Shown here in pieces: positions 1 to 64,000 of a stretch of 64,000 nucleotides of DNA. Numbering within the stretch: the stretch's first letter is position 1; each line of letters opens with the position of its first letter. The notes beneath the pieces were generated by a model. It made no database searches. It was not told the origin of the DNA and saw nothing but the letters and a program-made list of their open reading frames with translations. Source of the DNA: Sedimentibacter sp. MB31-C6 (GTDB lineage: Bacteria > Bacillota > Clostridia > Tissierellales > Sedimentibacteraceae); contig NZ_CP142396.1 in assembly GCF_035934735.1 (NCBI RefSeq), forward strand, positions 1,612,001 to 1,676,000, read 5' to 3'. The translations under genes were made by a program, and so were the position numbers.

Positions 1-1
1 T

Positions 2-169
2 GAGGTTATATATCACAATGAAACTAAAGGAGTAAGTAGCAATGCAATAGAAACAATTACGTCAGCAATTATAGAAAATCAAACACCTGATGTAGACGCA
101 GTTTCAGGGGCAACTGTTACAAGTAAGGGAATTATTAACGCAGTTAAGGATGCCCTTGAAAAAAAGTAA
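2..169 (+). CDS. FMN-binding domain protein, C-terminal end (partial)
   Basis: Only the last 55 residues are inside the window; the reading frame is open from base 2 and stops at 167-169. It carries DAVSGATVTSKGI, which fits the D-x-x-SGAT-x-[ST] flavinylation signature of FMN_bind domains (RnfG/NqrC type), in which the SGAT threonine receives FMN from ApbE. The protein is therefore probably an exported or membrane-anchored flavoprotein in electron transfer. The N-terminus and upstream partners are not visible. A strong terminator follows directly. The motif is seen in the sequence; the function is inferred from the family. Confidence 0.75.
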   Translation, partial: EVIYHNETKGVSSNAIETITSAIIENQTPDVDAVSGATVTSKGIINAVKDALEKK

Positions 170-181
170 TAATGCATAAAA

Positions 182-218
182 ACTCCCTAATTGTAACAGT
201 AATTAGGGAGTTTTTGTT
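182..218 (+). terminator. Intrinsic terminator, bidirectional
   Basis: An 11-bp stem, ACTCCCTAATT (182-192) with AATTAGGGAGT (201-211), is followed by TTTTTGTT on the plus strand. On the minus strand the stem runs into TTTTATG. It can end both the FMN-binding gene and the convergent hflKC operon. Confidence 0.85.
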
Positions 219-238
219 GCAATCAATACTTAGAGTTC

Positions 239-1138
239 TTAATTTCCACCATTTAACACTCTAACTATATAGCTATCTGCTGGCAAGAATATAGTTTTTT
301 CTCCTTGCATAGTCACTTTTAAAGCTTCTAAGCTTCTTACAAATTCATAATAATTTGCTCTATCTTCTGTGGAGTAAGCATTTGCTATAATTTTCATATA
401 TTCACTTTCGCCTTCTCCTTTTAATTCTTCAGCAGTAGCTTCAGCTTTTGACAGTAAAATTCCTACTTCTTTATCTGTTTCGTTTACTACTTTACTAGCT
501 TCTAAATTACCATCTGCTCTATAACTTTCTGCCATTTGTGTTCTTTCAGATATCATCCTATTATATACTGCTGATTCATTATCTTTTGGTAAATCTAATC
601 TTTTTATTTCTACTGCTATTGTTGAAATACCATAATTTTTAAGTTGTGCATTGACCATATCTGTTATCTTTATATTTACATTATCTATTGAGCCATTATC
701 AGAATTAATTATATCTGATTGATCCATTGTTCCTAGTGTGTTCTTTACTGCATTATATACTACAGCATCTATTCGGTTTTCCATTTCAGAAATTCTGCTT
801 ACTGTTTTCATAAATGTATAGGGGTCGTCTATTTGCCATACTGCAAAATTATCTACAACTAATGTCTTTTTATCTCCTGTTAATACCTCCGAAGCTGGAA
901 TATCATACTTCATTCTAAATTGTGGAAGTGTTTCAACCTTATCTAATAAAGGAATTTTAAAGTGTAATCCTGCTGTATCTTGAATTTCAACAAACTTTGA
1001 GAACCTTGTAACATAAGCATATTCATTTTCTTTAACGATATAGATGGCATTTATTATTGATATTAATAATAGAATTACAATTAATATTTTAATAAATGAA
1101 CCTATTTTATTTTTGCTATTATTTTTAGTTTCCTGCAT
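239..1138 (-). CDS. hflC: HflC-like SPFH/prohibitin-domain protein
   Basis: A 299-residue protein with one N-terminal membrane span (about residues 10-30) followed by an SPFH/Band 7 domain and a charged coiled-coil region near 190-240 (AEATAEELKGEGESEYMKII), as in HflC. HflC pairs with HflK in a membrane ring that modulates the FtsH protease. I chose the start at 1138 (MQETKNN) because GGAGGTG lies 6 bases upstream; the open frame extends 8 codons further, but that would place the site inside the gene. The start overlaps the end of hflK by 14 bp, which suggests translational coupling. Downstream is the shared terminator at 182-218. Confidence 0.85.
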   Translation of the reverse strand: MQETKNNSKNKIGSFIKILIVILLLISIINAIYIVKENEYAYVTRFSKFVEIQDTAGLHFKIPLLDKVETLPQFRMKYDIPASEVLTGDKKTLVVDNFAVWQIDDPYTFMKTVSRISEMENRIDAVVYNAVKNTLGTMDQSDIINSDNGSIDNVNIKITDMVNAQLKNYGISTIAVEIKRLDLPKDNESAVYNRMISERTQMAESYRADGNLEASKVVNETDKEVGILLSKAEATAEELKGEGESEYMKIIANAYSTEDRANYYEFVRSLEALKVTMQGEKTIFLPADSYIVRVLNGGN

Positions 1139-2198
1139 TAGATTCACCTCCGTCTGGGTCATTTACCGTAGTCGTTGAAAAACTCTTTAGCGGTAGCATT
1201 TTTTGTACGCCACCTTCTGATGAATCAATGTATACAGTTATGCCTGGTAGAATTTCTTCGATTGTTTCTAGATACATTCTTGTTTTAGTAATAGTTTTAT
1301 TTTTAGCATATTCTGTATACATGGCATTGAATTTTGCTACTTCACCCTTTGCTGCATTTATCCTAGATTCTCTATAGGACTCTGCTTCTCTAATTAATTT
1401 ATCTGCTTGACTTTCTGCTGCTGGTAGTGTTTTGTTTTTATAAGCTAATGCTTCATTTATTCTTGTTTCCTTTTCCTGTTTTGCTGTTTCTACGTTCTTA
1501 AATGCTGCTATTACATCAGCTGTTGGAGGCTCACTATCTTGTATTTTCACATCTAATACTTGTACACCTAAATCATAATTTTCTAATTTCGTAATAATTT
1601 TTTCTCTTATTTCTGCTTGTATAATAGACTTTTCTGTTGTTAAAACTCCATCTACATCATTAGAACCGATAACACTTCTTGCTGACGATTGTGATATCAT
1701 TTTAAGAATTTGAGAGGGCTCATCAGAGTTGTATAAAAACTTTACAGGATCAGATATTTTCCACTCAATAAAGAAGTCTATGTTTACTATATTAAAGTCT
1801 CCTGTAATCATTTTTGCTTCATCTGCTACAGCAGCTGAATTGCTATATCCTTCATTTTCATTTGAACTAGCATAACCTATTTGTAATTTTTGTGTTTTAT
1901 TCACTTCTACTTTAGTAACATCTTGAATTGGGTAAGGCAACTTAAAATGAAGACCTGCAGTTTCAACTTTTGTTACCTTGCCAAGAGTTGTTACAACAGC
2001 CTGTTCTGTTTCTTCTACAGTATACTGACAAGACAATATTAATGATATAGCTAAAACAATTGCTGGGATAATTAAAAATATTTTAATATTGAATTTTTTA
2101 CCCTGTCTTGGTGGCTTTTCAGTAAAGTCAGGGTTTTCAAAAGTATTAGGCTGTTTTATCATTCTTATTAATTTGTCGAATAATTCCTTAATTTCCAT
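1125..2198 (-). CDS. hflK: HflK-like SPFH/prohibitin-domain protein
   Basis: A 357-residue protein with a short cytoplasmic N-terminus rich in P, K and R, one membrane span at about 37-57 (IFLIIPAIVLAISLILSC), then an SPFH domain (VEETEQAVVTTLGKV, AGLHFKLPYPIQDV) and a long helical tail with repeated E, A and K. This is the HflK layout, and it is the first gene of an hflK-hflC pair. Start ATG at 2198 follows GGAGATG. The known role of the family is regulation of FtsH; no ftsH is in the window. The C-terminus is short and polar (DPDGGESNAGN). Confidence 0.87.
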   Translation of the reverse strand: MEIKELFDKLIRMIKQPNTFENPDFTEKPPRQGKKFNIKIFLIIPAIVLAISLILSCQYTVEETEQAVVTTLGKVTKVETAGLHFKLPYPIQDVTKVEVNKTQKLQIGYASSNENEGYSNSAAVADEAKMITGDFNIVNIDFFIEWKISDPVKFLYNSDEPSQILKMISQSSARSVIGSNDVDGVLTTEKSIIQAEIREKIITKLENYDLGVQVLDVKIQDSEPPTADVIAAFKNVETAKQEKETRINEALAYKNKTLPAAESQADKLIREAESYRESRINAAKGEVAKFNAMYTEYAKNKTITKTRMYLETIEEILPGITVYIDSSEGGVQKMLPLKSFSTTTVNDPDGGESNAGN

Positions 2199-2417
2199 GA
2201 CATCTCCTTTTAAACATACTTTAATTTTTACATCACTATAATATTATAACACAGATAATATATGTTACCTAGAAATATATATTATCTATGTTATAAGTAT
2301 TTCATTTCTAATTGTACAGTGCTTTATTTTTATGTAATAAAAACAATTTAACTGTAGATATATTTTCATTGATTACTATAAAATAATATAGTAAAATATA
2401 GTAACGTTAAAAGAGTA

Positions 2418-2460
2418 TTGACTTTCAAATTTGTTGATATATCAACAAATTGAAAGCAAC
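2418..2460 (+). promoter_or_regulatory. Probable operator palindrome in the nitrilase promoter
   Basis: TTGACT at 2418-2423 could be a -35 box. It runs into a near-perfect inverted repeat: a core of TTGTTGAT / ATCAACAA (2431-2448) with outer arms CTTTCAAA and TTGAAAG (one extra A on the left). The core is the size and symmetry of a MarR- or TetR-family operator. There is no U-tract, so it is not a terminator. A clear -10 box at standard spacing is not visible, so the exact promoter is uncertain. Confidence 0.5.
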
Positions 2461-2495
2461 AAAATAAAAACATATGGAAAGTAAGGGGGATAAAA

Positions 2496-3359
2496 ATGTC
2501 TGATAAAATAGTAAAGAGAAAGTCACTAGAAGTAAAAGTAGCTTGTTTGCAAATGGATATAAAAATTGGTGATACAGAAAATAATATAAAAAAATCAGTT
2601 AGGATGATTAATGAAGCTGCAGATAATAAAGCAGTTCTTATAGTATTGCCTGAAATGGCTAACTCTGGATATGCATTTGACAATAGAGAAGAAGCTATTG
2701 CATTAGCAGAGGATATTCAAGATAGTATAAGTGTAAAGTCTTGGATTAAGGTTGCTCATGATAGAAACGTTTATATAGTATCAGGCATAACTGAAATTGA
2801 TGGAGTTGATTTGTATAATACTGCTGTATTAATTGGACCTAACGGTTTAATTGGTAAATACAGAAAACTTCATTTATGGGAAGAGGAATTTTTATGGTTT
2901 GAACAGGGGAATCTTGGTCTTCCTGTTTTTCATACTCCAATAGGCAGAATTGGTATGATTATATGCTATGATATGTGGTTTCCTGAAACATATAGAATAC
3001 TTGCAGCGCAAGGTACTGATATTATATGTATACCTACTAATTGGACAAATAATGAGACTTTGCCTAATAATATGAAAAATTTTGGTCCTATTTTAGCGAT
3101 GGCAGCAGCTCATAGCAGTGGTATATATATTGCAGCCGCTGATAGAGTTGGAACAGAAAGGGAAATGGTATTTCCAGGCAGAAGTTTAATTGTTAAAACA
3201 TCTGGTATTTCAATTGCTGGTCCAGCAGATGATACAGAGCAGATTATATATGGTGATTGTAATTTTGCAAGAACTAGGGCTCATGGACAAAATAAATATA
3301 ATTCAACTAAGAAAGATAGAAGACTAGATATATATGATGAATTTTTAGGATATAAATAA
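2496..3359 (+). CDS. Carbon-nitrogen hydrolase (nitrilase superfamily)
   Basis: A 287-residue cytoplasmic hydrolase with the full catalytic triad of the nitrilase superfamily: Glu53 in LIVLPEMANSGYAF, Lys124 in GKYRKLHLWEEE, and Cys157 in GMIICYDMWFPE. These enzymes cleave non-peptide C-N bonds in amides, nitriles or carbamoyl compounds. The substrate cannot be told from the motifs; an amidase of the N-carbamoylputrescine or omega-amidase kind is possible. Start ATG follows AAGGGGGAT. It is a single gene between a palindromic operator and a strong terminator, so its expression is probably controlled by a ligand-sensing repressor encoded elsewhere. Confidence 0.85.
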   Translation: MSDKIVKRKSLEVKVACLQMDIKIGDTENNIKKSVRMINEAADNKAVLIVLPEMANSGYAFDNREEAIALAEDIQDSISVKSWIKVAHDRNVYIVSGITEIDGVDLYNTAVLIGPNGLIGKYRKLHLWEEEFLWFEQGNLGLPVFHTPIGRIGMIICYDMWFPETYRILAAQGTDIICIPTNWTNNETLPNNMKNFGPILAMAAAHSSGIYIAAADRVGTEREMVFPGRSLIVKTSGISIAGPADDTEQIIYGDCNFARTRAHGQNKYNSTKKDRRLDIYDEFLGYK

Positions 3360-3372
3360 TAGTAAAGAAGAG

Positions 3373-3407
3373 AAAAAATGCAGAACATCTTAAGTTCTGC
3401 ATTTTTT
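3373..3407 (+). terminator. Intrinsic terminator after the nitrilase gene
   Basis: The stem GCAGAAC / GTTCTGC (3380-3400) is extended by AAAAAAT and ATTTTTT, and ends in a T-run on the plus strand. Confidence 0.88.
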
Positions 3408-3477
3408 AGTTTCTTTTAAAGTACCTTTAATATTGTATTAATGTCATTCTGAACTTCATAAATGTTGGCACTCTTTT

Positions 3478-3542
3478 AGTCAATAATTATTTATTGAAAT
3501 ACGATAAATAATTATTGACTTATAACAAATATTTGTTATAAT
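3478..3542 (+). promoter_or_regulatory. Promoter with two nested palindromes upstream of the DUF4173 gene
   Basis: TTGACT (3515-3520) and TATAAT (3537-3542) are 16 bp apart, with a TG just before the -10. A perfect 22-bp palindrome (half-site TTATAACAAAT, 3520-3541) fills the spacer and most of the -10 box. Just upstream is a perfect 17-bp inverted repeat with arms at 3478-3494 and 3504-3520 (arm AGTCAATAATTATTTAT, 9-base loop) whose right arm contains the -35. A repressor bound at either element would block RNA polymerase. Confidence 0.7.
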
Positions 3543-3623
3543 TAAAATACAAATAATTTATTGGGGGCTGTTATGTATCAAGAAAATAATCATTATATGC
3601 CGGTAATGTGCAAAGGAGTAGAT

Positions 3624-5129
3624 ATGGATAGTAAAATAAAAGTAAGATTATCTTTATATGGGATTCTTTCAACGATTACATATATATATTTAATTTTGAC
3701 TCCAAATCCTGGAATCAGTGTTCCAGTATTTATAATAATTCAATTTGTTTCCGTATTTTTTATTGTAAAAAACAAGAAAGAGGTAAAAAATAATAAAGGT
3801 ATTTTAATAATGATACCTATCTTTGTATTATCTTTAAACCGTTTTATAAGTGCAAACAACATGTGGCAAACAACGAATTTCTTTGTAATTGTGTTTTTGT
3901 ACAGTGTTATGTTTCTAATGTTTAATGAAAACTTTAATTTAAAAAATTTAAACATAGCAAACATATTTAAAATTATTTTAAATATGTTTGTACCTTTCTT
4001 TCACTTTATAGTTCCATTTAAATGGGTAGCTGAAAAATCTAAAAATAAAGAAAAAAATTTGCTTATAAAAAGAGTATTAATAGGTCTTTTTATATCAATT
4101 CCATGTGTATTGTTTCTTATAATAATACTTTCATCTGCAGATTTAATATTTTATAAAAATGTTATTTCATTTAATACATGGATTGCAAAAATGTTAAACT
4201 TTTTTTATATTTTTAAGTTTATTATCGGTTCATTAGTAGGGTTGTATTTGTTCGGTCATTTATATTCTGTTTTTGTTGAAAATGATAATGATATTACTGA
4301 ATTAAATTATGAAAATTCAAATTCTGTTAAACAAATAAATGGTGATGTTATTATTTTAAATATTTTGTTAGGTTCAGTATTAATTATTTACTCAATGTTT
4401 ATTATCATACAATTTAAGTATTTATTTTCATCAGGAGAACTCCCTTATGACCTTAACTATTCAGAATATGCAAGACGTGGGTTCTTTGAGTTGGTCTTTT
4501 TAAGTATTTTAAATATAGCCTTAATATTATTAACTACATTTTTATTGAAGGAAAAAATATATGTTGAAAAAAGTAAGTGGGGACAATTAACGAAGCTTTT
4601 ATTAATATACTTATGTATATTAACTGGTGTTTTGCTTATTTCTTCTTTTTATAGGATGTCTCTTTATGATGGTGTATATGGATTTACAAGATTAAGAATA
4701 TTGGTTTATTTATTCTTGATATTTGAAGGATTTGGATTATTAGCAACATTGATTTATATAATTCAACATAATTTTAATATATTAGCTATATATGTAGTTA
4801 TAAGCCTTGTTTATTATTTATCTATTAATATAGTTCAAATTGATACTATTATTGCTAAAAGAAATATAGATATGTATTTCAACGGGCAAACTGAAACAAT
4901 TGATGTAAATTATTTAATGAGTTTATCAATTGATGCTGCTCCTCAAATAATGAGGTTAATAGATAAAGATGTTGAGATTATTACTAAATCTAAAGCTATA
5001 TCTTACTTTATAGGAATAAAAGAAAAGTATAGTAATTTAGAATACAATTGGCAAAGTTATAATTTGTCTGTGGAAAAAGCAAAGAGGTTATTAGAAGCTA
5101 ACAAAGATAAACTGCAGCCTTATTCGTAA
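3624..5129 (+). CDS. DUF4173-family polytopic membrane protein
   Basis: About 501 residues with many hydrophobic spans over residues 1-440 and a polar C-terminal tail. The segment with YSEYARRGFFELVFLS is characteristic of DUF4173 proteins, which have no established biochemical function. I prefer the ATG at 3624 because AAAGGAG lies 5 bases upstream; in-frame starts at 3573 (ATG after GGGGG) and 3561 (TTG) would add 17 or 21 residues. The gene stands alone behind a heavily palindromic promoter. The long tail after the last span (YLMSLSIDAAPQIMRLIDKD onward) is presumably cytoplasmic or surface exposed. Confidence 0.72.
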   Translation: MDSKIKVRLSLYGILSTITYIYLILTPNPGISVPVFIIIQFVSVFFIVKNKKEVKNNKGILIMIPIFVLSLNRFISANNMWQTTNFFVIVFLYSVMFLMFNENFNLKNLNIANIFKIILNMFVPFFHFIVPFKWVAEKSKNKEKNLLIKRVLIGLFISIPCVLFLIIILSSADLIFYKNVISFNTWIAKMLNFFYIFKFIIGSLVGLYLFGHLYSVFVENDNDITELNYENSNSVKQINGDVIILNILLGSVLIIYSMFIIIQFKYLFSSGELPYDLNYSEYARRGFFELVFLSILNIALILLTTFLLKEKIYVEKSKWGQLTKLLLIYLCILTGVLLISSFYRMSLYDGVYGFTRLRILVYLFLIFEGFGLLATLIYIIQHNFNILAIYVVISLVYYLSINIVQIDTIIAKRNIDMYFNGQTETIDVNYLMSLSIDAAPQIMRLIDKDVEIITKSKAISYFIGIKEKYSNLEYNWQSYNLSVEKAKRLLEANKDKLQPYS

Positions 5130-5134
5130 ACATC

Positions 5135-5164
5135 ATAGCAGAGAGACTCAGTGCTCTCTGCTAT
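5135..5164. terminator. Hairpin between convergent genes
   Basis: ATAGCAGAGAG / CTCTCTGCTAT forms an 11-bp stem with an 8-base loop between two convergent genes. Neither side has a real T-run, so efficient termination is uncertain; it may stabilise 3' ends. Confidence 0.45.
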
Positions 5165-5198
5165 AAACAGTCATGAATGTTATATATACCATGCTAAA

Positions 5199-6302
5199 CT
5201 ATGGGTTGCATCTTCCGCATGGTTTGTATCCTTGATTTATTGCTTCTTTTCTTTCAGAAAAGATTACTTTATTGGAATCTTTCATATCATCTACAGAACT
5301 ACAACTTGAGTCATGAAATACGAAGGAATTTTTATTTCCAACATATTGAATATTCTTCTCTGATTCATTATTAGTGCTTGAATTACTAGTTTTTTCAGAA
5401 TCTTGAGTTATAACAGATGCAGATGTATTAATTGAAATTGATTGACCATTAGAAGTAGCAATTATAGTTCCTGATTCATCGATTCTATAAATATCAGAGT
5501 TCATAGAAGAAAGTTTTGATAAAGTTTCTTCATGGGGATGTCCATAACTATTTCCTTTTTCAGAGAATATAATTGAATATTTTGGAGTTACAGCTTGTAT
5601 GAAATCACGACTTGAACTAGTCCTACCTCCATGATGACCAACTTTAAGCAAGTCAGAATCTAAATCATACCCCTTTCTAATCATTTCCAACTCCGAAACA
5701 CTTTCTGCATCCCCTGTAAATAAATAAGAGGTATCTTCATATGTAAGTTTAGTTACAACTGAATATTCATTTAATTCAGAGTAATACATTGTATTAGGTC
5801 CTAATACTTCAAATTTTAAATTTGGAGAGTCAATAATTACTAATCCACCCGATGCCATTGTTACTGGTATATTATTTTCATTTATGGAAGACAGTGTATT
5901 TTCGTATAGTTTAGAATCATAAGATACATCGGGCATATATACATTATCTATATCTATATTTTCTATTATATCTATTGCAGATCCAATATGATCTTCATGT
6001 GGGTGAGTTAAAATCATATATTCTATATCTTCAATATTTAATTTATCTAAATAATTGATAATAGTATCTGCATCTCCCATATTTCCCGCATCAATTAAAA
6101 TTTCTTCTTCATTTGGCAACTCAATAATTGTACAATCTGCTTGACCTACATCTATAAAATGTATTTTAAGTTCTTTGTCTAATATACTTTCATTGATTTT
6201 TTCTGTTTCTGTTTCATTGTCTCTAGATACATTTGCGTTACAGGAAATGCTGGTAAAAACAAGCATTAAAATAAATAATAAAACAATTATTTTCTTTTTC
6301 AT
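5199..6302 (-). CDS. Exported MBL-fold hydrolase (ComEC/Rec2-like) with Ada-like zinc-binding tail
   Basis: A 367-residue protein with a signal peptide whose Cys21 (FTSISC) could be a lipobox cysteine, although the -3 residue is unusual. Residues about 45-295 form a metallo-beta-lactamase fold like the ComEC C-terminal domain: THPHEDHIG gives the HxHxDH metal motif (His100, His102, Asp104, His105), followed by FTGDAE, GHHGGRTSSS and SYGHPHEE. A linker leads to a C-terminal domain (about 315-367: FVFHDSSCSSV ... GYKPCGRCNP) with the Cys pattern of Ada-type DNA-binding zinc modules. The combination suggests surface nucleic-acid or phosphoester hydrolysis. Start follows AAGGATG. Confidence 0.8.
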   Translation of the reverse strand: MKKKIIVLLFILMLVFTSISCNANVSRDNETETEKINESILDKELKIHFIDVGQADCTIIELPNEEEILIDAGNMGDADTIINYLDKLNIEDIEYMILTHPHEDHIGSAIDIIENIDIDNVYMPDVSYDSKLYENTLSSINENNIPVTMASGGLVIIDSPNLKFEVLGPNTMYYSELNEYSVVTKLTYEDTSYLFTGDAESVSELEMIRKGYDLDSDLLKVGHHGGRTSSSRDFIQAVTPKYSIIFSEKGNSYGHPHEETLSKLSSMNSDIYRIDESGTIIATSNGQSISINTSASVITQDSEKTSNSSTNNESEKNIQYVGNKNSFVFHDSSCSSVDDMKDSNKVIFSERKEAINQGYKPCGRCNP

Positions 6303-6523
6303 ATCAAATTCATCCTTTTTTTTGTTTTTATACTATATATGTAATAAAGTGTTTATTATGCTATAGGGCGAAAGGTGTATTATAACATATTAAGATATCT
6401 TTTTAAACATGAAAAATTACTGAATATTGTCAACTTGATTTAGCAAATAGTAAACTAAACTAAAAATTAATAGTAATTTATAATACGATTTGTTATAATT
6501 ATTATTGACATCAAAATAAAGAG

Positions 6524-7009
6524 GTGATTATCATAGATTCTAAAACAGTAGAACAAACAAAAGTAGAAGTAGGTTGTTTAATGCAGCCAGAACAAGCAAA
6601 TATAGCAGGTAATATACATGGTGGAGAAGTTTTGAAGTTAATGGATAATTCAGCGGGGATAGTTGCTTCAAGACATGCAGGTTCTAATGTAGTAACTGCA
6701 AGAGTTGACAGGGTGGAATTTCATTATCCGATTCATATAGGTAATTTTGTTAATTGCAAAAGCAAGATGACATTTGTTGGTAGAAGTTCAATGGAAGTTT
6801 CAGTTACGGTTTTAGTAGAAGATGTATTTAAAGACGAAGAGCCTAAAGTAGCCTTAACTGGTTATTTTACATTTGTTGCATTAGATTCAGATGGAAAACC
6901 AAGAGTTGTTCCATCTTTAGAAATTACTAATGAAGAAGAACAAAAAATTTACGATGAAAGCCAAAAAAGATATATGGAATTTAAAAAGTACAAAAACAAT
7001 ATAGAGTAA
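6524..7009 (+). CDS. Acyl-CoA thioesterase, hotdog fold (YciA/BFIT type)
   Basis: A protein of about 160 residues with the single-domain hotdog signature: NIHGGEVLKLMDNSAGIVASRHA (residues about 28-50, with the HGG..L...D motif) and FHYPIHIGNFVNCKSKMTFVGRSSMEV. Such enzymes hydrolyse acyl-CoA in the cytoplasm; chain length is unknown. The start is odd. GTG at 6524 lies inside the Shine-Dalgarno sequence AAAGAGGTGA. The codon at correct spacing is ATA (6533), whereas family members start near SKTVEQ. Either GTG is used without a spaced site, or ATA initiates, or a base is wrong. The upstream region has an extended -10 (TGTTATAAT at 6491-6499). Confidence 0.82.
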   Translation: MIIIDSKTVEQTKVEVGCLMQPEQANIAGNIHGGEVLKLMDNSAGIVASRHAGSNVVTARVDRVEFHYPIHIGNFVNCKSKMTFVGRSSMEVSVTVLVEDVFKDEEPKVALTGYFTFVALDSDGKPRVVPSLEITNEEEQKIYDESQKRYMEFKKYKNNIE

Positions 7010-7034
7010 AGTTATTTTTAATCTTCAGAATTTG

Positions 7035-7075
7035 AAAAAACTATAAACTATTATTTTACAGTTTATAGTTTTTTT
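7035..7075 (+). terminator. Intrinsic terminator after the thioesterase gene
   Basis: AAAAAACTATAAACT (7035-7049) pairs with AGTTTATAGTTTTTT; the T-run continues to 7075. Confidence 0.85.
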
Positions 7076-7183
7076 ATTAATTTACTAAAAATGTTACCAT
7101 ATTGTTAAAGGATAATTTAAAATTGGTGTGGTATGATAGAATTATATTAAAATATTTTAAAAAATATATGACGGAGGAAATTA

Positions 7184-7837
7184 GTGCATCTTAAACAAAG
7201 AAAATTAAATTATAATTTAACTGATGATGAAACTAAGGAATATTTGTTTTATGAAATGAATAATCATTTATTGCTGGATGAAAAACCATCTGAATATTTC
7301 AATAGCATTTTAAACACTTCTATATTAAAGAAACTTCCTTTTCATATGTTATATAATTTGAAAAATGCTGATCAGTCACCTGTACACCATCCTGAAGGTA
7401 ATGCTTGGAATCATACGATGTTAGTTATTGATTATGCAGCAAAAGAAAAGATTAAAAGCAAAAATGAAAAAATATTTATGTGGGCTGCCTTATTACATGA
7501 TATAGGAAAACCGGATACAACTAAAATTAGAAAAGGTAAGATTACTTCATATGACCACGATAAGGTGGGAGCTGTATTAGCAATGGAATTTCTAAGAGAA
7601 TTTGTAACAGACGAACAGTTTATTAATAAAGTAGCTTCTTTAGTAAGATGGCATATGCAAATTCTTCATGTAGTGAAAGAATTACCATTTGCAGATATAA
7701 AAACAATGAAGGAAGAAACAGATTATAAAGAAGTTGCTCTTCTAGGTTATTGTGATAGATTGGGAAGGACAAATGTAAATAAAGAAAAGGAAAAACAAAA
7801 CATTGATACTTTTCTAAAAAAATGCAGGGTATTTTAA
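7184..7837 (+). CDS. HD-domain phosphohydrolase
   Basis: A 217-residue protein with a complete HD metal site: NAWNHTMLVIDYA (first His), WAALLHDIGKPDTT (HD pair) and SYDHDKVGA (later His/Asp). The HD architecture resembles the HD region of tRNA nucleotidyltransferases and small HDIG phosphohydrolases, but there is no nucleotidyltransferase domain. Substrate unknown; nucleotide or cyclic nucleotide hydrolysis is likely from the family. Start is GTG at 7184 after GGAGGAAA. The gene is flanked by terminators, so it is probably monocistronic. Confidence 0.8.
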   Translation: MHLKQRKLNYNLTDDETKEYLFYEMNNHLLLDEKPSEYFNSILNTSILKKLPFHMLYNLKNADQSPVHHPEGNAWNHTMLVIDYAAKEKIKSKNEKIFMWAALLHDIGKPDTTKIRKGKITSYDHDKVGAVLAMEFLREFVTDEQFINKVASLVRWHMQILHVVKELPFADIKTMKEETDYKEVALLGYCDRLGRTNVNKEKEKQNIDTFLKKCRVF

Positions 7838-7839
7838 AT

Positions 7840-7873
7840 AAATCTGAATGTCATAAAGGCATTCAGATTTACA
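7840..7873 (+). terminator. Hairpin terminator between HD gene and convergent gene
   Basis: AAATCTGAATG (7840-7850) pairs with CATTCAGATTT (7860-7870). The T-run is short on both strands. Confidence 0.6.
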
Positions 7874-7883
7874 AAAATCACAT

Positions 7884-8219
7884 TTAGTTATGTATTTTTT
7901 TCCCGATACTTCCTCCAACAAAGGATGTCGTTAGAATTAAGAACATATAACCGATATACATAATATTGAATTCGCTAAACAAGTAAATTATTAAAAATAC
8001 AATTCCAGGTAATGATAGAGTAATTACAAATTTCTTATAAGTGCTTTTATATAATAAACCTAATATACAGCTTAAGGCACCATAAATTAATAATATTACA
8101 AAGGCTGTATTTAGTTTTTCAAATATGTCCCCGTCTGCAAATATTGATACTATAACACCAAAGAAACCTAATACAAAACCTATCATTGCAGTTATTAATA
8201 TACCTATTTTCGTTTTCAT
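7884..8219 (-). CDS. Small four-span membrane protein of unknown function
   Basis: A 111-residue, very hydrophobic protein with about four membrane spans (residues 5-27, 38-60, 65-85, 87-105) and a Lys/His-rich end (GKKIHN). I do not recognise the family. Start ATG follows GGAGAGGTGA, a strong site, which supports a real gene. It converges on the HD gene and diverges from the DUF975 gene, so it is probably transcribed alone. The 286 bp upstream (8220-8505) hold only AT-rich promoter-like sequence. Confidence 0.65.
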   Translation of the reverse strand: MKTKIGILITAMIGFVLGFFGVIVSIFADGDIFEKLNTAFVILLIYGALSCILGLLYKSTYKKFVITLSLPGIVFLIIYLFSEFNIMYIGYMFLILTTSFVGGSIGKKIHN

Positions 8220-8505
8220 AAGTTCACCTCTCCTAAGAGATTATTTCTTTTAAACTTACTTTAATCTAATCTAATAATAAAATTATACATTAAGTATAAG
8301 GTAAAAACAATAGAAAAACATGGTTATAGAAATTCTGAGTATTGAATAATATATATATGTTATCTTGAGTTGTGTGAAATTAATGGTAGAGTTGAATATA
8401 ATTATATGATATAATATATAAGGTGAAAAATACCTTTACATATTTGTGGAGATATGGAATAAGGATTGATTATACGACAACTAATATATAGGGGGATATT
8501 ATTAA

Positions 8506-9291
8506 ATGTGGACTAGACCTGAGCTAAAATCATTAGCGAAGAGCGCTTTAAAGGGGAATTATTGGAAGTCATTTTTTATAAGTATCGTTATTTTAATTGC
8601 TGGAGGTGGAAACGGCGGAGGTAATTCAGGGTATAATTTTCACAAAGAAGATATCGAAGGGTTTATTAATTTTAATCCTAATGCTATTGGCATATTTATA
8701 ACTATAGCTTTATTAATTTTCGCATTTCGTTTGCTTATTGGGTATTCACTAGAGGTTGGTGGAATGAAATATTTTGTTCGTAGCGCTCAATACAAAAACA
8801 CTGATGGATGTATTGGCTTTGCTTTTGATGGCCAAAATTTTAAAGGTATTGTATCTGCTATGTTTCTTAGGGCATTTTATATATTTCTTTGGTCATTATT
8901 ATATATTGCAGCTATAGTTATAGCAATTTTTAGTCGAAAATTTATATTATTGTTATTTTCCCTTGTGTTAATAATACCTTCTATTGTAAAAGTGTATGCT
9001 TATTATATGGTTCCTTATATTTTATCCGATAATCCTAATATTGGTGCTAAAAGGGCTATCGAACTAAGTAATGAAATGATGATGGGTAATAAATTTGAAT
9101 TATTTTGTTTGCAGTTATCTTTTATTGGATGGATTTTACTAGGATTACTTGCCTTTGGTATTGGTGTTTTATTTGTTAATCCATATATTCATGCTACTAA
9201 TGCCCAATTGTACTTAGTTTTAAGAAGAAATGTTTTAGAAAGTAATTATACTAGCTATGAAGAATTAAATTTAGAAGAAGATTTTATATAG
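8506..9291 (+). CDS. DUF975-family integral membrane protein
   Basis: A 261-residue protein with about five membrane spans. The N-terminus (LKSLAKSALKGNYWKSFFISIVILIAGGG) and the glycine-rich stretch GGGNGGGNSG at 33-42 are typical of DUF975. Later segments FVRSAQ, KVYAYYMVPYILSDNP and GAKRAIELSNEMMMGNKFELF also fit this family. The function of DUF975 proteins is not established. Start ATG follows GGGGGGAT at a rather long spacing. Confidence 0.8.
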   Translation: MWTRPELKSLAKSALKGNYWKSFFISIVILIAGGGNGGGNSGYNFHKEDIEGFINFNPNAIGIFITIALLIFAFRLLIGYSLEVGGMKYFVRSAQYKNTDGCIGFAFDGQNFKGIVSAMFLRAFYIFLWSLLYIAAIVIAIFSRKFILLLFSLVLIIPSIVKVYAYYMVPYILSDNPNIGAKRAIELSNEMMMGNKFELFCLQLSFIGWILLGLLAFGIGVLFVNPYIHATNAQLYLVLRRNVLESNYTSYEELNLEEDFI

Positions 9292-9360
9292 TTATAGAGA
9301 TTATATATGTTATTATGAAAATAATGAAATAGATTAAATGACTACAGGAGGATTCAAACA

Positions 9361-9780
9361 GTGTTAAAAACACAGATAAATGCTAAATTAATAGGAAACA
9401 TGGCTTTTGAAATGGATATTAATGGCCATAAGGTAACAACTGATACTACAGTTGAAAATGGTGGTAATAATTTAGGACCAAGTCCTAAGGCCTTGCTATT
9501 GGCTGGGCTAGTAGGTTGTTCAGGTATTGATATAATGTCTATGATAGAAGAAAATAAAATTAATGTCGATGATTTGAATGTTTATATTGAATCTGAAACA
9601 AGAGATGAGGATCCTAAAATATATAATTATATAAAAATATTATATAAATTTAAGGGTAAAAATTTATCTTTTAATGAATTAGAGAAAATTGTAAAGCTTT
9701 CAATGGAAAAATATTGTGGTGTAGCTGCTATGCTAGAGAAAGTAGTACCAATTACTTATGAAGTTAAAATAGAAGAATGA
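9361..9780 (+). CDS. OsmC-family protein
   Basis: A 139-residue protein of the OsmC/YhfA type. Both redox cysteines are in place: Cys53 in LVGCSGIDIMSMI and Cys119 in EKYCGVAAMLEKV. OsmC/Ohr proteins reduce organic hydroperoxides using this thiol pair; YhfA-like members may have another role. Start is GTG at 9361 behind ACAGGAGGATT. The next gene begins only about 50 bp downstream on the same strand. Confidence 0.85.
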   Translation: MLKTQINAKLIGNMAFEMDINGHKVTTDTTVENGGNNLGPSPKALLLAGLVGCSGIDIMSMIEENKINVDDLNVYIESETRDEDPKIYNYIKILYKFKGKNLSFNELEKIVKLSMEKYCGVAAMLEKVVPITYEVKIEE

Positions 9781-9791
9781 TAGCATAAAAG

Positions 9792-9826
9792 CACCCCCTC
9801 CCGTATATACTAAATACGAGGGGGTG
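9792..9826 (+). promoter_or_regulatory. Hairpin masking the yyaC ribosome binding site
   Basis: CACCCCCTC (9792-9800) is perfectly complementary to GAGGGGGTG (9818-9826), which is the Shine-Dalgarno sequence for the TTG start at 9833. A further GTAT/ATAC pairing extends the stem around a 2-base bulge. The sequence after the stem is TTTCCTTTG, a poor T-run, so translational masking fits better than simple termination. It may also slow readthrough from the OsmC gene. Confidence 0.6.
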
Positions 9827-9832
9827 TTTCCT

Positions 9833-10396
9833 TTGAATCCAATAGAAGTTCATTATAAAAACAATTTCGCAAATATTAAAATAGGTCATTATTTATCAGA
9901 GTATTTAAATCAACATACGGCGATTATATGTATAGGTACTGATAAATGTATTATTGATAGTTTAGGACCTTTAATCGGAACAATGTTAGTTAAAAAAAAT
10001 ATATCTGTAGACGTATTTGGAACTTTAGATAAGCCTGTCCATGCTTTAAATTTAAATGAAAATATAAAGACAATTAAAAATAAGAAATATAATAATGTAT
10101 TAGCTATTGACGCATGTTTAAGTAATAAGAAAAAGCAGGGTATAATAGAGGTAAGGCATGGTCCTATTAATCCTGGTAAAGGAATTGGGAAATATCTGCC
10201 TGAAATTGGGGATGTGTCAATAATTGGAATAGTTGATTCTAGTGAGAAGGAGTTTAATGATTTAGTTCAAGATACTAGACTTTCTTTAATTTATGAAATG
10301 GCTGAAGTTATAAGCGAAGGTATATTAACTGCTTTTAATATGAATAATAATATAGGAGAATATTTATGTGATCAAGCATCTCTGAGCAGAACATAA
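9833..10396 (+). CDS. yyaC: YyaC/DUF1256-type sporulation protein
   Basis: A 187-residue protein with the DUF1256 pattern: AIICIGTDKCIIDSLGPLIG, DVFGTLDKPVHALN, VLAIDACLS, RHGPINPGKGIGKYLPEIGD. The fold resembles germination-protease/hydrogenase-maturation peptidases, and B. subtilis YyaC is sporulation associated; the exact substrate is not established. I prefer TTG at 9833 because GAGGGGGTG lies about 6 bases upstream; GTG at 9824 is within that site. The site is buried in a stable hairpin, suggesting translational control. Confidence 0.82.
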   Translation: MNPIEVHYKNNFANIKIGHYLSEYLNQHTAIICIGTDKCIIDSLGPLIGTMLVKKNISVDVFGTLDKPVHALNLNENIKTIKNKKYNNVLAIDACLSNKKKQGIIEVRHGPINPGKGIGKYLPEIGDVSIIGIVDSSEKEFNDLVQDTRLSLIYEMAEVISEGILTAFNMNNNIGEYLCDQASLSRT

Positions 10397-10419
10397 AATG
10401 TTGTAGAGTATTTTTTGTT

Positions 10420-10480
10420 ATTCTGAATTTAGTGAAGAATTATTTCTTGAATTTAAGAAATTCTTCACTGAATTCAGAAT
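10420..10480. repeat. Dispersed intergenic hairpin repeat (ATTCTGAA...GAAGAAT type)
   Basis: Arms at 10420-10441 and 10459-10480 (ATTCTGAATTTAGTGAAG ... CTTCACTGAATTCAGAAT) form a roughly 20-bp stem with one mismatch. The arm matches the form of widespread intergenic repeats built on ATTCTGA...GAAGAAT. It lies between convergent yyaC and leuB and can serve as a terminator (TTTTTTTG follows at 10493-10500). Confidence 0.65.
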
Positions 10481-10503
10481 AGATTTAATGAATTTTTTTG
10501 AAA

Positions 10504-11562
10504 TTAGATATTTTCAACTATAATATTACCCATTTCTTGTGTGGTAATAATTTTTTCGCCTATTTTACCGATATCAGGTGTTCTGAAACCATCCTTTAAT
10601 GCTTTCTTAACGGCATGTTCGATGTTATCAGATTCTTTTTGAAGATCAAAAGAGTATTTTAACATCATTGAAATTGATAATATTGTTGCAATTGGATTTG
10701 CTTTGTTAGAACCTGCTATATCAGGGGCTGAACCATGTACAGGTTCATACATTCCAAAATTATTGTCCCCTAAAGATGCTGAAGGGAGCATTCCAATAGA
10801 TCCTGTAATCATACTTGCTTCATCTGAAAGTATATCTCCAAACATGTTTTCAGTTACAATTACATCAAATTGTTTTGGATTTTTTACTAACTGCATTGCA
10901 GCATTATCAACATACATGTGGTTAAGTGTTATGTCAGGATACTTTTTTGCTATTTCATTTACAGTTTTTCTCCATAGTCTTGATGTTTCTAAAACATTTG
11001 ATTTGTCAACACTTGTAACTTGTTTATTTCTTGTTTGAGCAATTTTAAATGCCTGGTGTGCTATTCTTTCTATTTCATACTTTGAATATTCCATAGAGTC
11101 ACAAGCATAATCACCTTTTGAATATTTTTCACCAAAATAAATTCCACTTGTAAGTTCTCTAACTATGACTATATCCATACCCCCTTTTATTATTTCAGGT
11201 TTTAAAGGACAAGATTCTTTTAAAACGTCAAACATAACTGCAGGACGAATATTAGAATATAAATTTAATTTTTTTCTTAATTCAAGTAGAGCTTTTTCTG
11301 GACGTTCATTACCTGGAAGACTGTCCCACTTAGGTCCTCCTACAGCCCCAAGAATTACAGCGTCACTATTTCTACATATTTCCAAGGTTTCATTAGGGAG
11401 GTTTTTTCCTACTTTGTCTATTGCTATACCACCTGCTAATACTTCATTGAAATCAAAGTTGTGATTGTATTTATCACCTATTTTATTCAAAATTTTTATG
11501 GCCTCTTCAACTATTTCTGGACCAATACCGTCACCTTTAATTACTGCTATTTTATATATCAT
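10504..11562 (-). CDS. leuB: 3-isopropylmalate dehydrogenase
   Basis: A 352-residue enzyme; it oxidises and decarboxylates 3-isopropylmalate to 2-oxoisocaproate with NAD+. It has IAVIKGDGIGPEIV at the N-terminus, ELTSGIYFGEK, the substrate Lys/Asp region (HMYVDNAAMQLVKNP), DILSDEASMITGSIGMLPSASLG and EPVHGSAPDIAG, all as expected for LeuB at full length. It is the last gene of the leuA-leuC-leuD-leuB operon. Start follows AGGAGTATAATT. A hairpin repeat sits in the 63-bp gap after leuD. Confidence 0.95.
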   Translation of the reverse strand: MIYKIAVIKGDGIGPEIVEEAIKILNKIGDKYNHNFDFNEVLAGGIAIDKVGKNLPNETLEICRNSDAVILGAVGGPKWDSLPGNERPEKALLELRKKLNLYSNIRPAVMFDVLKESCPLKPEIIKGGMDIVIVRELTSGIYFGEKYSKGDYACDSMEYSKYEIERIAHQAFKIAQTRNKQVTSVDKSNVLETSRLWRKTVNEIAKKYPDITLNHMYVDNAAMQLVKNPKQFDVIVTENMFGDILSDEASMITGSIGMLPSASLGDNNFGMYEPVHGSAPDIAGSNKANPIATILSISMMLKYSFDLQKESDNIEHAVKKALKDGFRTPDIGKIGEKIITTQEMGNIIVENI

Positions 11563-11595
11563 AATTATACTCCTGATTGTTTATTTTAAATGAAC

Positions 11596-11620
11596 GGGAC
11601 GCATACAATGCGTCCCCTAC
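11596..11620. repeat. Dispersed hairpin repeat, copy 1 (GGGACGCAT family)
   Basis: GGGACGCATACAATGCGTCCC plus CTAC: an 8-bp G/C-rich stem around a short loop, inserted between leuD and leuB. The same unit, read on the other strand, occurs at 28946-28972 and 59532-59556, with a variant at 59490-59514. Confidence 0.85.
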
Positions 11621-11625
11621 GACGA

Positions 11626-12120
11626 TTAGTTTGATAGTTTTTTATGTACGTATCCTACTAATCCACCATTATCAATAATTTGTTGTATAAACTGGGGAAA
11701 TGGTTCAGCATTATATATTTCGTTTTTTGTATGGTTAGTAATTTTGCCACTTTTAAAGTCTACAGAAACTATATCTTCATCTTGGATTTTTTCTGCAGCT
11801 TCATCACATTCAAGTATGGGAAGACCTATGTTAAAAGAATTCCTATAAAAAATCCTACTATAGCTTTTTGCTATTACACATGATACTCCAGCTGCCTTAA
11901 TTGCTATCGGAGCATGTTCTCTTGAAGAGCCACAACCAAAGTTTTTTAAAGCTACAATAATATCCCCATCTTTTACATTTGTTGCAAAACCTTTATCAAT
12001 ATCCTCCATGCAATGACTAGCCAGCGATGTTGGATCTATTGTGTTTAAATATCTTGCTGGTATTATTACATCTGTATCTATATCATTTCCATATTTATAT
12101 ACTTTACCTTTTACATTCAT
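11626..12120 (-). CDS. leuD: 3-isopropylmalate dehydratase small subunit
   Basis: A 164-residue subunit of the short, type-2 LeuD class that pairs with a LeuC of about 420 residues. It has [33 protein letters not shown] (substrate loop) and [10 protein letters not shown]. With LeuC it isomerises 2-isopropylmalate to 3-isopropylmalate. Start ATG follows GGAGGTCATATAA. It lies 27 bp after leuC. Confidence 0.94.
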
Positions 12121-12147
12121 TTATATGACCTCCAAATAGTTTAATAT

Positions 12148-13407
12148 TTATATTTCATTAGGATCAGCAATTTTGCCAACTATTGCAGAAGCTGCTGCTA
12201 CAGCAGGGCTTGCTAGATATACTTCGGAGCCAACATGCCCCATGCGACCTACGAAATTTCTGTTTGTAGTAGTTATTGCACGCTCACCATCGGCTAGTAT
12301 TCCCATATATCCTCCAAGACAAGGTCCGCAAGTTGGAGTACTTATAATTGCTCCTGAATCTATAAATATTTCAGCTAAGCCTTCTGTTATACATTGTTTG
12401 TAAATTGCTTGTGTAGCTGGAATGATTATTGTTCGTACATCAGGATGAACTTTATGACCTTTTAATATTTGTGCTGCCATTCTCATATCTTCAATTCTTC
12501 CATTTGTACAAGAACCAATTACAGATTGGTGGATTTTAACTTCACCTACTTCATTTATTATTCTAGTATTTTCAGGCAAATGAGGGAATGCAACAATTGA
12601 TTTTAAAGTGTTTAAATCTATATCAATTACTTGTTCATACTCCGCATCTTCATCTGCCTCATAAATTGTATAAGGTTTTGTTGAATGTTCCTTCATGTAT
12701 TTTATAGTTTTATCATCAACAGGAAAAATTCCGTTTTTTCCACCAGCTTCTATTGCCATATTTGAAATAGTAAATCTATCATCCATAGTAAGTTCTTTAA
12801 TTCCTTCACCTGTAAATTCTAATGATTTATATAATGCTCCATCAACACCAATTTTGCCTATTAGATATAGAATAATGTCTTTTCCACAAACATATTTATT
12901 TGGTTTACCTGTTAAATTTATTTTTATAGCAGAAGGAACTTTTAGCCACATTTGACCTGTTGCCATTCCTGCAGCCATGTCAGTGCTTCCTACTCCTGTA
13001 GAAAATGCACCTAAGGCACCGTAAGTACAAGTGTGGGAGTCAGCTCCTATTACGGTGTTTCCTGAAACGACCAATCCTTTTTCTGGTAATAGAGCATGTT
13101 CAATGCCCATTTGTCCAACATCAAAGAAATTTGATATTTCTTGATTTTTACAAAAACATCTTGATGTTTTACATTGTTCTGCTGATTTTATATCTTTATT
13201 AGGTACGAAGTGATCTAAAACAACAACAACTTTATCTTTATCATAAACTTTTTTAGCACCCATTTTCTCAAATTCTTTAATTGCTACTGGTGTTGTAATA
13301 TCATTTCCAAGAACTAAGTCTAAATTAATTTCAATAAATTGTCCTGCTTTAACTTCATTTATCCCAGCATGGGATGCTAAGATTTTTTGTGTCATTGTCA
13401 TGCCCAT
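12148..13407 (-). CDS. leuC: 3-isopropylmalate dehydratase large subunit
   Basis: A 419-residue aconitase-family subunit. The three 4Fe-4S cysteines are present in [24 protein letters not shown] and [12 protein letters not shown]. The length matches the short (archaeal-type, HacA/LeuC2) class rather than the 466-residue proteobacterial form. It acts with LeuD. Start ATG follows AAGGAGGAACACA; it is the second gene of the operon, 17 bp after leuA. Confidence 0.94.
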
Positions 13408-13424
13408 TGTGTTCCTCCTTGTTA

Positions 13425-14942
13425 TTAATTATTTTGATTTGTATATTTAATTTTATTTAAAGCGTTAATATATGCCTTTATACTTGCTTCAATAATATCT
13501 GTACTTAAACCTCTGCCTACATATGTTTGTCCATTTTCTTTTAGCCTTACGACGGCATCGCCTAATGCATCTTCACCTTCAGTTATCGAATTTAATGAAA
13601 AGTCATCTAATTCTAATTTTTTCCCATATACTTTTTCAATTGCTTTAAAGGAAGCATAAATTGGTCCTTCTCCTACAGCAACTTCCTCTATTATGGTATT
13701 GTCTTTTTTGATAGCAACTGTAGCAGTTGAAGTTATAACATTACCACTGTTAATTACATATTTTTCAAGTTCAAAAGCTTTTGGAACCTCAATTTTTTGC
13801 CTAGAAACTAAAGCGTCAATATCTTTGTCATATACATCTTTCTTTTTATCTGCAAGATTTTTGAATCTTTTAAATGCTTCATCTAATTCTTTTTTTGATA
13901 AGCTGTATCCAAGTTGTATTAATTTGTCATTAAAAGCATGTCTACCTGAGTGTTTGCCAAGAACTAACTTATTTGTATCAAGTCCTATTGATTCAGGAGT
14001 TAATATTTCGTAAGTTTTTTTGTTGTTAAGAACTCCATGCTGGTGAATGCCAGATTCGTGAGCAAAGGCATTTGCTCCTACTATTGCCTTGTTAGGCTGT
14101 ACCTTTATTCCTGTAATTCTAGTTAATAGATTGCTGCTTTTAGTTATTTGCTTAGTATCTATTCTAGTATCAGCGTTGTAAAGGTCTTTTCTAGTTTTAA
14201 GAGCCATTACAATTTCTTCTAAAGCTGCATTTCCAGCCCTTTCTCCAATTCCATTAATAGTACATTCAATTTGAGTAGCTCCAGCCTTTATTGCAGCAAT
14301 AGAGTTTGCAACACCAAGACCTAAATCATTATGACAATGAACAGATATGTCTACTGTTTTTAATGCAGGGCATCTATTTATAATATCTGTGATAAAGTTA
14401 TAATATTCGTCAGGCGTTGTATAACCGACGGTATCTGGAATATTAATTGTAGTTGCGCCAGCTTTTATAGCCTTATTAAATACTTTAGCAAGAAAATCTA
14501 TATCGCTTCTAGTAGCATCTTCTGCAGAAAATTCAATATCATTACATTTTAATTTAGCATAAGCAACCATACTTTCAACCTTTTCAACAACTTCGTCAGG
14601 GTTCATTCTTAATTTGTGTTTCATGTGTATTGGTGATGTTGCTAAAAAAACATGAATACGAGGATGCTTTGCATATTTTAAACTTTCAATTGCCTTGTCG
14701 ATATCATCTTTATGTGCTCTAGCCAAACTTGTTATTATGCAGTTATTTATATTTTTTGAAATTTCTTGTATGGAGTTTAAATCTCCAGGTGATGCAGCTG
14801 CAAATCCGGCTTCAATAATATCTACATTCAATCTTTCTAATTGTTGTGATATTTCAATTTTTTCTTTTAAATTCATACTACAGCCAGGTGACTGTTCACC
14901 ATCTCTTAAAGTTGTGTCAAAAATTTTTATAATTTTATCCAT
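13425..14942 (-). CDS. leuA: 2-isopropylmalate synthase
   Basis: A 505-residue full-length LeuA: catalytic TIM barrel with [13 protein letters not shown] at the N-terminus and [12 protein letters not shown] (metal-binding HxH), then a linker and the C-terminal leucine-binding regulatory domain (about 390-505) with [17 protein letters not shown] and [16 protein letters not shown]. It condenses acetyl-CoA and 2-oxoisovalerate, the committed step to leucine. The regulatory domain implies feedback inhibition by leucine, on top of T-box control of transcription. Start ATG follows GGAGATTAAC. Confidence 0.95.
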
Positions 14943-14998
14943 GTTAATCTCCTTAATTCTTCATAAAATCTCTGATTTGTCGACGAAACAGAGTAAAA

Positions 14999-15298
14999 TA
15001 AAAAATCCGTCCATGAAAGTATTAATACTCTCAGGGACGGATATAATTCCGCGGTACCACCCAAATTGTTTTCTAGTTTAATATAAAATTAAATACTAAA
15101 AAAAGAAAACCACTCAAAATCAGATTCTAACAAATCCTTAGCCTTTAACGAGGCGACGTATTTTCCTACTAATTTCAGAAAATCAGCTCGGGAGCGAGTG
15201 TGTTTTCATGACAGTATCGGCTTTCAGCTAAGACCGACTCTCTGTGACGTGCCATTGTGAAAAGTTTTTTCTCCTTCACAGCTTTTATTTTTTAATTT
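14999..15298 (-). promoter_or_regulatory. T-box leader (leucine) of the leuACDB operon
   Basis: On the minus strand the leader has the T-box sequence GGGTGGTACCGCGGAATT (complement of 15046-15063), followed by a terminator stem ATCCGTCC / GGACGGAT (15005-15042) and a T-run. Upstream lie AGAGAGTC, the apical GCTGAAAGC and a CTC triplet (Leu) in ACACACTCGCTCCCGAG, the position expected for the specifier codon. Uncharged leucine tRNA would pair with CTC and with GGTGG..., favouring the antiterminator and expression. The 489-bp gap between leuA and the S41 gene holds this leader and its promoter. Confidence 0.93.
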
Positions 15299-15304
15299 TT
15301 ATGA

Positions 15305-15333
15305 ATTGTAACACCAGAAAAATTCTTTGTCAA
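15305..15333 (-). promoter_or_regulatory. Promoter of the leu operon
   Basis: Minus strand: TTGACA (15328-15333) and TACAAT (15305-15310) with exactly 17 bp between. Transcription should start near 15298, at the 5' end of the T-box leader. Confidence 0.85.
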
Positions 15334-15431
15334 CAGTTTTTTTAAAAATTTTTTCTGTATTTTTGCAATTGTATTTATATAAAATACAACTAACGAATTA
15401 TGTATACTGATTAACATATCTATACTTATTT

Positions 15432-16808
15432 TTAATTGTTTAATAGTTGTTCAATTGCTTTTTCAAGCTGTATATCTTCCATGCTACTGTTAGCATATTC
15501 TAATAATTCTGAATATAATTTGTTTTGTGTAGCTATATCAATTGTACCGTAAGCACTTAAATTATTATCATCTTGGAAGTTTTTCACTTGTTCAAATGAT
15601 GTATTGTCATAAACACCATCAGGTTCATTTACGTCGTAACCTAAAGTCTGTAATATCATTTCAGCAGAAAGCACATCAAGGCTTACATCACCTAAGTTTG
15701 GTTTTTGCTCTTTGCTGAATTCAGGATATTTTGATGTATCTATTTTTGGATTTTCTACTACAATATGTGGTGTGATTCCTATTTTATGAACGGGAGTTTT
15801 ATCAATTGAAAAATATTCTGCAGTAGTAAATTTAACACCTGAACCATTTTTCAAACGATACAGAGATTGAACTATTCCTTTGCCAAAGGATTTAGTCCCT
15901 ACTATTACTCCTTCATTCTTATATTTAACAGCACCAGCAAAAATTTCTGTTGCACTGGCGCTTCCGCCATTTATTAAAACTGCTATATCATATTTTTGTT
16001 GTTTTAGATTACTTGAATAAACATATTCTTCTCCTGTTGCATAATCAACATATACCACTGGTCCTTCAGTAACGAATAAATTCAACATATCAATTGCTGC
16101 TTTTAAAGTACCGCCACCATTGTTTCTTAAATCTATTACAATATCTTTTATATTGCTTTCATCAAAAACATCAAGTTCTTTTTTTGCAAGTTCAACTGTA
16201 TTATTAGCAAATTCAGTAATTTTAAGATAACCGATATTATTCTCTAAGATTTTTCCTTCTACAGTACTAGTAACGATTTTGTTTCGAATTACATCAAAAT
16301 TTAAATTTTTTCCGTCACGAATAACGCCAATTTTTACTGTAGTGCCTTCAGGACCCTTAATGATAGCTGATGCTTCTCCAATTGTCATTCCTGTAATATC
16401 TAACCCATCAACATATTTTATAATATCTCCTGGCTCAATACCTGCTTTAATTGCTGGAGAATCTGCTAATGGAGTTAACACAGTAACTTGTCCTTCAGAA
16501 TCAATAATTTGAACTCCAATTCCAGTAAATTCACCAGCAGTGTTATCAATCAATGATTGATATTCTTCTGGAGTATAATATACGCTATATTCATCTAAAA
16601 CATTAAAAAAACCAACGTAAAGTCCATTGATAATATCGTCTTGATCTACTTCATACTGATAATCTTGTAGGACAAATTTAATTACATCTTGCATAAATTC
16701 GACATCTGATTCAAATTTTTCTTCGTCTAATTCTCTAGCAAAGGCGTAAGATGTTAGTGTAGATAGTATCATAATAATAGCCAGTATTAAACAAATTTTT
16801 CTCTTCAT
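15432..16808 (-). CDS. Exported S41-family C-terminal processing peptidase with PDZ and peptidoglycan-binding domains
   Basis: A 458-residue protein with a signal peptide or N-terminal anchor (about 1-24). A PDZ domain (GIGVQIIDSEG ... PGDIIKYVDGLDI, about 95-180) and an S41 catalytic domain follow; the nucleophilic Ser is in INGGSASATEIFAGA and the Lys in GTKSFGKGIVQS. A C-terminal peptidoglycan-binding helical repeat (MILQTLGYDVNEPDGVYD, about 375-440) gives the CtpA/CtpB layout of Firmicutes. It cleaves cell-envelope proteins; in spore formers relatives act in signalling during sporulation. Start follows AGAGGTGGCTAT. Confidence 0.9.
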   Translation of the reverse strand: MKRKICLILAIIMILSTLTSYAFARELDEEKFESDVEFMQDVIKFVLQDYQYEVDQDDIINGLYVGFFNVLDEYSVYYTPEEYQSLIDNTAGEFTGIGVQIIDSEGQVTVLTPLADSPAIKAGIEPGDIIKYVDGLDITGMTIGEASAIIKGPEGTTVKIGVIRDGKNLNFDVIRNKIVTSTVEGKILENNIGYLKITEFANNTVELAKKELDVFDESNIKDIVIDLRNNGGGTLKAAIDMLNLFVTEGPVVYVDYATGEEYVYSSNLKQQKYDIAVLINGGSASATEIFAGAVKYKNEGVIVGTKSFGKGIVQSLYRLKNGSGVKFTTAEYFSIDKTPVHKIGITPHIVVENPKIDTSKYPEFSKEQKPNLGDVSLDVLSAEMILQTLGYDVNEPDGVYDNTSFEQVKNFQDDNNLSAYGTIDIATQNKLYSELLEYANSSMEDIQLEKAIEQLLNN

Positions 16809-16944
16809 ATAGCCACCTCTTTCAATATATTGTTATCATTAGTATAATGAAAAGATAAAGAAGTGTAAAGGAAAATTAATTTTGACTTTATAAAGAATTT
16901 AGGGTAAAATATTATAATTAAAGTATATTTGAATAGAGGGAAAT

Positions 16945-17907
16945 ATGAATAGAAACTTGAAAACTTCTAGTATTACTGAGGCTGCAATGATAACAGGAAT
17001 ACTAGTTATAGTAGCATATATATCATCTTTCTTTTCCTTTGTGTTATTTTTTTATCCTACACCAGCTATTTTTTTAGCTAAGAGGAAGGGATTGAGGTAT
17101 GCCAGTCTATCTTTAATTGCAGCAGGTATTTTGATTAGCATGCTGTTAGGTTTACAAAATGGGATTACATTTTTAATTTTATATTCTCCCATGTCGATAG
17201 CTCTTGCATATGGTACTTGTAAAAATGAAGAACCAAATAAAACAATTTTGTATGGATCAGCAGCATTTATGATTTCATTTGTTATATTTGTATTACTGAT
17301 GCAGGCAATTCTAGGAATAAGTTTTGTTCAGCAGTTAGAGTTAATGTATGAAGAAAGCATCAATATGACTAAGGATATGCTTATTGGTACTGCTGGAAAT
17401 ATAGATAATGAAAGTATAAGTGGTATTGCTGAAGAATTGGATAATATGGCTATAACTATGTCATATATTATTAATAATTTATTTCCTGCAATTTTAATAG
17501 TTTCATCAGTTGCTATGTCATATGTTAATTACATTGTAGCAAGTAAGTTTGCAAAGAGGTTTTCTATAGATATTAGACAACATACGGGTATAAGTCATTT
17601 TTCTTTTCCAAGAAATTTTATGATAGCAATGGCTGTGTTATTGTTACTATCTTATTTGATGAGTGTATTCAATATTAATGTAAGAATAATTCAATCAAAT
17701 ATATTTTTTATTGCATATATGGCTATGTTTGTACAAGGTTTTGCAGTTTTAAAATTCTTTTTAATAAAGTGGAATTTAAATAAAGTACTTATTACAATTA
17801 TTTTAATACTTGTATTATTAGGGGCTATGTTTGGACAAATTCTTGTCTTAACTGGTGTTCTGGATTTAGTACTAGACTTAAGAAAGATTAAACATAATGC
17901 AATATAA
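16945..17907 (+). CDS. yybS: YybS-like DUF2232 membrane protein
   Basis: A 320-residue protein with about eight hydrophobic spans, an N-terminus rich in small residues and segments such as YPTPAIFLAKRKGLRYA and FLILYSPMSIALAYG that fit DUF2232. It lies directly upstream of gdpP, rplI and dnaB, the same order as yybS-yybT-rplI-dnaC in Bacillus subtilis, which strongly supports the name. The molecular function is unknown. It ends 23 bp before gdpP, so the two are probably co-transcribed. Confidence 0.87.
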   Translation: MNRNLKTSSITEAAMITGILVIVAYISSFFSFVLFFYPTPAIFLAKRKGLRYASLSLIAAGILISMLLGLQNGITFLILYSPMSIALAYGTCKNEEPNKTILYGSAAFMISFVIFVLLMQAILGISFVQQLELMYEESINMTKDMLIGTAGNIDNESISGIAEELDNMAITMSYIINNLFPAILIVSSVAMSYVNYIVASKFAKRFSIDIRQHTGISHFSFPRNFMIAMAVLLLLSYLMSVFNINVRIIQSNIFFIAYMAMFVQGFAVLKFFLIKWNLNKVLITIILILVLLGAMFGQILVLTGVLDLVLDLRKIKHNAI

Positions 17908-17930
17908 ATATTTGTATTGGAGGAATTAAT

Positions 17931-19943
17931 ATGGATGACAATAAAAAAACTCCAAAATTTCTAGAGGAAAATAGTTTTATCTACTTTATATTAACTATTG
18001 TAATTATTGCAATTTTTATTATTGAGAGGATGTATTATTATGCTGGGATTTTTGGACTAATATTAATTATAATTACAGCAATAACTTTAAAGAGACAAAT
18101 AACAAATGAAAAAGATTTTAAAAAGTATATAATAAATTACACTAAAAATATTGAAAATCTATCAGTTAACTCATTTTATAATTTCCCTACACCTATTTGT
18201 GTAATTGGCAACCAAGGTAAACTTTTTTGGATTAATTCAAAATTTAATGAATTAGTTGGTGAAAATATAGAGAATCTTGAAAATATTACAGGTTTTTTTT
18301 CAGATTTTCCTATTGATTATTTAGAAGGAAAACAAGATGGGATAATTAATAATATTGAGTTACCTGAAGTTGGTAGAAATTTCAATATTATGTTCTATGA
18401 ACTTGAAGAAGGTAAGTTTGGAGAAGGTAATTCTTATGTATTATATTGGATAGAAAATACTGCTTATACGATACTTAAAAATAAATATAACGATGAACGT
18501 CCAATAGCTATGTTGATTCAAATCGATAATTACGATGAAATATCTGAAAAGATGGACAAAGGTGAAAAATCTGCAATGACAGCAGAGGTTGAAAAAATAC
18601 TTAATAAGTATGCTTCTGAAATGAATGGTTTTGTATTAAAATATGATACGTATAGATTTTTTATGATGATAGAAAATAAATATCTTGATGCTCTTGAATC
18701 AAAAAAATTCTCTATGCTGGAGGATGTTAAGGGATTAAAGAACGATGCTGATTATTATTTTACATTAAGTATAGGTGTTGGAGCTTATTCTAAAACTTTA
18801 GCACAATTAGTTGAATATGCCAAAGGTGCATTAGATGTTTCTTTAGGTAGAGGTGGAGATCAAGCTGTTGTAAAAAGAATTAATTCAGTTAAATTCTATG
18901 GCGGTAAAAGCAAGGCAGTTGAAAAGCGTACAAAGGTAAAAGCTAGAATAATATCCTATGCATTAAGACAAATTATAGACCAAAGTTCTAACGTAATTAT
19001 TATGGGTCATAGAGTTGGAGATATGGACAGTTTAGGTGCATCAATAGGATTGTATAGTATTGCCAGAAGCAGAGGAAAGAAATCTTATATAGTTTTAAAT
19101 AATGTGAATTATGCTTTGAAAAATATGTATGAAAGAATTAAAGTTGAAGATAGTCATTATTTAGAGTCAATAATAGATACAGAAACAGCGTTAAGTCTCG
19201 TAGAACAAAATACTCTATGTGTTGTTTTAGACACACATAGAGGAAGCTATACAGAGGCACCGGAACTATTGACAAATGTGGAAAAAATTGTACTCATTGA
19301 CCATCACAGGAGAAGTGAAGAATATATAGAGAATACGTTGCTTGACTATATTGAGCCTTATGCTTCTTCAACATGTGAATTAGTATCCGAGATAATACAG
19401 TATATGGATGATCATATTAAATTGACTAAATTTGAAGCAGATGCTTTAATGGCTGGTATAGTTGTTGATACAAATTCTTTTACTTTTAAAACTGGTGTTA
19501 GAACTTTTGAAGCTGCATCATTTTTAAGAAGAAATGGAGCTGATACAGTAGATGTTAAACAGCTCTTTAATGATAGTCTTGATGCAATGAAAAAGAAAAC
19601 AGAAATAATAGATAAATCAGAAATAAAGTATGGTGATATAGCAATATCATATATAGATGAAATTGCAGATGATTCAAATGTAATTGCAGCACAAAGTGCT
19701 GATGAACTTTTAACAATTAAAGACGTTGTAGCAAGTTTTGTATTAGTGAGAAATGAAGATTATATTAATATTAGTGGTCGCTCTATAGGAAATGTTAATG
19801 TTCAAGTAATTATGGAATACCTAGGCGGAGGTGGACATTTAAATATGGCAGGAGCGCAAATTCAAACAACTGATATGGAAGAGGCGAAAGCTAAACTGTA
19901 TGAAGCAATAAGTTATTATAAAGAGGAGAGTGTTAATAAATGA
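17931..19943 (+). CDS. gdpP: Cyclic-di-AMP phosphodiesterase GdpP (YybT)
   Basis: A 670-residue protein with two N-terminal membrane spans (about 15-57), a PAS-like domain (about 80-165), a degenerate GGDEF domain (about 185-310, ending [11 protein letters not shown]) and a C-terminal DHH/DHHA1 module. Active-site motifs are intact: [37 protein letters not shown] and [12 protein letters not shown]. The enzyme hydrolyses c-di-AMP to pApA and so affects potassium and cell-wall homeostasis. Start follows TGGAGGAATTA. Its stop overlaps the rplI start (ATGA). Confidence 0.95.
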
Positions 19944-20386
19944 AAGTAATATTATTAGAAGACGTGAAAAATGTAGGCAAAAAAGGAAAGATAATAAATG
20001 CAAAAGATGGATATGCAAGAAATTTCTTATTTCCTAAGAATTTAGCTATAGAAGCAACACAAGCAAATTTAAAAAACTTAGAAAATGTTAAGAAAAAACA
20101 AGAAGAAAAAGAAAGAGAAATATATGAAGAAGCTAAAAAACTAGAAGAAAGTCTTATGAAAGTTTCTATGGTAATAAAATCTAAGGTTGGAGAAAATGGA
20201 AAACTATTTGGCTCCATTACTACTAAAGAAATAGCTGAACAATTAGAAGTAGAAAATGGAATAACTATAGATAAAAGAAAATTTGAACTAGAAGAACCGA
20301 TAAAGTCAGTCGGTAACTACTCTGTTAAAGTTAAGCTTCATCCACAGGTAACAGCTAAGATAAATGTTATTGTTACAGAAAATTAA
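19940..20386 (+). CDS. rplI: 50S ribosomal protein L9
   Basis: A 148-residue protein with the L9 N-terminal signature ([31 protein letters not shown]), the long connecting helix rich in K and E (about 45-75) and the C-terminal rRNA-binding domain ([19 protein letters not shown]). The ATG overlaps the gdpP stop by 4 bases (translational coupling), with AGAGGAG upstream inside gdpP. Confidence 0.97.
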
Positions 20387-20395
20387 GAGGTTAAA

Positions 20396-21727
20396 ATGTC
20401 TGATTTAATAAATTTAGGTAAAGTTCCTCCACATAATTTAGAAGCTGAACAAACTGTGTTGGGTTCAGCATTAATAGATCATGTTGCAGTAGAAAAAATA
20501 ATAAATCTTTTAAATACTGAAGATTTATATTTTGAGGCAAATAGAGAGATCTTTGAAAGTATAAAGCAGGTTCACATACAAAATATTCCTGTTGATGTTC
20601 TTACTGTTACAGAAGAACTGAAGAAAAGAGAAAAAGTTGATTATATTGGTGGTTTTGAGTATTTAGCAAAACTTACAGAAAATATTATTACTTCAAAAAA
20701 TGTTGAGGCATATTGTAATATAATAAGAGAAAAATCAACTTTGAGAAAACTTATAAGTGCTTCGAATGAAATAATTGATAAGGGATATAAAGAAAATGAG
20801 GATATTCAAAAGATTATTGAATTAGCTGAATCAAGGATTTTTTCTATATCTCAAAATAGAAGTATTAATACCTTTGTTGAAATAAAAGATGTTCTATTAA
20901 GTGTATTTAATCAACTTGAAGAAAGAGCAATGCATAAAGGAAGTTTGACTGGTATAACTACAGGATATGATGACCTTGACAGAATGACATCCGGCCTACA
21001 AAGGTCAGATTTAATTCTATTGGCAGCAAGACCTTCTATGGGTAAAACTGCATTAGCCTTAAACCTTACGATGAATGCTGTAAAATCTGGGGCTTCTGTA
21101 GCTCTTTTTAGCCTTGAAATGTCAAAGGAGCAATATGTACAAAGAATCCTTAGTATGGAAAGTATGGTTGAAAGCAATAAACTTAGGACAGGCAATTTAG
21201 AAGATGAAGATTGGACAAGGCTTATATCAGTAATGAGTACTGTCTCAAATTATAAGGTGTTCATTGATGACACTCCATCTATTTCTATGTTTGAAATGAT
21301 GTCTAAGTGTAGGCGTTTAAAAATTGAAAGTGGTTTAGATTTAATTGTTGTCGATTATCTTCAATTAATGACTGACGGTAGAAAAACAGATAGTAGACAA
21401 CAGGAAATTTCTAATATTTCAAGGGGATTAAAGGCATTGGCAAGAGAGCTGGATTGCCCTGTATTGGCCTTATCTCAGTTATCCCGTGCACCAGAACAGA
21501 GAACTGACCACAGGCCTATAATGTCTGACTTGAGAGAGTCTGGGGCTATAGAGCAGGATGCCGACGTAGTTATGATGCTTTATAGAGATGAATATTATCA
21601 TCCAGATGATACTGAGAAAAGAGGAATTACTGAAGTTATACTTACTAAACAGAGAAATGGTCCAATTGGAACAGTAGAACTTGCATGGATTGAACAGTAT
21701 ACGAAATTTGGAAATATACAGAAATAA
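20396..21727 (+). CDS. dnaB: Replicative DNA helicase DnaB (DnaC in Bacillus nomenclature)
   Basis: A 443-residue helicase of normal length: N-terminal domain with PPHNLEAEQTVLGSAL, linker helix, and RecA-like motor with Walker A ARPSMGKTALAL, Walker B IVVDYLQLM and the later SDLRESGAIEQDADVV. It is the hexameric replication-fork helicase. It lies 9 bp after rplI, closing the conserved yybS-gdpP-rplI-dnaB run. No purA or walK cluster follows, unlike in Bacillus. Confidence 0.97.
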   Translation: MSDLINLGKVPPHNLEAEQTVLGSALIDHVAVEKIINLLNTEDLYFEANREIFESIKQVHIQNIPVDVLTVTEELKKREKVDYIGGFEYLAKLTENIITSKNVEAYCNIIREKSTLRKLISASNEIIDKGYKENEDIQKIIELAESRIFSISQNRSINTFVEIKDVLLSVFNQLEERAMHKGSLTGITTGYDDLDRMTSGLQRSDLILLAARPSMGKTALALNLTMNAVKSGASVALFSLEMSKEQYVQRILSMESMVESNKLRTGNLEDEDWTRLISVMSTVSNYKVFIDDTPSISMFEMMSKCRRLKIESGLDLIVVDYLQLMTDGRKTDSRQQEISNISRGLKALARELDCPVLALSQLSRAPEQRTDHRPIMSDLRESGAIEQDADVVMMLYRDEYYHPDDTEKRGITEVILTKQRNGPIGTVELAWIEQYTKFGNIQK

Positions 21728-21769
21728 TTTTAATGACAAAAATATAAAATTAATTTTATCATTAATTTG

Positions 21770-21798
21770 AAGAAAGTGCGCATGCTGCGCACTTTCTT
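21770..21798. terminator. Hairpin terminator between dnaB and the convergent DUF3794 gene
   Basis: AAGAAAGTGCGCA / TGCGCACTTTCTT is a perfect 13-bp stem with a 3-base loop. The T-run after it is short (GTTATTTTAT). Confidence 0.7.
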
Positions 21799-21842
21799 GT
21801 TATTTTATATTAGTTAATAAGTTATTGTATATGTAATGTCGG

Positions 21843-23390
21843 TTATACTTTTCTAGCAATTATAATTTTAGTACCAGGTGTTAATTCATCTTCAGGAGAA
21901 ATTTCATTTATTTCATTTAAATAATTAATTGATACATTGTAATTTTTAGCTATATCCCAAATTGTTTCTCCTGGTTGAACTACTCTGAATATTAAACTAG
22001 GCATTTTGTTGTAGTCAAGTGGTCCTGTTTCAGTAATGTTACTGATTACTGTCAATTCATCAGTATCTTTAAATTTCATGTCAATATTAATTTCACAGTT
22101 TACTATTACTGAATTATTGCCCTTTCTATAAGCATTACATTTATTTATTTTTACATCAGAGAGTATGTCGCTTTTTGCTTCGTCATTATCTAAGTCAATT
22201 GAAGCAGTAAATGGCAATGATGCATAAGCACTATCAATTTTATTTACATCTCCATTTAAATATAATAAATTTACATCTAGGAAACCATCAACTATATATT
22301 TGTCATCAAATATTCTTTTTTCAGATATTTTAGGACTAATATTTACTGTGTAAATATCTTTAATTGTACCTGACACTACATCGAAGTTATTATCATATTT
22401 AATGTCAGTTTCTTTAATATCTTTAATAGAAGATAAATTAACTTTTTGAGAATTTAATTCTATTTGAGATTCTGTCGAGTAGCAATCCATGATTATATTT
22501 TTCTCAATTGTATCATAGAGTTTTGCTTCTACAGTAAAGTTTGCGTTAAATTCAATAATTTTTTTCTCATTGTCATAGTTTTCTGACACATCATATGTTA
22601 ATTCATTTAATGATACTTTTATGTCTCTTAACATATCTTCGTTTGAATCTTTGATTTCAATGTAGTGTGTAAATGGAAATTCCTCTGAAACATATCCTGT
22701 AGAACTTAAGTTATTATCTTCAGTGAAAAGGAAATCAACTTTACATATTCCTTCTACAATCATCCTTTCATTCATAACATCTGCATTAGTTATATAAACT
22801 TCTGCATCTGCCTTAAGGATACTAGAAATTTCGTTAGAGCCTTTACTTAATTCAACTGCATCATTTACATTAATTTCTTCTGAAGATTGAATAACAGTAT
22901 CTGTATATTTAATATTTTTTGTTTTTGCTTGAAAACTACCATCAGATTCTAAACTTGAAATATAATCAACAGGATGTTTGTTTATTACATCTGTATCGAG
23001 AATTACAACTGCCTTTATTAAAAAATTTCTTTCTGATATTAGTTCTGAGTCGATATAATCAATATATGTATAAACTTGACCTTCCATATTGTCAGTAGCT
23101 CCTGGCACAGTTATTTCTTCTGTAAAGGGAAGCTTACCAGAAGTTGAGCATACTGATGTTTCTTCATCATTAGAACGGTAAATAATATTATAAAGTAAAT
23201 CTCCACTAACAGTTAAATTATCAGTGGTAACTGTCACACTGTTAATATTAATTTTACCTTCTGTTGAAACTATTTTTTCTATATCTGGTAGATTATCAGA
23301 AATATTTATTTCATTTTCTAATAAAGCTTCAGACGAATTTGAATCAACAATTTCATTAATTATAAAAGTATCGCTTAATAATTTAAACAA
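21843..23390 (-). CDS. DUF3794 (SPOCS) and LysM domain protein, spore-coat/cortex type
   Basis: About 515 residues. Tandem beta-rich SPOCS (DUF3794) repeats recur through the protein, each with a pattern like DVINKHPVDYI, GICKVDFLFTEDN or GFLDVNLLYLNGD, and a C-terminal LysM domain (FRVVQPGETIWDIAKNYNVS, about 470-515) binds glycan. This pairing is common in spore-forming Clostridia and fits spore-coat or cortex assembly; direct function is not established. I chose the TTG at 23390 because AAAGGAGG lies 6 bases upstream; the open frame extends 19 codons further without a site. Confidence 0.82.
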   Translation of the reverse strand: MFKLLSDTFIINEIVDSNSSEALLENEINISDNLPDIEKIVSTEGKININSVTVTTDNLTVSGDLLYNIIYRSNDEETSVCSTSGKLPFTEEITVPGATDNMEGQVYTYIDYIDSELISERNFLIKAVVILDTDVINKHPVDYISSLESDGSFQAKTKNIKYTDTVIQSSEEINVNDAVELSKGSNEISSILKADAEVYITNADVMNERMIVEGICKVDFLFTEDNNLSSTGYVSEEFPFTHYIEIKDSNEDMLRDIKVSLNELTYDVSENYDNEKKIIEFNANFTVEAKLYDTIEKNIIMDCYSTESQIELNSQKVNLSSIKDIKETDIKYDNNFDVVSGTIKDIYTVNISPKISEKRIFDDKYIVDGFLDVNLLYLNGDVNKIDSAYASLPFTASIDLDNDEAKSDILSDVKINKCNAYRKGNNSVIVNCEINIDMKFKDTDELTVISNITETGPLDYNKMPSLIFRVVQPGETIWDIAKNYNVSINYLNEINEISPEDELTPGTKIIIARKV

Positions 23391-23699
23391 ATCAAATCCT
23401 CCTTTATTAATGCTGATTTTATTTATTGCCTGACTGTAGACTAGCAAGGCCTACATCAATTCCCTGTAGCTAAACAGAATTCTCTTATAAATGTATATGC
23501 ACTTTATTTTTCAATAGTACAATCATAATGAAAAAAAATAAAAAAGTAATTGACCTTTTAGCAATTTTCATATAAAATTGATTCGTGAATATCTTACATT
23601 CTTTTTACGAAATATAATTTAATAAATTAATGCTATTCTGAAAAAACCTTTAAAATATTTTTTTTGGAACAGCAAAATATATATCGGAATAGATTTAAT

Positions 23700-23739
23700 A
23701 GAGACTAAAAAAAAAAACCCCTTTTTGTCTCTGTTTTTT
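23700..23739 (+). terminator. Probable attenuator in the pyrG leader
   Basis: AGAGAC (23700-23705) and a following A-run pair with TTTTTGTCTCT (23722-23732) around an A-rich loop ending CCCC, followed by G and six T. It works only on the plus strand. No plus-strand gene lies between dnaB (ended by its own hairpin) and pyrG, so this terminator can only act on the pyrG leader. The 470-bp gap 23391-23860 holds this element, the minus-strand promoter region and a possible promoter TTGACC...TAAAAT (about 23554). Confidence 0.55.
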
Positions 23740-23860
23740 ATGTTATTAGATATTTTATATATGGGGAATTTTTTATTTTGGTAGCAAGTAGTGATTTATT
23801 TTATTAGAAGATGATTAAACAAAGAAAAAACAGAAATAATAGGAATTATAGGAGGATAAA

Positions 23861-25462
23861 ATGCCAAAATACATTTTTATTACAGGAGGAGTCGTTTCTT
23901 CATTAGGAAAGGGAATAACAGCAGCTTCTTTGGGAAGATTGCTTAAAGCAAGGGGTTTAAATGTAACACTTCAAAAATTTGATCCATATTTAAATGTTGA
24001 CCCTGGCACGATGAGTCCATATCAACATGGAGAAGTTTATGTTACAGACGATGGTGCTGAAACAGATTTAGACTTAGGACACTATGAAAGAATAGTTGAT
24101 ATAGATTTGACTAAATATAGCAGTATAACATCTGGAAAAATATATTGGTCTGTTTTAAATAAGGAAAGAAAAGGTGATTATTTAGGAGGAACAGTACAGG
24201 TAATACCTCATGTAACAAATGAAATTAAAAAGATGCTAAAAAGGGTTGCTACAGTTAAGGACGTTGATGTAGTAATAACAGAAATTGGTGGTACTGTAGG
24301 TGATATCGAAAGTTTACCTTTCTTAGAAGCTATTAGACAAATTCGTTACGAAGTAGGAAGAGAAAATGTAATGTATATACATGTTACTTTATTACCTTAT
24401 TTATCAAAAGCTGGAGAACTTAAAACAAAACCTACACAACATAGTGTTAAAGAGCTTTTAAGTATAGGGATTCAGCCGGATTTACTTGTTTGTAGATCTG
24501 AAAAAGAAATAACATGGGATTTAAAGTCTAAAATTGCTTTGTTCTGTAATGTAGATAAAGAAAATGTAATACAAAATGCTGATGCAAATTCATTATATGA
24601 CATACCCCTATTGTTAGAGAACGAAGGTTTAGCTAGACTTGTTTGTAATCATTTTGGTATAGTTTGTAAAGACCCTGATCTAACAGAATGGAAGGAAATG
24701 GTTAAACGTTCCAAAAATCCACAACATTATGTAAATATAGCTTTGGTAGGAAAATACGTTGAACTTAAAGACGCTTACTTATCTGTAGCAGAAGCTTTAA
24801 AACATGCTGGGATTGATAATTCAGCTGAAGTTAATATAAATTGGATACATTCAGCAGATATATCTGAAGAAAATTATGAAGAACTTTTAAAAGATTGTAA
24901 TGGAATACTAGTACCAGGTGGTTTTGGAGATAGAGGAATTGAAGGAAAGGTGCTAGCTGCTAAATATGCTAGAGATAACAATAAACCTTTTTTAGGTATA
25001 TGCTTAGGTATGCAGATGGCTGTTGTAGATTTTGCTAGAAATGTACTTCAATATAGTGATGCCAATAGTTCTGAATTTAATGAACAATCTGAACACCCAG
25101 TAATAGATTTGATGAATGATCAAAAAGATTTACAAAATAAAGGCGGAACTATGAGACTAGGCAGGTATCCATGTAAGTTAATTGATGGTACAAAAGCTAA
25201 AGAAGCCTATGACGGTGCTGATTTAATTTCAGAAAGACATAGACATAGATATGAATTTAATAATGAGTTTAGACAAGTTTTTGAAGATAATGGACTTATA
25301 ATTTCTGGGGTTTCTCCTGACAACAAGCTTGTAGAAATTGTTGAATTAAAAGATCATCCATGGTTTGTAGGCGCCCAATTCCATCCAGAATTTAAGTCAA
25401 GACCTACAAGAAGTCATCCATTGTTTAAACATTTAATAAAGGCAGCAATAGAAAATAAATAA
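23861..25462 (+). CDS. pyrG: CTP synthase
   Basis: A 533-residue, full-length enzyme: N-terminal amidoligase/synthetase domain with [21 protein letters not shown] and the UTP/ATP-binding [17 protein letters not shown], and a C-terminal class-I glutamine amidotransferase domain with GGFGDRG, the nucleophile Cys in [13 protein letters not shown], and the HPE of [12 protein letters not shown]. It makes CTP from UTP and glutamine. Start ATG follows TAGGAGGATAAA. The leader contains a terminator that may mediate control by CTP. Confidence 0.97.
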
Positions 25463-25481
25463 TTTATTACTATAGATGGGC

Positions 25482-25504
25482 AGGACAATGTATCTGTCCT
25501 TTTA
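25482..25504 (+). terminator. Short terminator after pyrG
   Basis: AGGACA / TGTCCT (25482-25500) followed by TTTTAT; it overlaps the end of the convergent DMT transporter gene. Confidence 0.6.
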
Positions 25505-26374
25505 TAATTGAGGTTTATTTTGTGATGTTATATAATATAAAACTCCGGAAATAATAATTGTTCCTCCAATAAATGTCGACATTGAAGGAATTTCTTTAAA
25601 TATTATTAACGCGAGCGCACTGGAAAATATTGGTTCTGTTAAAGTTGAAACTGAAATTAATGTTGCAGATATATATTTCATAAGATAATTATAAACAGTA
25701 TGTCCAAGAATAGAGCAAGAAAATGCAAGAGCTATAAATATTACAAATTCTTTTAGTGAATAAGGGTATAAAGGTGTATCAGTTAAAAGACATATTAAGA
25801 ACAATACTATTGTAGATGCTGTATATACTATAAAAACATATGTACCAGCATTTAAATTCTTACGAACTATGCCTCCTATTACCAAGTATCCAGCTACAAA
25901 AATTGCACCCATAAAGGCAAGAAAATTTCCTAACATCATGCTGCTACTTAGACCCCCTGCTGTACCTAGGGTAATTATAGTTGTACCTAATAAAGACATT
26001 GCTATGCCGATGAACATATTTGAAGTAAATTTTTCCTTTAAAATTACGTAATTTGCAAGCGCAACAAAAATAGGACTGGAAGATACAAGAATTGTTGAAT
26101 TAGCTATTGTTGTCATATTTATTGAAGTAATCCAAGTTGCAAAATGTAACGCAAGAAATATACCGCTTAGAATACATAAGATAAAATCTTGCCTTTTAAT
26201 ATTTTTCAATTCTATTCTATATTTTAAAACAAACGGTATAAAAAGCATCAGTATTGTAAAAAGCATCCTATATGCAGATATAACAAGGGAAGGTGCATTG
26301 GATATTCGAATAAAAATAGATGATAATGAAGTGAAAAATGTTCCAACTAAAACTAAGTATTTTAATTTATTCAT
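25502..26374 (-). CDS. DMT-superfamily transporter (EamA domains)
   Basis: A 290-residue membrane protein with ten predicted spans in two EamA halves (about 5-135 and 145-285). Recognisable features are LSSIFIRISNAPSLVISAYRM near the N-terminus, ANSTILVSSSPIFVALANYVILKE at the end of half one, and TLISVSTLTEPIFSSALALIIFKE in half two. Drug/metabolite transporters of this type export amino acids or other small metabolites; the substrate is unknown. The ribosome binding site is weak (TAGGTAAT). Confidence 0.85.
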   Translation of the reverse strand: MNKLKYLVLVGTFFTSLSSIFIRISNAPSLVISAYRMLFTILMLFIPFVLKYRIELKNIKRQDFILCILSGIFLALHFATWITSINMTTIANSTILVSSSPIFVALANYVILKEKFTSNMFIGIAMSLLGTTIITLGTAGGLSSSMMLGNFLAFMGAIFVAGYLVIGGIVRKNLNAGTYVFIVYTASTIVLFLICLLTDTPLYPYSLKEFVIFIALAFSCSILGHTVYNYLMKYISATLISVSTLTEPIFSSALALIIFKEIPSMSTFIGGTIIISGVLYYITSQNKPQL

Positions 26375-26508
26375 GATAATTACCTACTTATATATTTGAA
26401 ATTATACTAACATAATTACATTTAAAATACAATTAATGTTTAAGCGTAGAAAATATGGTAATAAATAGTATAATGAAGTAACGAAACGATTAACAACTGG
26501 AGGACGTT

Positions 26509-27954
26509 ATGCTAAGTTTAATAGAATCATTTTCAATAATATATTTTATAAATATAATTATGGCTTTTATTATTATTTTTCTAGAACGAAAGGATCCTAC
26601 TGCTACATTAGCATGGGTTTTAGTTCTTTTCGTATTTCCTGGTTTTGGCTTTATATTTTATTTATTATTAGCACAAAATTTCAGCCGTAAAAAGCTTTTT
26701 AAAATGAAAATTAAGGATAAGAAGACCTTTGGTAATTATTTAAAAGTACAGCAAGAATTATTTAACACAGGCAAATTACATCTTAATGATAAAAATGTAG
26801 AATCGTATATAGATATATTAAAAATGAATCTATTTGCAAACGAAACATCATTTACTCAAAATAATGATGTTGAAATTTTTATAGATGGCAAGGAAAAATT
26901 CTATGAGTTGTTTAAATGTATCGAGAGAGCTCAAAATCATATTCATATTGAATATTATATTATAAAAAATGACAACTTGGGAAATAGATTGTTGAATTTG
27001 CTTGCTAAAAAAGCAGAAGAAGGGATAGAAGTTAAGTTGTTGTTTGATTCAATAGGAGGCAGAAGTATTCCAAAGTCAACAATTGATAGACTTAAAATAT
27101 CAGGAGTTAAAGTAGGTGCTTTTTTTTCTAGTAACATACCATTTTTCAACTTTAAAATTAATTTTAGAAATCATAGAAAGATAGTTGTTATAGATGGTAA
27201 AATAGGATTTATTGGTGGATTTAATATAGGGGATGAATATGTAGGATTAAATAAAGAAATAGGTTATTGGAGAGATACACATATTAAAATTACTGGTGAT
27301 GCAGTAATAGATTTGCAAACACGTTTTTTTCTAGACTGGGGTCATGCTACAAATGAGGATATGTTATATCTTCCTAGATATTTTCCTGACAACGGAAATA
27401 ATGGAAAAGTTGGAATTCAAATTGTAAGTAGTGGTCCAGATAAAACAGATGAGGTAATAAAAAGTAACTATGTAAAAATGATAAATTCAGCAAAGAAAAA
27501 TATTCTAATTCAAACTCCATATTTTGTACCTGATTCCAGTATATTTGAAGCATTAAAAATTGCTGCTATGTCTGGTGTAGATGTTCGCATAATGATACCA
27601 TGTAAACCAGATCATCCTTTTGTCTATTGGGCATCATATTGGTATTGTGGAGATTTGCTGCCATATGGAGTTAAAGTTTATACCTATGAAAATGGATTTT
27701 TACATGCTAAAACTATTGTAGTTGATGGAGTAATATCTTCAGTAGGTACAGCAAATTTTGATATTAGGAGTTTCAAACTTAACTTTGAAGGCAATGCTAT
27801 AATTTATGATACAAAAATTTCAATTATGTTGGCAAACATATTTATGGAAGATCTGAATTACTCTATAGAACTTACTAGGGAGTTATATTTAGAAAGAGGA
27901 TTATTTATAAGATTTAAAGAATCTATATCTAGATTGTTGGCACCATTGCTATAA
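26509..27954 (+). CDS. cls: Cardiolipin synthase (phospholipase D family)
   Basis: A 481-residue enzyme with two N-terminal membrane segments (about 5-25 and 37-57) and two phospholipase-D HKD motifs: FRNHRKIVVIDGKIGFIGGF (about 220-240) and LHAKTIVVDGVISSVGTANF (about 400-420). It joins two phosphatidylglycerol molecules to make cardiolipin at the membrane. Start follows CTGGAGGACGTT. The next gene is a lipid kinase about 100 bp downstream, which together suggests a small phospholipid-metabolism neighbourhood. Confidence 0.93.
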   Translation: MLSLIESFSIIYFINIIMAFIIIFLERKDPTATLAWVLVLFVFPGFGFIFYLLLAQNFSRKKLFKMKIKDKKTFGNYLKVQQELFNTGKLHLNDKNVESYIDILKMNLFANETSFTQNNDVEIFIDGKEKFYELFKCIERAQNHIHIEYYIIKNDNLGNRLLNLLAKKAEEGIEVKLLFDSIGGRSIPKSTIDRLKISGVKVGAFFSSNIPFFNFKINFRNHRKIVVIDGKIGFIGGFNIGDEYVGLNKEIGYWRDTHIKITGDAVIDLQTRFFLDWGHATNEDMLYLPRYFPDNGNNGKVGIQIVSSGPDKTDEVIKSNYVKMINSAKKNILIQTPYFVPDSSIFEALKIAAMSGVDVRIMIPCKPDHPFVYWASYWYCGDLLPYGVKVYTYENGFLHAKTIVVDGVISSVGTANFDIRSFKLNFEGNAIIYDTKISIMLANIFMEDLNYSIELTRELYLERGLFIRFKESISRLLAPLL

Positions 27955-28058
27955 TTAGTGTTATAGTTGATAAAATAAACCTTACTTGGTATAATATTAA
28001 TATGTATGTAATTGTTTTAAAGAAATACAGAAATTATGTTTCTAATAAGGATGGATAA

Positions 28059-28949
28059 ATGAAAAGATATCTAGTAATATACAATCCTTCTTCTGGCAAG
28101 GAATTAGCAGCACAAAGAATATTTCAAGCATCGAGAATTGTATTGGAAAAGGAAGAGACAGAGTTTACATTTTTCGCCACAAAGAAAAAAGGAGATGCAG
28201 AAACTACTGCGTTTAGAGGGTGCAATGATGGCTATGACTTAATTATATCCTGCGGAGGAGACGGTACTGCACGAGAAGTAGTAAACGGAATAATGAAAAG
28301 TGGTAGTAAGAGTAAATTAGCAATAATGCCAGCAGGTACTGTAAATGATTTTGCAGAACAGCTGAATATACCTAAGAGTCCCATTGATTTTGCTAATCTT
28401 ATTATTAAAGGAAATTATAAATCAATAGATGTAGGTAAAATAAATGAAGCTTATTTTCTAAACGTAGCTGGGGGAGGAGCTTTTACAAATATACCTCATA
28501 ATGTTACCATAGAAGCAAAAACACTTTTAGGAAAGTATGCATATTATTTTCAGGCAGCAATTGATGTTCCAGGTCAATTAGAGAAAACGTACAATATAAA
28601 GTATACAATAGATGGTGAAGAGTTAAATGTTAATACTTTATTATTTCTTATTGTTAATACATCTGGAGCAGGAGGTTTTAAGAGTTTATGTCCTAAAGCA
28701 AAAATAGATGATGGACTTTTGGATTTAGTAGTATTTGAGAAGACAAATAATTCCGACTTACTTCAAATACTTACAAAAGTTTTTAATGGACAGCATATTA
28801 ATCATCAAAAGGTCCATTACTTGCAGGGAAAGAATATAATAATAAATTCAGACAAGAAATTAACAATAGATACTGATGGAGATTTAGGAGGCTATGCACC
28901 AGCTGAAATAACATCTATTCAAAAAGCTATAGACATATTAGTTCCGTAG
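28059..28949 (+). CDS. Diacylglycerol/lipid kinase (YegS/DgkB family)
   Basis: A 296-residue enzyme of the DAGK catalytic family: N-terminal RYLVIYNPSSGKELA, the nucleotide-binding SCGGDGTAREVVNGIM at about 65-80, and MPAGTVNDFAEQLNIP at about 97-112. The C-terminal domain (SLCPKAKIDDGLLDLVVFEK) is typical. It phosphorylates diacylglycerol or a related lipid, recycling it to phosphatidic acid. Start follows AAGGATGGATAA. The stop codon TAG lies within a dispersed hairpin repeat, so the repeat probably supplied the current C-terminus. Confidence 0.88.
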   Translation: MKRYLVIYNPSSGKELAAQRIFQASRIVLEKEETEFTFFATKKKGDAETTAFRGCNDGYDLIISCGGDGTAREVVNGIMKSGSKSKLAIMPAGTVNDFAEQLNIPKSPIDFANLIIKGNYKSIDVGKINEAYFLNVAGGGAFTNIPHNVTIEAKTLLGKYAYYFQAAIDVPGQLEKTYNIKYTIDGEELNVNTLLFLIVNTSGAGGFKSLCPKAKIDDGLLDLVVFEKTNNSDLLQILTKVFNGQHINHQKVHYLQGKNIIINSDKKLTIDTDGDLGGYAPAEITSIQKAIDILVP

Positions 28950-28972
28950 GGGACGCATTGTGTATGCGTCCC
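28946..28972. repeat. Dispersed hairpin repeat, copy 2 (GGGACGCAT family)
   Basis: GTAGGGGACGCAT at 28946 pairs with ATGCGTCCC (to 28972) around a TGTG-type loop, 2 bases longer than the copy at 59532. Its first bases provide the stop codon of the lipid kinase gene. It may also act as a transcript-end hairpin between convergent genes. Confidence 0.85.
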
Positions 28973-28995
28973 ATGTTTTGCATATAATGCAAAAA

Positions 28996-29688
28996 CTATA
29001 TCATTTTCAAATAATTGTCGATTAATTCTATTGATTTTTTAGCAGCTCTTTGTACAAAAACTGGGAAATCCATATTAGCTGAACCATCTGCCTTATCTGA
29101 CATTGCTCTCACTATACAAAAATCAATGTTATTCAAATAACAAACATGACCTATAGCTGCACCTTCCATTTCTGCACATAAGGCATCAAAATGATTTATT
29201 ATATAATCTTTTTGTTTTGTATTACATATAAACTGATCTCCAGACGCAATAGTTCCAACATAAACATTTGTATTTTCTATATTGTTAGCAGCATCTTTTA
29301 TCTTTTCAACTAAACTTTTCTTACATGGTATTTTTATCAAATTCAATCCTGAAATTAAACCAATAGGATCTCCTACTCCGGATGTGTCAAAATCATGTTG
29401 TACAACATAATCTGATATAACTAAATCTCCAATGTCCAACTTATTATTTAAACTACCTGCAACACCAGTGTTTATAATAACATTGGGGGAATATCTTAAT
29501 ATCATAGTTTGAGCACAAACTGCTGCATGAACTTTTCCAATGCCACACTTAGCAACTATTACTTCTTTGTCGTGAATTGTTCCTTGAAAATATGTAACAC
29601 TGCTTATTTTTTCTTGAGTAATATTTTTCATTGAATCTTTTATTTCAGCTATTTCTACATCCATAGCTCCAATTATACCGATTTTCAT
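28996..29688 (-). CDS. mtnN: 5'-methylthioadenosine/S-adenosylhomocysteine nucleosidase
   Basis: A 230-residue enzyme starting MKIGIIGAMDVEIAEIK (Glu12 region, catalytic), with GVAGSLNNKLDIGDLVISDYVVQHDFD, the ribose-binding AEMEGAAIGHVCYL and the catalytic Asp in MSDKADGSANMDF. It cleaves MTA and SAH to adenine and a thio sugar, recycling the by-products of SAM use. The ATG at 29688 follows GGAGGAAGTTCTC; the open frame continues 21 codons upstream without such a site. Confidence 0.95.
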   Translation of the reverse strand: MKIGIIGAMDVEIAEIKDSMKNITQEKISSVTYFQGTIHDKEVIVAKCGIGKVHAAVCAQTMILRYSPNVIINTGVAGSLNNKLDIGDLVISDYVVQHDFDTSGVGDPIGLISGLNLIKIPCKKSLVEKIKDAANNIENTNVYVGTIASGDQFICNTKQKDYIINHFDALCAEMEGAAIGHVCYLNNIDFCIVRAMSDKADGSANMDFPVFVQRAAKKSIELIDNYLKMI

Positions 29689-29857
29689 GAGAACTTCCTC
29701 CATAATTAATAAAAACATTTTAATATAGAATATATTTAATGTCAATAACAATGAAAATGACTTTTGGATTAATAAATAGAAGATTAATATTAATTCTTAA
29801 ATAATAATTAAAGATGTGGTAATATATATAGTATAATAGCAATTAAAGGGGACGAAA

Positions 29858-30106
29858 ATGTTTTATACATATATTATAGAATGTAGTGATGGCTCTTTAT
29901 ACACTGGATATACAAATGATTTAGATAAGAGAATAATGACACATAATGAAAAAAAGGGAGCTAAATATACCAGAGGAAGAGTTCCGGTAGTATTGAAATA
30001 TTATGAAGAATTCAACAATAAACAAGATGCTATGAAAAGGGAATCAGAAATAAAAAAGTTAAATAGAAAGAAAAAAGAAGAACTGATAAATTTTGATAAA
30101 ATATAA
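29858..30106 (+). CDS. GIY-YIG nuclease-domain protein (UPF0213/YazA type)
   Basis: An 82-residue single-domain protein. The GIY-YIG motif appears as YTYIIECSDGSLYTGYT, then the Arg-containing DLDKRIMTHN and GAKYTRGRVPVVLKYYE, and the conserved Glu in AMKRESEIKKL. Small free-standing members are thought to act in DNA repair or processing, but their substrates are poorly known. Start ATG follows AAGGGGACGAAA. Confidence 0.9.
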   Translation: MFYTYIIECSDGSLYTGYTNDLDKRIMTHNEKKGAKYTRGRVPVVLKYYEEFNNKQDAMKRESEIKKLNRKKKEELINFDKI

Positions 30107-30168
30107 ATTTTGTTTGTATAAAATACTTATATTTGCTATAATATAGAAAAAGTTTAGGAGTGAGTTAT

Positions 30169-30993
30169 ATGGATAATAATTTAATCACAGATAGTTGTGT
30201 TGATTTTAATGATGATACTGAAAACACTCAAAGGGTTCCTTTTAAAATATTAATAGATGAAGATGAGATTGTTGATGAAGATTTAAATATTATTGACTTA
30301 ATAGCAAAAATGAAAAGCAGTCATAATCATATTAAAACTGCTTGCCCTTCTCCAGATGATTTTATTAAGAGATTTAAGGAAAATAAAAATAATTTTGTAG
30401 TTACAATATCTAGTCAACTTAGTGGTTCTTATAATAGTGCTATGTTAGCTGTTGAAATTATGAAAGAAAAGTTTCCAGAAAGTTTTATCCATGTTTTTGA
30501 TTCAAAAACTGCTTCTGCAGGAGAAACATTAATTGCTTTAAAGGTTAAGCAATTAATAGAAGAAAAGTTAAGCACCTTAGATATAATTGAAAATACTAAT
30601 AAGTATATATCTAAACTTAGGACCTTATTTGTTTTAAATTCACTTGATAATCTTGCTAAAAATGGTAGGATAACCAATTTTAAGGCAATTCTTGCAAATA
30701 TACTGCATATTGTTCCTATAATGGGCGAAGATGGACAAGGGAAAATTGTATTAAAGGAACAAGTTAGAGGTAAAAAGAAGGCTTTTAGTAGAATGATCGA
30801 AATGATAGGTGAATATAACATTAATTTTGAAGAAACAATTCTTGCTATAACTCACGTGAATTGTTTAGAAAAGGCTGAGCGATTAAGAGATGAAATAAAA
30901 GCGAAATATCCTTTTAAAGATATAAAAATTTTTAGAGCTGGTGGTTTAAGTACAGTGTATGCAGATGATGGTGGTATAGTTATAGCTTTTTAA
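30169..30993 (+). CDS. DegV-family fatty-acid-binding protein (first copy)
   Basis: A 274-residue protein of the DegV fold: LITDSCVDF at the N-terminus, VVTISSQLSGSYNSAMLA (fatty-acid carboxylate-binding Ser in the middle), FDSKTASAGETLIAL and LNSLDNLAKNGRIT. DegV proteins bind a single fatty acid; FakB members present it to the FakA kinase, but not all DegV proteins are FakB. ATG at 30169 follows TAGGAGTGAGTT; GTG at 30160 is within the site. A second DegV gene is at 52932; the two share the fold but differ much in sequence. Confidence 0.88.
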   Translation: MDNNLITDSCVDFNDDTENTQRVPFKILIDEDEIVDEDLNIIDLIAKMKSSHNHIKTACPSPDDFIKRFKENKNNFVVTISSQLSGSYNSAMLAVEIMKEKFPESFIHVFDSKTASAGETLIALKVKQLIEEKLSTLDIIENTNKYISKLRTLFVLNSLDNLAKNGRITNFKAILANILHIVPIMGEDGQGKIVLKEQVRGKKKAFSRMIEMIGEYNINFEETILAITHVNCLEKAERLRDEIKAKYPFKDIKIFRAGGLSTVYADDGGIVIAF

Positions 30994-31104
30994 TCATATA
31001 AATTACGTATAATCAATTTACATTAATAATAAGTAAATTTTTCTGTTAAAATATCATAATATTGGGTATAAATAGGGAAAGATTAAAATTAATGGAGGGA
31101 ATAA

Positions 31105-31968
31105 ATGGATTATCGTAATATTATACCAAAAATTAAATCAATAAGAAATTACAAAGAAACATCTGTCAATTCAGAAATACTCGAAGAATTAAAAAAGTTC
31201 TATAAAAATGATAGAAATTTAATTAAGGATATTGAAATTGACATAATAATAAAGAACAACGAAGAAGTATATGAAAAAACAAAAGATGATGCTGGTTATA
31301 ATGAATATATGATTAAAGCACCTCATTATTTGATAATTCTTTCAGAGGATAAAGAGCACTATATTGAAAATACTGGATATGTAGGCCAAAATATCATGTT
31401 AAAGGCGCATGAATTAGGTGTAGGATCATGTTGGATAACCTTTAAAGACGGAGAAAAGCTAAAAAGGAAATTAAATATTCAATCAGATAAGAAATTCACA
31501 GGCTTTATATCACTAGGATATGACGATAATAAAAATAAAGTCGTATATGAAAATGTATCAGAATATAATCCTTCAAGGGCTGAAGTCGATATAGTTGAAG
31601 ATAATACTTCCCCAAGACGTGCTCTAAGAGATTTTGTATATATGAAAAAATGGGGAGAAAATGCAGAGGCGGATGAGTTAATAAACAGAGGTTTATTTAA
31701 TGGATTAAATATGGCAAGGCTGGCTCCATCATCTAGAAATAGACAGCCTTGGAGATTTATAGTTGATGATGATGTTTTAGTATTGGCTCTGCAATCAGAT
31801 TCATATATTGATAAGTATGAAGAAAAAATAGATGCTGGTATAGTAATGCTTTATTTTGAAGTAATTATAGACAGCACAATATTTGATTTATCGTGGCAGT
31901 TAGGTAAGCCAAATAAGAAATATGATATACCTGAGGACTTTACAATAGTTGGATATTGCAACGTTTAA
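31105..31968 (+). CDS. Nitroreductase-family protein, TM1586-like double-domain type
   Basis: A 287-residue protein with two nitroreductase-like halves. The first begins IPKIKSIRNYKETSVNSEIL; the second carries GLNMARLAPSSRNRQPWRF (about 208-226), the flavin-contact motif of nitroreductases. The C-terminal half ends in a short Trp-containing segment (FDLSWQLGKPNKKYDIP). An FMN-dependent reductase role is likely from the family; the natural substrate is unknown. Start follows AATGGAGGGAATAA. A strong terminator follows. Confidence 0.82.
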   Translation: MDYRNIIPKIKSIRNYKETSVNSEILEELKKFYKNDRNLIKDIEIDIIIKNNEEVYEKTKDDAGYNEYMIKAPHYLIILSEDKEHYIENTGYVGQNIMLKAHELGVGSCWITFKDGEKLKRKLNIQSDKKFTGFISLGYDDNKNKVVYENVSEYNPSRAEVDIVEDNTSPRRALRDFVYMKKWGENAEADELINRGLFNGLNMARLAPSSRNRQPWRFIVDDDVLVLALQSDSYIDKYEEKIDAGIVMLYFEVIIDSTIFDLSWQLGKPNKKYDIPEDFTIVGYCNV

Positions 31969-31983
31969 TCTGAGAAATTTGAT

Positions 31984-32008
31984 ATTGGGCGCTGAGCGCC
32001 CAATTTTT
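31984..32008 (+). terminator. Intrinsic terminator after the nitroreductase gene
   Basis: ATTGGGCGC / GCGCCCAAT (31984-32004), 9-bp stem, 3-base loop, then TTTT. Confidence 0.88.
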
Positions 32009-32069
32009 AAATATTTATTAAATTTACTTCAATGAATTAATAAATTCAAGTATAGAAGGGAGAAAAATA

Positions 32070-32978
32070 ATGAAAGTAATAGTAACGAAATCATACTACG
32101 AAGTACTTGCTAAAAATTTTCCAGAAATTGAATTTTACTTAACTACTGAAGAATGTATTGAAGCCGATGCAATAATTGGTGAGCCAAGTGATATTAATGT
32201 AGAGTTTTTGGATAAACATCCAAATTTAAGGTGGGTACAGTCAATACGAGCAGGCTATGATAACATTGATATGAATTATATTAGAAAACGAAATATTATT
32301 TTTACTAATGGAAAAGATATATACAGTGTTCCAATTGCTGAAGATGTAGTTTGCAAAATATTGATGCATAATACTAATGCAATTAAATATTTAGAAAACA
32401 AAAGAAATAAAGAATGGAATTTTGTAAAAAACAGAAGAGAATTTTATGGTCAAACTGTTGGAATTATAGGCACAGGATCCATCGCTACAGAAATTGCAAA
32501 AAGGCTTCAAGGGTTCGGAGTAAAATTATTAGGTTATAAAAGAAATCCAGTTTCTACAATGGCATATTTTGATGAAATATATGATGGTAAAAAAGGATTA
32601 GAACATGTATTATCAAACAGCGATTATATAATAATTACAGTTGATTTAAATAAGGGTACGTTCCATATGATTAACAAAGATAATTTGAAGTTATTGAAAA
32701 AAAGTGCATCAATAATTAATATAGCTAGAGGAAGTATTATAAATCAGCAAGATTTAACCGAAGCATTAAGAAATAATGATATAAGTTATGCAGGATTAGA
32801 TGTATTTGAAACAGAACCACTTCCGTTAGAGGATGAACTTTGGAATTTTGAAAATGTTTATATTACACCTCATGCATCTGGAGTTGTAATAAATAATATA
32901 GATAGGATAAATGAATTAGTAGTTGGTAATGTTAGAAGATTTATGAATAATGAACCTTTAGCATACATAGTGAAATAA
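32070..32978 (+). CDS. D-isomer-specific 2-hydroxyacid dehydrogenase
   Basis: A 302-residue NAD(P)-dependent enzyme. The nucleotide-binding loop is VGIIGTGSIATEIAKRL (about 129-145); catalytic Arg is in NIARGSIINQQDL, Glu in VFETEPLPLEDELW and His in YITPHASG. The substrate-binding N-terminal domain is short. A glyoxylate/hydroxypyruvate or phosphoglycerate reductase-like activity is possible; the substrate is not determined. Start follows GAAGGGAGAAAAATA. It may form an operon with the peptidase and sulfatase genes that follow with small gaps. Confidence 0.88.
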   Translation: MKVIVTKSYYEVLAKNFPEIEFYLTTEECIEADAIIGEPSDINVEFLDKHPNLRWVQSIRAGYDNIDMNYIRKRNIIFTNGKDIYSVPIAEDVVCKILMHNTNAIKYLENKRNKEWNFVKNRREFYGQTVGIIGTGSIATEIAKRLQGFGVKLLGYKRNPVSTMAYFDEIYDGKKGLEHVLSNSDYIIITVDLNKGTFHMINKDNLKLLKKSASIINIARGSIINQQDLTEALRNNDISYAGLDVFETEPLPLEDELWNFENVYITPHASGVVINNIDRINELVVGNVRRFMNNEPLAYIVK

Positions 32979-33007
32979 TAGCTGTATAATGACGGAGGAA
33001 TGTAAAA

Positions 33008-34030
33008 TTGGGATTAAATAATGATAGTGGTATAGTTATAGGAAAGATGAAGAAAGGTTCAAAGAACTTAATTACAGATGTTGAAGGAATAAAAGTTGGT
33101 CATGTTACTTTAGACGATGGAAACATAAAAACTGGCGTGACTGCAATATTACCCCATGAAGGAAATATATATAAAGAAAAGGTAATGGCATCATCATATG
33201 TAATTAATGGATTTGGAAAGAGTATAGGAATTCTTCAAATTGAAGAACTTGGAAATATAGAAACTCCAATTATAATGACTAACACGTTAAGTATTGGAAC
33301 GGCAACTAATGCTTTAACAAAATATATGTTAGCTCAAAACAAAGATATAGGAAGTACTACAGGTACTGTAAATTGTGTTGTAACAGAATGTAATGATGGT
33401 AAATTAAATGATATTAGAGGACTACATGTTAGAGAAGAGCATGTTTTTGAGGCTATTAGAAATGCAGATTATGTGTTCGAAGAAGGTGCAGTTGGTTCTG
33501 GAACTGGAATGAGTTGTTATGGTTTAAAAGGTGGTATTGGTTCATCTTCTAGAGTTATTGAACTTGACAATAAAGAATATACATTAGGTGCTCTTGTTAT
33601 GTCTAATTTTGGCTCAATTCAGGATTTAAATATAAATGGAGATAAAATTGGAGAAAGAATAGCAGACACCATAAAGGTGGAAGAAGATAAGGGTTCCATT
33701 ATTATAATTTTGGCTATGGATATTCCTTTAAATGAGAGACAATTAAAAAGAGTTGCAAAACGTTCAGTAATTGGGTTAGGGAGAACTGGTTCGCATTTAG
33801 GAAATGGTAGTGGTGATATTTGTATTGCTTTTACTACATCAAATAAAATAAAACATTATTGCGATACAAATATACTCGAAATGAAAATGGTTGATGATAG
33901 TATAATAGATAAAATTTTTAGAGCTGCAATTGAGTCTGTGGAGGAAGCTGTAATTAGCTCATTATTTCATGCTGACACTACTGTAGGGTTAAATGGATTT
34001 ACTAGAAAGAGTTTGAAAGGATATTTATAA
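33008..34030 (+). CDS. P1-family (S58) aminopeptidase, DmpA-like
   Basis: A 340-residue protein of the DmpA/BapA class (N-terminal nucleophile-like): LITDVEGIKVGHVTLDDGN at the start, TGVTAILPHEGN, NTLSIGTATNAL, GAVGSGTGMSCYGLKGGIG and the LGALVMSNFG segment. These enzymes process themselves and cleave N-terminal residues, D-amino acid amides/esters or beta-peptides. The natural substrate is unknown. Start is TTG at 33008 behind ACGGAGGAATG. It is followed by the sulfatase gene after only 11 bp. Confidence 0.88.
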   Translation: MGLNNDSGIVIGKMKKGSKNLITDVEGIKVGHVTLDDGNIKTGVTAILPHEGNIYKEKVMASSYVINGFGKSIGILQIEELGNIETPIIMTNTLSIGTATNALTKYMLAQNKDIGSTTGTVNCVVTECNDGKLNDIRGLHVREEHVFEAIRNADYVFEEGAVGSGTGMSCYGLKGGIGSSSRVIELDNKEYTLGALVMSNFGSIQDLNINGDKIGERIADTIKVEEDKGSIIIILAMDIPLNERQLKRVAKRSVIGLGRTGSHLGNGSGDICIAFTTSNKIKHYCDTNILEMKMVDDSIIDKIFRAAIESVEEAVISSLFHADTTVGLNGFTRKSLKGYL

Positions 34031-34041
34031 AAAAAGTGAAT

Positions 34042-36039
34042 ATGACATTGAATGCAAAATTAAAAAAACAACTAACTTTGTTGTTTTTCCCTATATTAAT
34101 TATATATTATGAAATAGTCCTCAAGGTATCAATTTTTGGGGATATATTTAATGCTGGATTATTAAATATGATTATGTTTTCTATACCAATAGGATTAGTT
34201 TTATATATTATTTCAACAAGTTTTGGGGTAAGAACAAATAAAATAATAATGATTTTATTTGTTTTATTCTTGACTTTTTACTATGAAGCTGAATACATTT
34301 ATTTTAAAATTTTCTCAACATTTGCTTCTCTTTACTTTTTTATAGGGGCAGGAAAAGCTACACAATTTTCTGATGTATTATTTAATGCAATATATAAGAA
34401 TTTATTTCAAATTATCATACTATTATTACCTTTGATTTTAATTGTAATTTTTTATAAAAAGGTTACTTTAAATAAGTCAAATAAAATTTTTAAATTAAAA
34501 TTATTAGGAATTGCATTTATAATTCATATTTTTGTAATTGGTATAATTCAAACATCAAATGGTGGATCTTTAAATTCTAAGTATCTGTATTCTGAAACAT
34601 TTATTATAGATAAATCTATTAATAGATTTGGTCTTTTAACTACTGGAAGACTAGACATGAAAAATATTTTATCAAGCTATAATTATAAGCCTCATAGTAA
34701 TATAGCAAAAATAAATAATGAAAACAATAATGAACTTTCTAAAGAATCTTTAGCTAAAAAAGAAGCTAAAGTTGAAGAAAATTCAAATGTTGAACACAAA
34801 GAAGCAAAATATAACTTAACTAATATATCTTTAGATAAATTAGCTGAAAATGAGACAAGTGCTGAAATAAAAGATATGCATCAATATTTTAGTAATATTA
34901 AACCGACAAATGAAAATGAATATACAGGCATGTTTAAAGGGAAAAATTTAATTTTAATAACAGCAGAAGGATTTTCACCTTATGCTATTAATAAAGATAT
35001 AACACCTACCTTGTATAAGATGCAGGAAGAAGGATTTAAATTTACAGAATTTTATACTCCTTTATGGGGAGTAAGTACATCTGATGGGGAATATGTAATA
35101 TGTACTGGAATTCTGCCTAAGTCTGGAATATGGAGCTTTTACCGTTCTGCTCAAAACTATATGCCTTACTGTTTGGGTAACCAGCTAAATAATTTAGGTT
35201 ACACTTCTTATGCATATCACAATCATTATTTTGATTATTATTTTAGGGATAAATCACACCCTAATATGGGATATTCATATAAAGGTCTTGGTAATGGGCT
35301 TAATGTTACTGAAACTTGGCCTGAATCAGATCTTGAAATGATAGATTTGACAGTACCTGAATTTATAGATACACAGCCATTTCATGTTTATTACATGACA
35401 GTAAGTGGACACCTTCAATATAATTTTGAAGGGAATTATATATCGTATAAGAATAAAGAAGTGGTAGATAATCTTGATTATTCTGAAAATGTTAAAGCAT
35501 ATTTATCTTGCAATATTGAACTTGATAAAGCAATGGAATCACTAATATATAATTTAGAACAAGCTGGGATAGCGGAAGATACTTTAATTGCCATCAGTCC
35601 GGACCATTATCCATACGGTTTAAGTAATGACCAAATTAGTGAATTAGCAGGACATCAAGTAGAATCAGAGTATGAATTATATAAAAGTGTTTTTTTGTTA
35701 TGGTCAAAAGATATGAAAGCTGAAACTATTGACAAACCTTGTTCAAGTTTAGATATATTACCTACAATATCAAATTTAATGGGATTAAATTATGATTCAA
35801 GATTATTAATGGGCAGAGATATTTTTTCTGACTCAGAGCCATTAGTAATATTTTCAAACAGAAGTTGGATTACTGATAAAGTATATTATAATGCTGAAAC
35901 TGAAGAAATAAAAGTAAGAGAAGGCTTTGAAACTAATTATGAATATATAGATAGAATTTCAGCAGAAGTAAAAAATCGTTTTAAGTACTCTGCTGAAATA
36001 TTGGAGAATGATTATTATAGATTGTTATTTGATGATTAA
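34042..36039 (+). CDS. LTA-synthase-like membrane sulfatase
   Basis: About 665 residues with roughly five N-terminal membrane spans (to about 180), a charged linker, and an extracellular alkaline-phosphatase/sulfatase domain. Motifs are LILITAEGFSPYAIN (metal), PLWGVSTSDGEYV (catalytic Thr in the STSDGEY position), YMTVSGHLQYN and SPDHYPYG (metal His/Asp). LtaS-type enzymes transfer glycerol-phosphate to build lipoteichoic acid; related ones modify other glycolipids. The ribosome binding site is weak (GTG at 34036 and ATG at 34042 both possible), consistent with coupling to the gene upstream. It overlaps the convergent gene by 15 bp. Confidence 0.87.
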   Translation: MTLNAKLKKQLTLLFFPILIIYYEIVLKVSIFGDIFNAGLLNMIMFSIPIGLVLYIISTSFGVRTNKIIMILFVLFLTFYYEAEYIYFKIFSTFASLYFFIGAGKATQFSDVLFNAIYKNLFQIIILLLPLILIVIFYKKVTLNKSNKIFKLKLLGIAFIIHIFVIGIIQTSNGGSLNSKYLYSETFIIDKSINRFGLLTTGRLDMKNILSSYNYKPHSNIAKINNENNNELSKESLAKKEAKVEENSNVEHKEAKYNLTNISLDKLAENETSAEIKDMHQYFSNIKPTNENEYTGMFKGKNLILITAEGFSPYAINKDITPTLYKMQEEGFKFTEFYTPLWGVSTSDGEYVICTGILPKSGIWSFYRSAQNYMPYCLGNQLNNLGYTSYAYHNHYFDYYFRDKSHPNMGYSYKGLGNGLNVTETWPESDLEMIDLTVPEFIDTQPFHVYYMTVSGHLQYNFEGNYISYKNKEVVDNLDYSENVKAYLSCNIELDKAMESLIYNLEQAGIAEDTLIAISPDHYPYGLSNDQISELAGHQVESEYELYKSVFLLWSKDMKAETIDKPCSSLDILPTISNLMGLNYDSRLLMGRDIFSDSEPLVIFSNRSWITDKVYYNAETEEIKVREGFETNYEYIDRISAEVKNRFKYSAEILENDYYRLLFDD

Positions 36040-36888
36040 GTTATGTTGACAGCTAGATGGGCATTGGGTATATGTAGAATTATTTATACAATTTGAATTA
36101 AATTTAATATTAAAAAAGTCTTCGGATTTAAGATAGTCTTTATTTTTTAAGGAAACTTTAAATCCGATTCTCTTTATCTCGGAAGGCTGTAGACTGCCAA
36201 TATCCCATTTAAGAACTGTTTTTTTATCAAAAGTATATACGTTTTTAGGTTCGATGTTTGATGAATCAGCAATAAATTCTAAATCTTCATCAAGGATACA
36301 CCTGACATATACACTTCTAGCCATGTCATATTGCCCTGTTTCACAATAGATATAAAATTTAGTACTTCCTCCTAAATCAATTTTGTCATCTTCACATTTT
36401 ACTGATAATTCATAATCGTATGTTTCTGAAACAGTGCTAAATGAGTGGACAAAATTATCATTAATTAAATGTCCATTAAAATGTAGTTTACTTTCATGAG
36501 ATATTTTTTCTCCTGAATTTTCAATTCCATTCTCAGTATATTTATCATATAATGCAACATCAAGGCTAATAATATTTTCTGAGTTTGGGGACAAAATAAA
36601 ATTGTTAGCAAAAATAATTACATTGTTGTTTTCGGTTTTTGGATTTGGCTCGATGATTTTTACTGCTTCATGCAATAAGTTGTCTGGCCCAGAATATTGC
36701 ATATTTTTCAAATAACGAATACCATTGCCTAGAGTTGCAGTAAAAGAACATAGCTTAGAATTATCAGTTGGATTATTTAATTTTATATGTATTTTGTATG
36801 TTTTTAAAGGTATAAATACTGAATTTGGAATCCCTGCTCCTTTTAAAATTTTTTTAGGAGTTTCTATAGAAATAGTGCATTCTTTCAT
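36025..36888 (-). CDS. DUF11-like beta-sandwich protein of unknown function
   Basis: A 287-residue, beta-rich protein with no signal peptide. The last third (about 165-275, ending KWDIGSLQPSEIKRIGFKVSLKN) matches the 'W-IG-L-P-E' pattern of DUF11/conserved-repeat domains; the first half looks like another Ig-like domain (FIPLKTYKIHIKLNNPTDNSK). It ends with a small Cys cluster (NCINNSTYTQCPSSCQ). Such domains usually occur in surface or spore-coat proteins, but the function is unknown. Its stop lies within the tail of the sulfatase gene. Confidence 0.6.
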   Translation of the reverse strand: MKECTISIETPKKILKGAGIPNSVFIPLKTYKIHIKLNNPTDNSKLCSFTATLGNGIRYLKNMQYSGPDNLLHEAVKIIEPNPKTENNNVIIFANNFILSPNSENIISLDVALYDKYTENGIENSGEKISHESKLHFNGHLINDNFVHSFSTVSETYDYELSVKCEDDKIDLGGSTKFYIYCETGQYDMARSVYVRCILDEDLEFIADSSNIEPKNVYTFDKKTVLKWDIGSLQPSEIKRIGFKVSLKNKDYLKSEDFFNIKFNSNCINNSTYTQCPSSCQHNLIIK

Positions 36889-37184
36889 TTGATTTCATTC
36901 CTTTCATACTTCATATATGATGAGTTATAATGATGTACTTAAACATTCGCACAATCTATACTATTCTTATTTATAATATTTGTGATTTATAATATTTATC
37001 TAAAATAAAAAAAATATGGAGTTTCAGGTGGATTTATGTTAAAATATTGCATATATTTACTAAAAAATTGTGACTACTGATAAGATATTGGTTATCGTTT
37101 TAGGTTTTCAGGTAAAATCATATTTATCGGTTTGTTGGAACAAGTGATATGAAATAATAAAATTAAATAATTCAGGAGGAAACT

Positions 37185-37409
37185 ATGCCAAAAATAAAAA
37201 TTTTTTCAAGTAACACATGTTCAAATTGTATAGCTGCAAAAGAATATTTTAAAGAAAAAGGTCTTGAATATGAAGAAAAGAATGTTTCAATTGACCCAGA
37301 AGCAAAAAAGGAACTAATATCAATGGGTTACATGGGAGTACCTATAATTTTTATTGATGATGAAGTTATACAAGGATTTAATAGAAGTAAATTAGAAGAG
37401 ATTTTATAA
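37185..37409 (+). CDS. Glutaredoxin-like thiol-disulfide protein (NrdH type)
   Basis: A 74-residue thioredoxin-fold protein with the redox motif Cys12-Ser-Asn-Cys15 in FSSNTCSNCIAAKEYF and the cis-Pro in YMGVPIIFIDDEV. The length and the GFNRSKLEEIL end fit NrdH/glutaredoxin-like proteins. It acts as a cytoplasmic dithiol reductant. Start follows CAGGAGGAAACT. It lies 51 bp upstream of a D-cysteine desulfhydrase-like gene. The 296-bp gap before it holds a 14-codon Cys-containing frame (37036-37080). Confidence 0.9.
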   Translation: MPKIKIFSSNTCSNCIAAKEYFKEKGLEYEEKNVSIDPEAKKELISMGYMGVPIIFIDDEVIQGFNRSKLEEIL

Positions 37410-37460
37410 CATTGAAGTAATTGTGCAGCAATTCAAGGATTTTTTTGATTGGAGGAAATC

Positions 37461-38528
37461 ATGAAACTAGAGGATTTACAAAGAATAGAAACAGGTTTTT
37501 ACAATACGCCAATTCATAAGTTAGAAAACATAAGTAAAAAATATGGAATTAATTTATACATAAAAAGAGATGATATGACAGGATTTGCTTTAGGTGGTAA
37601 TAAATTAAGAAAATTAGATTACTTATTAAAGGATGCATTAGATAAAGATTGCAAGGTGCTTCTTACCTATGGTGGACCTCAAACTAATCATGGAAGACTT
37701 ACGGCAGCAGTTGCTGCCAAATTTGGATTAAAATGTGGTATTATAATGGATGGACCAGCCCCTAAGAAAGCATCAGGAAATCTTATTCTTGATAAGATGA
37801 TGGGAGCAGATTTATTTTTTATGGATGATACGTCCTTTAAAAATGAATCAAAGGAAGTATATACAGATAAATATAAAAAACTTTTAGATAAAACAACTAA
37901 TGAAGTTATTAAGATGTATGAAGACCAGGGAAATAAAGTTTATCTTATTCCTGTAGGAGGAAGTTCTCCTGTTGGGGCAGCTGGTTATGTTATGGCAGCA
38001 AAAGAAATTAAAGACCAATTAAAAGAAATGGATATTAAAATGGATTATGTGTTTTCTGGTTTTGGGTCTACAGGAACTTATGGAGGGTTATATCTTGGTT
38101 CAAAATATTTTGATGCAGGATTTACCCCTATAGGTGTATCGGTTTCCCACAAAAATGATTCTGAAATGCAGGAAAAAATTGAATACATCAAAGAAACTAA
38201 TGAATTTTTAGAATTAGGCGTTGAAGTTACCATGGATGATATGTGGGTGGAAACTGGATATGTTGGAATAAGCTATAATGTTCCTGATCCTGTTACAAGA
38301 AAGTATGTATATGATATGGCTAAAGAAGAGGCTATAATTCTTGATCCTTGCTATACAGGTAAAACATTTAGAGGAATAATAGAGATGATTGAATCTGGAA
38401 AAATTTCTAAGGATAAAAATATTATGCTTCTACATACTGGAGGAGCTCCTGGAATATTCTCAGAGGGTCATTCGGAAGCTATGCAGGAGGAATTGTGGGG
38501 TAATCCTCAAAAAGAGTTTACTCTTTAA
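37461..38528 (+). CDS. D-cysteine desulfhydrase/ACC-deaminase family PLP enzyme
   Basis: A 355-residue PLP enzyme. YIKRDDMTGFALGGNKLRKLDYLL contains the cofactor Lys (Lys48), followed by LTYGGPQTNHGRLTAA, FSGFGSTGTYGGLYLG and the C-terminal LLHTGGAPGIFSEG. The fold groups D-cysteine desulfhydrase (to pyruvate, sulfide, ammonia) with ACC deaminase; which activity applies cannot be told here. ATG at 37461 follows TTGGAGGAAATC; the open frame adds 4 codons upstream (TTG). A cysteine/sulfur theme is shared with the neighbouring glutaredoxin. Confidence 0.85.
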   Translation: MKLEDLQRIETGFYNTPIHKLENISKKYGINLYIKRDDMTGFALGGNKLRKLDYLLKDALDKDCKVLLTYGGPQTNHGRLTAAVAAKFGLKCGIIMDGPAPKKASGNLILDKMMGADLFFMDDTSFKNESKEVYTDKYKKLLDKTTNEVIKMYEDQGNKVYLIPVGGSSPVGAAGYVMAAKEIKDQLKEMDIKMDYVFSGFGSTGTYGGLYLGSKYFDAGFTPIGVSVSHKNDSEMQEKIEYIKETNEFLELGVEVTMDDMWVETGYVGISYNVPDPVTRKYVYDMAKEEAIILDPCYTGKTFRGIIEMIESGKISKDKNIMLLHTGGAPGIFSEGHSEAMQEELWGNPQKEFTL

Positions 38529-38655
38529 TTTTGAAAACTAGTAATATTAAGTAAAATGTATTAAAAATTTACATACTATAAAATAAAAAAAGGTAAACAC
38601 TATTACTATCAAGCAAACTAATTTAACAGCTGTTATATTGTTGCTTTTTAAATAT

Positions 38656-38682
38656 AAAACCGGCATTTAATGCCGGTTTTTG
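38656..38682 (+). terminator. Intrinsic terminator, D-cysteine desulfhydrase region
   Basis: AAAACCGGCAT / ATGCCGGTTTTT (38656-38681), a perfect stem with a very short loop and a T-run. Confidence 0.85.
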
Positions 38683-38687
38683 TCTGT

Positions 38688-38751
38688 TAACAAACCGCAG
38701 TTTTGTCACCCTGTGTAGAGAAGAATCTCATATGCGGTTATTGTTGTTTTT
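38688..38751. repeat. Inverted repeat carrying a decayed dispersed element
   Basis: Outer arms TAACAAACCGCA and TGCGGTTATTGTT bracket TGTCACCCTGTGTAGAG and AAGAATCTCAT (38704-38731), which resembles the common intergenic GTCATTCTGAG...GAAGAATCTCAT repeats. It lies just downstream of the minus-strand DUF1858 gene and may end it. Confidence 0.5.
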
Positions 38752-38770
38752 TTGTTTTGCTATACGAAGT

Positions 38771-38956
38771 TTATTTATTTAAAGCAGCCATTAAATCATC
38801 AATTTTCATGCCGTGAACTGCAGCTGCTTCTTCTAATGTTTCCATCTGTGAACTTGGACATCCTACACAACCCATACCGTGTGACATTAATATCTCTGCA
38901 GCATCAGGTCTAGCTCTTAAAACTTCACTAATAGTCATATCTTTTGTAATTGCCAT
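38771..38956 (-). CDS. DUF1858-domain small Cys-pair protein
   Basis: A 61-residue protein that is entirely a DUF1858 module: [27 protein letters not shown] with a CxxC pair (Cys30, Cys33) and [19 protein letters not shown]. Such small domains occur alone or attached to hybrid-cluster proteins and are thought to carry redox-active disulfides. Start ATG follows AAGGAGGAAACCG, an excellent site. Confidence 0.9.
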
Positions 38957-39215
38957 CGGTTTCCTCCTTATTTATAGTTACAAAAACTTTGTATATATAA
39001 TTATACATTAAGGGTATGTGATATTCAATTAATTTTATAAAAAAAACATAATATTTTAATAAAAAAAAGCTAACGTTATCATTTGCTATAATGCTAAAAA
39101 CTGTTTGAATCAAAGTATATATTGTGATATAATTTTTTTAAAATATAAGAAAATTAATTATATATATTTAAGACTTCTATAATCTTTTTAGCAGTAATAC
39201 GAAGGAGAGTCTAAT

Positions 39216-40157
39216 ATGTACCAAAAATATAATGATAAAATTAGCAATATAAAAGAATGTTTACAAAAGAAAAATAAATTATCAGGGCTTCTTAAACAAA
39301 CTGAGCAGGACTTAATTCATGAGAAGTTACAATTAAATAAATTATCAAATGCGTTAAAAAAGGAGAATAAGGATGTATTAAAACTAGAGACAGCTAGTAT
39401 TGCTTCTTTATTTTATACTGTTTTAGGAAATAAAGAAGAACAGTTAGAAAAAGAGAAACAAGAAGCTTTGAAAGTCAAGTTGAAATATGATCAAAGCAGG
39501 CATAATGTAGATTTTTTATTTAATGAAACTAAAAGGATAGTTGATGAACTGTCAAAAATAGATGTATGTGAAAAAGATTATGAGGATTTAATAAATAAAA
39601 AGTTAGAAAGTATATATTCTGAAGATAAAGATTTAAGTGAAGAGATTAAAGATTTAATAAAACGTAAAGAAAATATAAATGCTAATATTAAAGAAATAGA
39701 TGAAGCTATTAAAGCTGGAGAAGATGCTCTTCATTCTGTAGAAAATACAATTAAAGAGCTTGAAAAATCAGAAAATTGGGGAGTATGGGATATGTTAGGC
39801 GGAGGAATGCTTACTACAATGGTAAAGCATAGTCATATAGACGAAGCGCGATATCATGGTGAAGAAACCCAAAGGTTTTTAGGTAAATTCAAAAGAGAAA
39901 TATCGGATATTAATATGGCTGTTACAAACTTTTCAATTGATGTTGGGTCTTTTGAAACATTTGCTGATTACTTTTTTGATGGACTTATTTTTGATTGGGT
40001 CGTACAATCTGAAATATGTAAGTCATTAGACTGTGCTAAGAATATTAAGAATCAAGTTGATAAAGCTATGTCAAAACTTTATGAGGAAAAAGTGACAGAA
40101 GAGTTTATGTTACACCAATTAAGCGAAAAGATAAATAATATGATTGAAAAAGCATAA
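39216..40157 (+). CDS. Coiled-coil protein of unknown function
   Basis: A 313-residue soluble protein, not recognised. Residues about 5-190 are mostly long coiled coil rich in K, E and L (LKQTEQDLIHEKLQLNKL, IKRKENINANIKEIDEAIKA). A short hydrophobic Gly-rich motif follows (NWGVWDMLGGGMLTTMVKHS, about 190-208), then a helical domain to the end with conserved-looking FADYFFDGLIFDWVVQSEI. The WGxWD-GGG motif between two helical regions looks like a hinge or membrane-surface element. Start follows CGAAGGAGAGTC. A ZTP riboswitch and pflB follow on the same strand but have independent control. Confidence 0.6.
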   Translation: MYQKYNDKISNIKECLQKKNKLSGLLKQTEQDLIHEKLQLNKLSNALKKENKDVLKLETASIASLFYTVLGNKEEQLEKEKQEALKVKLKYDQSRHNVDFLFNETKRIVDELSKIDVCEKDYEDLINKKLESIYSEDKDLSEEIKDLIKRKENINANIKEIDEAIKAGEDALHSVENTIKELEKSENWGVWDMLGGGMLTTMVKHSHIDEARYHGEETQRFLGKFKREISDINMAVTNFSIDVGSFETFADYFFDGLIFDWVVQSEICKSLDCAKNIKNQVDKAMSKLYEEKVTEEFMLHQLSEKINNMIEKA

Positions 40158-40196
40158 GATTATATTGACAATATAGAAGGTTTAATGTACTATAGA

Positions 40197-40291
40197 CATA
40201 ATCACATGACTGGCGGAATTGTGGAGTTACCACGAGGGAGTGTGAATTAAATTATAAGTCGACCGCCTGGGCTATGCTCAGGTGGTTTTTT
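40197..40291 (+). promoter_or_regulatory. ZTP riboswitch (pfl motif) upstream of pflB
   Basis: Conserved elements are present in order: P1 arm TCACA (40202-40206), TGACTGGCG, a GTGG/CCAC hairpin, CGAGGGAG, P1 return TGTGA, and the signature GACCGCCTGGGC (40261-40272). P3 (ACCGCCTGGGC with GCTCAGGTGGT) runs directly into TTTTTT and doubles as a terminator. Binding of ZTP/ZMP, which build up when 10-formyl-THF is short, should prevent termination and turn on pflBA. Confidence 0.93.
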
Positions 40292-40326
40292 AATACCCCT
40301 GAGTAATTAATACTTAGGAGGAAGAA

Positions 40327-42564
40327 ATGATAAGAGAAGAATGGAAAGGTTTTAATTTAGAAAACTGGACTAAAGAAATTGATGTTAGAGAATTTATTCA
40401 AAAAAACTATGTACCTTATAAAGGAGATTGTAATTTTCTATGTAAACCAACTATTAGAACAAAAAAACTATTTGCTATGGCTTCAGAATTAATGAAAAAA
40501 GAATTAGAAAATGGTGTATCAGATGTTGATACCGTGCACATATCAGGAATCGATAATTTTGAAGCAGGATATCTTGATAAGGAAAATGAAATTATCGTTG
40601 GATTTCAAACGGATGCACCATTAAAGAGAATGATAAATCCATTTGGTGGCATAAGGATGGTAGAACAGTCTTTAGAAGCTTATGGATATAATATGTCTGA
40701 AAATTTGAGAGACGTTTTTTATAAATATAGAAAAACTCATAATCAAGGAGTTTTCGATGTATATACCCCAGAAATTAAAATTGCAAGAAGTGTTGGGTTA
40801 CTAACAGGATTACCTGATGCTTATGGCAGAGGAAGAATAATAGGGGACTTTAGAAGGATTGCACTTTATGGAATAGATTTTTTAATAATAAAAAAACAAG
40901 AAGAATATGAAAATATTACATTACTAATGACAGAAGAAAACATTAGGGCAAGAGAAGAAATTAAAGAGCAAATAAAGGCACTTAAAGAAATGAAATCAAT
41001 GGCTAAAAAATATGGTATTGATATTTCACAACCATCAAGAAGTGCTTTAGAAGCGGTACAGGCTATTTACTTTGGCTATTTGTCAGGAGTTAAGGAAAAT
41101 AATGGTGCAGCTATGTCTTTAGGTAGAGTAAGCACTTTTATTGATATATATATAGAAAGAGATTTAAAAAACGAAATAATTACTGAAATAGAAGCTCAAG
41201 AAATTATAGATCAATTTGTGTTAAAATTAAGAATGATTCGTCATTTAAGAACACCTGAATACAATGAATTGTTTGCAGGAGATCCAAATTGGGTAACAGA
41301 ATCTCTGGGAGGCATGGGCGTAGATAAAAGAACGTTAGTTACTAAAACAACATTTAGATTTTTGCATACTTTAACTAATTTATCATCAGCCCCAGAGCCT
41401 AACATGACTGTATTATGGTCAAATAATCTTCCTGAAAACTTTAAAAAGTACTGCACTAAAATGTCAATAGAAACATCAGCAATACAATATGAAAATGATG
41501 ATATTATGAGACCAATATATGGAGATGATTATGGTATTGCTTGTTGTGTATCTGCTATGCGCCTTGGAAAAGATATGCAGTTTTTTGGAGCAAGATGCAA
41601 TCTAGCAAAATCACTGTTAATGGCTATTAATGGAGGAATAGATGAGATAAAGAAGGTAAAGGTAATAGAAAATATAGAAAAAATTAATATTAATTCAGAA
41701 ACTTTGCAATATGAAGAAGTTCTGAATAATTATAAAAAGGTATTAACATATGTTGCTGAACTTTATGTTAATACTATGAACATTATTCATTATATGCACG
41801 ACAAATACGCTTATGAAGCAGGTCTTATGGCATTACACGATTATAATGTAGGAAGACTTATGGCTTTTGGAGTAGCTGGACTTTCTATCGTTGCAGATTC
41901 ATTAAGCGCAATTAAATTTGCTAAGGTTATGCCTATTTATGATGAAGATGGTATAGCAGTAGATTTTAATGTTGATGGTGATTTCCCTATGTATGGTAAT
42001 GATGATGACCGTGTTGATAATATTGCTGAAGAAGTATTGGAGTTTTTCTCTACTGAGTTGAAGAAACATAAAACATATAGAAATGCTAAGCATACTCTTT
42101 CAGTATTAACTATTACATCAAATGTTGTATATGGTAAAAAAACAGGTTCTACACCTGACGGTAGGAAATCTGGAGAACCATTTGCTCCAGGAGCAAATCC
42201 AATGAATGGTAGAGATAAAAGCGGTATACTTGCTTCACTTAATTCAGTTGCTAAATTAAAATATAAAAATATATGTGAAGATGGAATTTCTAATACGTTT
42301 ACAGTAGTACCAGAAACTTTAGGAAAATTAGATAGGCATAGAGTAGATAATCTTGTAAATATATTAGATGGATATTTTGTTCAAAAAGCTCATCATATAA
42401 ATGTTAATGTTTTAAATAAAGATACATTATATGAGGCTATGGAAAATCCAGACAAATATCCCAATTTAACAATTCGTGTATCTGGCTATGCAGTTAACTT
42501 TAATAGATTAACTCGTGAACAACAAATGGATGTCATTAGTAGAACATTCCATGATAAAATGTAG
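40327..42564 (+). CDS. pflB: Pyruvate formate-lyase
   Basis: A 745-residue glycyl-radical enzyme. It has the adjacent active-site cysteine pair Cys406-Cys407 in [12 protein letters not shown], which separates true PFL from other glycyl-radical enzymes, and the radical Gly720 in [10 protein letters not shown], 25 residues from the end. Other PFL landmarks are [16 protein letters not shown] and [23 protein letters not shown]. It splits pyruvate plus CoA into acetyl-CoA and formate under anaerobic conditions. Start follows TTAGGAGGAAGAA. Control by the ZTP riboswitch links formate supply to folate one-carbon demand. Confidence 0.95.
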
Positions 42565-42571
42565 GCATATT

Positions 42572-43303
42572 ATGACAAGTGGATTTATACATTCAATAGA
42601 AACATTAGGAACATTAGACGGTCCAGGAATTCGTATGGTTGTTTTTCTTCAAGGATGCAAATTAAGATGTATCTACTGTCACAATCCGGATACATGGAAT
42701 ACACTGAAGACTGTATATAGCGCATCTCCTATGGAAATAGTTGAAAAAACTAAAAGATATAAACCATATTTTAAATTTAATAATGGTGGTATAACTTTTT
42801 CAGGAGGTGAGCCCTTATTACAACCCGAATTTTTGCTAGAATGTCTTAAGAGATGTAAAGAGGAGGGAATACACACAGTTATTGATACTGCTGGTGTTGG
42901 TTTTGGAGATTATAAAGAAATATTAAAATATACAGATCTTGTTATTTTAGATATTAAGCATTCACAACCAAATAAATATAAAAAAATTACTAACATGGAT
43001 ATTGATAACTATCATGAATTTAAAGAAGCAGTAATAAAAAACAAAAATAAAATTTGGCTTAAGCAAGTTGTAACACCTGGAGTTAATGATAATTATGTCG
43101 ATATGAAGGAGTTTGAAAAAGAAGTAAATACTTTTCCTCAAAATATGGTTAAAAAAGTAGAGCTTTTGCCGTATCATACACTAGGTGTACAGAAATATGA
43201 AAGATTGAACATAAAATATAAATTAAAAGATGTGTTACCCTTATCTAAAGAAAAACTAGATGAATTAAAAACATTTTTGATAATTGAAAAATTAGTTAGA
43301 TAA
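42572..43303 (+). CDS. pflA: Pyruvate formate-lyase activating enzyme
   Basis: A 243-residue radical-SAM enzyme. The 4Fe-4S motif is Cys29-x3-Cys33-x2-Cys36 in FLQGCKLRCIYCHNPDTW, with TFSGGEPLLQ for SAM and KHSQPNKYKKITNMD. It generates the glycyl radical on PflB. The ATG at 42572 lies 7 bp after the pflB stop, so the genes are coupled; the upstream open frame inside pflB is not needed. The ribosome binding site is weak (GTAGG), consistent with coupling. Confidence 0.94.
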   Translation: MTSGFIHSIETLGTLDGPGIRMVVFLQGCKLRCIYCHNPDTWNTLKTVYSASPMEIVEKTKRYKPYFKFNNGGITFSGGEPLLQPEFLLECLKRCKEEGIHTVIDTAGVGFGDYKEILKYTDLVILDIKHSQPNKYKKITNMDIDNYHEFKEAVIKNKNKIWLKQVVTPGVNDNYVDMKEFEKEVNTFPQNMVKKVELLPYHTLGVQKYERLNIKYKLKDVLPLSKEKLDELKTFLIIEKLVR

Positions 43304-43399
43304 ATATTAAGTAAATAATATAGTTTATGTATTAGGGTATTCAGTTTTTTAACAATGTAGTATAATCTTATATATAAAATATTTTGGAGACTGAATTAT

Positions 43400-44590
43400 A
43401 TGATAACAAAAGTTAATATAAAGAATGGGGATAAACTTTCTATTTTAGGTTTTGGGTGTATGAGATTACCAACTAAAGGTGGCGTTATAGATGAGGCTAG
43501 ATCAATATCTATGATACACGATGCCATAGAAAAAGGTGTTAATTATTTTGATACAGCTTACTTTTATCATGCAGGACAAAGTGAATCATTGTTAGGAAAA
43601 GCATTATTAGGAGGTTATCGTGAGAGAGTTAAAGTAGCAACAAAATTGCCTCCATATATGGTAAAAAGTTTGGATAATGCAAAAAAAGTGATGTCAACAC
43701 AACTAGCAAAATTGCAGACAAACTATATTGATTATTATCTGCTTCATATGCTTACAGATAAAGCAATGTTTGACAAAATGGTATCTTTAGGTGTAATGGA
43801 TTGGTTAGAAGAATTAAAACTTAATAAAATAATTAACAATATAGGATTTTCATTTCATGGTAGTAAGCTGGATTTTGAATTGATATTAAAAGCGTATCCA
43901 TGGGATTTTTGTCAAATTCAATATAATTACCTAGATGAAAATAATCAAGTTACAAAAGCTGGATTACAATTGGCAGGGACATTAGGTATTCCTATTATTG
44001 TTATGGAGCCATTACGTGGTGGAAAATTGGTAAATAATTTACCTAAAGAAGTTATAGATACATTTAATAGTTACGATTCAGAAAGAACACCTGCTGAATG
44101 GGCATTGAGATGGATATGGAATCACACTGAAGTAAATGTTGTATTGTCAGGTATGAGCAGTGAAATACAAGTAACAGAAAATATTAAAACAGCAGGAGAT
44201 GCAAAAGCTAATTCATTTACAAAAGAAGAACTTGTAGTTTTTGAAAAAGTAAAATCTATTATGATGGACAAGATAAAAATACATTGTACAGGTTGTGGGT
44301 ATTGCATGCCTTGTCCTCATGGTGTAAATATACCTGGATGTTTCTCTAGCTATAATGATAAGTATTTATTAAATGATAAATTATATCGTTGGAAGTATGC
44401 TCAAACTTTAGGTGCATTTTCTGCTAAGCCTTCCTTTGCATCACTATGCAAAGAGTGTGGAAAATGCGAAAATCATTGTCCTCAAAATATAGCTATCAGA
44501 AAGGAATTAAAAAAAGTTAACAATGAAATGGAAGGTATATTATTTAAATCACTACTTAATATCATAAGAAAAATTTTAAAAATAAGATAA
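43400..44590 (+). CDS. Aldo/keto reductase with C-terminal 2x[4Fe-4S] ferredoxin domain
   Basis: A 396-residue protein: an AKR barrel (about 1-285) with LGFGCMRLP, the catalytic Asp/Tyr in NYFDTAYFYHAG, Lys in VATKLPPYM, and GFSFHG. A ferredoxin-like tail follows, with CTGCGYCMPCPHGVNIPG and CKECGKCENHCPQNIA. This fusion is common in anaerobes (COG1453); the clusters suggest electron transfer from ferredoxin, but the substrate is unknown. A promoter lies just before it, so it appears independent of pflA. Confidence 0.9.
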   Translation: MITKVNIKNGDKLSILGFGCMRLPTKGGVIDEARSISMIHDAIEKGVNYFDTAYFYHAGQSESLLGKALLGGYRERVKVATKLPPYMVKSLDNAKKVMSTQLAKLQTNYIDYYLLHMLTDKAMFDKMVSLGVMDWLEELKLNKIINNIGFSFHGSKLDFELILKAYPWDFCQIQYNYLDENNQVTKAGLQLAGTLGIPIIVMEPLRGGKLVNNLPKEVIDTFNSYDSERTPAEWALRWIWNHTEVNVVLSGMSSEIQVTENIKTAGDAKANSFTKEELVVFEKVKSIMMDKIKIHCTGCGYCMPCPHGVNIPGCFSSYNDKYLLNDKLYRWKYAQTLGAFSAKPSFASLCKECGKCENHCPQNIAIRKELKKVNNEMEGILFKSLLNIIRKILKIR

Positions 44591-44710
44591 TGTTTTAAGT
44601 TATATTACCATAAATTAGTTAAATAACTCACTTTTTTAGAATTTCAAAAATAAATGTTGACAAAATTATATATATGTTATAAAGTAATCACTAACAATTG
44701 AATATTAACT

Positions 44711-44851
44711 TCTTATCTAGAGAGACGGAGGGATCGGCCCGTTGAAGTCTCGGCAACCTGCATTTTGCAAGGTGCTAATTCCGACAAAGATTATACTTTG
44801 GAAGATGAGGAGATGGTTTAGTAATTTACCCTCTCTTCTGAGAGGGTTTTA
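44711..44851 (+). promoter_or_regulatory. SAM-I (S-box) riboswitch before ybaK-metNIQ
   Basis: All core boxes are present: CTTATCTAGAGAGACGGAGG, ATCGGCCCGTTGAAGTCTCGG, CAACCTGCATTTTGCAAGGTG, AATTCCGAC and GATGAGGAG. The terminator ACCCTCTC / GAGAGGGTTTTATT lies at 44828-44850. High S-adenosylmethionine favours the terminator; low SAM allows transcription of ybaK and the methionine ABC importer genes. Confidence 0.95.
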
Positions 44852-44884
44852 TTATTTTAAATATTATTTTTAGGAGGTTGACGA

Positions 44885-45355
44885 ATGTCTATAGATTTGG
44901 TAAGAGAATATTTAAAACAATTTAATAAGGACAATGACATTTTGGAAATGGACGAATCTACAGCAACAGTAGAATTAGCTGCACAAGCATTAGGAACAGA
45001 AGGAGCAAGAATTGCAAAATCTTTATCATTTCAAAATAAAGATGGAGCTATGATTATTGTAGTAGCAGGAGATGCCAAAGTTGACAATAAAAAGTTTAAG
45101 GAAGAGTTTGGATTTAAAGCTAGGATGCTTTCTTCAGATGATACAGTTAAGTTTACAGGTCATGCTGTAGGAGGTGTATGTCCCTTTGCTCTTCCAGGGA
45201 ATATCAATGTCTATCTTGATGAGTCAATGAAAAGATTTAAAACTATGTTTCCTGCTTGTGGAAGTAGCAATTCAGCAATAGAGCTTACTTTAGAGGAATT
45301 AGAAAAATTATCAAAAAGCAAAAAATGGGTTGATGTATGTAAAAATTGGGGATGA
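44885..45355 (+). CDS. YbaK/ProX-family aminoacyl-tRNA deacylase-like protein
   Basis: A 156-residue YbaK-domain protein: TVELAAQALGTEGARIAKSLSF, a Lys-rich core (VVAGDAKVDNKKFKEEFGF), GHAVGGVCPFALP and the C-terminal MFPACGSSNSAIELTLEELEKL. Family members hydrolyse mischarged tRNAs, such as Cys-tRNA(Pro). It is the first gene behind the SAM riboswitch and is followed by metN, so it is expressed as part of the methionine regulon. Its amino-acid specificity cannot be read here. Start follows TTAGGAGGTTGACGA. Confidence 0.9.
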   Translation: MSIDLVREYLKQFNKDNDILEMDESTATVELAAQALGTEGARIAKSLSFQNKDGAMIIVVAGDAKVDNKKFKEEFGFKARMLSSDDTVKFTGHAVGGVCPFALPGNINVYLDESMKRFKTMFPACGSSNSAIELTLEELEKLSKSKKWVDVCKNWG

Positions 45356-45446
45356 TATATGATATTGTTTGGAAACAAGGTAAAATTTATTTACCCACCA
45401 AGACAAAGAGGAAGGGAATCAGCTTCAACATATACAAATTAAGGAG

Positions 45447-46466
45447 GTGGGGATTATTACTCCATTAATACAAATAAAAGATTTAGGAAAAGAATACATA
45501 AGCCAAGGTAATACTGTAACTGCTCTTTCAGGAATCAACATTAATATTAACAAAGGTGATATTTATGGGATAATAGGTATGAGTGGTGCAGGAAAAAGTA
45601 CTTTGGTAAGATGTATAAATTTTTTGGAAAAGCCTACAAAAGGTACTGTAATAATAGAAAATGAGGATTTATCAGTATTAAATGATAAGAAATTAAGAAA
45701 TGTAAGACAAGAAATAGGAATGATTTTTCAACAATTTAATTTGTTGATGCAAAGAACTGTAGAGGATAATATTTGTTTTCCTCTAGAAATAAGTGGTGTA
45801 AATAAAAAAGAAGGAAGAAAAAGAGCAAAAGAATTATTAGAAATAGTTGGACTTTTAGATAAAAGAAAGGCATATCCATCGCAGCTTAGTGGTGGACAAA
45901 AGCAAAGAGTGGCAATCGCTAGAGCCCTTGCTACTAATCCAAAAATCTTACTTTGTGATGAAGCAACAAGTGCATTAGACCCTACTACTACCCGTTCAAT
46001 TCTTTCCTTATTGAAGGATATAAATAAAAAATTAGGAATTACAATAATTATAATTACTCATGAAATGTCAGTAGTTGAAGAAATATGTGATTATGTGGCA
46101 ATTATTGATAATGGTTATTTAGCAGAAGAGGGATTAGTAGAAAGTGTTTTTTCAAACCCAAAGACAGATGCCGCTAAAAAACTAGTATACCATAGTAATT
46201 CTGCAGTTGTGGAAATGAAAGGAAAGAGATGTATACGTATAGTATTTGATGGTAAATCTTCATTTGAACCAGTTATAGCTAATATGGTACTAGAATGTAG
46301 AGCTCAAGTAAATATTTTATTTGCCGATACTAAGGATATTAAAGGTAAAGCCTTTGGACAAATGGTGTTGCAGTTACCTGAAGATGACTTTCTAGCAGAT
46401 AAAATTATAAATTTTTTAAAAGATAAAAAAGTTATAGTTGAGGAGTTGATAGATTATGTTAACTGA
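45447..46466 (+). CDS. metN: Methionine ABC transporter ATP-binding protein
   Basis: About 339 residues: Walker A GMSGAGKSTLVRC, signature LSGGQKQRVAIARAL, Walker B LLCDEATSALDP, and a C-terminal NIL regulatory domain (about 265-339) that senses methionine in MetN. It drives D/L-methionine uptake with MetI and MetQ. The start is unusual: AAGGAGGTGGGG (45441-45452) is an ideal ribosome binding site, but the codons at proper spacing are ATT (45453, 45456); GTG 45447 is inside the site. The start is therefore GTG without a spaced site or a non-standard ATT. Confidence 0.93.
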   Translation: MGIITPLIQIKDLGKEYISQGNTVTALSGINININKGDIYGIIGMSGAGKSTLVRCINFLEKPTKGTVIIENEDLSVLNDKKLRNVRQEIGMIFQQFNLLMQRTVEDNICFPLEISGVNKKEGRKRAKELLEIVGLLDKRKAYPSQLSGGQKQRVAIARALATNPKILLCDEATSALDPTTTRSILSLLKDINKKLGITIIIITHEMSVVEEICDYVAIIDNGYLAEEGLVESVFSNPKTDAAKKLVYHSNSAVVEMKGKRCIRIVFDGKSSFEPVIANMVLECRAQVNILFADTKDIKGKAFGQMVLQLPEDDFLADKIINFLKDKKVIVEELIDYVN

Positions 46467-47121
46467 TGGAATAATAAATGAAATAATAACTGGCACCATT
46501 GACACATTATATATGACATCCTTCTCTACTATTTTTGCATATTTGTTTGCTTTTCCTTTAGGGATTGCTTTAGTTGTAACAAAGAAGGACGGGTTGTATC
46601 CTTTGGTTTCAATTAATAGAGTATTAGATTTTATAGTTAACATTGGTCGTTCAATACCTTTTATTATATTAATACTTTTGGTAATACCAATTACAAAATT
46701 AATAGCTGGCAAAAGCTATGGTGCTACTGCAACAATAGTACCTCTTGTAATTGCTGCAATACCTTTTATAGCAAGATTAATAGAATCCTCATTGCAAGAG
46801 GTTGATCATGGAGTTGTTGAAGCAGCACAAAGTATGGGTGCTTCAATTTCAGAAATTATATTTAAAGTGCTAATACCGGAAGCAAAAACATCTTTGATAG
46901 TAAATGCTGTTATTGCAGCAGGTACAATAATAGGTTATTCAGCAATGGCAGGTGCTGTTGGTGGTGGAGGACTAGGTGATATTGCTATTAGGTATGGATA
47001 TGAAAGATATAAAGCTGATGTTATGATTATAACAGTTGTATTATTGATTATTATTATGCAACTATTACAAATTATAGGTACTCAAATTGCAATTAAAACA
47101 GATAAAAGAAATATTAGATAA
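46456..47121 (+). CDS. metI: Methionine ABC transporter permease
   Basis: A 221-residue permease with five to six spans. The ABC-permease contact loop is VEAAQSMGASISEIIFKVLIP, followed by GAVGGGGLGDIAIRYGYERY, as in MetI. It overlaps metN by 11 bp, and GAGGAG lies inside metN upstream of its ATG. It works with MetN and MetQ in the SAM-riboswitch operon. Confidence 0.95.
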   Translation: MLTDGIINEIITGTIDTLYMTSFSTIFAYLFAFPLGIALVVTKKDGLYPLVSINRVLDFIVNIGRSIPFIILILLVIPITKLIAGKSYGATATIVPLVIAAIPFIARLIESSLQEVDHGVVEAAQSMGASISEIIFKVLIPEAKTSLIVNAVIAAGTIIGYSAMAGAVGGGGLGDIAIRYGYERYKADVMIITVVLLIIIMQLLQIIGTQIAIKTDKRNIR

Positions 47122-47172
47122 ACATATGAATGTTGTAAATAATTTAGGATTAAAATTAAAGGAGAAAATGAT

Positions 47173-48057
47173 ATGAAAAAGTTTAGTAAAATATTAATAA
47201 TAGGATTAGTAGTTATATTATCGTTAGGAATATTAGTAGCTTGTCAAGGTAATGAAGAAACACCAGAAAAAGATACTCCAGTTGAAGAAACACCTGATAA
47301 GGATAATTCAACTGAAGAAACAAGTAATGGTGGTACTATAAAAGTTGCGGCTTCACCTACACCACATGCAGAAATATTAGCTCAAGCTAAATCACTTTTA
47401 GCTGAACAAGGATATGAGTTAGAAATAGTTGAATATTCTGATTATGTACAACCAAATTTAGTTGTGGATAGTGGAGAATTAGACGCAAACTTTTTCCAGC
47501 ACAAGCCATACTTAGATGACTTTAATGCAGGAAATGGAACTGAAATAGTATCTGTTGCTCCAATACACTATGAACCTCTTGCAATATATGCAGGAACATC
47601 CACAGACTTAACCAATATATCTGAGGGCGCTTCAATAGCTGTTCCTAATGATACTACAAATGAAGCAAGGGCTCTATTGTTGTTAGAAACGAATGGGTTA
47701 ATTAAAATTAAAGAAGGTGCAGGACTATTAGCTACCAAAAATGATATCATTGAAAATCCTTACAATATTGAAATCGTAGAATTGAAAGCTGCACAAGTTT
47801 CAAGAGTTATAGAAGAAGTAGATTTTGTAGTATTAAATGGAAATTATGCTATTTCTGCAGGACTTAAAGTAGAAGATGCTGTGGCTAAAGAAGAACAAGA
47901 TTCAGAAGCTGCACAAACATATGCAAATATATTATGTGTGAAATCAGGAGATGAAGATAGAGAAGATATTAAAGCATTAGTAGAAGTTTTAAAAAGTGGA
48001 GAAATAAAACAATTTATTGCTGATACTTATGAAGGAGCAGTTATAGCAATAGACTAA
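47173..48057 (+). CDS. metQ: Methionine-binding lipoprotein
   Basis: A 294-residue lipoprotein: signal peptide with lipobox LVAC (Cys24) after ILIIGLVVILSLGI, an acidic, Thr-rich linker with repeats of TPEKDTP-type units (about 27-53), and a substrate-binding domain (TIKVAASPTPHAEIL, DANFFQHKPYLDDFN, HYEPLAIYAG). It captures methionine at the outer face for MetNI. Start follows AAGGAGAAAATGAT. A terminator follows. Confidence 0.95.
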   Translation: MKKFSKILIIGLVVILSLGILVACQGNEETPEKDTPVEETPDKDNSTEETSNGGTIKVAASPTPHAEILAQAKSLLAEQGYELEIVEYSDYVQPNLVVDSGELDANFFQHKPYLDDFNAGNGTEIVSVAPIHYEPLAIYAGTSTDLTNISEGASIAVPNDTTNEARALLLLETNGLIKIKEGAGLLATKNDIIENPYNIEIVELKAAQVSRVIEEVDFVVLNGNYAISAGLKVEDAVAKEEQDSEAAQTYANILCVKSGDEDREDIKALVEVLKSGEIKQFIADTYEGAVIAID

Positions 48058-48079
48058 TTAAAGTTTAATAAAAAAAAGT

Positions 48080-48121
48080 AACACCCAGGTATTGTTAAGA
48101 ACATACTTGGGTGTTATTATA
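48080..48121 (+). terminator. Terminator of the met operon
   Basis: AACACCCAGGTAT / ATACTTGGGTGTT (48080-48115) with one G-T mismatch; the tail is ATTATAAT rather than a pure T-run. Confidence 0.7.
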
Positions 48122-48198
48122 ATATTAAATTAATTTTAAGTTTATGGTGAATACTAATATAAATTATAAACTTAAAAATATTCGAAAGGAAAGGTTTT

Positions 48199-48954
48199 AT
48201 GCAAAATGAATTTTCAAGGACACAACTATTATTAGGCGAAGAAGCCATGAAAAAGCTAAAAGAATCTACTGTTGCAATATTTGGCATTGGTGGTGTTGGT
48301 TCTTATGTTACAGAGGCTTTAGTTAGAAGTGGTATAGGCAAATTTGTTTTATTTGATGATGATAAAGTATGTCTAACGAATATAAATAGACAACTAATTG
48401 CTACAAGAAAAACTATTGGAAGAAAAAAAGTTGAAGTTATGGCTGAAAGAATATTAGATATAAATCCAAATGCTGAAGTTATCACAAATGCATGTTTTTA
48501 TATGCCTGAAAATGCAGATGATTACGATTTGACTAAATACGATTATATTGTTGATGCTATAGATACAGTAACGGCTAAAATAGAATTGATAATGAGATCT
48601 AAAACTAATAATATACCTATTATAAGTAGCATGGGTGCAGGTAATAAGTTAAATCCAACACAATTAGAAGTTGCAGATATATATAAAACTTCAGTTTGTC
48701 CTTTAGCTAGGGTAATGAGACAAGAACTAAAAAAACGAGGGATAAAAAAATTAAAGGTTGTTTATTCAAAAGAGCAACCATTAAAACCAAATGATAATAT
48801 GAATCCTAGTTGTAAAACTAATTGTGTATGTCCACCAGGAACAACTAGAAAATGTACAGATAAAAGAGCAATTCCTGGTAGTGTTTCCTTCGTACCATCT
48901 GTGGCAGGACTTATTATAGCTAGTGAAGTAATTAAAGATTTAGTTGCTGAGTAA
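48199..48954 (+). CDS. tcdA: tRNA threonylcarbamoyladenosine dehydratase (TcdA/CsdL)
   Basis: A 251-residue E1-like ThiF-family enzyme. The ATP-binding loop is VAIFGIGGVGSYVTEALVRSG and the adenylation region has NINRQLIAT and VDAIDTVTAKIELI. A Cys-rich insert (CKTNCVCPPGTTRKC) and PSVAGLIIASEVIKDL near the end fit TcdA. It dehydrates t6A37 of ANN-decoding tRNAs to the cyclic form. Start follows GAAAGGAAAGGTTTT. Confidence 0.92.
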   Translation: MQNEFSRTQLLLGEEAMKKLKESTVAIFGIGGVGSYVTEALVRSGIGKFVLFDDDKVCLTNINRQLIATRKTIGRKKVEVMAERILDINPNAEVITNACFYMPENADDYDLTKYDYIVDAIDTVTAKIELIMRSKTNNIPIISSMGAGNKLNPTQLEVADIYKTSVCPLARVMRQELKKRGIKKLKVVYSKEQPLKPNDNMNPSCKTNCVCPPGTTRKCTDKRAIPGSVSFVPSVAGLIIASEVIKDLVAE

Positions 48955-48980
48955 ATAAATTATATAATGGGTAAATAATA

Positions 48981-49027
48981 AAAGCACTCAATATTTTTAA
49001 ATTGAAAATATTAAGTGCTTATTTTAT
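48981..49027. terminator. Intrinsic terminator between tcdA and the LDCC gene
   Basis: AAGCACTCAATATTTT / AAAATATTAAGTGCTT (from 48982), about 16 bp with one mismatch, followed by ATTTTATT; the other strand has TTTTATTATTT. Probably bidirectional. Confidence 0.8.
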
Positions 49028-49034
49028 TAAATTA

Positions 49035-49172
49035 TTAATTTTTATTTTTTTTAGTATTGTCATCATTTCTGTTTAATCCACAACAATCTAATTTTTCATT
49101 TCCAAAAGATTTATTATTTTCTTCTGCGAGTTTTTTAATAAAGTTATTGTAAATTTTTTTTAATTTATTCAA
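49035..49172 (-). CDS. LDCC-motif small protein, putative metal-binding
   Basis: A 45-residue frame too short for many gene callers: TTG at 49170-49172 behind AGGAGG at a 5-base spacing, stop at 49035-49037. The protein is MNKLKKIYNNFIKKLAEENN followed by KSFGNEKLDCCGLNRND and a Lys/Asn-rich end. The FG(N)xxLDCC core is shared by a family of very small Firmicute proteins annotated as LDCC-motif putative metal-binding proteins. It sits alone between two convergent/divergent terminators. The paired cysteines suggest metal or redox binding; function unknown. Confidence 0.72.
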   Translation of the reverse strand: MNKLKKIYNNFIKKLAEENNKSFGNEKLDCCGLNRNDDNTKKNKN

Positions 49173-49265
49173 AATATCCTCCTAAGTTTATATTTATATT
49201 ACATATTTTAACCAAATATTATGAAGATTATATGAAGAATAAATAGGAATTTTCAAATAACTTTA

Positions 49266-49826
49266 TTATTTACTTCGTACAGTTTTCAAGGCATTACTCC
49301 AAGATATAACTTGTTCAAGTAATATACTTATTTCTTCTTCGTGTCTAGGGTCAGGTTTGAATTCGCTCATATTCACAAAATCAGTGAATAGTGACAGCAT
49401 AACTTGAGCACGAACATCCGCCATTTGAAGTTCTCCTGCTATTTGTCTTAAATGTTCTACAGCACGAGCTCCACCAGCACTACCATAACTAACGAAACCA
49501 GCTGCTTTGTTATTCCACTCAGCAGCTAAAAAATCAATTGCATTTTTTAATGCTCCAGGAACACTATGATTATATTCTGCAGTTACAAATATGTAACCAT
49601 CAAATTCATTAATTTTAGATGACCATATTTTAGTATGATTTTTAGAATACTGTTGCATTCCCGCTGGTAATGGTTCATCATAAAGTGGTAAATTGTAATC
49701 TGCAACATCAATTAATTCAAACTCTGCATCTTTTCTATTTTTTGAAAGATTATAAACCCACTTTCCAACTGATTCTCCAATACGTCCAGGTCGCGTGCTA
49801 CCTATAATTATTGCTATTTTAATCAT
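49266..49826 (-). CDS. NADPH-dependent FMN reductase-family protein
   Basis: A 186-residue flavodoxin-like protein: MIKIAIIIGSTRPGRIGESVG (FMN phosphate loop), VTAEYNHSVPGALKNAIDFL and FVSYGSAGGARAVEHLRQ. This matches the NADPH-dependent FMN/azo/chromate reductase family; the physiological acceptor is unknown. ATG at 49826 follows GGAGGAGGAATT; the open frame extends 9 codons upstream. It diverges from the cadC-cadA operon. Confidence 0.9.
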   Translation of the reverse strand: MIKIAIIIGSTRPGRIGESVGKWVYNLSKNRKDAEFELIDVADYNLPLYDEPLPAGMQQYSKNHTKIWSSKINEFDGYIFVTAEYNHSVPGALKNAIDFLAAEWNNKAAGFVSYGSAGGARAVEHLRQIAGELQMADVRAQVMLSLFTDFVNMSEFKPDPRHEEEISILLEQVISWSNALKTVRSK

Positions 49827-49975
49827 AATTCCTCCTCCATTATTTATACACATAAGTTATATTTAATTTTAAAACTATATTGTAATGATACCCAGCTTAT
49901 TGAGTTTTAATCATTTATGTCTATATGTGCAACTAGTTATTTTGGTAATTTTACTTTTATAAGATATTAAAAGTA

Positions 49976-50041
49976 TTGACAGTTAATATCTTAAGTGTTA
50001 CTATATAATTAAACATATGAACCATTGCTCATACGTTCAAA
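49976..50041 (+). promoter_or_regulatory. cadC-cadA promoter and putative ArsR-family operator
   Basis: TTGACA (49976-49981) and TACTAT (49999-50004) are 17 bp apart. Just after the expected start site is an imperfect dyad ATATGAAC-CATTGCTC-ATACGTTC (about 50015-50038), in the style of ArsR/SmtB operators (TGAAC/GTTCA half-sites). Repressor binding here would block transcription until metal binds CadC. Confidence 0.65.
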
Positions 50042-50057
50042 GATAGAAAGGTGAATT

Positions 50058-50426
50058 ATGAATAATAAAATGAATATTGAAAATTGTGATTGTACAATTA
50101 TACATGATGATATTGTACGGAAAGTTAGCGATAACATGCCGGATGAAGAAGTTTTATATGATTTGGCTGAAATTTTTAAGGTTTTTGGAGATAAAACAAG
50201 AATTAAAATAACATATGCTTTATTTGCATCAGAAATGTGTGTTTGTGATATAGCAGCACTGTTGAATATGACTCAGTCTGCAATATCTCATCAGCTACGA
50301 GTTTTAAAACAAGCAAGAATAGTCAAATTTAGAAGAGAAGGAAAAGTGGTTTACTATTCATTAGATGATGACCATGTGAAGCATATCTTTGATCAAGGGT
50401 TAAACCATGTTTTAGGGAAGCATTAG
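50058..50426 (+). CDS. cadC: ArsR/SmtB-family metal sensor, CadC type
   Basis: A 122-residue winged-helix repressor. It has N-terminal cysteines (Cys10, Cys12 in NCDCTI), the MCVCDIAALLN box (Cys61, Cys63) that forms the alpha3N site for Cd/Pb/Zn, the recognition helix MTQSAISHQLRVLKQA, and a C-terminal DDDHVKHIFDQGLNHVLGKH resembling the alpha5 zinc site. Metal binding should release it from the operator and induce cadA, which starts 12 bp downstream. Start follows GAAAGGTGAATT. Confidence 0.92.
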   Translation: MNNKMNIENCDCTIIHDDIVRKVSDNMPDEEVLYDLAEIFKVFGDKTRIKITYALFASEMCVCDIAALLNMTQSAISHQLRVLKQARIVKFRREGKVVYYSLDDDHVKHIFDQGLNHVLGKH

Positions 50427-50438
50427 GAGGCTATAAAG

Positions 50439-52562
50439 ATGGATAGTATAAAAAAAGAATTCATTTTAGAGAAGTTAGGGTGCGCAAGTTGTGCAGCAAA
50501 GATGGAAAATCAAATTAATGCACTTGAAAATATAAATAATGCAACAATTGATTTTGTATCAAAAAAATTAGTGTTAGAAACGAATGAGGATGATGTAAAT
50601 AATATTATTGATGAAGTCAAAAAAATAGTTACTAAAATTGAACCAGATGTAAAAGTAGTAACCATTGATAAATCTAATGAAACAAAGAAAAAAGTAGATA
50701 AAAATGAGGATGATGAAAATAAAAAAAATTTAATTAAAATAATAATAAGTGCTGTATTATTTGCAGCAGGGTTAATTTTGAAATTACCTGAATGGGCAAC
50801 ATTTTCTATATTTTTTGTTGGATATCTTGTAATAGGTGAAGAAGTTCTATTAAGAGCATTGAAAAATATATTGAAGGGGCAAGTTTTTGATGAAAATTTT
50901 TTGATGAGTATTGCTACAATTGGTGCATTTGTTATAGGAGAATATCCTGAGGGAATAGCAGTAATGTTATTTTATCAAATAGGTGAATTATTCCAAGATT
51001 TAGCTGTAGATCGTTCTAGAAAATCAATAAGTGATTTGATGGATATACGACCTGATTATGCAAATCTTAAAATTGGTGATGAGATAAAGCAAGTTTCTCC
51101 AGAAGAGGTTAAAATTAAAGATATTGTAATTGTAAAGCCTGGAGAAAAAATACCACTAGATGGTGTAATTATAGAAGGAAATTCAATGGTTGATACATCT
51201 TCATTAACAGGAGAGTCAGTACCAAGGGAAGTTGGGACAAGCAATGATGTACTTAGCGGATTTATAAATAAAAATGGCGTTTTAACTATTAGTGTTACAA
51301 AAGAATTTGGTGAATCAACTGTAGCTAAGATTTTAGATTTAGTTGAAAATGCTAGCAGTAAAAAAGCTCCAACAGAAAAATTTATTACAAAGTTTGCAAG
51401 GTATTATACACCAGTTGTTGTTATTACTGCGCTTTTATTAGCAGTATTACCACCATTAGTAATTAAGGATGCAGCATTTTCTGATTGGGGTTACAGAGCT
51501 TTGATTTTCCTAGTAATATCATGTCCTTGTGCACTCGTTATTTCAATTCCATTAGGATTTTTTGGTGGTATAGGAGGAGCATCGAAACGAGGAATTTTAG
51601 TTAAAGGAAGTAATTATTTAGAAGCATTAAATAATGTTGATACAGTTGTATTTGATAAAACAGGAACATTAACAAAGGGTGTTTTTAATGTAACTGATAT
51701 TATAATGCAAAATGAATTCACAAGGGAAAGATTGTTAGAGATTGCTGCATATGCGGAAAGTTTCTCTAACCATCCTATAGCAACGTCGATTTTAAAAGCA
51801 TATGGCAAAGAAATAGATAGAAGTATAATTGAAGATTATGATGAGTTAACTGGATATGGTATTAAAGTTAAAGTTGATGGCAAAGAAATACTAGCTGGAA
51901 ATGTAAAATTAATGATTGAAGAGAATATTGATTATAGCAAAACTGATTCTATTGGTACAGTTGTGCATATATCACAGGATGGGATATATGCAGGTTGTAT
52001 TATAATTTCCGATGAAGTTAAGGAAGATTCAAAGTTAGCAGTTAAAGAATTAAAAAATATTGGTGTCAGTAAAACGGTGATGCTTACTGGAGATTTGAAA
52101 ACTGTCGGGAATAAGGTTGGAAAAGAGCTTGGGATAGATGAAGTATATTCAGAACTTTTGCCTGCTGATAAAGTTGAAAAGCTTGAAGAAATAAATAGTG
52201 TGAAATCTCCTAAAGGAAAGTTAGTTTTTGTAGGAGACGGTATTAATGATGCTCCTGTATTGGCAAGGGCAGATATTGGAATGGCTATGGGAGGTTTGGG
52301 CTCTGATGCAGCTATTGAAGCAGCTGATATTGTAATAATGACAGACGAACCTTCTAAGATAGCAATGTCTATTAAGATAGCAAAAAGAACTAACAAGATT
52401 GTATGGGAAAATATTATATTTGCTATAGGGATTAAAATTGTATTTCTTGCTTTAGGTGCTTTTGGATTAACATCTATGTGGCAAGCAGTTTTTGCAGATG
52501 TTGGAGTAGCTGTAATAGCTATATTAAATTCAATGAGAGCCATGAATGTAAAAAAAATATAA
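50439..52562 (+). CDS. cadA: Cd2+/Zn2+/Pb2+-exporting P1B-type ATPase
   Basis: A 707-residue metal pump: one N-terminal HMA domain with GCASC (Cys15, Cys18), a Lys/Asp-rich linker (about 80-100), about eight membrane spans, the CPC motif in VISCPCALVISIP that defines Zn/Cd/Pb ATPases, the phosphorylated Asp in VFDKTGTLTKG, the actuator TGE (TSSLTGESVPRE) and GDGINDAPVLARA. It exports soft divalent metals across the plasma membrane. It is co-transcribed with cadC and ends at a strong terminator. Confidence 0.95.
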   Translation: MDSIKKEFILEKLGCASCAAKMENQINALENINNATIDFVSKKLVLETNEDDVNNIIDEVKKIVTKIEPDVKVVTIDKSNETKKKVDKNEDDENKKNLIKIIISAVLFAAGLILKLPEWATFSIFFVGYLVIGEEVLLRALKNILKGQVFDENFLMSIATIGAFVIGEYPEGIAVMLFYQIGELFQDLAVDRSRKSISDLMDIRPDYANLKIGDEIKQVSPEEVKIKDIVIVKPGEKIPLDGVIIEGNSMVDTSSLTGESVPREVGTSNDVLSGFINKNGVLTISVTKEFGESTVAKILDLVENASSKKAPTEKFITKFARYYTPVVVITALLLAVLPPLVIKDAAFSDWGYRALIFLVISCPCALVISIPLGFFGGIGGASKRGILVKGSNYLEALNNVDTVVFDKTGTLTKGVFNVTDIIMQNEFTRERLLEIAAYAESFSNHPIATSILKAYGKEIDRSIIEDYDELTGYGIKVKVDGKEILAGNVKLMIEENIDYSKTDSIGTVVHISQDGIYAGCIIISDEVKEDSKLAVKELKNIGVSKTVMLTGDLKTVGNKVGKELGIDEVYSELLPADKVEKLEEINSVKSPKGKLVFVGDGINDAPVLARADIGMAMGGLGSDAAIEAADIVIMTDEPSKIAMSIKIAKRTNKIVWENIIFAIGIKIVFLALGAFGLTSMWQAVFADVGVAVIAILNSMRAMNVKKI

Positions 52563-52578
52563 CAAGTCAAAAAGATGT

Positions 52579-52609
52579 CTCTCCACCGTTGTAGGTGGGG
52601 AGCTTTTTT
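52579..52609 (+). terminator. Terminator of the cadC-cadA operon
   Basis: CTCTCCACC (52579-52587) pairs with GGTGGGGAG (52594-52602) with one G-T wobble, then C and six T. The T-run is also the first part of the left arm of the next hairpin. Confidence 0.85.
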
Positions 52610-52769
52610 ATTATATAGGAAAGTTCTTCTTTCCTATATAATAAAAAACGAGGATTGCAAAGGACGGAACGTCCTTGCCGTTAAGGGGGGTGCTCAGTAA
52701 AAATGCTTTAATAAAGCATTTTTACGCCGAAGGGGGACATAGGTCCCCCTAGCGGCGTTGCGAAGCAAC
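52604..52769. repeat. Dense cassette of tandem hairpins
   Basis: Five hairpins are packed end to end in about 165 bp: a perfect 20-bp stem (52604-52623 with 52629-52648, arm TTTTTTATTATATAGGAAAG); AAGGACG/CGTCCTT (about 52660-52676); GTAAAAATGCTTTA/TAAAGCATTTTTAC (52697-52725); CGCCG-AGGGGGAC/GTCCCCCT-GCGGCG (52725-52757); and GTTGCGAAGCAAC (52757-52769), whose GCGAAGC core is an exceptionally stable DNA mini-hairpin. GC content is higher than in neighbouring intergenic DNA. There is no ORF. The remaining gap to the DegV gene (52770-52931) is plain AT-rich sequence. Confidence 0.75.
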
Positions 52770-52931
52770 TCTTTTTAAATGAAAAATACTAAATTCATGT
52801 ATAAGTAAATATATTTCTATTGTAATGAAATTTGCATTATGGTAATATTAAAAATGAATAAGTATGTTTTAATATGTCGCATAAATAAATTTAGCAAAAT
52901 AAATCTAAATAATAAACAGGGGTATAGTAAA

Positions 52932-53804
52932 ATGAAGAATTATGTAATTTTTACTGAGTCAACAACAGATCTTCCAGCATATATGGTGGAAGAATTAGGT
53001 ATAGAGGTAATACCTATGACATTTGGTTTTGATAATGAAACTTATCTTAATTATTCCGATCATAGGGAGTTGGGTATACTTGAATTTTATGAAAGAATTA
53101 AAAATGGTGAGAGATCAACAACAACACTTATTAATTCAATGACTTTTATAGAATATTTTGAGCCTATCTTAAAAAGAGGAGACGATATATTATATATAGG
53201 ATTTTCCTCAGGATTAAGTGGTACATATGAATCTTCCCTATTAGCAGCAGAACAATTAATGGAGAAATATAAAGGCTCAAAAATTTTATGCGTTGATACT
53301 AAAGCTGCATCTATGGGAGAAGGGCTATTAGTGTATTCAGCAGTTAAAAAGAAAGAAGAAGGTTTAGATATAGAACAGCTTTATCAATGGGTCGTGGATA
53401 ACAGATTAAAGTTATGCCATTGGGTTACAGTAGATGATTTGAATCATTTGAAACGTGGTGGAAGAATTAGTGCAGTAACAGCTACATTAGGATCTGCTCT
53501 TAATGTAAAGCCTATTATACATGTAGATGATGATGGTCATTTAATTCCAGTAGCAAACATTAGGGGAAGAAAAAAATCAATTCATGAATTGTTAGAGCAT
53601 ATGGTTGAAACATGTACAAATCCAGAAGAACAAGTTATATTTATAAGCCATGCAGATTGTTTTGATGATGTTGACTACTTAGCAAATATCATTAAAGATA
53701 AACTACATGTAAAAGATGTAATATTGAATTACATGGGTCCAGTTATAGGCTCTCATACAGGACAAGGAGCAATTGCATTGTTTTTCTTTGGCACTCATAG
53801 ATAA
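52932..53804 (+). CDS. DegV-family fatty-acid-binding protein (second copy)
   Basis: A 290-residue DegV protein: YVIFTESTTDLPAYMVEEL, IPMTFGFDNETY, STTTLINSMTFIEYF, YIGFSSGLSGTYESSLLA (fatty-acid binding), VDTKAASMGEGLLVY, and DDLNHLKRGGRIS. The last motif and the GLSGTYES loop match FakB-like proteins closely, so a role in fatty-acid phosphorylation is plausible. The ATG at 52932 is the family start; the frame extends 31 codons upstream with no similarity. The ribosome binding site is only fair (CAGGGGTATAG). Confidence 0.9.
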   Translation: MKNYVIFTESTTDLPAYMVEELGIEVIPMTFGFDNETYLNYSDHRELGILEFYERIKNGERSTTTLINSMTFIEYFEPILKRGDDILYIGFSSGLSGTYESSLLAAEQLMEKYKGSKILCVDTKAASMGEGLLVYSAVKKKEEGLDIEQLYQWVVDNRLKLCHWVTVDDLNHLKRGGRISAVTATLGSALNVKPIIHVDDDGHLIPVANIRGRKKSIHELLEHMVETCTNPEEQVIFISHADCFDDVDYLANIIKDKLHVKDVILNYMGPVIGSHTGQGAIALFFFGTHR

Positions 53805-53892
53805 ATAATGTAATTGTGTTAAACAATGAATTATTTTAGTTAAAAAGATAGTTGTTGTATATTATTGGTTATATGAAAAGTTTGAAAATTAG

Positions 53893-53922
53893 TTGACATT
53901 TATTGATAATAAGGGTTATAAT
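53893..53922 (+). promoter_or_regulatory. Promoter of tRNA-Ser
   Basis: TTGACA (53893-53898) and TATAAT (53917-53922), 18 bp apart, both perfect consensus, 23 bp before the tRNA. Confidence 0.85.
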
Positions 53923-53944
53923 AATCTTTGCTGTAAAGCACATA

Positions 53945-54034
53945 GGAGAGTTGTCCGAGTGGTTGAAGGAGCACGCCTGGAAAGCGTGTATACGGGGAAC
54001 CGTATCGAGGGTTCGAATCCCTCATTCTCCGCCA
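53945..54034 (+). tRNA. tRNA-Ser (anticodon GGA)
   Basis: A 90-base class-II tRNA. Acceptor GGAGAGT pairs with ATTCTCC, with one G-U; D-arm CCGAGTGGTTGAAGG, anticodon arm CACGCCTGGAAAGCGTG with anticodon GGA (reads TCC/TCT), long variable arm TACGGGGAACCGTA, T-arm GAGGGTTCGAATCCCTC, and encoded GCCA end. It is preceded by a consensus promoter. Confidence 0.97.
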
Positions 54035-54076
54035 AATATTAAAAAGGTGTACAGGATTAAAGTCCTAGTATTTATA

Positions 54077-54117
54077 GTGAGGGTTTTGAATGTAAAATTC
54101 AAGACCCTCGCTTTTTT
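54077..54117. terminator. Terminator between tRNA-Ser and the convergent chemotaxis gene
   Basis: GTGAGGGTTTTGAAT (54077-54091) pairs with ATTCAAGACCCTCGC (54097-54111), then TTTTTT. It lies about 40 bp after the tRNA, so the primary transcript has a trailer. It may also serve the minus-strand gene. Confidence 0.85.
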
Positions 54118-54118
54118 A

Positions 54119-55834
54119 TTATTCAGATTCTATAAGATTAAATTTAGAAATAAGTTCTTTTAAAATATTAGATTGACCAGATAACTCTTCGCTTGCAGCT
54201 GCACTTTCCTCAGCAGTAGCGGCATTTGTTTGAACAACTGATGAAATTTGTTCTATTCCTTGGTTTATTTGAACAATTGCTGCAGTTTGTTCTTGCGAAG
54301 CTTCTGCAATTTCATTAATTAATGAAACAGATTCCATAGTTACTTTGGCACTCTTATCTAAAGAGCTAGCTGTTTTGTCAGCAATTTGAGATCCGTTTTC
54401 AACAGCTTTAATTGTTTCTTCTATTAAAACAGTAGTATTTTTTGCTGCTTCAGCTGATTTTCCAGCAAGGCTTCTAACTTCATCAGCTACAACTGCAAAG
54501 CCTTTTCCAGCTGTACCTGCACGAGCAGCTTCTACTGCAGCATTTAATGCAAGAATATTTGTTTGGAATGCTATATCTTCAATAATTTTGTTAATTTTTG
54601 AAATTTCAGAAGATTTTAAGGTAATTTTATTCATAGCTTCTACCATTTGATTCATCTGATTATTACTGTCATGCATTTCCTTTCCCGTAAATTCTGCCTT
54701 TTCATGTGCTGCTTTTGCATTTTCTGCATTTTTACTTACTTGTTCTGTAACTTCAGCAATGGATGCAGATAATTCTTCAATAGAACTTGCTTGTTCTGTT
54801 GCTCCCTGAGATAGTGCCTGAGCTGCATCTGAAACTTGCTCAGCTCCACTATACACCTGTTCTGATGATTGGTTTATCTGTAGTACTGTGGAATTTAAAT
54901 TAGAAATCAGAGCATCCATACTATCTTTCAGTTTTTTGAATTGACCTTCATATTTTTTATAGAGTTCTATTCTTAAATTTCCTTTAGATATATTATTTAA
55001 AGCATCAGAAATTTCATCTATATAATCTTGATAATTTACTAATCTATCAATTGTTAGATTAAAGGCATTTGCAAGTTGGCCTACTTCGTCTTTTGATTGA
55101 ACTGAAAGTTCAATATTGAAATTACCTTCTGCTATTTGTTGTGCAGCTACTGTAACTTTTTTGATAGGCTTGGAAATCCCGTTACTGATAAAAATGGTAA
55201 AAACAGCTGCAAGAATTAGTATAAATATTGTTAATATTACTACAGATCTGATAGTAGCTATCATTCCTTTATTTAAAATACTATTTACAGATTCGATGGG
55301 TACACCAACAAAGTAAACACCTATTATTTGTTTATTATTGTCGTACATAGGAGTATATCCGGTCATATATTTAGAACCTAATATATCAGCTTCACCAAAG
55401 TACATATTACCTTTTGAAATTTCTTGATATGCTTGTCCATTCCTATCTAATTCAGTACCAATTACTCTTTCGTTTTTGTCATCTTTAATAGTGGTTAATA
55501 CTCTAGTGAATTTGTTATCATTTTTTGTAAAAACAGTTGCAAGGACATCCATATCCTGAGAAAACTTATCAATATACTCAAATTTTCCTCCTATAGACTG
55601 ATTTTTGTCGTCAATTAATTCACCGTTAGTATTTAAACTGAGTGAACCAAATTGCTCTTCAAGGTATGTTTTAAGCATACTATTAGAACTTGTTAGTCTA
55701 TCCTCAATCAATGTATTAATAATATCATTGGTAACGTTAAAACTTTGAAACAATCCTATAGTAACAGTAAGTATTGAAGAAATTGTGATTAAAGTAATAA
55801 TTATTAATATAAGTTTTCCTTTTAAACTTTTCAT
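54119..55834 (-). CDS. Methyl-accepting chemotaxis protein
   Basis: A 571-residue receptor: N-terminal span (about 8-30), extracellular Cache-type sensor domain (about 35-185; [20 protein letters not shown]), second span (about 190-212), HAMP ([20 protein letters not shown]) and a long cytoplasmic signalling domain with the conserved hairpin tip [24 protein letters not shown] and adaptation-type helix segments ([14 protein letters not shown]). The ligand cannot be deduced. Start follows CAGGAGGTAGCATA. No other chemotaxis or flagellar genes are nearby. Confidence 0.95.
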
Positions 55835-56057
55835 TATGCTACCTCCTGAGAATATCTCATATTTAGTATAATTCTATTGCAATTGTCTTACATATTTTTT
55901 TACATAGTGTTTCCTCCTTTAAATTATATATATTATATTGCATTATATACCACAAAATCCTACATTTCAAACAAAAAATACAAATATATCCAATGTTATT
56001 TATTTTTTCATTATATTTTAATAAAATTTCAATAGAAGATGAAAAATATATGGAAAT

Positions 56058-56103
56058 AAAAGTACAAAAATTTACGTAATATTGAGTAAATTTTTGTACT
56101 TTT
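56058..56103. repeat. Orphan 18-bp perfect inverted repeat between divergent genes
   Basis: AAAAGTACAAAAATTTAC (56058-56075) and GTAAATTTTTGTACTTTT (56086-56103), loop of 10. It has T-rich ends on both strands like a bidirectional terminator, but it lies in the 437-bp gap between genes that both point away from it. The rest of that gap (55835-56271) holds only AT-rich DNA and the tetR promoter. Confidence 0.7.
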
Positions 56104-56161
56104 TAATTATGTATTTAATTCAAGTTGTTAGATTTAGTTTTTTTAAAAACCTGTATTATTG

Positions 56162-56189
56162 TTGACATTTTAATAAAATATAATATAAT
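56162..56189 (+). promoter_or_regulatory. Promoter of the tetR-like gene
   Basis: TTGACA (56162-56167) and TATAAT (56184-56189) with 16 bp between; transcription should start about 75 bp before the gene. I see no copy of the TAGACA/TGTCTA element found upstream of the radical-SAM genes. Confidence 0.65.
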
Positions 56190-56271
56190 ACTAATTAATT
56201 AAGATGTGAATACAATATAGTGTTGAGTAAATGTAAATACACCTATTTGTAAGCAGAGGGGTGATAAGATT

Positions 56272-56814
56272 ATGTCAGATTCTCAAATAACTAAACGAGC
56301 ATTGGCTGATGCTATGAAGGAATTAATGTCTGTTCGTCCAATGAAGAAAATTAGTATAGGAGACATTGTTGAACGCTGCAATATGAATAGGCAAAGTTTT
56401 TATTATCATTTTAAGGACAAATATGATTTAGTAAATTGGATTTACTATACAGAATTTGTTGTAAAAGTTAAAGATAATTTATCTATGACTTCTTGGGAGT
56501 TTTTAGAGAAAATATGTGAATATTTTTATGATAATAAGAAGTTTTATACAAATGCATTTAAAGTTTCTGGTCAAAATTCATTTTCTGAATATTTTGTTGA
56601 AGTATTACATCCCATTTTAATTGTTCATTTAAACGACGTTTTTAATAAAAAGAAAAATGTAGATTTTTATGCTACTTTTTTTGCTGATGCTATAAGGGTT
56701 TCTATTTATCGCTGGTTAATAGAGGGAGCTAAAATTCCGCCTAAGGAATTTGTTAGTTTAATAAAAGCAGCTTTAACTGGAGCTGCTGTAAAGTTAGTAA
56801 ATGATTTATATTAA
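56272..56814 (+). CDS. TetR/AcrR-family regulator (DhaS-like)
   Basis: A 180-residue regulator with an N-terminal HTH: QITKRALADAMKELMSVRPM, ISIGDIVERCNMNRQSFYYHFKDKYDLVNW (helix-turn-helix, about 25-57). The C-terminal region (about 75-180) is helical and resembles the TetR_C_8 type of DhaS-like proteins; no ligand is evident. The stop overlaps the end of the convergent pseudoenzyme gene by 4 bp. Its position beside the radical-SAM pair suggests that it regulates them. Start follows AGAGGGGTGATAAGATT. Confidence 0.88.
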   Translation: MSDSQITKRALADAMKELMSVRPMKKISIGDIVERCNMNRQSFYYHFKDKYDLVNWIYYTEFVVKVKDNLSMTSWEFLEKICEYFYDNKKFYTNAFKVSGQNSFSEYFVEVLHPILIVHLNDVFNKKKNVDFYATFFADAIRVSIYRWLIEGAKIPPKEFVSLIKAALTGAAVKLVNDLY

Positions 56815-57875
56815 TCACAATTTGTACTTTGCTTTTTCATAGTTTTAGATAGAATTTCTTCAAATTTTATTGAACGAGTATTGTAACTAGTGATATTGTT
56901 TATATTAGATATTGATACCTTCCCATTACTTTTAATACATAAAAAACAGGATTCAACAGATATGTTTTTGTCGACATGAGCTATATCATTATAAAAATCC
57001 ATAAGAATAACAGGTGCATTTCCTCCTAATCTTGAGTTAGAAACATATGAATTTACTTTTTCTTCAACCTTTTCACTACAATTTTCGTCTTTAATTAAAA
57101 ATGCAAAATGTAAATCTATCTTATCTAACTCTGTAATATAATTTCCATTTATAATTTCATTATAAGATTCATAATTATAGTATCGATAAACACCATATAA
57201 ACATTTATTTTTGCGCAAATACTTTATAGTAGATAAAAGGTCATAATTTTTTTGAATTGGAATTATTGCTGAATCTAAAATAAATAACATTATATTGGTA
57301 TATGATTTTAATTTACATAAATTATTAGGCTTCAAGTATTTTGGGTTAAGGAATGCAACAAAAGCACAGTCTTTATTTTGTTCTAATATTGGAAAAAGAT
57401 AATCCAATTTTATATGATTGTTTTCTATCATAAACATATAACTGTATATACCTATTTTTTTTCCTTGTTGAATTAAATTTAAAACTTCAGTATTTGTAAG
57501 TTGATTTTCGATTGCTTCATTAAAATCAAATACAATTGTCCATGGAATATTATATCCATGACTCTTTTCATAATTTCTAATACTATTTGCACCATAAGTC
57601 CAACTTCTATAACCAATATTCATTCCAAAATCAGTTAGTATATTATGATTAACATTTTTCACAGTTTTTTCTATGATTGTATAATATGAACTGTTATCAT
57701 TATTTAATATATCATGAGCCAAGTTAAAGAAGTCTTTTTGAAAATGTCCAGTAGCAAAATATTCTCCTAAATCTAATAGATTCCTAACACCTCTTTTAGG
57801 ATTATCGTTAATATAGCGTAATCCACTTCTTACTGCAGTTTTAATTACTGTACATAAAAGTTCTTGATTCATCAT
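56811..57875 (-). CDS. Radical-SAM-like pseudoenzyme lacking Fe-S and SAM motifs
   Basis: A 354-residue protein that aligns collinearly with the radical-SAM protein at 58089: both have an N-terminal helical domain (YINDNP... / YLDADP...), NIPW at 109-112, LIQQGKKIGIYSYMF versus IIQQGKKLGTYMYIY, and KDCAFVAFLN versus DDCAFLAFTN, then MDFYND versus MDFWND. It lacks 14 residues that carry the CxxxCxxC loop, has IENN where the paralogue has GGEP, lacks the SPASM-like cysteines, and ends about 100 residues early. It is intact with a good start (GGAG) and no frameshift, so it looks like a maintained pseudoenzyme rather than debris. Function unknown. Confidence 0.72.
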   Translation of the reverse strand: MMNQELLCTVIKTAVRSGLRYINDNPKRGVRNLLDLGEYFATGHFQKDFFNLAHDILNNDNSSYYTIIEKTVKNVNHNILTDFGMNIGYRSWTYGANSIRNYEKSHGYNIPWTIVFDFNEAIENQLTNTEVLNLIQQGKKIGIYSYMFMIENNHIKLDYLFPILEQNKDCAFVAFLNPKYLKPNNLCKLKSYTNIMLFILDSAIIPIQKNYDLLSTIKYLRKNKCLYGVYRYYNYESYNEIINGNYITELDKIDLHFAFLIKDENCSEKVEEKVNSYVSNSRLGGNAPVILMDFYNDIAHVDKNISVESCFLCIKSNGKVSISNINNITSYNTRSIKFEEILSKTMKKQSTNCD

Positions 57876-57935
57876 AATTTTTACTCCAATAGAATTGTTT
57901 TATTATAATATAAACCTTATTGAATAAATATAAAA

Positions 57936-58014
57936 TAGACAAATTTAATAAATGTCAAAAAAATAGACAATATTTTTATTTGTCTAAAATTTTGACAATA
58001 TATAGAAATGTCTA
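57936..58014. promoter_or_regulatory. Three operator-like dyads TAGACA-N11-TGTCTA at 28-bp period
   Basis: Dyads start at 57936 (TAGACA...TGTCAA), 57964 (TAGACA...TGTCTA) and 57992 (TTGACA...TGTCTA). Each has exactly 11 bases between half-sites, and the three starts are exactly 28 bp apart. They lie between the divergent pseudoenzyme and radical-SAM genes, near both promoters. The arrangement suggests cooperative binding of a dimeric regulator, plausibly the adjacent TetR protein. Confidence 0.72.
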
Positions 58015-58088
58015 ATGAAAATATTTATTATTTATATTAAAATGTGAGCATAAAGATAATTATATAGTATTTAGTGAGGTGTAAAATT

Positions 58089-59465
58089 ATGAGTGATTTA
58101 AGCATAATTGAAAATTTGCAATCCTATGGTTTTAAAAAAGTTTTAGCTTATTTAGATGCAGACCCTGATAATAATATTCCTAAAATATTAGATTGGGTAA
58201 ATAAATTTGATAAGGATAATGTAGTAGAAAGACAAATGAATTCAATAAAAAGAGCTTTAGATGATACTGATGGCAACTGGTATAAGTTAGTTAAAAGTCT
58301 GTATGATGATATTGATAAAGATGTAAGAAAAACTATGTTTGAAAACTTTATTGTCAATGCTACTATTATTGGTGGTCAACGTCAAAAGAGGGCAAGGCAA
58401 GAAAATAATTGTAATATACCATGGGCTATTTTAATGGATCCTACCTCTGCATGTAACTTGCACTGTACCGGATGTTGGGCAGCTGATTATGGTAATAAAA
58501 TGAATATGGATTTAGATACATTAGATAGCATTATTCAACAAGGTAAAAAATTAGGAACTTATATGTATATTTACTCTGGTGGAGAACCTTTGGTACGTAA
58601 GGATGATATTATTAAATTATGTGAGAAACATGACGATTGTGCTTTTTTAGCTTTTACAAATGCCACATTAATTGATGAAGAATTTGCAGATGAAATGTTG
58701 CGAGTTAAAAACTTTTTACCTGCTATTAGCGTAGAAGGATTTGAGGAAGAAACTGATTTTAGACGAGGTGATGGGACTTACAAATCAGTTATTAAAGCCA
58801 TGAATATTCTTAAGAATAAAAAGTTACCGTTTGGTATTTCTTGTTGTTATACTAGCAAAAATTCTGAAATTATCGGCAGTGAGGAATATATAGATGATAT
58901 GATAGAAAAAGGAGCAAAATTCGCATGGTTTTTCACATATATGCCTATTGGAAATGACGCAGTACCAGAGTTGTTAGCAAATGCAGAGCAACGTGAATTT
59001 ATGTATCATCAAATTAGAGAGTTCAGAAAGACTAAACCAATATTTACAATGGACTTTTGGAATGATGGAGAGTATGTTAATGGATGTATAGCTGGAGGAC
59101 GAAATTATTTGCACATTAATGCAAATGGAGATATTGAGCCTTGTGCCTTTATTCATTATTCTGATACTAATATCCATGAAAGTACATTGCTTGAAGCTTA
59201 TAAAAATCCATTGTTTATGCAGTATAAAAAGAATCAACCTTTTAATAATAACCATTTACGACCATGCCCGTTGTTGGATAATCCAGGAAGGTTGTCAAAT
59301 ATGGTTGATAATGCAAAAGCAAAATCAACTGACATGAAAAACCCTGAAGATGTACACAAATTAAGCGAAAAATGCTTAGATGTTGCTAACAAATGGGCAC
59401 CAGTAGCAGATGATTTATGGGAGGAATCACAGAGAGATTGTGTTAAATGTACTGCATGTGAATAA
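58089..59465 (+). CDS. Radical SAM/SPASM-like enzyme
   Basis: A 458-residue protein: helical N-terminal domain (1-105), then a radical-SAM barrel with Cys122-x3-Cys126-x2-Cys129 in PTSACNLHCTGCWA, GGEP at 164-167 (YSGGEPLVRKDD), and a SPASM-like tail with Cys in NGCIAGG, IEPCAF, RPCPLL and the final CVKCTACE. Auxiliary clusters are therefore likely. Substrate and product are unknown. ATG at 58089 follows GAGGTGTAAAATT; GTG 58074 overlaps that site. It is transcribed away from its degenerate paralogue across three operator-like repeats. Confidence 0.88.
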   Translation: MSDLSIIENLQSYGFKKVLAYLDADPDNNIPKILDWVNKFDKDNVVERQMNSIKRALDDTDGNWYKLVKSLYDDIDKDVRKTMFENFIVNATIIGGQRQKRARQENNCNIPWAILMDPTSACNLHCTGCWAADYGNKMNMDLDTLDSIIQQGKKLGTYMYIYSGGEPLVRKDDIIKLCEKHDDCAFLAFTNATLIDEEFADEMLRVKNFLPAISVEGFEEETDFRRGDGTYKSVIKAMNILKNKKLPFGISCCYTSKNSEIIGSEEYIDDMIEKGAKFAWFFTYMPIGNDAVPELLANAEQREFMYHQIREFRKTKPIFTMDFWNDGEYVNGCIAGGRNYLHINANGDIEPCAFIHYSDTNIHESTLLEAYKNPLFMQYKKNQPFNNNHLRPCPLLDNPGRLSNMVDNAKAKSTDMKNPEDVHKLSEKCLDVANKWAPVADDLWEESQRDCVKCTACE

Positions 59466-59489
59466 ATAATAATATGACACGTCTCCCTC

Positions 59490-59556
59490 GGTATGCATAC
59501 AATGCATACCCTACAATGAAAATACGGACCTGTAGGGGACGCATTGTATGCGTCCC
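59490..59556. repeat. Dispersed hairpin repeat pair, copies 3 and 4 (opposite orientation)
   Basis: GGTATGCATACAATGCATACC-CTAC (59490-59514) is a variant of the repeat family and lies head-to-head with GTAGGGGACGCATTGT-ATGCGTCCC (59532-59556). The variant keeps its stem through paired changes (ACGCAT to ATGCAT on both arms), a sign that the hairpin itself is selected. It fills the gap after the radical-SAM gene and may end its transcript. Confidence 0.85.
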
Positions 59557-59657
59557 GCGATTATGCCTGAGAACTATTATTATATATAAAAGTTCTTTTT
59601 TTCTTGCTTAAATAATTATATTAGTTATAATTAAATAAAAGGGGGTGAAGGAGCAAT

Positions 59658-60926
59658 ATGAATTTTAAAATTGATATGCCTAATGAAGTTAAAAAAGCTT
59701 TAAATATATTGTGTGACAATGGATTTGAAGCATATATAGCAGGAGGCTGTGTTAGAGACAGTATTATTGGGACGGTTCCTTCTGATTGGGACATAACAAC
59801 TTCAGCACTTCCAGAGGAAATAAAAAGCTCTTTTAAGGGATTTAGAATAATTGAAACAGGGTTAAAACACGGTACTGTTACAGTTATTATCAATAATATG
59901 CAATTAGAAATTACGACATATAGGATAGATGGAGAATACAGAGATAATAGAAGGCCAGAATCTGTTTTATTTACAGATAAAATTTCATTAGATTTAGAGA
60001 GAAGAGATTTTACAATAAATGCTATGGCATATAATGGAAATGGGTTAATTGATTTAAATGATGGTATAAAAGATATTAATTTGAAACAAATAAAATGCGT
60101 TGGATTACCTGATAAAAGGTTTAATGAAGATGGATTGAGGATACTTAGAGCCATGAGATTTGCTTCTACATTAAATTTTATGATAGAAGAAAACACTTCA
60201 AAAAGTATTCATAAGAACAAAAATCTTTTAAGAAATATTTCTGTTGAACGAATAGTAATTGAATTTAATAAACTCCTAACAGGAGAAAATTTCACAAGTG
60301 TAATGATTGAATATAAAGATGTAATATCAGTATTTATTCCTGAAATAAATGAAATAGACATAAAAACTTGGCAGTATACTTTAAAGCTAATGACAAATGT
60401 TTCTAATGATTTAGTATTGAGATTAACTATGTTGTTTATTCAGATAGAAAAATTGAATACAAGTGTTCCTTATATTTTAAAAAGATTGAAATATGATAAG
60501 TCAACTATAAAGACAGTTGAAATATTAATGACAAATTATAATAAAAATATACATCCAACATATGTTAATGTTAAGAGATGGCTCAATAAACTAGGAAAAG
60601 AAAATTTAATATATTTGTTAAAAATTAAAATAGGTGCAATGAAAAGCTTAAATATAGATGATGAAGCAGAATTAAATAAAATTTATGAGACAGAAAATAT
60701 AATGGTTGATATAATAGAACAAAATCAATGCTATAGTCTAAATAACATGAACATTACTGGCAAAGATTTGATTGAAATTGGAGTTCGTGAAGGCAAAGAA
60801 ATTGGATTGATATTAAATGTTCTATTAAACAAGGTTATAGATGAGGAAATAGAAAATAATAAGAAAATTCTTATTGAATATGCAAAGGATATAATAAATA
60901 ATTTAAAAGTATCTATTGACAAATAA
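59658..60926 (+). CDS. cca: CCA tRNA nucleotidyltransferase
   Basis: A 422-residue class-II nucleotidyltransferase: YIAGGCVRDSIIG, DWDITTSALPEE (catalytic DxD), HGTVTVI, RRDFTINAMAY, and the tRNA-binding RFNEDGLRILRAMRFA. The C-terminal domain is long (about 230-422) and helical without a clear HD motif. It adds or repairs the 3' CCA of tRNAs. Start follows GGGGGTGAAGGAGCAAT. Its last codons contain the -35 box of the next T-box operon. Confidence 0.93.
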   Translation: MNFKIDMPNEVKKALNILCDNGFEAYIAGGCVRDSIIGTVPSDWDITTSALPEEIKSSFKGFRIIETGLKHGTVTVIINNMQLEITTYRIDGEYRDNRRPESVLFTDKISLDLERRDFTINAMAYNGNGLIDLNDGIKDINLKQIKCVGLPDKRFNEDGLRILRAMRFASTLNFMIEENTSKSIHKNKNLLRNISVERIVIEFNKLLTGENFTSVMIEYKDVISVFIPEINEIDIKTWQYTLKLMTNVSNDLVLRLTMLFIQIEKLNTSVPYILKRLKYDKSTIKTVEILMTNYNKNIHPTYVNVKRWLNKLGKENLIYLLKIKIGAMKSLNIDDEAELNKIYETENIMVDIIEQNQCYSLNNMNITGKDLIEIGVREGKEIGLILNVLLNKVIDEEIENNKKILIEYAKDIINNLKVSIDK

Positions 60927-61221
60927 AAATAATAATGTTAAACTCCTAAACAATAATACAAAAACGAAACTGTTGAAGCGAAGATTAAACCAATATGTGC
61001 ACTTACAGAGAGCAGGGAATAGATGAGAGCCTTGCAGAACGCAGTATGGCAAATGGATCGCTGAGGGTGAGGTGAAAGGGTAAACCGAGTATCTGAAACG
61101 TGTGCTTACGTTACAAGGCAGAAAATGTGTTGGCATTTTTGTTAAAGTGGATTGATTTTCAGTCAATTAAGGTGGTACCGCAGGAGTTATAACCTGTCCT
61201 TTTTAAGGACAGGTTTTTTTT
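60916..61221 (+). promoter_or_regulatory. Promoter and T-box leader (tryptophan) of the ABC importer operon
   Basis: TTGACA (60916-60921, within the end of cca) and TAAACT (60939-60944) are 17 bp apart. The leader has AGAGAG (61008-61013), GATGAGAGCC, a TGG triplet at 61054-61056 in AAATGGATCGCTGAG (the expected specifier position), the T-box AAGGTGGTACCGCAGGAG (61169-61186) and the terminator AACCTGTCCT / AGGACAGGTTTTTTT (61191-61219). TGG is the tryptophan codon, fitting a TrpXYZ importer. A second TGG at 61047 makes the register slightly uncertain. Confidence 0.9.
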
Positions 61222-61343
61222 GTATGGCTAAGCAAGTCAACTGCACCGAATTCTAAGTTTATGCGATGTAAAAGCAAATATATTTGTGAATGAAACTGTG
61301 AGTTTTTGTACTAAAAATTTGAAAATAAAAGGAGAAGAAAAAA

Positions 61344-62342
61344 ATGAAAAAATTATTTGCAATTTTAATGATAGCAGCAATGTTATTAGCTTCTTTAACT
61401 GGATGTAGTACAAAGGCAAAAGGGGCAGAAGGTGAAGAATCAACAAAAGACAGTGATGATAAAATAAAAATAGGTATTGTTCAGCCAGTGGAACATCCAT
61501 CATTAAATCAAATAAGAGAATATATTATTATTGGTTTAGAAGAACAGGGTTTAAAGGATAAAGTTGAAATAACTTACAACGACGCACAAGGTGACCAATC
61601 AAATATTAATACAATAGTATCTCAATTTGTTGGCGATGAAATGGATATTATAGTTCCTATTGCAACGGCTCCTGCTCAAAGTGCAGCTGCAGCAACAAAA
61701 GATATTCCTATAGTTTTTGCAGCAGTAAGTTATCCAGTTGATGCTGGATTGGTAAAGGATGTTAATATTACTGATGAAAATATTACAGGTGTATCGGATG
61801 CTATAGATATAAAAGAAATATTTGAATTAGCTTTAACATTGACTCCTGATATAAAAACTTTCGGTTTTATATATAACACTGGAGAAATAAATTCTGTTTC
61901 AAGTATTGAAGAAGCAAAGAAATATTGCGATAAAAATGGGTTGAATTATGTTGAATCAACGATAACAAATTCTAGCGAATTATTGCAAGGAGCTCAGTCT
62001 CTTATTGGAAAAGTTGATGCGATTTTCACTCCAACTGATAATACTGTTGCATCTGCAATGCCAATTCTTTCAGCAGAAGCAATGAATGCAAATATTCCAG
62101 TTTACACTGGCGCAGATTCCTTAGTTGCTGATGGAGGTTTTGCTACAGTAGGTGTTGACTATAAAGTGCTTGGAAGACAGGTGTCAGAAATGATAAAACG
62201 AATAATAGATGGCGAAAAAATATCAAATATACCAGTTGAGACTTTAAATGAATATACGAAAATAATCAATATTTCAACAGCAAAGGAAATTGGTGTAGAA
62301 ATTTCAGAAGAATTAATTAAAGAATTTCATATTATTGAATAA
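61344..62342 (+). CDS. trpX: Tryptophan ABC transporter substrate-binding lipoprotein (TrpX-like)
   Basis: A 332-residue lipoprotein: signal peptide with lipobox SLTGC (Cys21), a short charged linker, then a COG2984-type binding protein (IGIVQPVEHPSLNQIREYI, TYNDAQGDQSNINTIVSQF, IVPIATAPAQSAAAATKD, TDNTVASAMPILS, DYKVLGRQVSEMIKRI). The Trp T-box upstream and the gene order match trpXYZ importers known from Firmicutes, so tryptophan uptake is the best inference. Start follows AAAGGAGAAGAAAAAA. Confidence 0.87.
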   Translation: MKKLFAILMIAAMLLASLTGCSTKAKGAEGEESTKDSDDKIKIGIVQPVEHPSLNQIREYIIIGLEEQGLKDKVEITYNDAQGDQSNINTIVSQFVGDEMDIIVPIATAPAQSAAAATKDIPIVFAAVSYPVDAGLVKDVNITDENITGVSDAIDIKEIFELALTLTPDIKTFGFIYNTGEINSVSSIEEAKKYCDKNGLNYVESTITNSSELLQGAQSLIGKVDAIFTPTDNTVASAMPILSAEAMNANIPVYTGADSLVADGGFATVGVDYKVLGRQVSEMIKRIIDGEKISNIPVETLNEYTKIINISTAKEIGVEISEELIKEFHIIE

Positions 62343-62366
62343 TGCAAATAAATGGAGGAATTTAAG

Positions 62367-63257
62367 TTGAGTTTAGTGTCTATTATAGGAGCAATTGAAT
62401 TAGGGTTAGTTTATTCATTACTTGCTTTTGGAACATATATATCATTTAGAATATTAAATGTGGCAGATTTAACTGTAGATGGCAGTTTTGTTTTAGGAGC
62501 GGCTGTTTCAGCAGTGTTTACTTTTAAAGGAATGCCAATTACAGGTTTGATTTTAGCTATCTTAGTGGGGGCTATTGCTGGTATAGTAACAGCATTATTG
62601 CAAACAAAGATGGGTATTCAACCTATTTTAGCTGGAATATTAACTATGACTGGATTGTATTCAATAAATCTTATGGTAATGGGGGGAAAAGCTAATATAC
62701 CATTGCTAAATAAAGAGAGTGTATTTACTTATGTTGAAGTATTTGTGGATAACAGGGCATACAAAATAGCCGTACTGTTGATAGTTGTCGCTATAATCTT
62801 TACTTTATTAAATATATTTTTCAAAACTCAGTTAGGTCTTTCTATAAGGGCAACTGGAGATAATGAGGATATGTGCAGAGCATCATCTATTGATACAGAT
62901 TTTATTAAAGTAGTTGGGTTTGCAATTTCAAATGCAATTGTAGCATTGTCTGGAGCATTAGTCACTCAAATGCAACAGTCTGCAGACGTTAATATGGGTG
63001 CTGGGATGGTTGTTATAAGTTTTGCTTCAATAATAATTGGTAGTGTGTTTATAAGAAATAAAAATAATACATTAGGATTATTTTCTGTTATAATTGGTTC
63101 TTTAATTTACAGATTTATAATAGCACTTATATTAACTACTAATTTTCCTCCATCTTATTTAAAGTTAATTTCGGCATTAGTTGTAATAATCGCTCTTTCT
63201 ATACCGAACATTAAGAAAAATATGAAAACTAATAAATTAAGAAAAGAGAGGGTTTAG
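62367..63257 (+). CDS. ABC transporter permease (TrpY-like)
   Basis: A 296-residue permease of the COG4120 branched-chain/LIV type with about eight spans: LGLVYSLLAFGTYISFRILNVADLTVDGSFVLGAAV and LSIRATGDNEDMCRASSIDTDFIKV. TTG at 62367 lies 8 bases after GGAGG; ATG at 62352 overlaps that site and would add 5 residues. It acts with TrpX and the ATPase downstream. Confidence 0.87.
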   Translation: MSLVSIIGAIELGLVYSLLAFGTYISFRILNVADLTVDGSFVLGAAVSAVFTFKGMPITGLILAILVGAIAGIVTALLQTKMGIQPILAGILTMTGLYSINLMVMGGKANIPLLNKESVFTYVEVFVDNRAYKIAVLLIVVAIIFTLLNIFFKTQLGLSIRATGDNEDMCRASSIDTDFIKVVGFAISNAIVALSGALVTQMQQSADVNMGAGMVVISFASIIIGSVFIRNKNNTLGLFSVIIGSLIYRFIIALILTTNFPPSYLKLISALVVIIALSIPNIKKNMKTNKLRKERV

Positions 63258-63259
63258 GT

Positions 63260-64000
63260 ATGTTAGAAGTTGTTTCTATTAGTAAAATATTTAATGAAAA
63301 CACTCCTGATGAACATAAAGCTTTGGATAATTTGAATCTTAATGTTTCAGAAGGCGAATTCGTAACTATAATTGGTGGTAATGGTGCTGGTAAATCAACT
63401 TTGTTTAATGTTATATCAGGCAAATTTTTTACTGATGTAGGTAACATTAAGCTTGATGGTGAGGATATAACATATCTTTCAGAACATAAACGTGCGTATA
63501 ATATAGGTCGCATATTTCAAGATCCGATGAAAGGTACATCTCCAAGTATGACAGTTGAAGAAAATTTAATTATAGCGTATATGAGAAGTGTTAAAAAAAA
63601 TATTCTTGCTATACCATCAAAAAAGGAAAAAAAGTTAATAAGAGAACATTTAGCTCAACTTGGACTTGGATTAGAAGATAGAATGAGTACAAAAATTGGT
63701 TTATTGTCTGGAGGACAAAGACAGGCTGTAACATTAGCAATGGCAACTCTAGTTAAGCCAAAACTTTTATTGTTAGATGAGCATACTGCTGCTTTAGATC
63801 CTTTAAGTGCAAAATCTGTAATAGATTTGACAAAGAAGATTGTTTTAGAAAATAATATTACAACATTAATGATAACACATAATATATCTTCAGCCCTAGA
63901 AATGGGAACAAGAACTATAATGATGGATTCAGGCTCAATAGTGATAGATATAAAAGGTGAAGAACGAAAGAATATGTCGGTGCAGGATATACTTAACAAA
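63260..64000 (+). CDS. ABC transporter ATP-binding protein (TrpZ-like), partial
   Basis: The frame is open from ATG at 63260 to the window edge (247 codons), so the C-terminus is missing. It has Walker A IGGNGAGKSTLFN, signature LSGGQRQAVTLAMA, Walker B LLLLDEHTAALDP and the switch His in LMITHNISSAL, as in COG1101 ATPases of this importer. It lies 2 bp after the permease stop; TTTAGGT is a weak site. It powers the putative tryptophan importer. Confidence 0.9.
   Translation, partial: MLEVVSISKIFNENTPDEHKALDNLNLNVSEGEFVTIIGGNGAGKSTLFNVISGKFFTDVGNIKLDGEDITYLSEHKRAYNIGRIFQDPMKGTSPSMTVEENLIIAYMRSVKKNILAIPSKKEKKLIREHLAQLGLGLEDRMSTKIGLLSGGQRQAVTLAMATLVKPKLLLLDEHTAALDPLSAKSVIDLTKKIVLENNITTLMITHNISSALEMGTRTIMMDSGSIVIDIKGEERKNMSVQDILNK

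Follow-up and report, generated by a model that had tools for sequence, protein, structure and literature searches.

Three genes and the promoter region between two of them make up the locus that we analyzed in a 64,000-nucleotide stretch of DNA from Sedimentibacter sp. MB31-C6, hereafter the window (Table 1). The genes of a TetR-family regulator and of a short protein related to radical-SAM enzymes are convergent and overlap by 4 bp; the short gene is divergent from the gene of a long radical-SAM enzyme, and the promoter region lies between this pair. The positions of the three open reading frames in the initial annotation were confirmed, as were the good start and the absence of frameshifts in the short gene, i.e., GGAG stands upstream of its ATG and the frame is open.

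Table 1. Genes and operator-like repeats of the locus, with positions in the window
Feature	Position	Strand	Description	Evidence
TetR gene	56272..56814	+	DhaS-like TetR-family regulator, 180 aa	TIGR02366, TetR_N, TetR_C_8
Short gene	56811..57875	-	pseudo-radical-SAM protein, 354 aa, proposed TetR co-regulator	BLASTP to long protein
Operator-like inverted repeat 1	57938..57956		GACA-N11-TGTC, conserved in genus	
Operator-like inverted repeat 2	57966..57984		28 bp after repeat 1	
Operator-like inverted repeat 3	57994..58012		long-gene side, followed by nearly conserved TAATG	
Long gene	58089..59465	+	intact radical-SAM/SPASM enzyme, 458 aa, proposed target gene	PF04055, SPASM

The long protein belongs to the radical SAM/SPASM enzymes by its match to PF04055 (3.6e-18), its SPASM domain and its CxxxCxxC and GGEP motifs, both of which are present in all 13 long proteins that were aligned; the motif cysteines are Cys122, Cys126 and Cys129, as annotated initially. 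Its best NCBIfam match was TIGR04055 with 93.8 of 500 bits, and none of the 25 models shown came near its cut-off. The closest PDB sequence was SuiB (5v1q, 2.1e-7). A predicted structure of the long protein was poor (pLDDT 49.4) and was left out of the analysis, and a search of viral contigs gave no match. We also ran Pfam on ten neighbor genes; the names plsA/plsR, YidC, PgsA, FtsH and MetK given to neighbors are putative. Lipid-related genes recurred beside the long gene in some loci, and other loci had a MetK-like gene or nothing in common. As the neighbor content differs between loci, we make no functional claim for the long enzyme from its neighbors.

BLASTP aligned the short with the long protein at an E-value of 1e-16 and 20% identity over 332 columns, i.e., not end to end, as had been described, but over residues 19–350 of the long protein only. 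NIPW (109–112) is common to both proteins, and IENN takes the place of GGEP in the short one, as described. The C-terminal cysteine domain is gone from the short protein. The CxxxCxxC motif is lost as well, although not by the 14-residue gap to which the initial annotation had ascribed its removal: in the MAFFT alignment the cysteine columns read I, L and T and the gap follows directly after the third of them, hence the cysteines were lost by substitution beside a deletion, with the reservation that gap placement differs between BLASTP and MAFFT. The QQGKK stretch, likewise listed as kept, is not conserved across 22 diverse short proteins. W112 and D297 (of FYND) are invariant in this set and P111 is nearly so; the invariant columns number 13 (R28, R31, L33, D35, Y64, N86, G88, G95, W112, G142, N194, D297 and I305).

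No Pfam or NCBIfam model matched the short protein at E ≤ 1. Its predicted structure (pLDDT 79) has a radical-SAM-like fold, i.e., the (β/α)6 barrel of these enzymes with six strands at residues 113–117, 145–150, 171–176, 195–200, 227–233 and 257–262. The best PDB fold match of this model was again the radical-SAM enzyme SuiB (5v1q, 6.2e-9); the 18 best fold matches were all radical-SAM proteins, and tryptophan synthase and other barrels ranked lower.

Short proteins were found in Sedimentibacter and in scattered other Clostridia, in at least 30 genomes (11 of the genus, 18 outside it, and G467). Some genomes were scored on their best five (class) or best eight (order) candidates with a profile built from the genus, so divergent short proteins may have been missed. 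CxxxCxxC was absent from all 30 homologs, and CX2-9CX2C was also absent from the 27 distinct sequences among them. Of eight weaker matches examined, with frames below 411 aa, seven keep CxxxCxxC, and the one without it is the divergent relative in G467 (290 aa, 114 bits). No relative was confirmed when a genome collection was scanned with the single short protein. The same scan with the short alignment gave ten loci, each of which resembled the genus in title or content; this is no proof of absence elsewhere, because the two peptide patterns used had been derived from the genus alignment. A plasmid search with the short protein found no match.

In close pairs the short gene has a dN/dS of 0.17–0.31, which is well below 1 and speaks against relaxed selection. 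This value is about four to six times that of the long gene, compared over the same four pairs, and within the genus short proteins share 43–49% identity versus 78–83% for long proteins. In the tree, for which the program warned of long branches, 22 short proteins form one clade (SH-aLRT 100) apart from 56 long proteins. The short protein is hence no twin of its neighbor, as the initial annotation had called it, and the tree together with dN/dS ruled out a degenerated recent duplicate. A relic, i.e., a decaying duplicate that hitch-hikes with the TetR and long genes, is very improbable and already contradicted: the raised dN/dS relative to the long gene and the missing cysteine domain would suit decay, but the dN/dS of close pairs is low, the clade is single and spread over the class, and the in-frame stops reported for the short genes of G019, G020 and G510 are each gene's own stop codon at the match end. 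Short homologs are not usually disrupted, and they co-occur with the long form. We conclude from the 30 genomes without the cysteine motif, from dN/dS and from the single clade that the short protein is a maintained pseudoenzyme, as initially proposed, and not a decayed copy of its neighbor.

The closest tie of the short protein is to the TetR gene. Within the order (249 genomes), the 17 genomes with a short protein are identical to those with TetR at E ≤ 1e-35; a sample of the class (391 genomes) had 15 genomes with a short protein, 14 of them with TetR as well. Both sets united, a DhaS-like TetR accompanies the short protein in 29 of 30 genomes. The remaining one is G467, where no DhaS-like TetR was found within 15.4 kb around the short relative or genome-wide at E ≤ 1e-30. 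Ten of the 11 genus loci had TetR and short genes on the same stretch, the locus of G023 being divided between contigs; outside the genus this held for 17 of 18 loci, and the 18th has its TetR on another contig. In 12 of the 25 loci measured, the stop codons of the two genes overlapped by exactly 4 bp. The compact three-gene system described initially was found again across Clostridia genomes. We compared distances in 19 triads by mirror-tree analysis, in which unequal rates can inflate partial correlations: TetR and short protein were correlated given the long protein with r = 0.79 (reached in 0 of 5000 permutations), short and long protein given TetR with a likewise sizeable 0.49, and TetR and long protein given the short one with 0.05.

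A short protein that serves the long enzyme as a non-catalytic subunit or chaperone, by heterodimerization or substrate presentation, with TetR merely regulating both, would fit this second correlation. It would also fit the divergent arrangement of short and long genes, seen in 22 of the 30 genomes, and the presence of the short protein in all 11 genus genomes (of 25) that have a full-length close long form. We consider such a subunit unlikely. Outside the genus the long gene adjoins the short gene in 11 of 18 genomes and lies elsewhere in three, and in the other four (94–99% complete) TetR and short protein are kept with no long enzyme detected at E ≤ 1e-30. Furthermore, close long forms stand without an adjoining short gene in G301 and G047, and long-family enzymes occur in 121 of the 249 order genomes, 17 of which have the short protein. 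Since the long gene was undetected or lies elsewhere in these non-genus genomes, and 29 of the 30 genomes with a short protein have TetR, heterodimer formation with the long enzyme or its direct control, both offered in the initial annotation, are weakened as leading ideas.

The TetR protein is a DhaS-like regulator, i.e., it scored 132.4 bits against TIGR02366 (DhaS; cut-off 129) and contains the Pfam domains TetR_N and TetR_C_8. Its phmmer matches included 4mk6 (3.6e-24) and DhaS itself (2iu5, 5.2e-13). Of 28 class genomes with TetR (E ≤ 1e-30), 14 have no short protein. In three of these 14, G301, G463 and G596, it is encoded directly beside a long-type enzyme without a short gene, with an operator-like repeat in two of these, and therefore TetR does not need the short protein.

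Three phased operator-like repeats of 19 bp each lie between the short and long genes and recur in relatives. The second is strict in four of 11 genus loci and degenerate in the rest. Among 22 short/long intergenic regions, strict GACA-N11-TGTC was found in 15 and at least two copies in 12, and six had no N11 or N12 repeat. Four of the seven loci without an adjoining long gene had N11 or N12 sites upstream of the short gene, and in G281 and G336 the repeat takes the form GGACA-N12-TGTCC. The window contains four strict repeats against 0.33 expected, and two of the tandem form against none. In the whole genome GACAWN9WTGTC matched 16 sites, of which only the three at the locus cluster. We inspected six of the other 13 on five stretches: four lie inside open reading frames (two in L161, one each in L162 and L165), that of L163 lies between divergent frames, and that of L164 begins on the last bases of one frame and precedes the next. 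The latter two could be further targets or chance matches. A control pattern matched eight sites in the same genome and outnumbered the repeat pattern in G003 (40 versus 24) and G024 (31 versus 6), hence single sites carry little meaning. A wide regulon was rejected.

In Lactococcus lactis, as reportedly described by Christen et al. 2006, the TetR-family activator DhaS works with the co-activator DhaQ, a dead paralog of the DhaK kinase subunit, at an operator that is reportedly GGACACATN6ATTTGTCC. Our locus resembles this pair in the TetR subfamily, in that the regulator is encoded together with a dead protein related to the presumed target enzyme, and in the form of the repeats. It differs in the target enzyme and ligand, in having three phased repeats with a spacing of 11 in the genus, and in that the TetR–short complex is here a proposal. 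The short protein also has a predicted radical-SAM barrel instead of the DhaK fold, to which neither its domain search nor its fold matches pointed; it is thus not a member of the DhaQ family and may only work like one. SuiB and other SPASM enzymes, the best matches of the long sequence and of the short model, carry the cluster motif that the short protein lacks. TIGR04347 (pseudo-radical-SAM/SPASM) covers, by its name, radical-SAM-like proteins without radical-SAM function; however, only the long protein matches it (54 of 525 bits).

With slightly more confidence than doubt, we propose that the short protein is a dead radical-SAM relative that acts as ligand-sensing co-regulator of the DhaS-like TetR at the three phased operators. 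The TetR protein would bind these operators between the divergent genes. The short protein, in which the N-terminal helical domain and the predicted barrel are kept, would bind either the substrate of the enzyme or a similar compound and would contact the TetR protein such that transcription of the short and long genes changes. In this role it would probably help to decide when the long enzyme is produced. The logic may be that of DhaS with DhaQ, the direction of control would by analogy be activation, and the long gene would be the target of the pair. Computed parts of this picture are the pseudoenzyme state, selection, the single clade, near-complete TetR dependence, recurring operator-like repeats and co-variation. 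More tentatively, and with somewhat less than even confidence, we suggest that the short protein still has the substrate pocket, senses the compound on which its active relative acts and switches TetR on or off at the operators, the pair being re-used without the enzyme in some Clostridia. The G467 relative without TetR, the frequent TetR without short protein, the six promoters without repeats and the short–long correlation of 0.49 run counter to a co-regulator.

The short protein might instead be an enzyme or carrier with another, non-radical activity and simply a further TetR target gene, in favor of which the 13 invariant columns could form a binding or active site, the barrel is predicted to be kept, and the G467 relative exists without TetR. 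We rate this as somewhat less probable even than the subunit. The short protein evolves fast, nine of the 13 columns precede residue 113, where the first strand of the barrel begins, and TetR is its almost constant companion.

Kinases offer well-known examples of regulatory pseudoenzymes. To our knowledge, none built from a radical-SAM enzyme is known, and none was reported in the literature listings searched. If our proposal is true, the DhaS–DhaQ design, i.e., a TetR regulator with a dead enzyme as its sensor, would have evolved once more on a different fold, and the ligand of the dead protein would offer a route to the substrate of a large, uncharacterized radical-SAM family present in nearly half of the order genomes.

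The gene for the DhaS-like TetR regulator and the genes for the short pseudo-radical-SAM protein and the long radical-SAM enzyme were found in the window where the initial annotation had placed them, and homologous loci from a genome collection include one of Sedimentibacter saalensis DSM 13558. Domain search identifies the long protein as a radical-SAM/SPASM enzyme; the 25 of 57 matching NCBIfam models that were listed all scored far under their cut-offs, and on that evidence it belongs to no named family. The short protein is related to the long one (E 1e-16) and matched no family model in Pfam or NCBIfam.

Features of the TetR/short/long locus (window positions)
Feature	Position	Strand	Arrangement
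TetR gene	56272-56814	+	convergent with short gene, 4-bp overlap
Short gene (354 aa)	56811-57875	-	divergent from long gene, 213 bp between
GACA-N11-TGTC inverted repeat	57938-57956		between short and long genes, repeats 28 bp apart
GACA-N11-TGTC inverted repeat	57966-57984		as above
GACA-N11-TGTC inverted repeat	57994-58012		as above
Long gene (458 aa)	58089-59465	+	
GC-richer inverted-repeat stretch (read by eye)	59480-59560		after the long gene, ahead of the gene that follows; may be a terminator or a small repeat element

Searched with a profile built from the genus short proteins, 17 of the 249 genomes in the order proved to have a short form, as did 15 of 391 sampled Clostridia genomes, including G467, added on recheck; two genomes are common to both sets, i.e., 30 in total. 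Short and long forms were told apart by the missing motif and by frame length, because E-value alone was insufficient: the weakest short of the order (genome G125, 1e-44) is level in score with the top long protein. CxxxCxxC was present in none of the 30 short homologues found (two overlapping sets, of 18 and of 27 distinct sequences, totalling 29, plus G467), and GGE neither in the 27 distinct sequences nor in G467; the G023 sequence is cut by the contig end. All 13 aligned long proteins carry CxxxCxxC and GGEP.

Within Sedimentibacter, 11 of 25 genomes have the short protein (44–50% identity to the window protein in the ten others), and the same 11 have a full-length close long form (78–84% in the ten others); G005, 62% complete, holds only a long-gene fragment. 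TetR, short and long genes lie on one stretch in 10 of the 11 loci, and this cassette is constant while some flanking genes vary. The G023 locus is split across two contigs, with an in-frame stop in its long gene. Nei-Gojobori dN/dS of the short gene was 0.17, 0.26, 0.24 and 0.31 in four pairs with dS <1, that of the long gene 0.03, 0.07, 0.04 and 0.07 in the same pairs, and that of TetR 0.00 and 0.04 in the two pairs where it was measurable. Four pairs with dS >1 gave 0.11–0.26 for the short gene; a ninth was left out as too saturated. The short-gene values are low yet above those of the long gene, we hence conclude that the short gene is under purifying selection, but a weaker one. With the motif missing throughout, this bears out the earlier proposal of a maintained pseudoenzyme.

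The structure predicted for the short protein (pLDDT 79.1, pTM 0.82, built from 11 sequences) starts with a domain of helices, after which come six alternating barrel strands. Its top PDB fold matches were SuiB, viperin-like enzymes and lipoyl synthase; anSME ranks lower, amid other barrels, e.g., tryptophan synthase. With TM-scores of ~0.5, the model supports a radical-SAM-like fold class and no details beyond the class. In a tree, 22 shorts form a single branch (support 100) separate from 56 long proteins; the program warned of long branches, so that its attachment point is unsure. Nothing in the tree puts the short protein beside its neighbouring long enzyme, as its description as that enzyme's twin had implied.

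The TetR profile (E ≤ 1e-35) matched 17 of 249 order genomes, exactly those 17 with a short protein, and of the 15 class-sample genomes with a short, 14 have TetR at E ≤ 1e-30. The exception is G467, where a divergent 290-aa short relative adjoins a gene with a patatin-like start; no such TetR was found in 15.4 kb around it, and no long enzyme with a profile that does detect long forms elsewhere. This relative lies at 9289-10161 of locus L193, with a GACA-N12-TGTC repeat between it and the patatin-like-start gene.

The short protein might serve the long enzyme as a non-catalytic subunit, a reading weakened by genomes that have the short but lack the long gene. G467 apart, 18 non-genus genomes have the short protein; the long gene is adjacent in 11, elsewhere in three (G516, G489, G289) and absent at E ≤ 1e-30 from four (G322, G510, G281, G531; 94–99% complete), hence it is not required for the short. 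TetR, in turn, does not require the short protein, which is missing from 14 of 28 class genomes with TetR (E ≤ 1e-30). Among loci fetched from eight of these 14, three have TetR adjoining a long-type enzyme (G301, G463, G596; in G463 the long gene is preceded by a perfect-armed repeat, GGACAAATCACTCGATTTGTCC), one has it facing a gene with a P-type-ATPase-like start (G396), and in four TetR has neither neighbour. Six of the eight genomes, re-searched with a wider short profile, gave long frames only, or nothing. Since TetR is present without it, TetR can act alone, and gene content suggests that the short protein is an accessory added to it.

Distances among 19 triads correlated at 0.94 (TetR-short), 0.87 (short-long) and 0.82 (TetR-long). 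Partial correlations were 0.79 for TetR-short given long (0/5000 permutations), 0.49 for short-long given TetR and 0.05 for TetR-long given short; this fits a chain TetR-short-long, a pattern that rate differences can mimic, and the value of 0.49 leaves room for short-long contact.

GACA-N11-TGTC, a putative TetR operator, occurs four times in the window against 0.33 expected from shuffles, with two overlapping tandem matches against 0. Among 22 short/long intergenic regions, at least one strict site was present in 15, at least two in 12 and all three in 4; regions with two keep the outer pair, 57 bp apart, with a degenerate middle site. G336 has an N12 form, and neither N11 nor N12 repeats were found in these regions of G182, G181, G237, G125, G490 and G378. 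A nearly conserved TAATG follows the third repeat; a promoter of the long gene could lie here, and by analogy with DhaS, TetR would activate at this site. Of the seven loci where no long gene is adjacent, four have N11/N12 sites ahead of the short gene (G322, G510, G281, G516; in G510 and G516 the sites do not match a relaxed pattern with A/T-rich arms), whereas none were found upstream of it in G489, G289 and G531.

A P-type ATPase recurs around loci L150, L151, L152 and L179: three of the four genomes that have TetR and short and lack a long gene have its gene nearby, called by Pfam for L150 only and otherwise by tblastn; L151 and L179 have a GACA-N12-TGTC repeat between TetR and an ATPase-like gene, and at such loci TetR may control a pump. 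Lipid-related Pfam neighbours of TetR/short/long loci are CDP-alcohol phosphatidyltransferase, acyl-ACP thioesterase and 60KD_IMP (L154), patatin (L155) and, close to the L157 short gene, a BcrAD_BadFG/DUF2229 activase. The window's own genome has a second long-type gene, 54% identical (L038, C1:1834000-1850000), with no short beside it, flanked by patatin-like phospholipase and DegV-like genes. At L166 (G047:C45), two close long-type enzymes stand in tandem, separated by a TetR-like gene of another kind; the short protein is missing there. At L168 and L175, a distantly DhaS-like TetR gene lies upstream of a long-type radical-SAM gene, and immediately behind the latter comes an S-adenosylmethionine synthetase-like gene (identified by its start and tblastn among these loci).

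The best-supported reading is that the short protein is a co-regulator of the TetR protein: it would sense via its enzyme-like pocket and then act on TetR at the shared short/long promoter. DhaS-DhaQ is a known system of this design, DhaQ being a dead paralogue of a kinase subunit. The window TetR falls within the DhaS model, whereas the short protein is no DhaQ homologue, the analogy hence being one of "works like", not "is". What the initial annotation had observed thus stands with small corrections, its interpretation in part only, and we lean somewhat towards regarding the TetR-short system as a variation on a known type of regulation.
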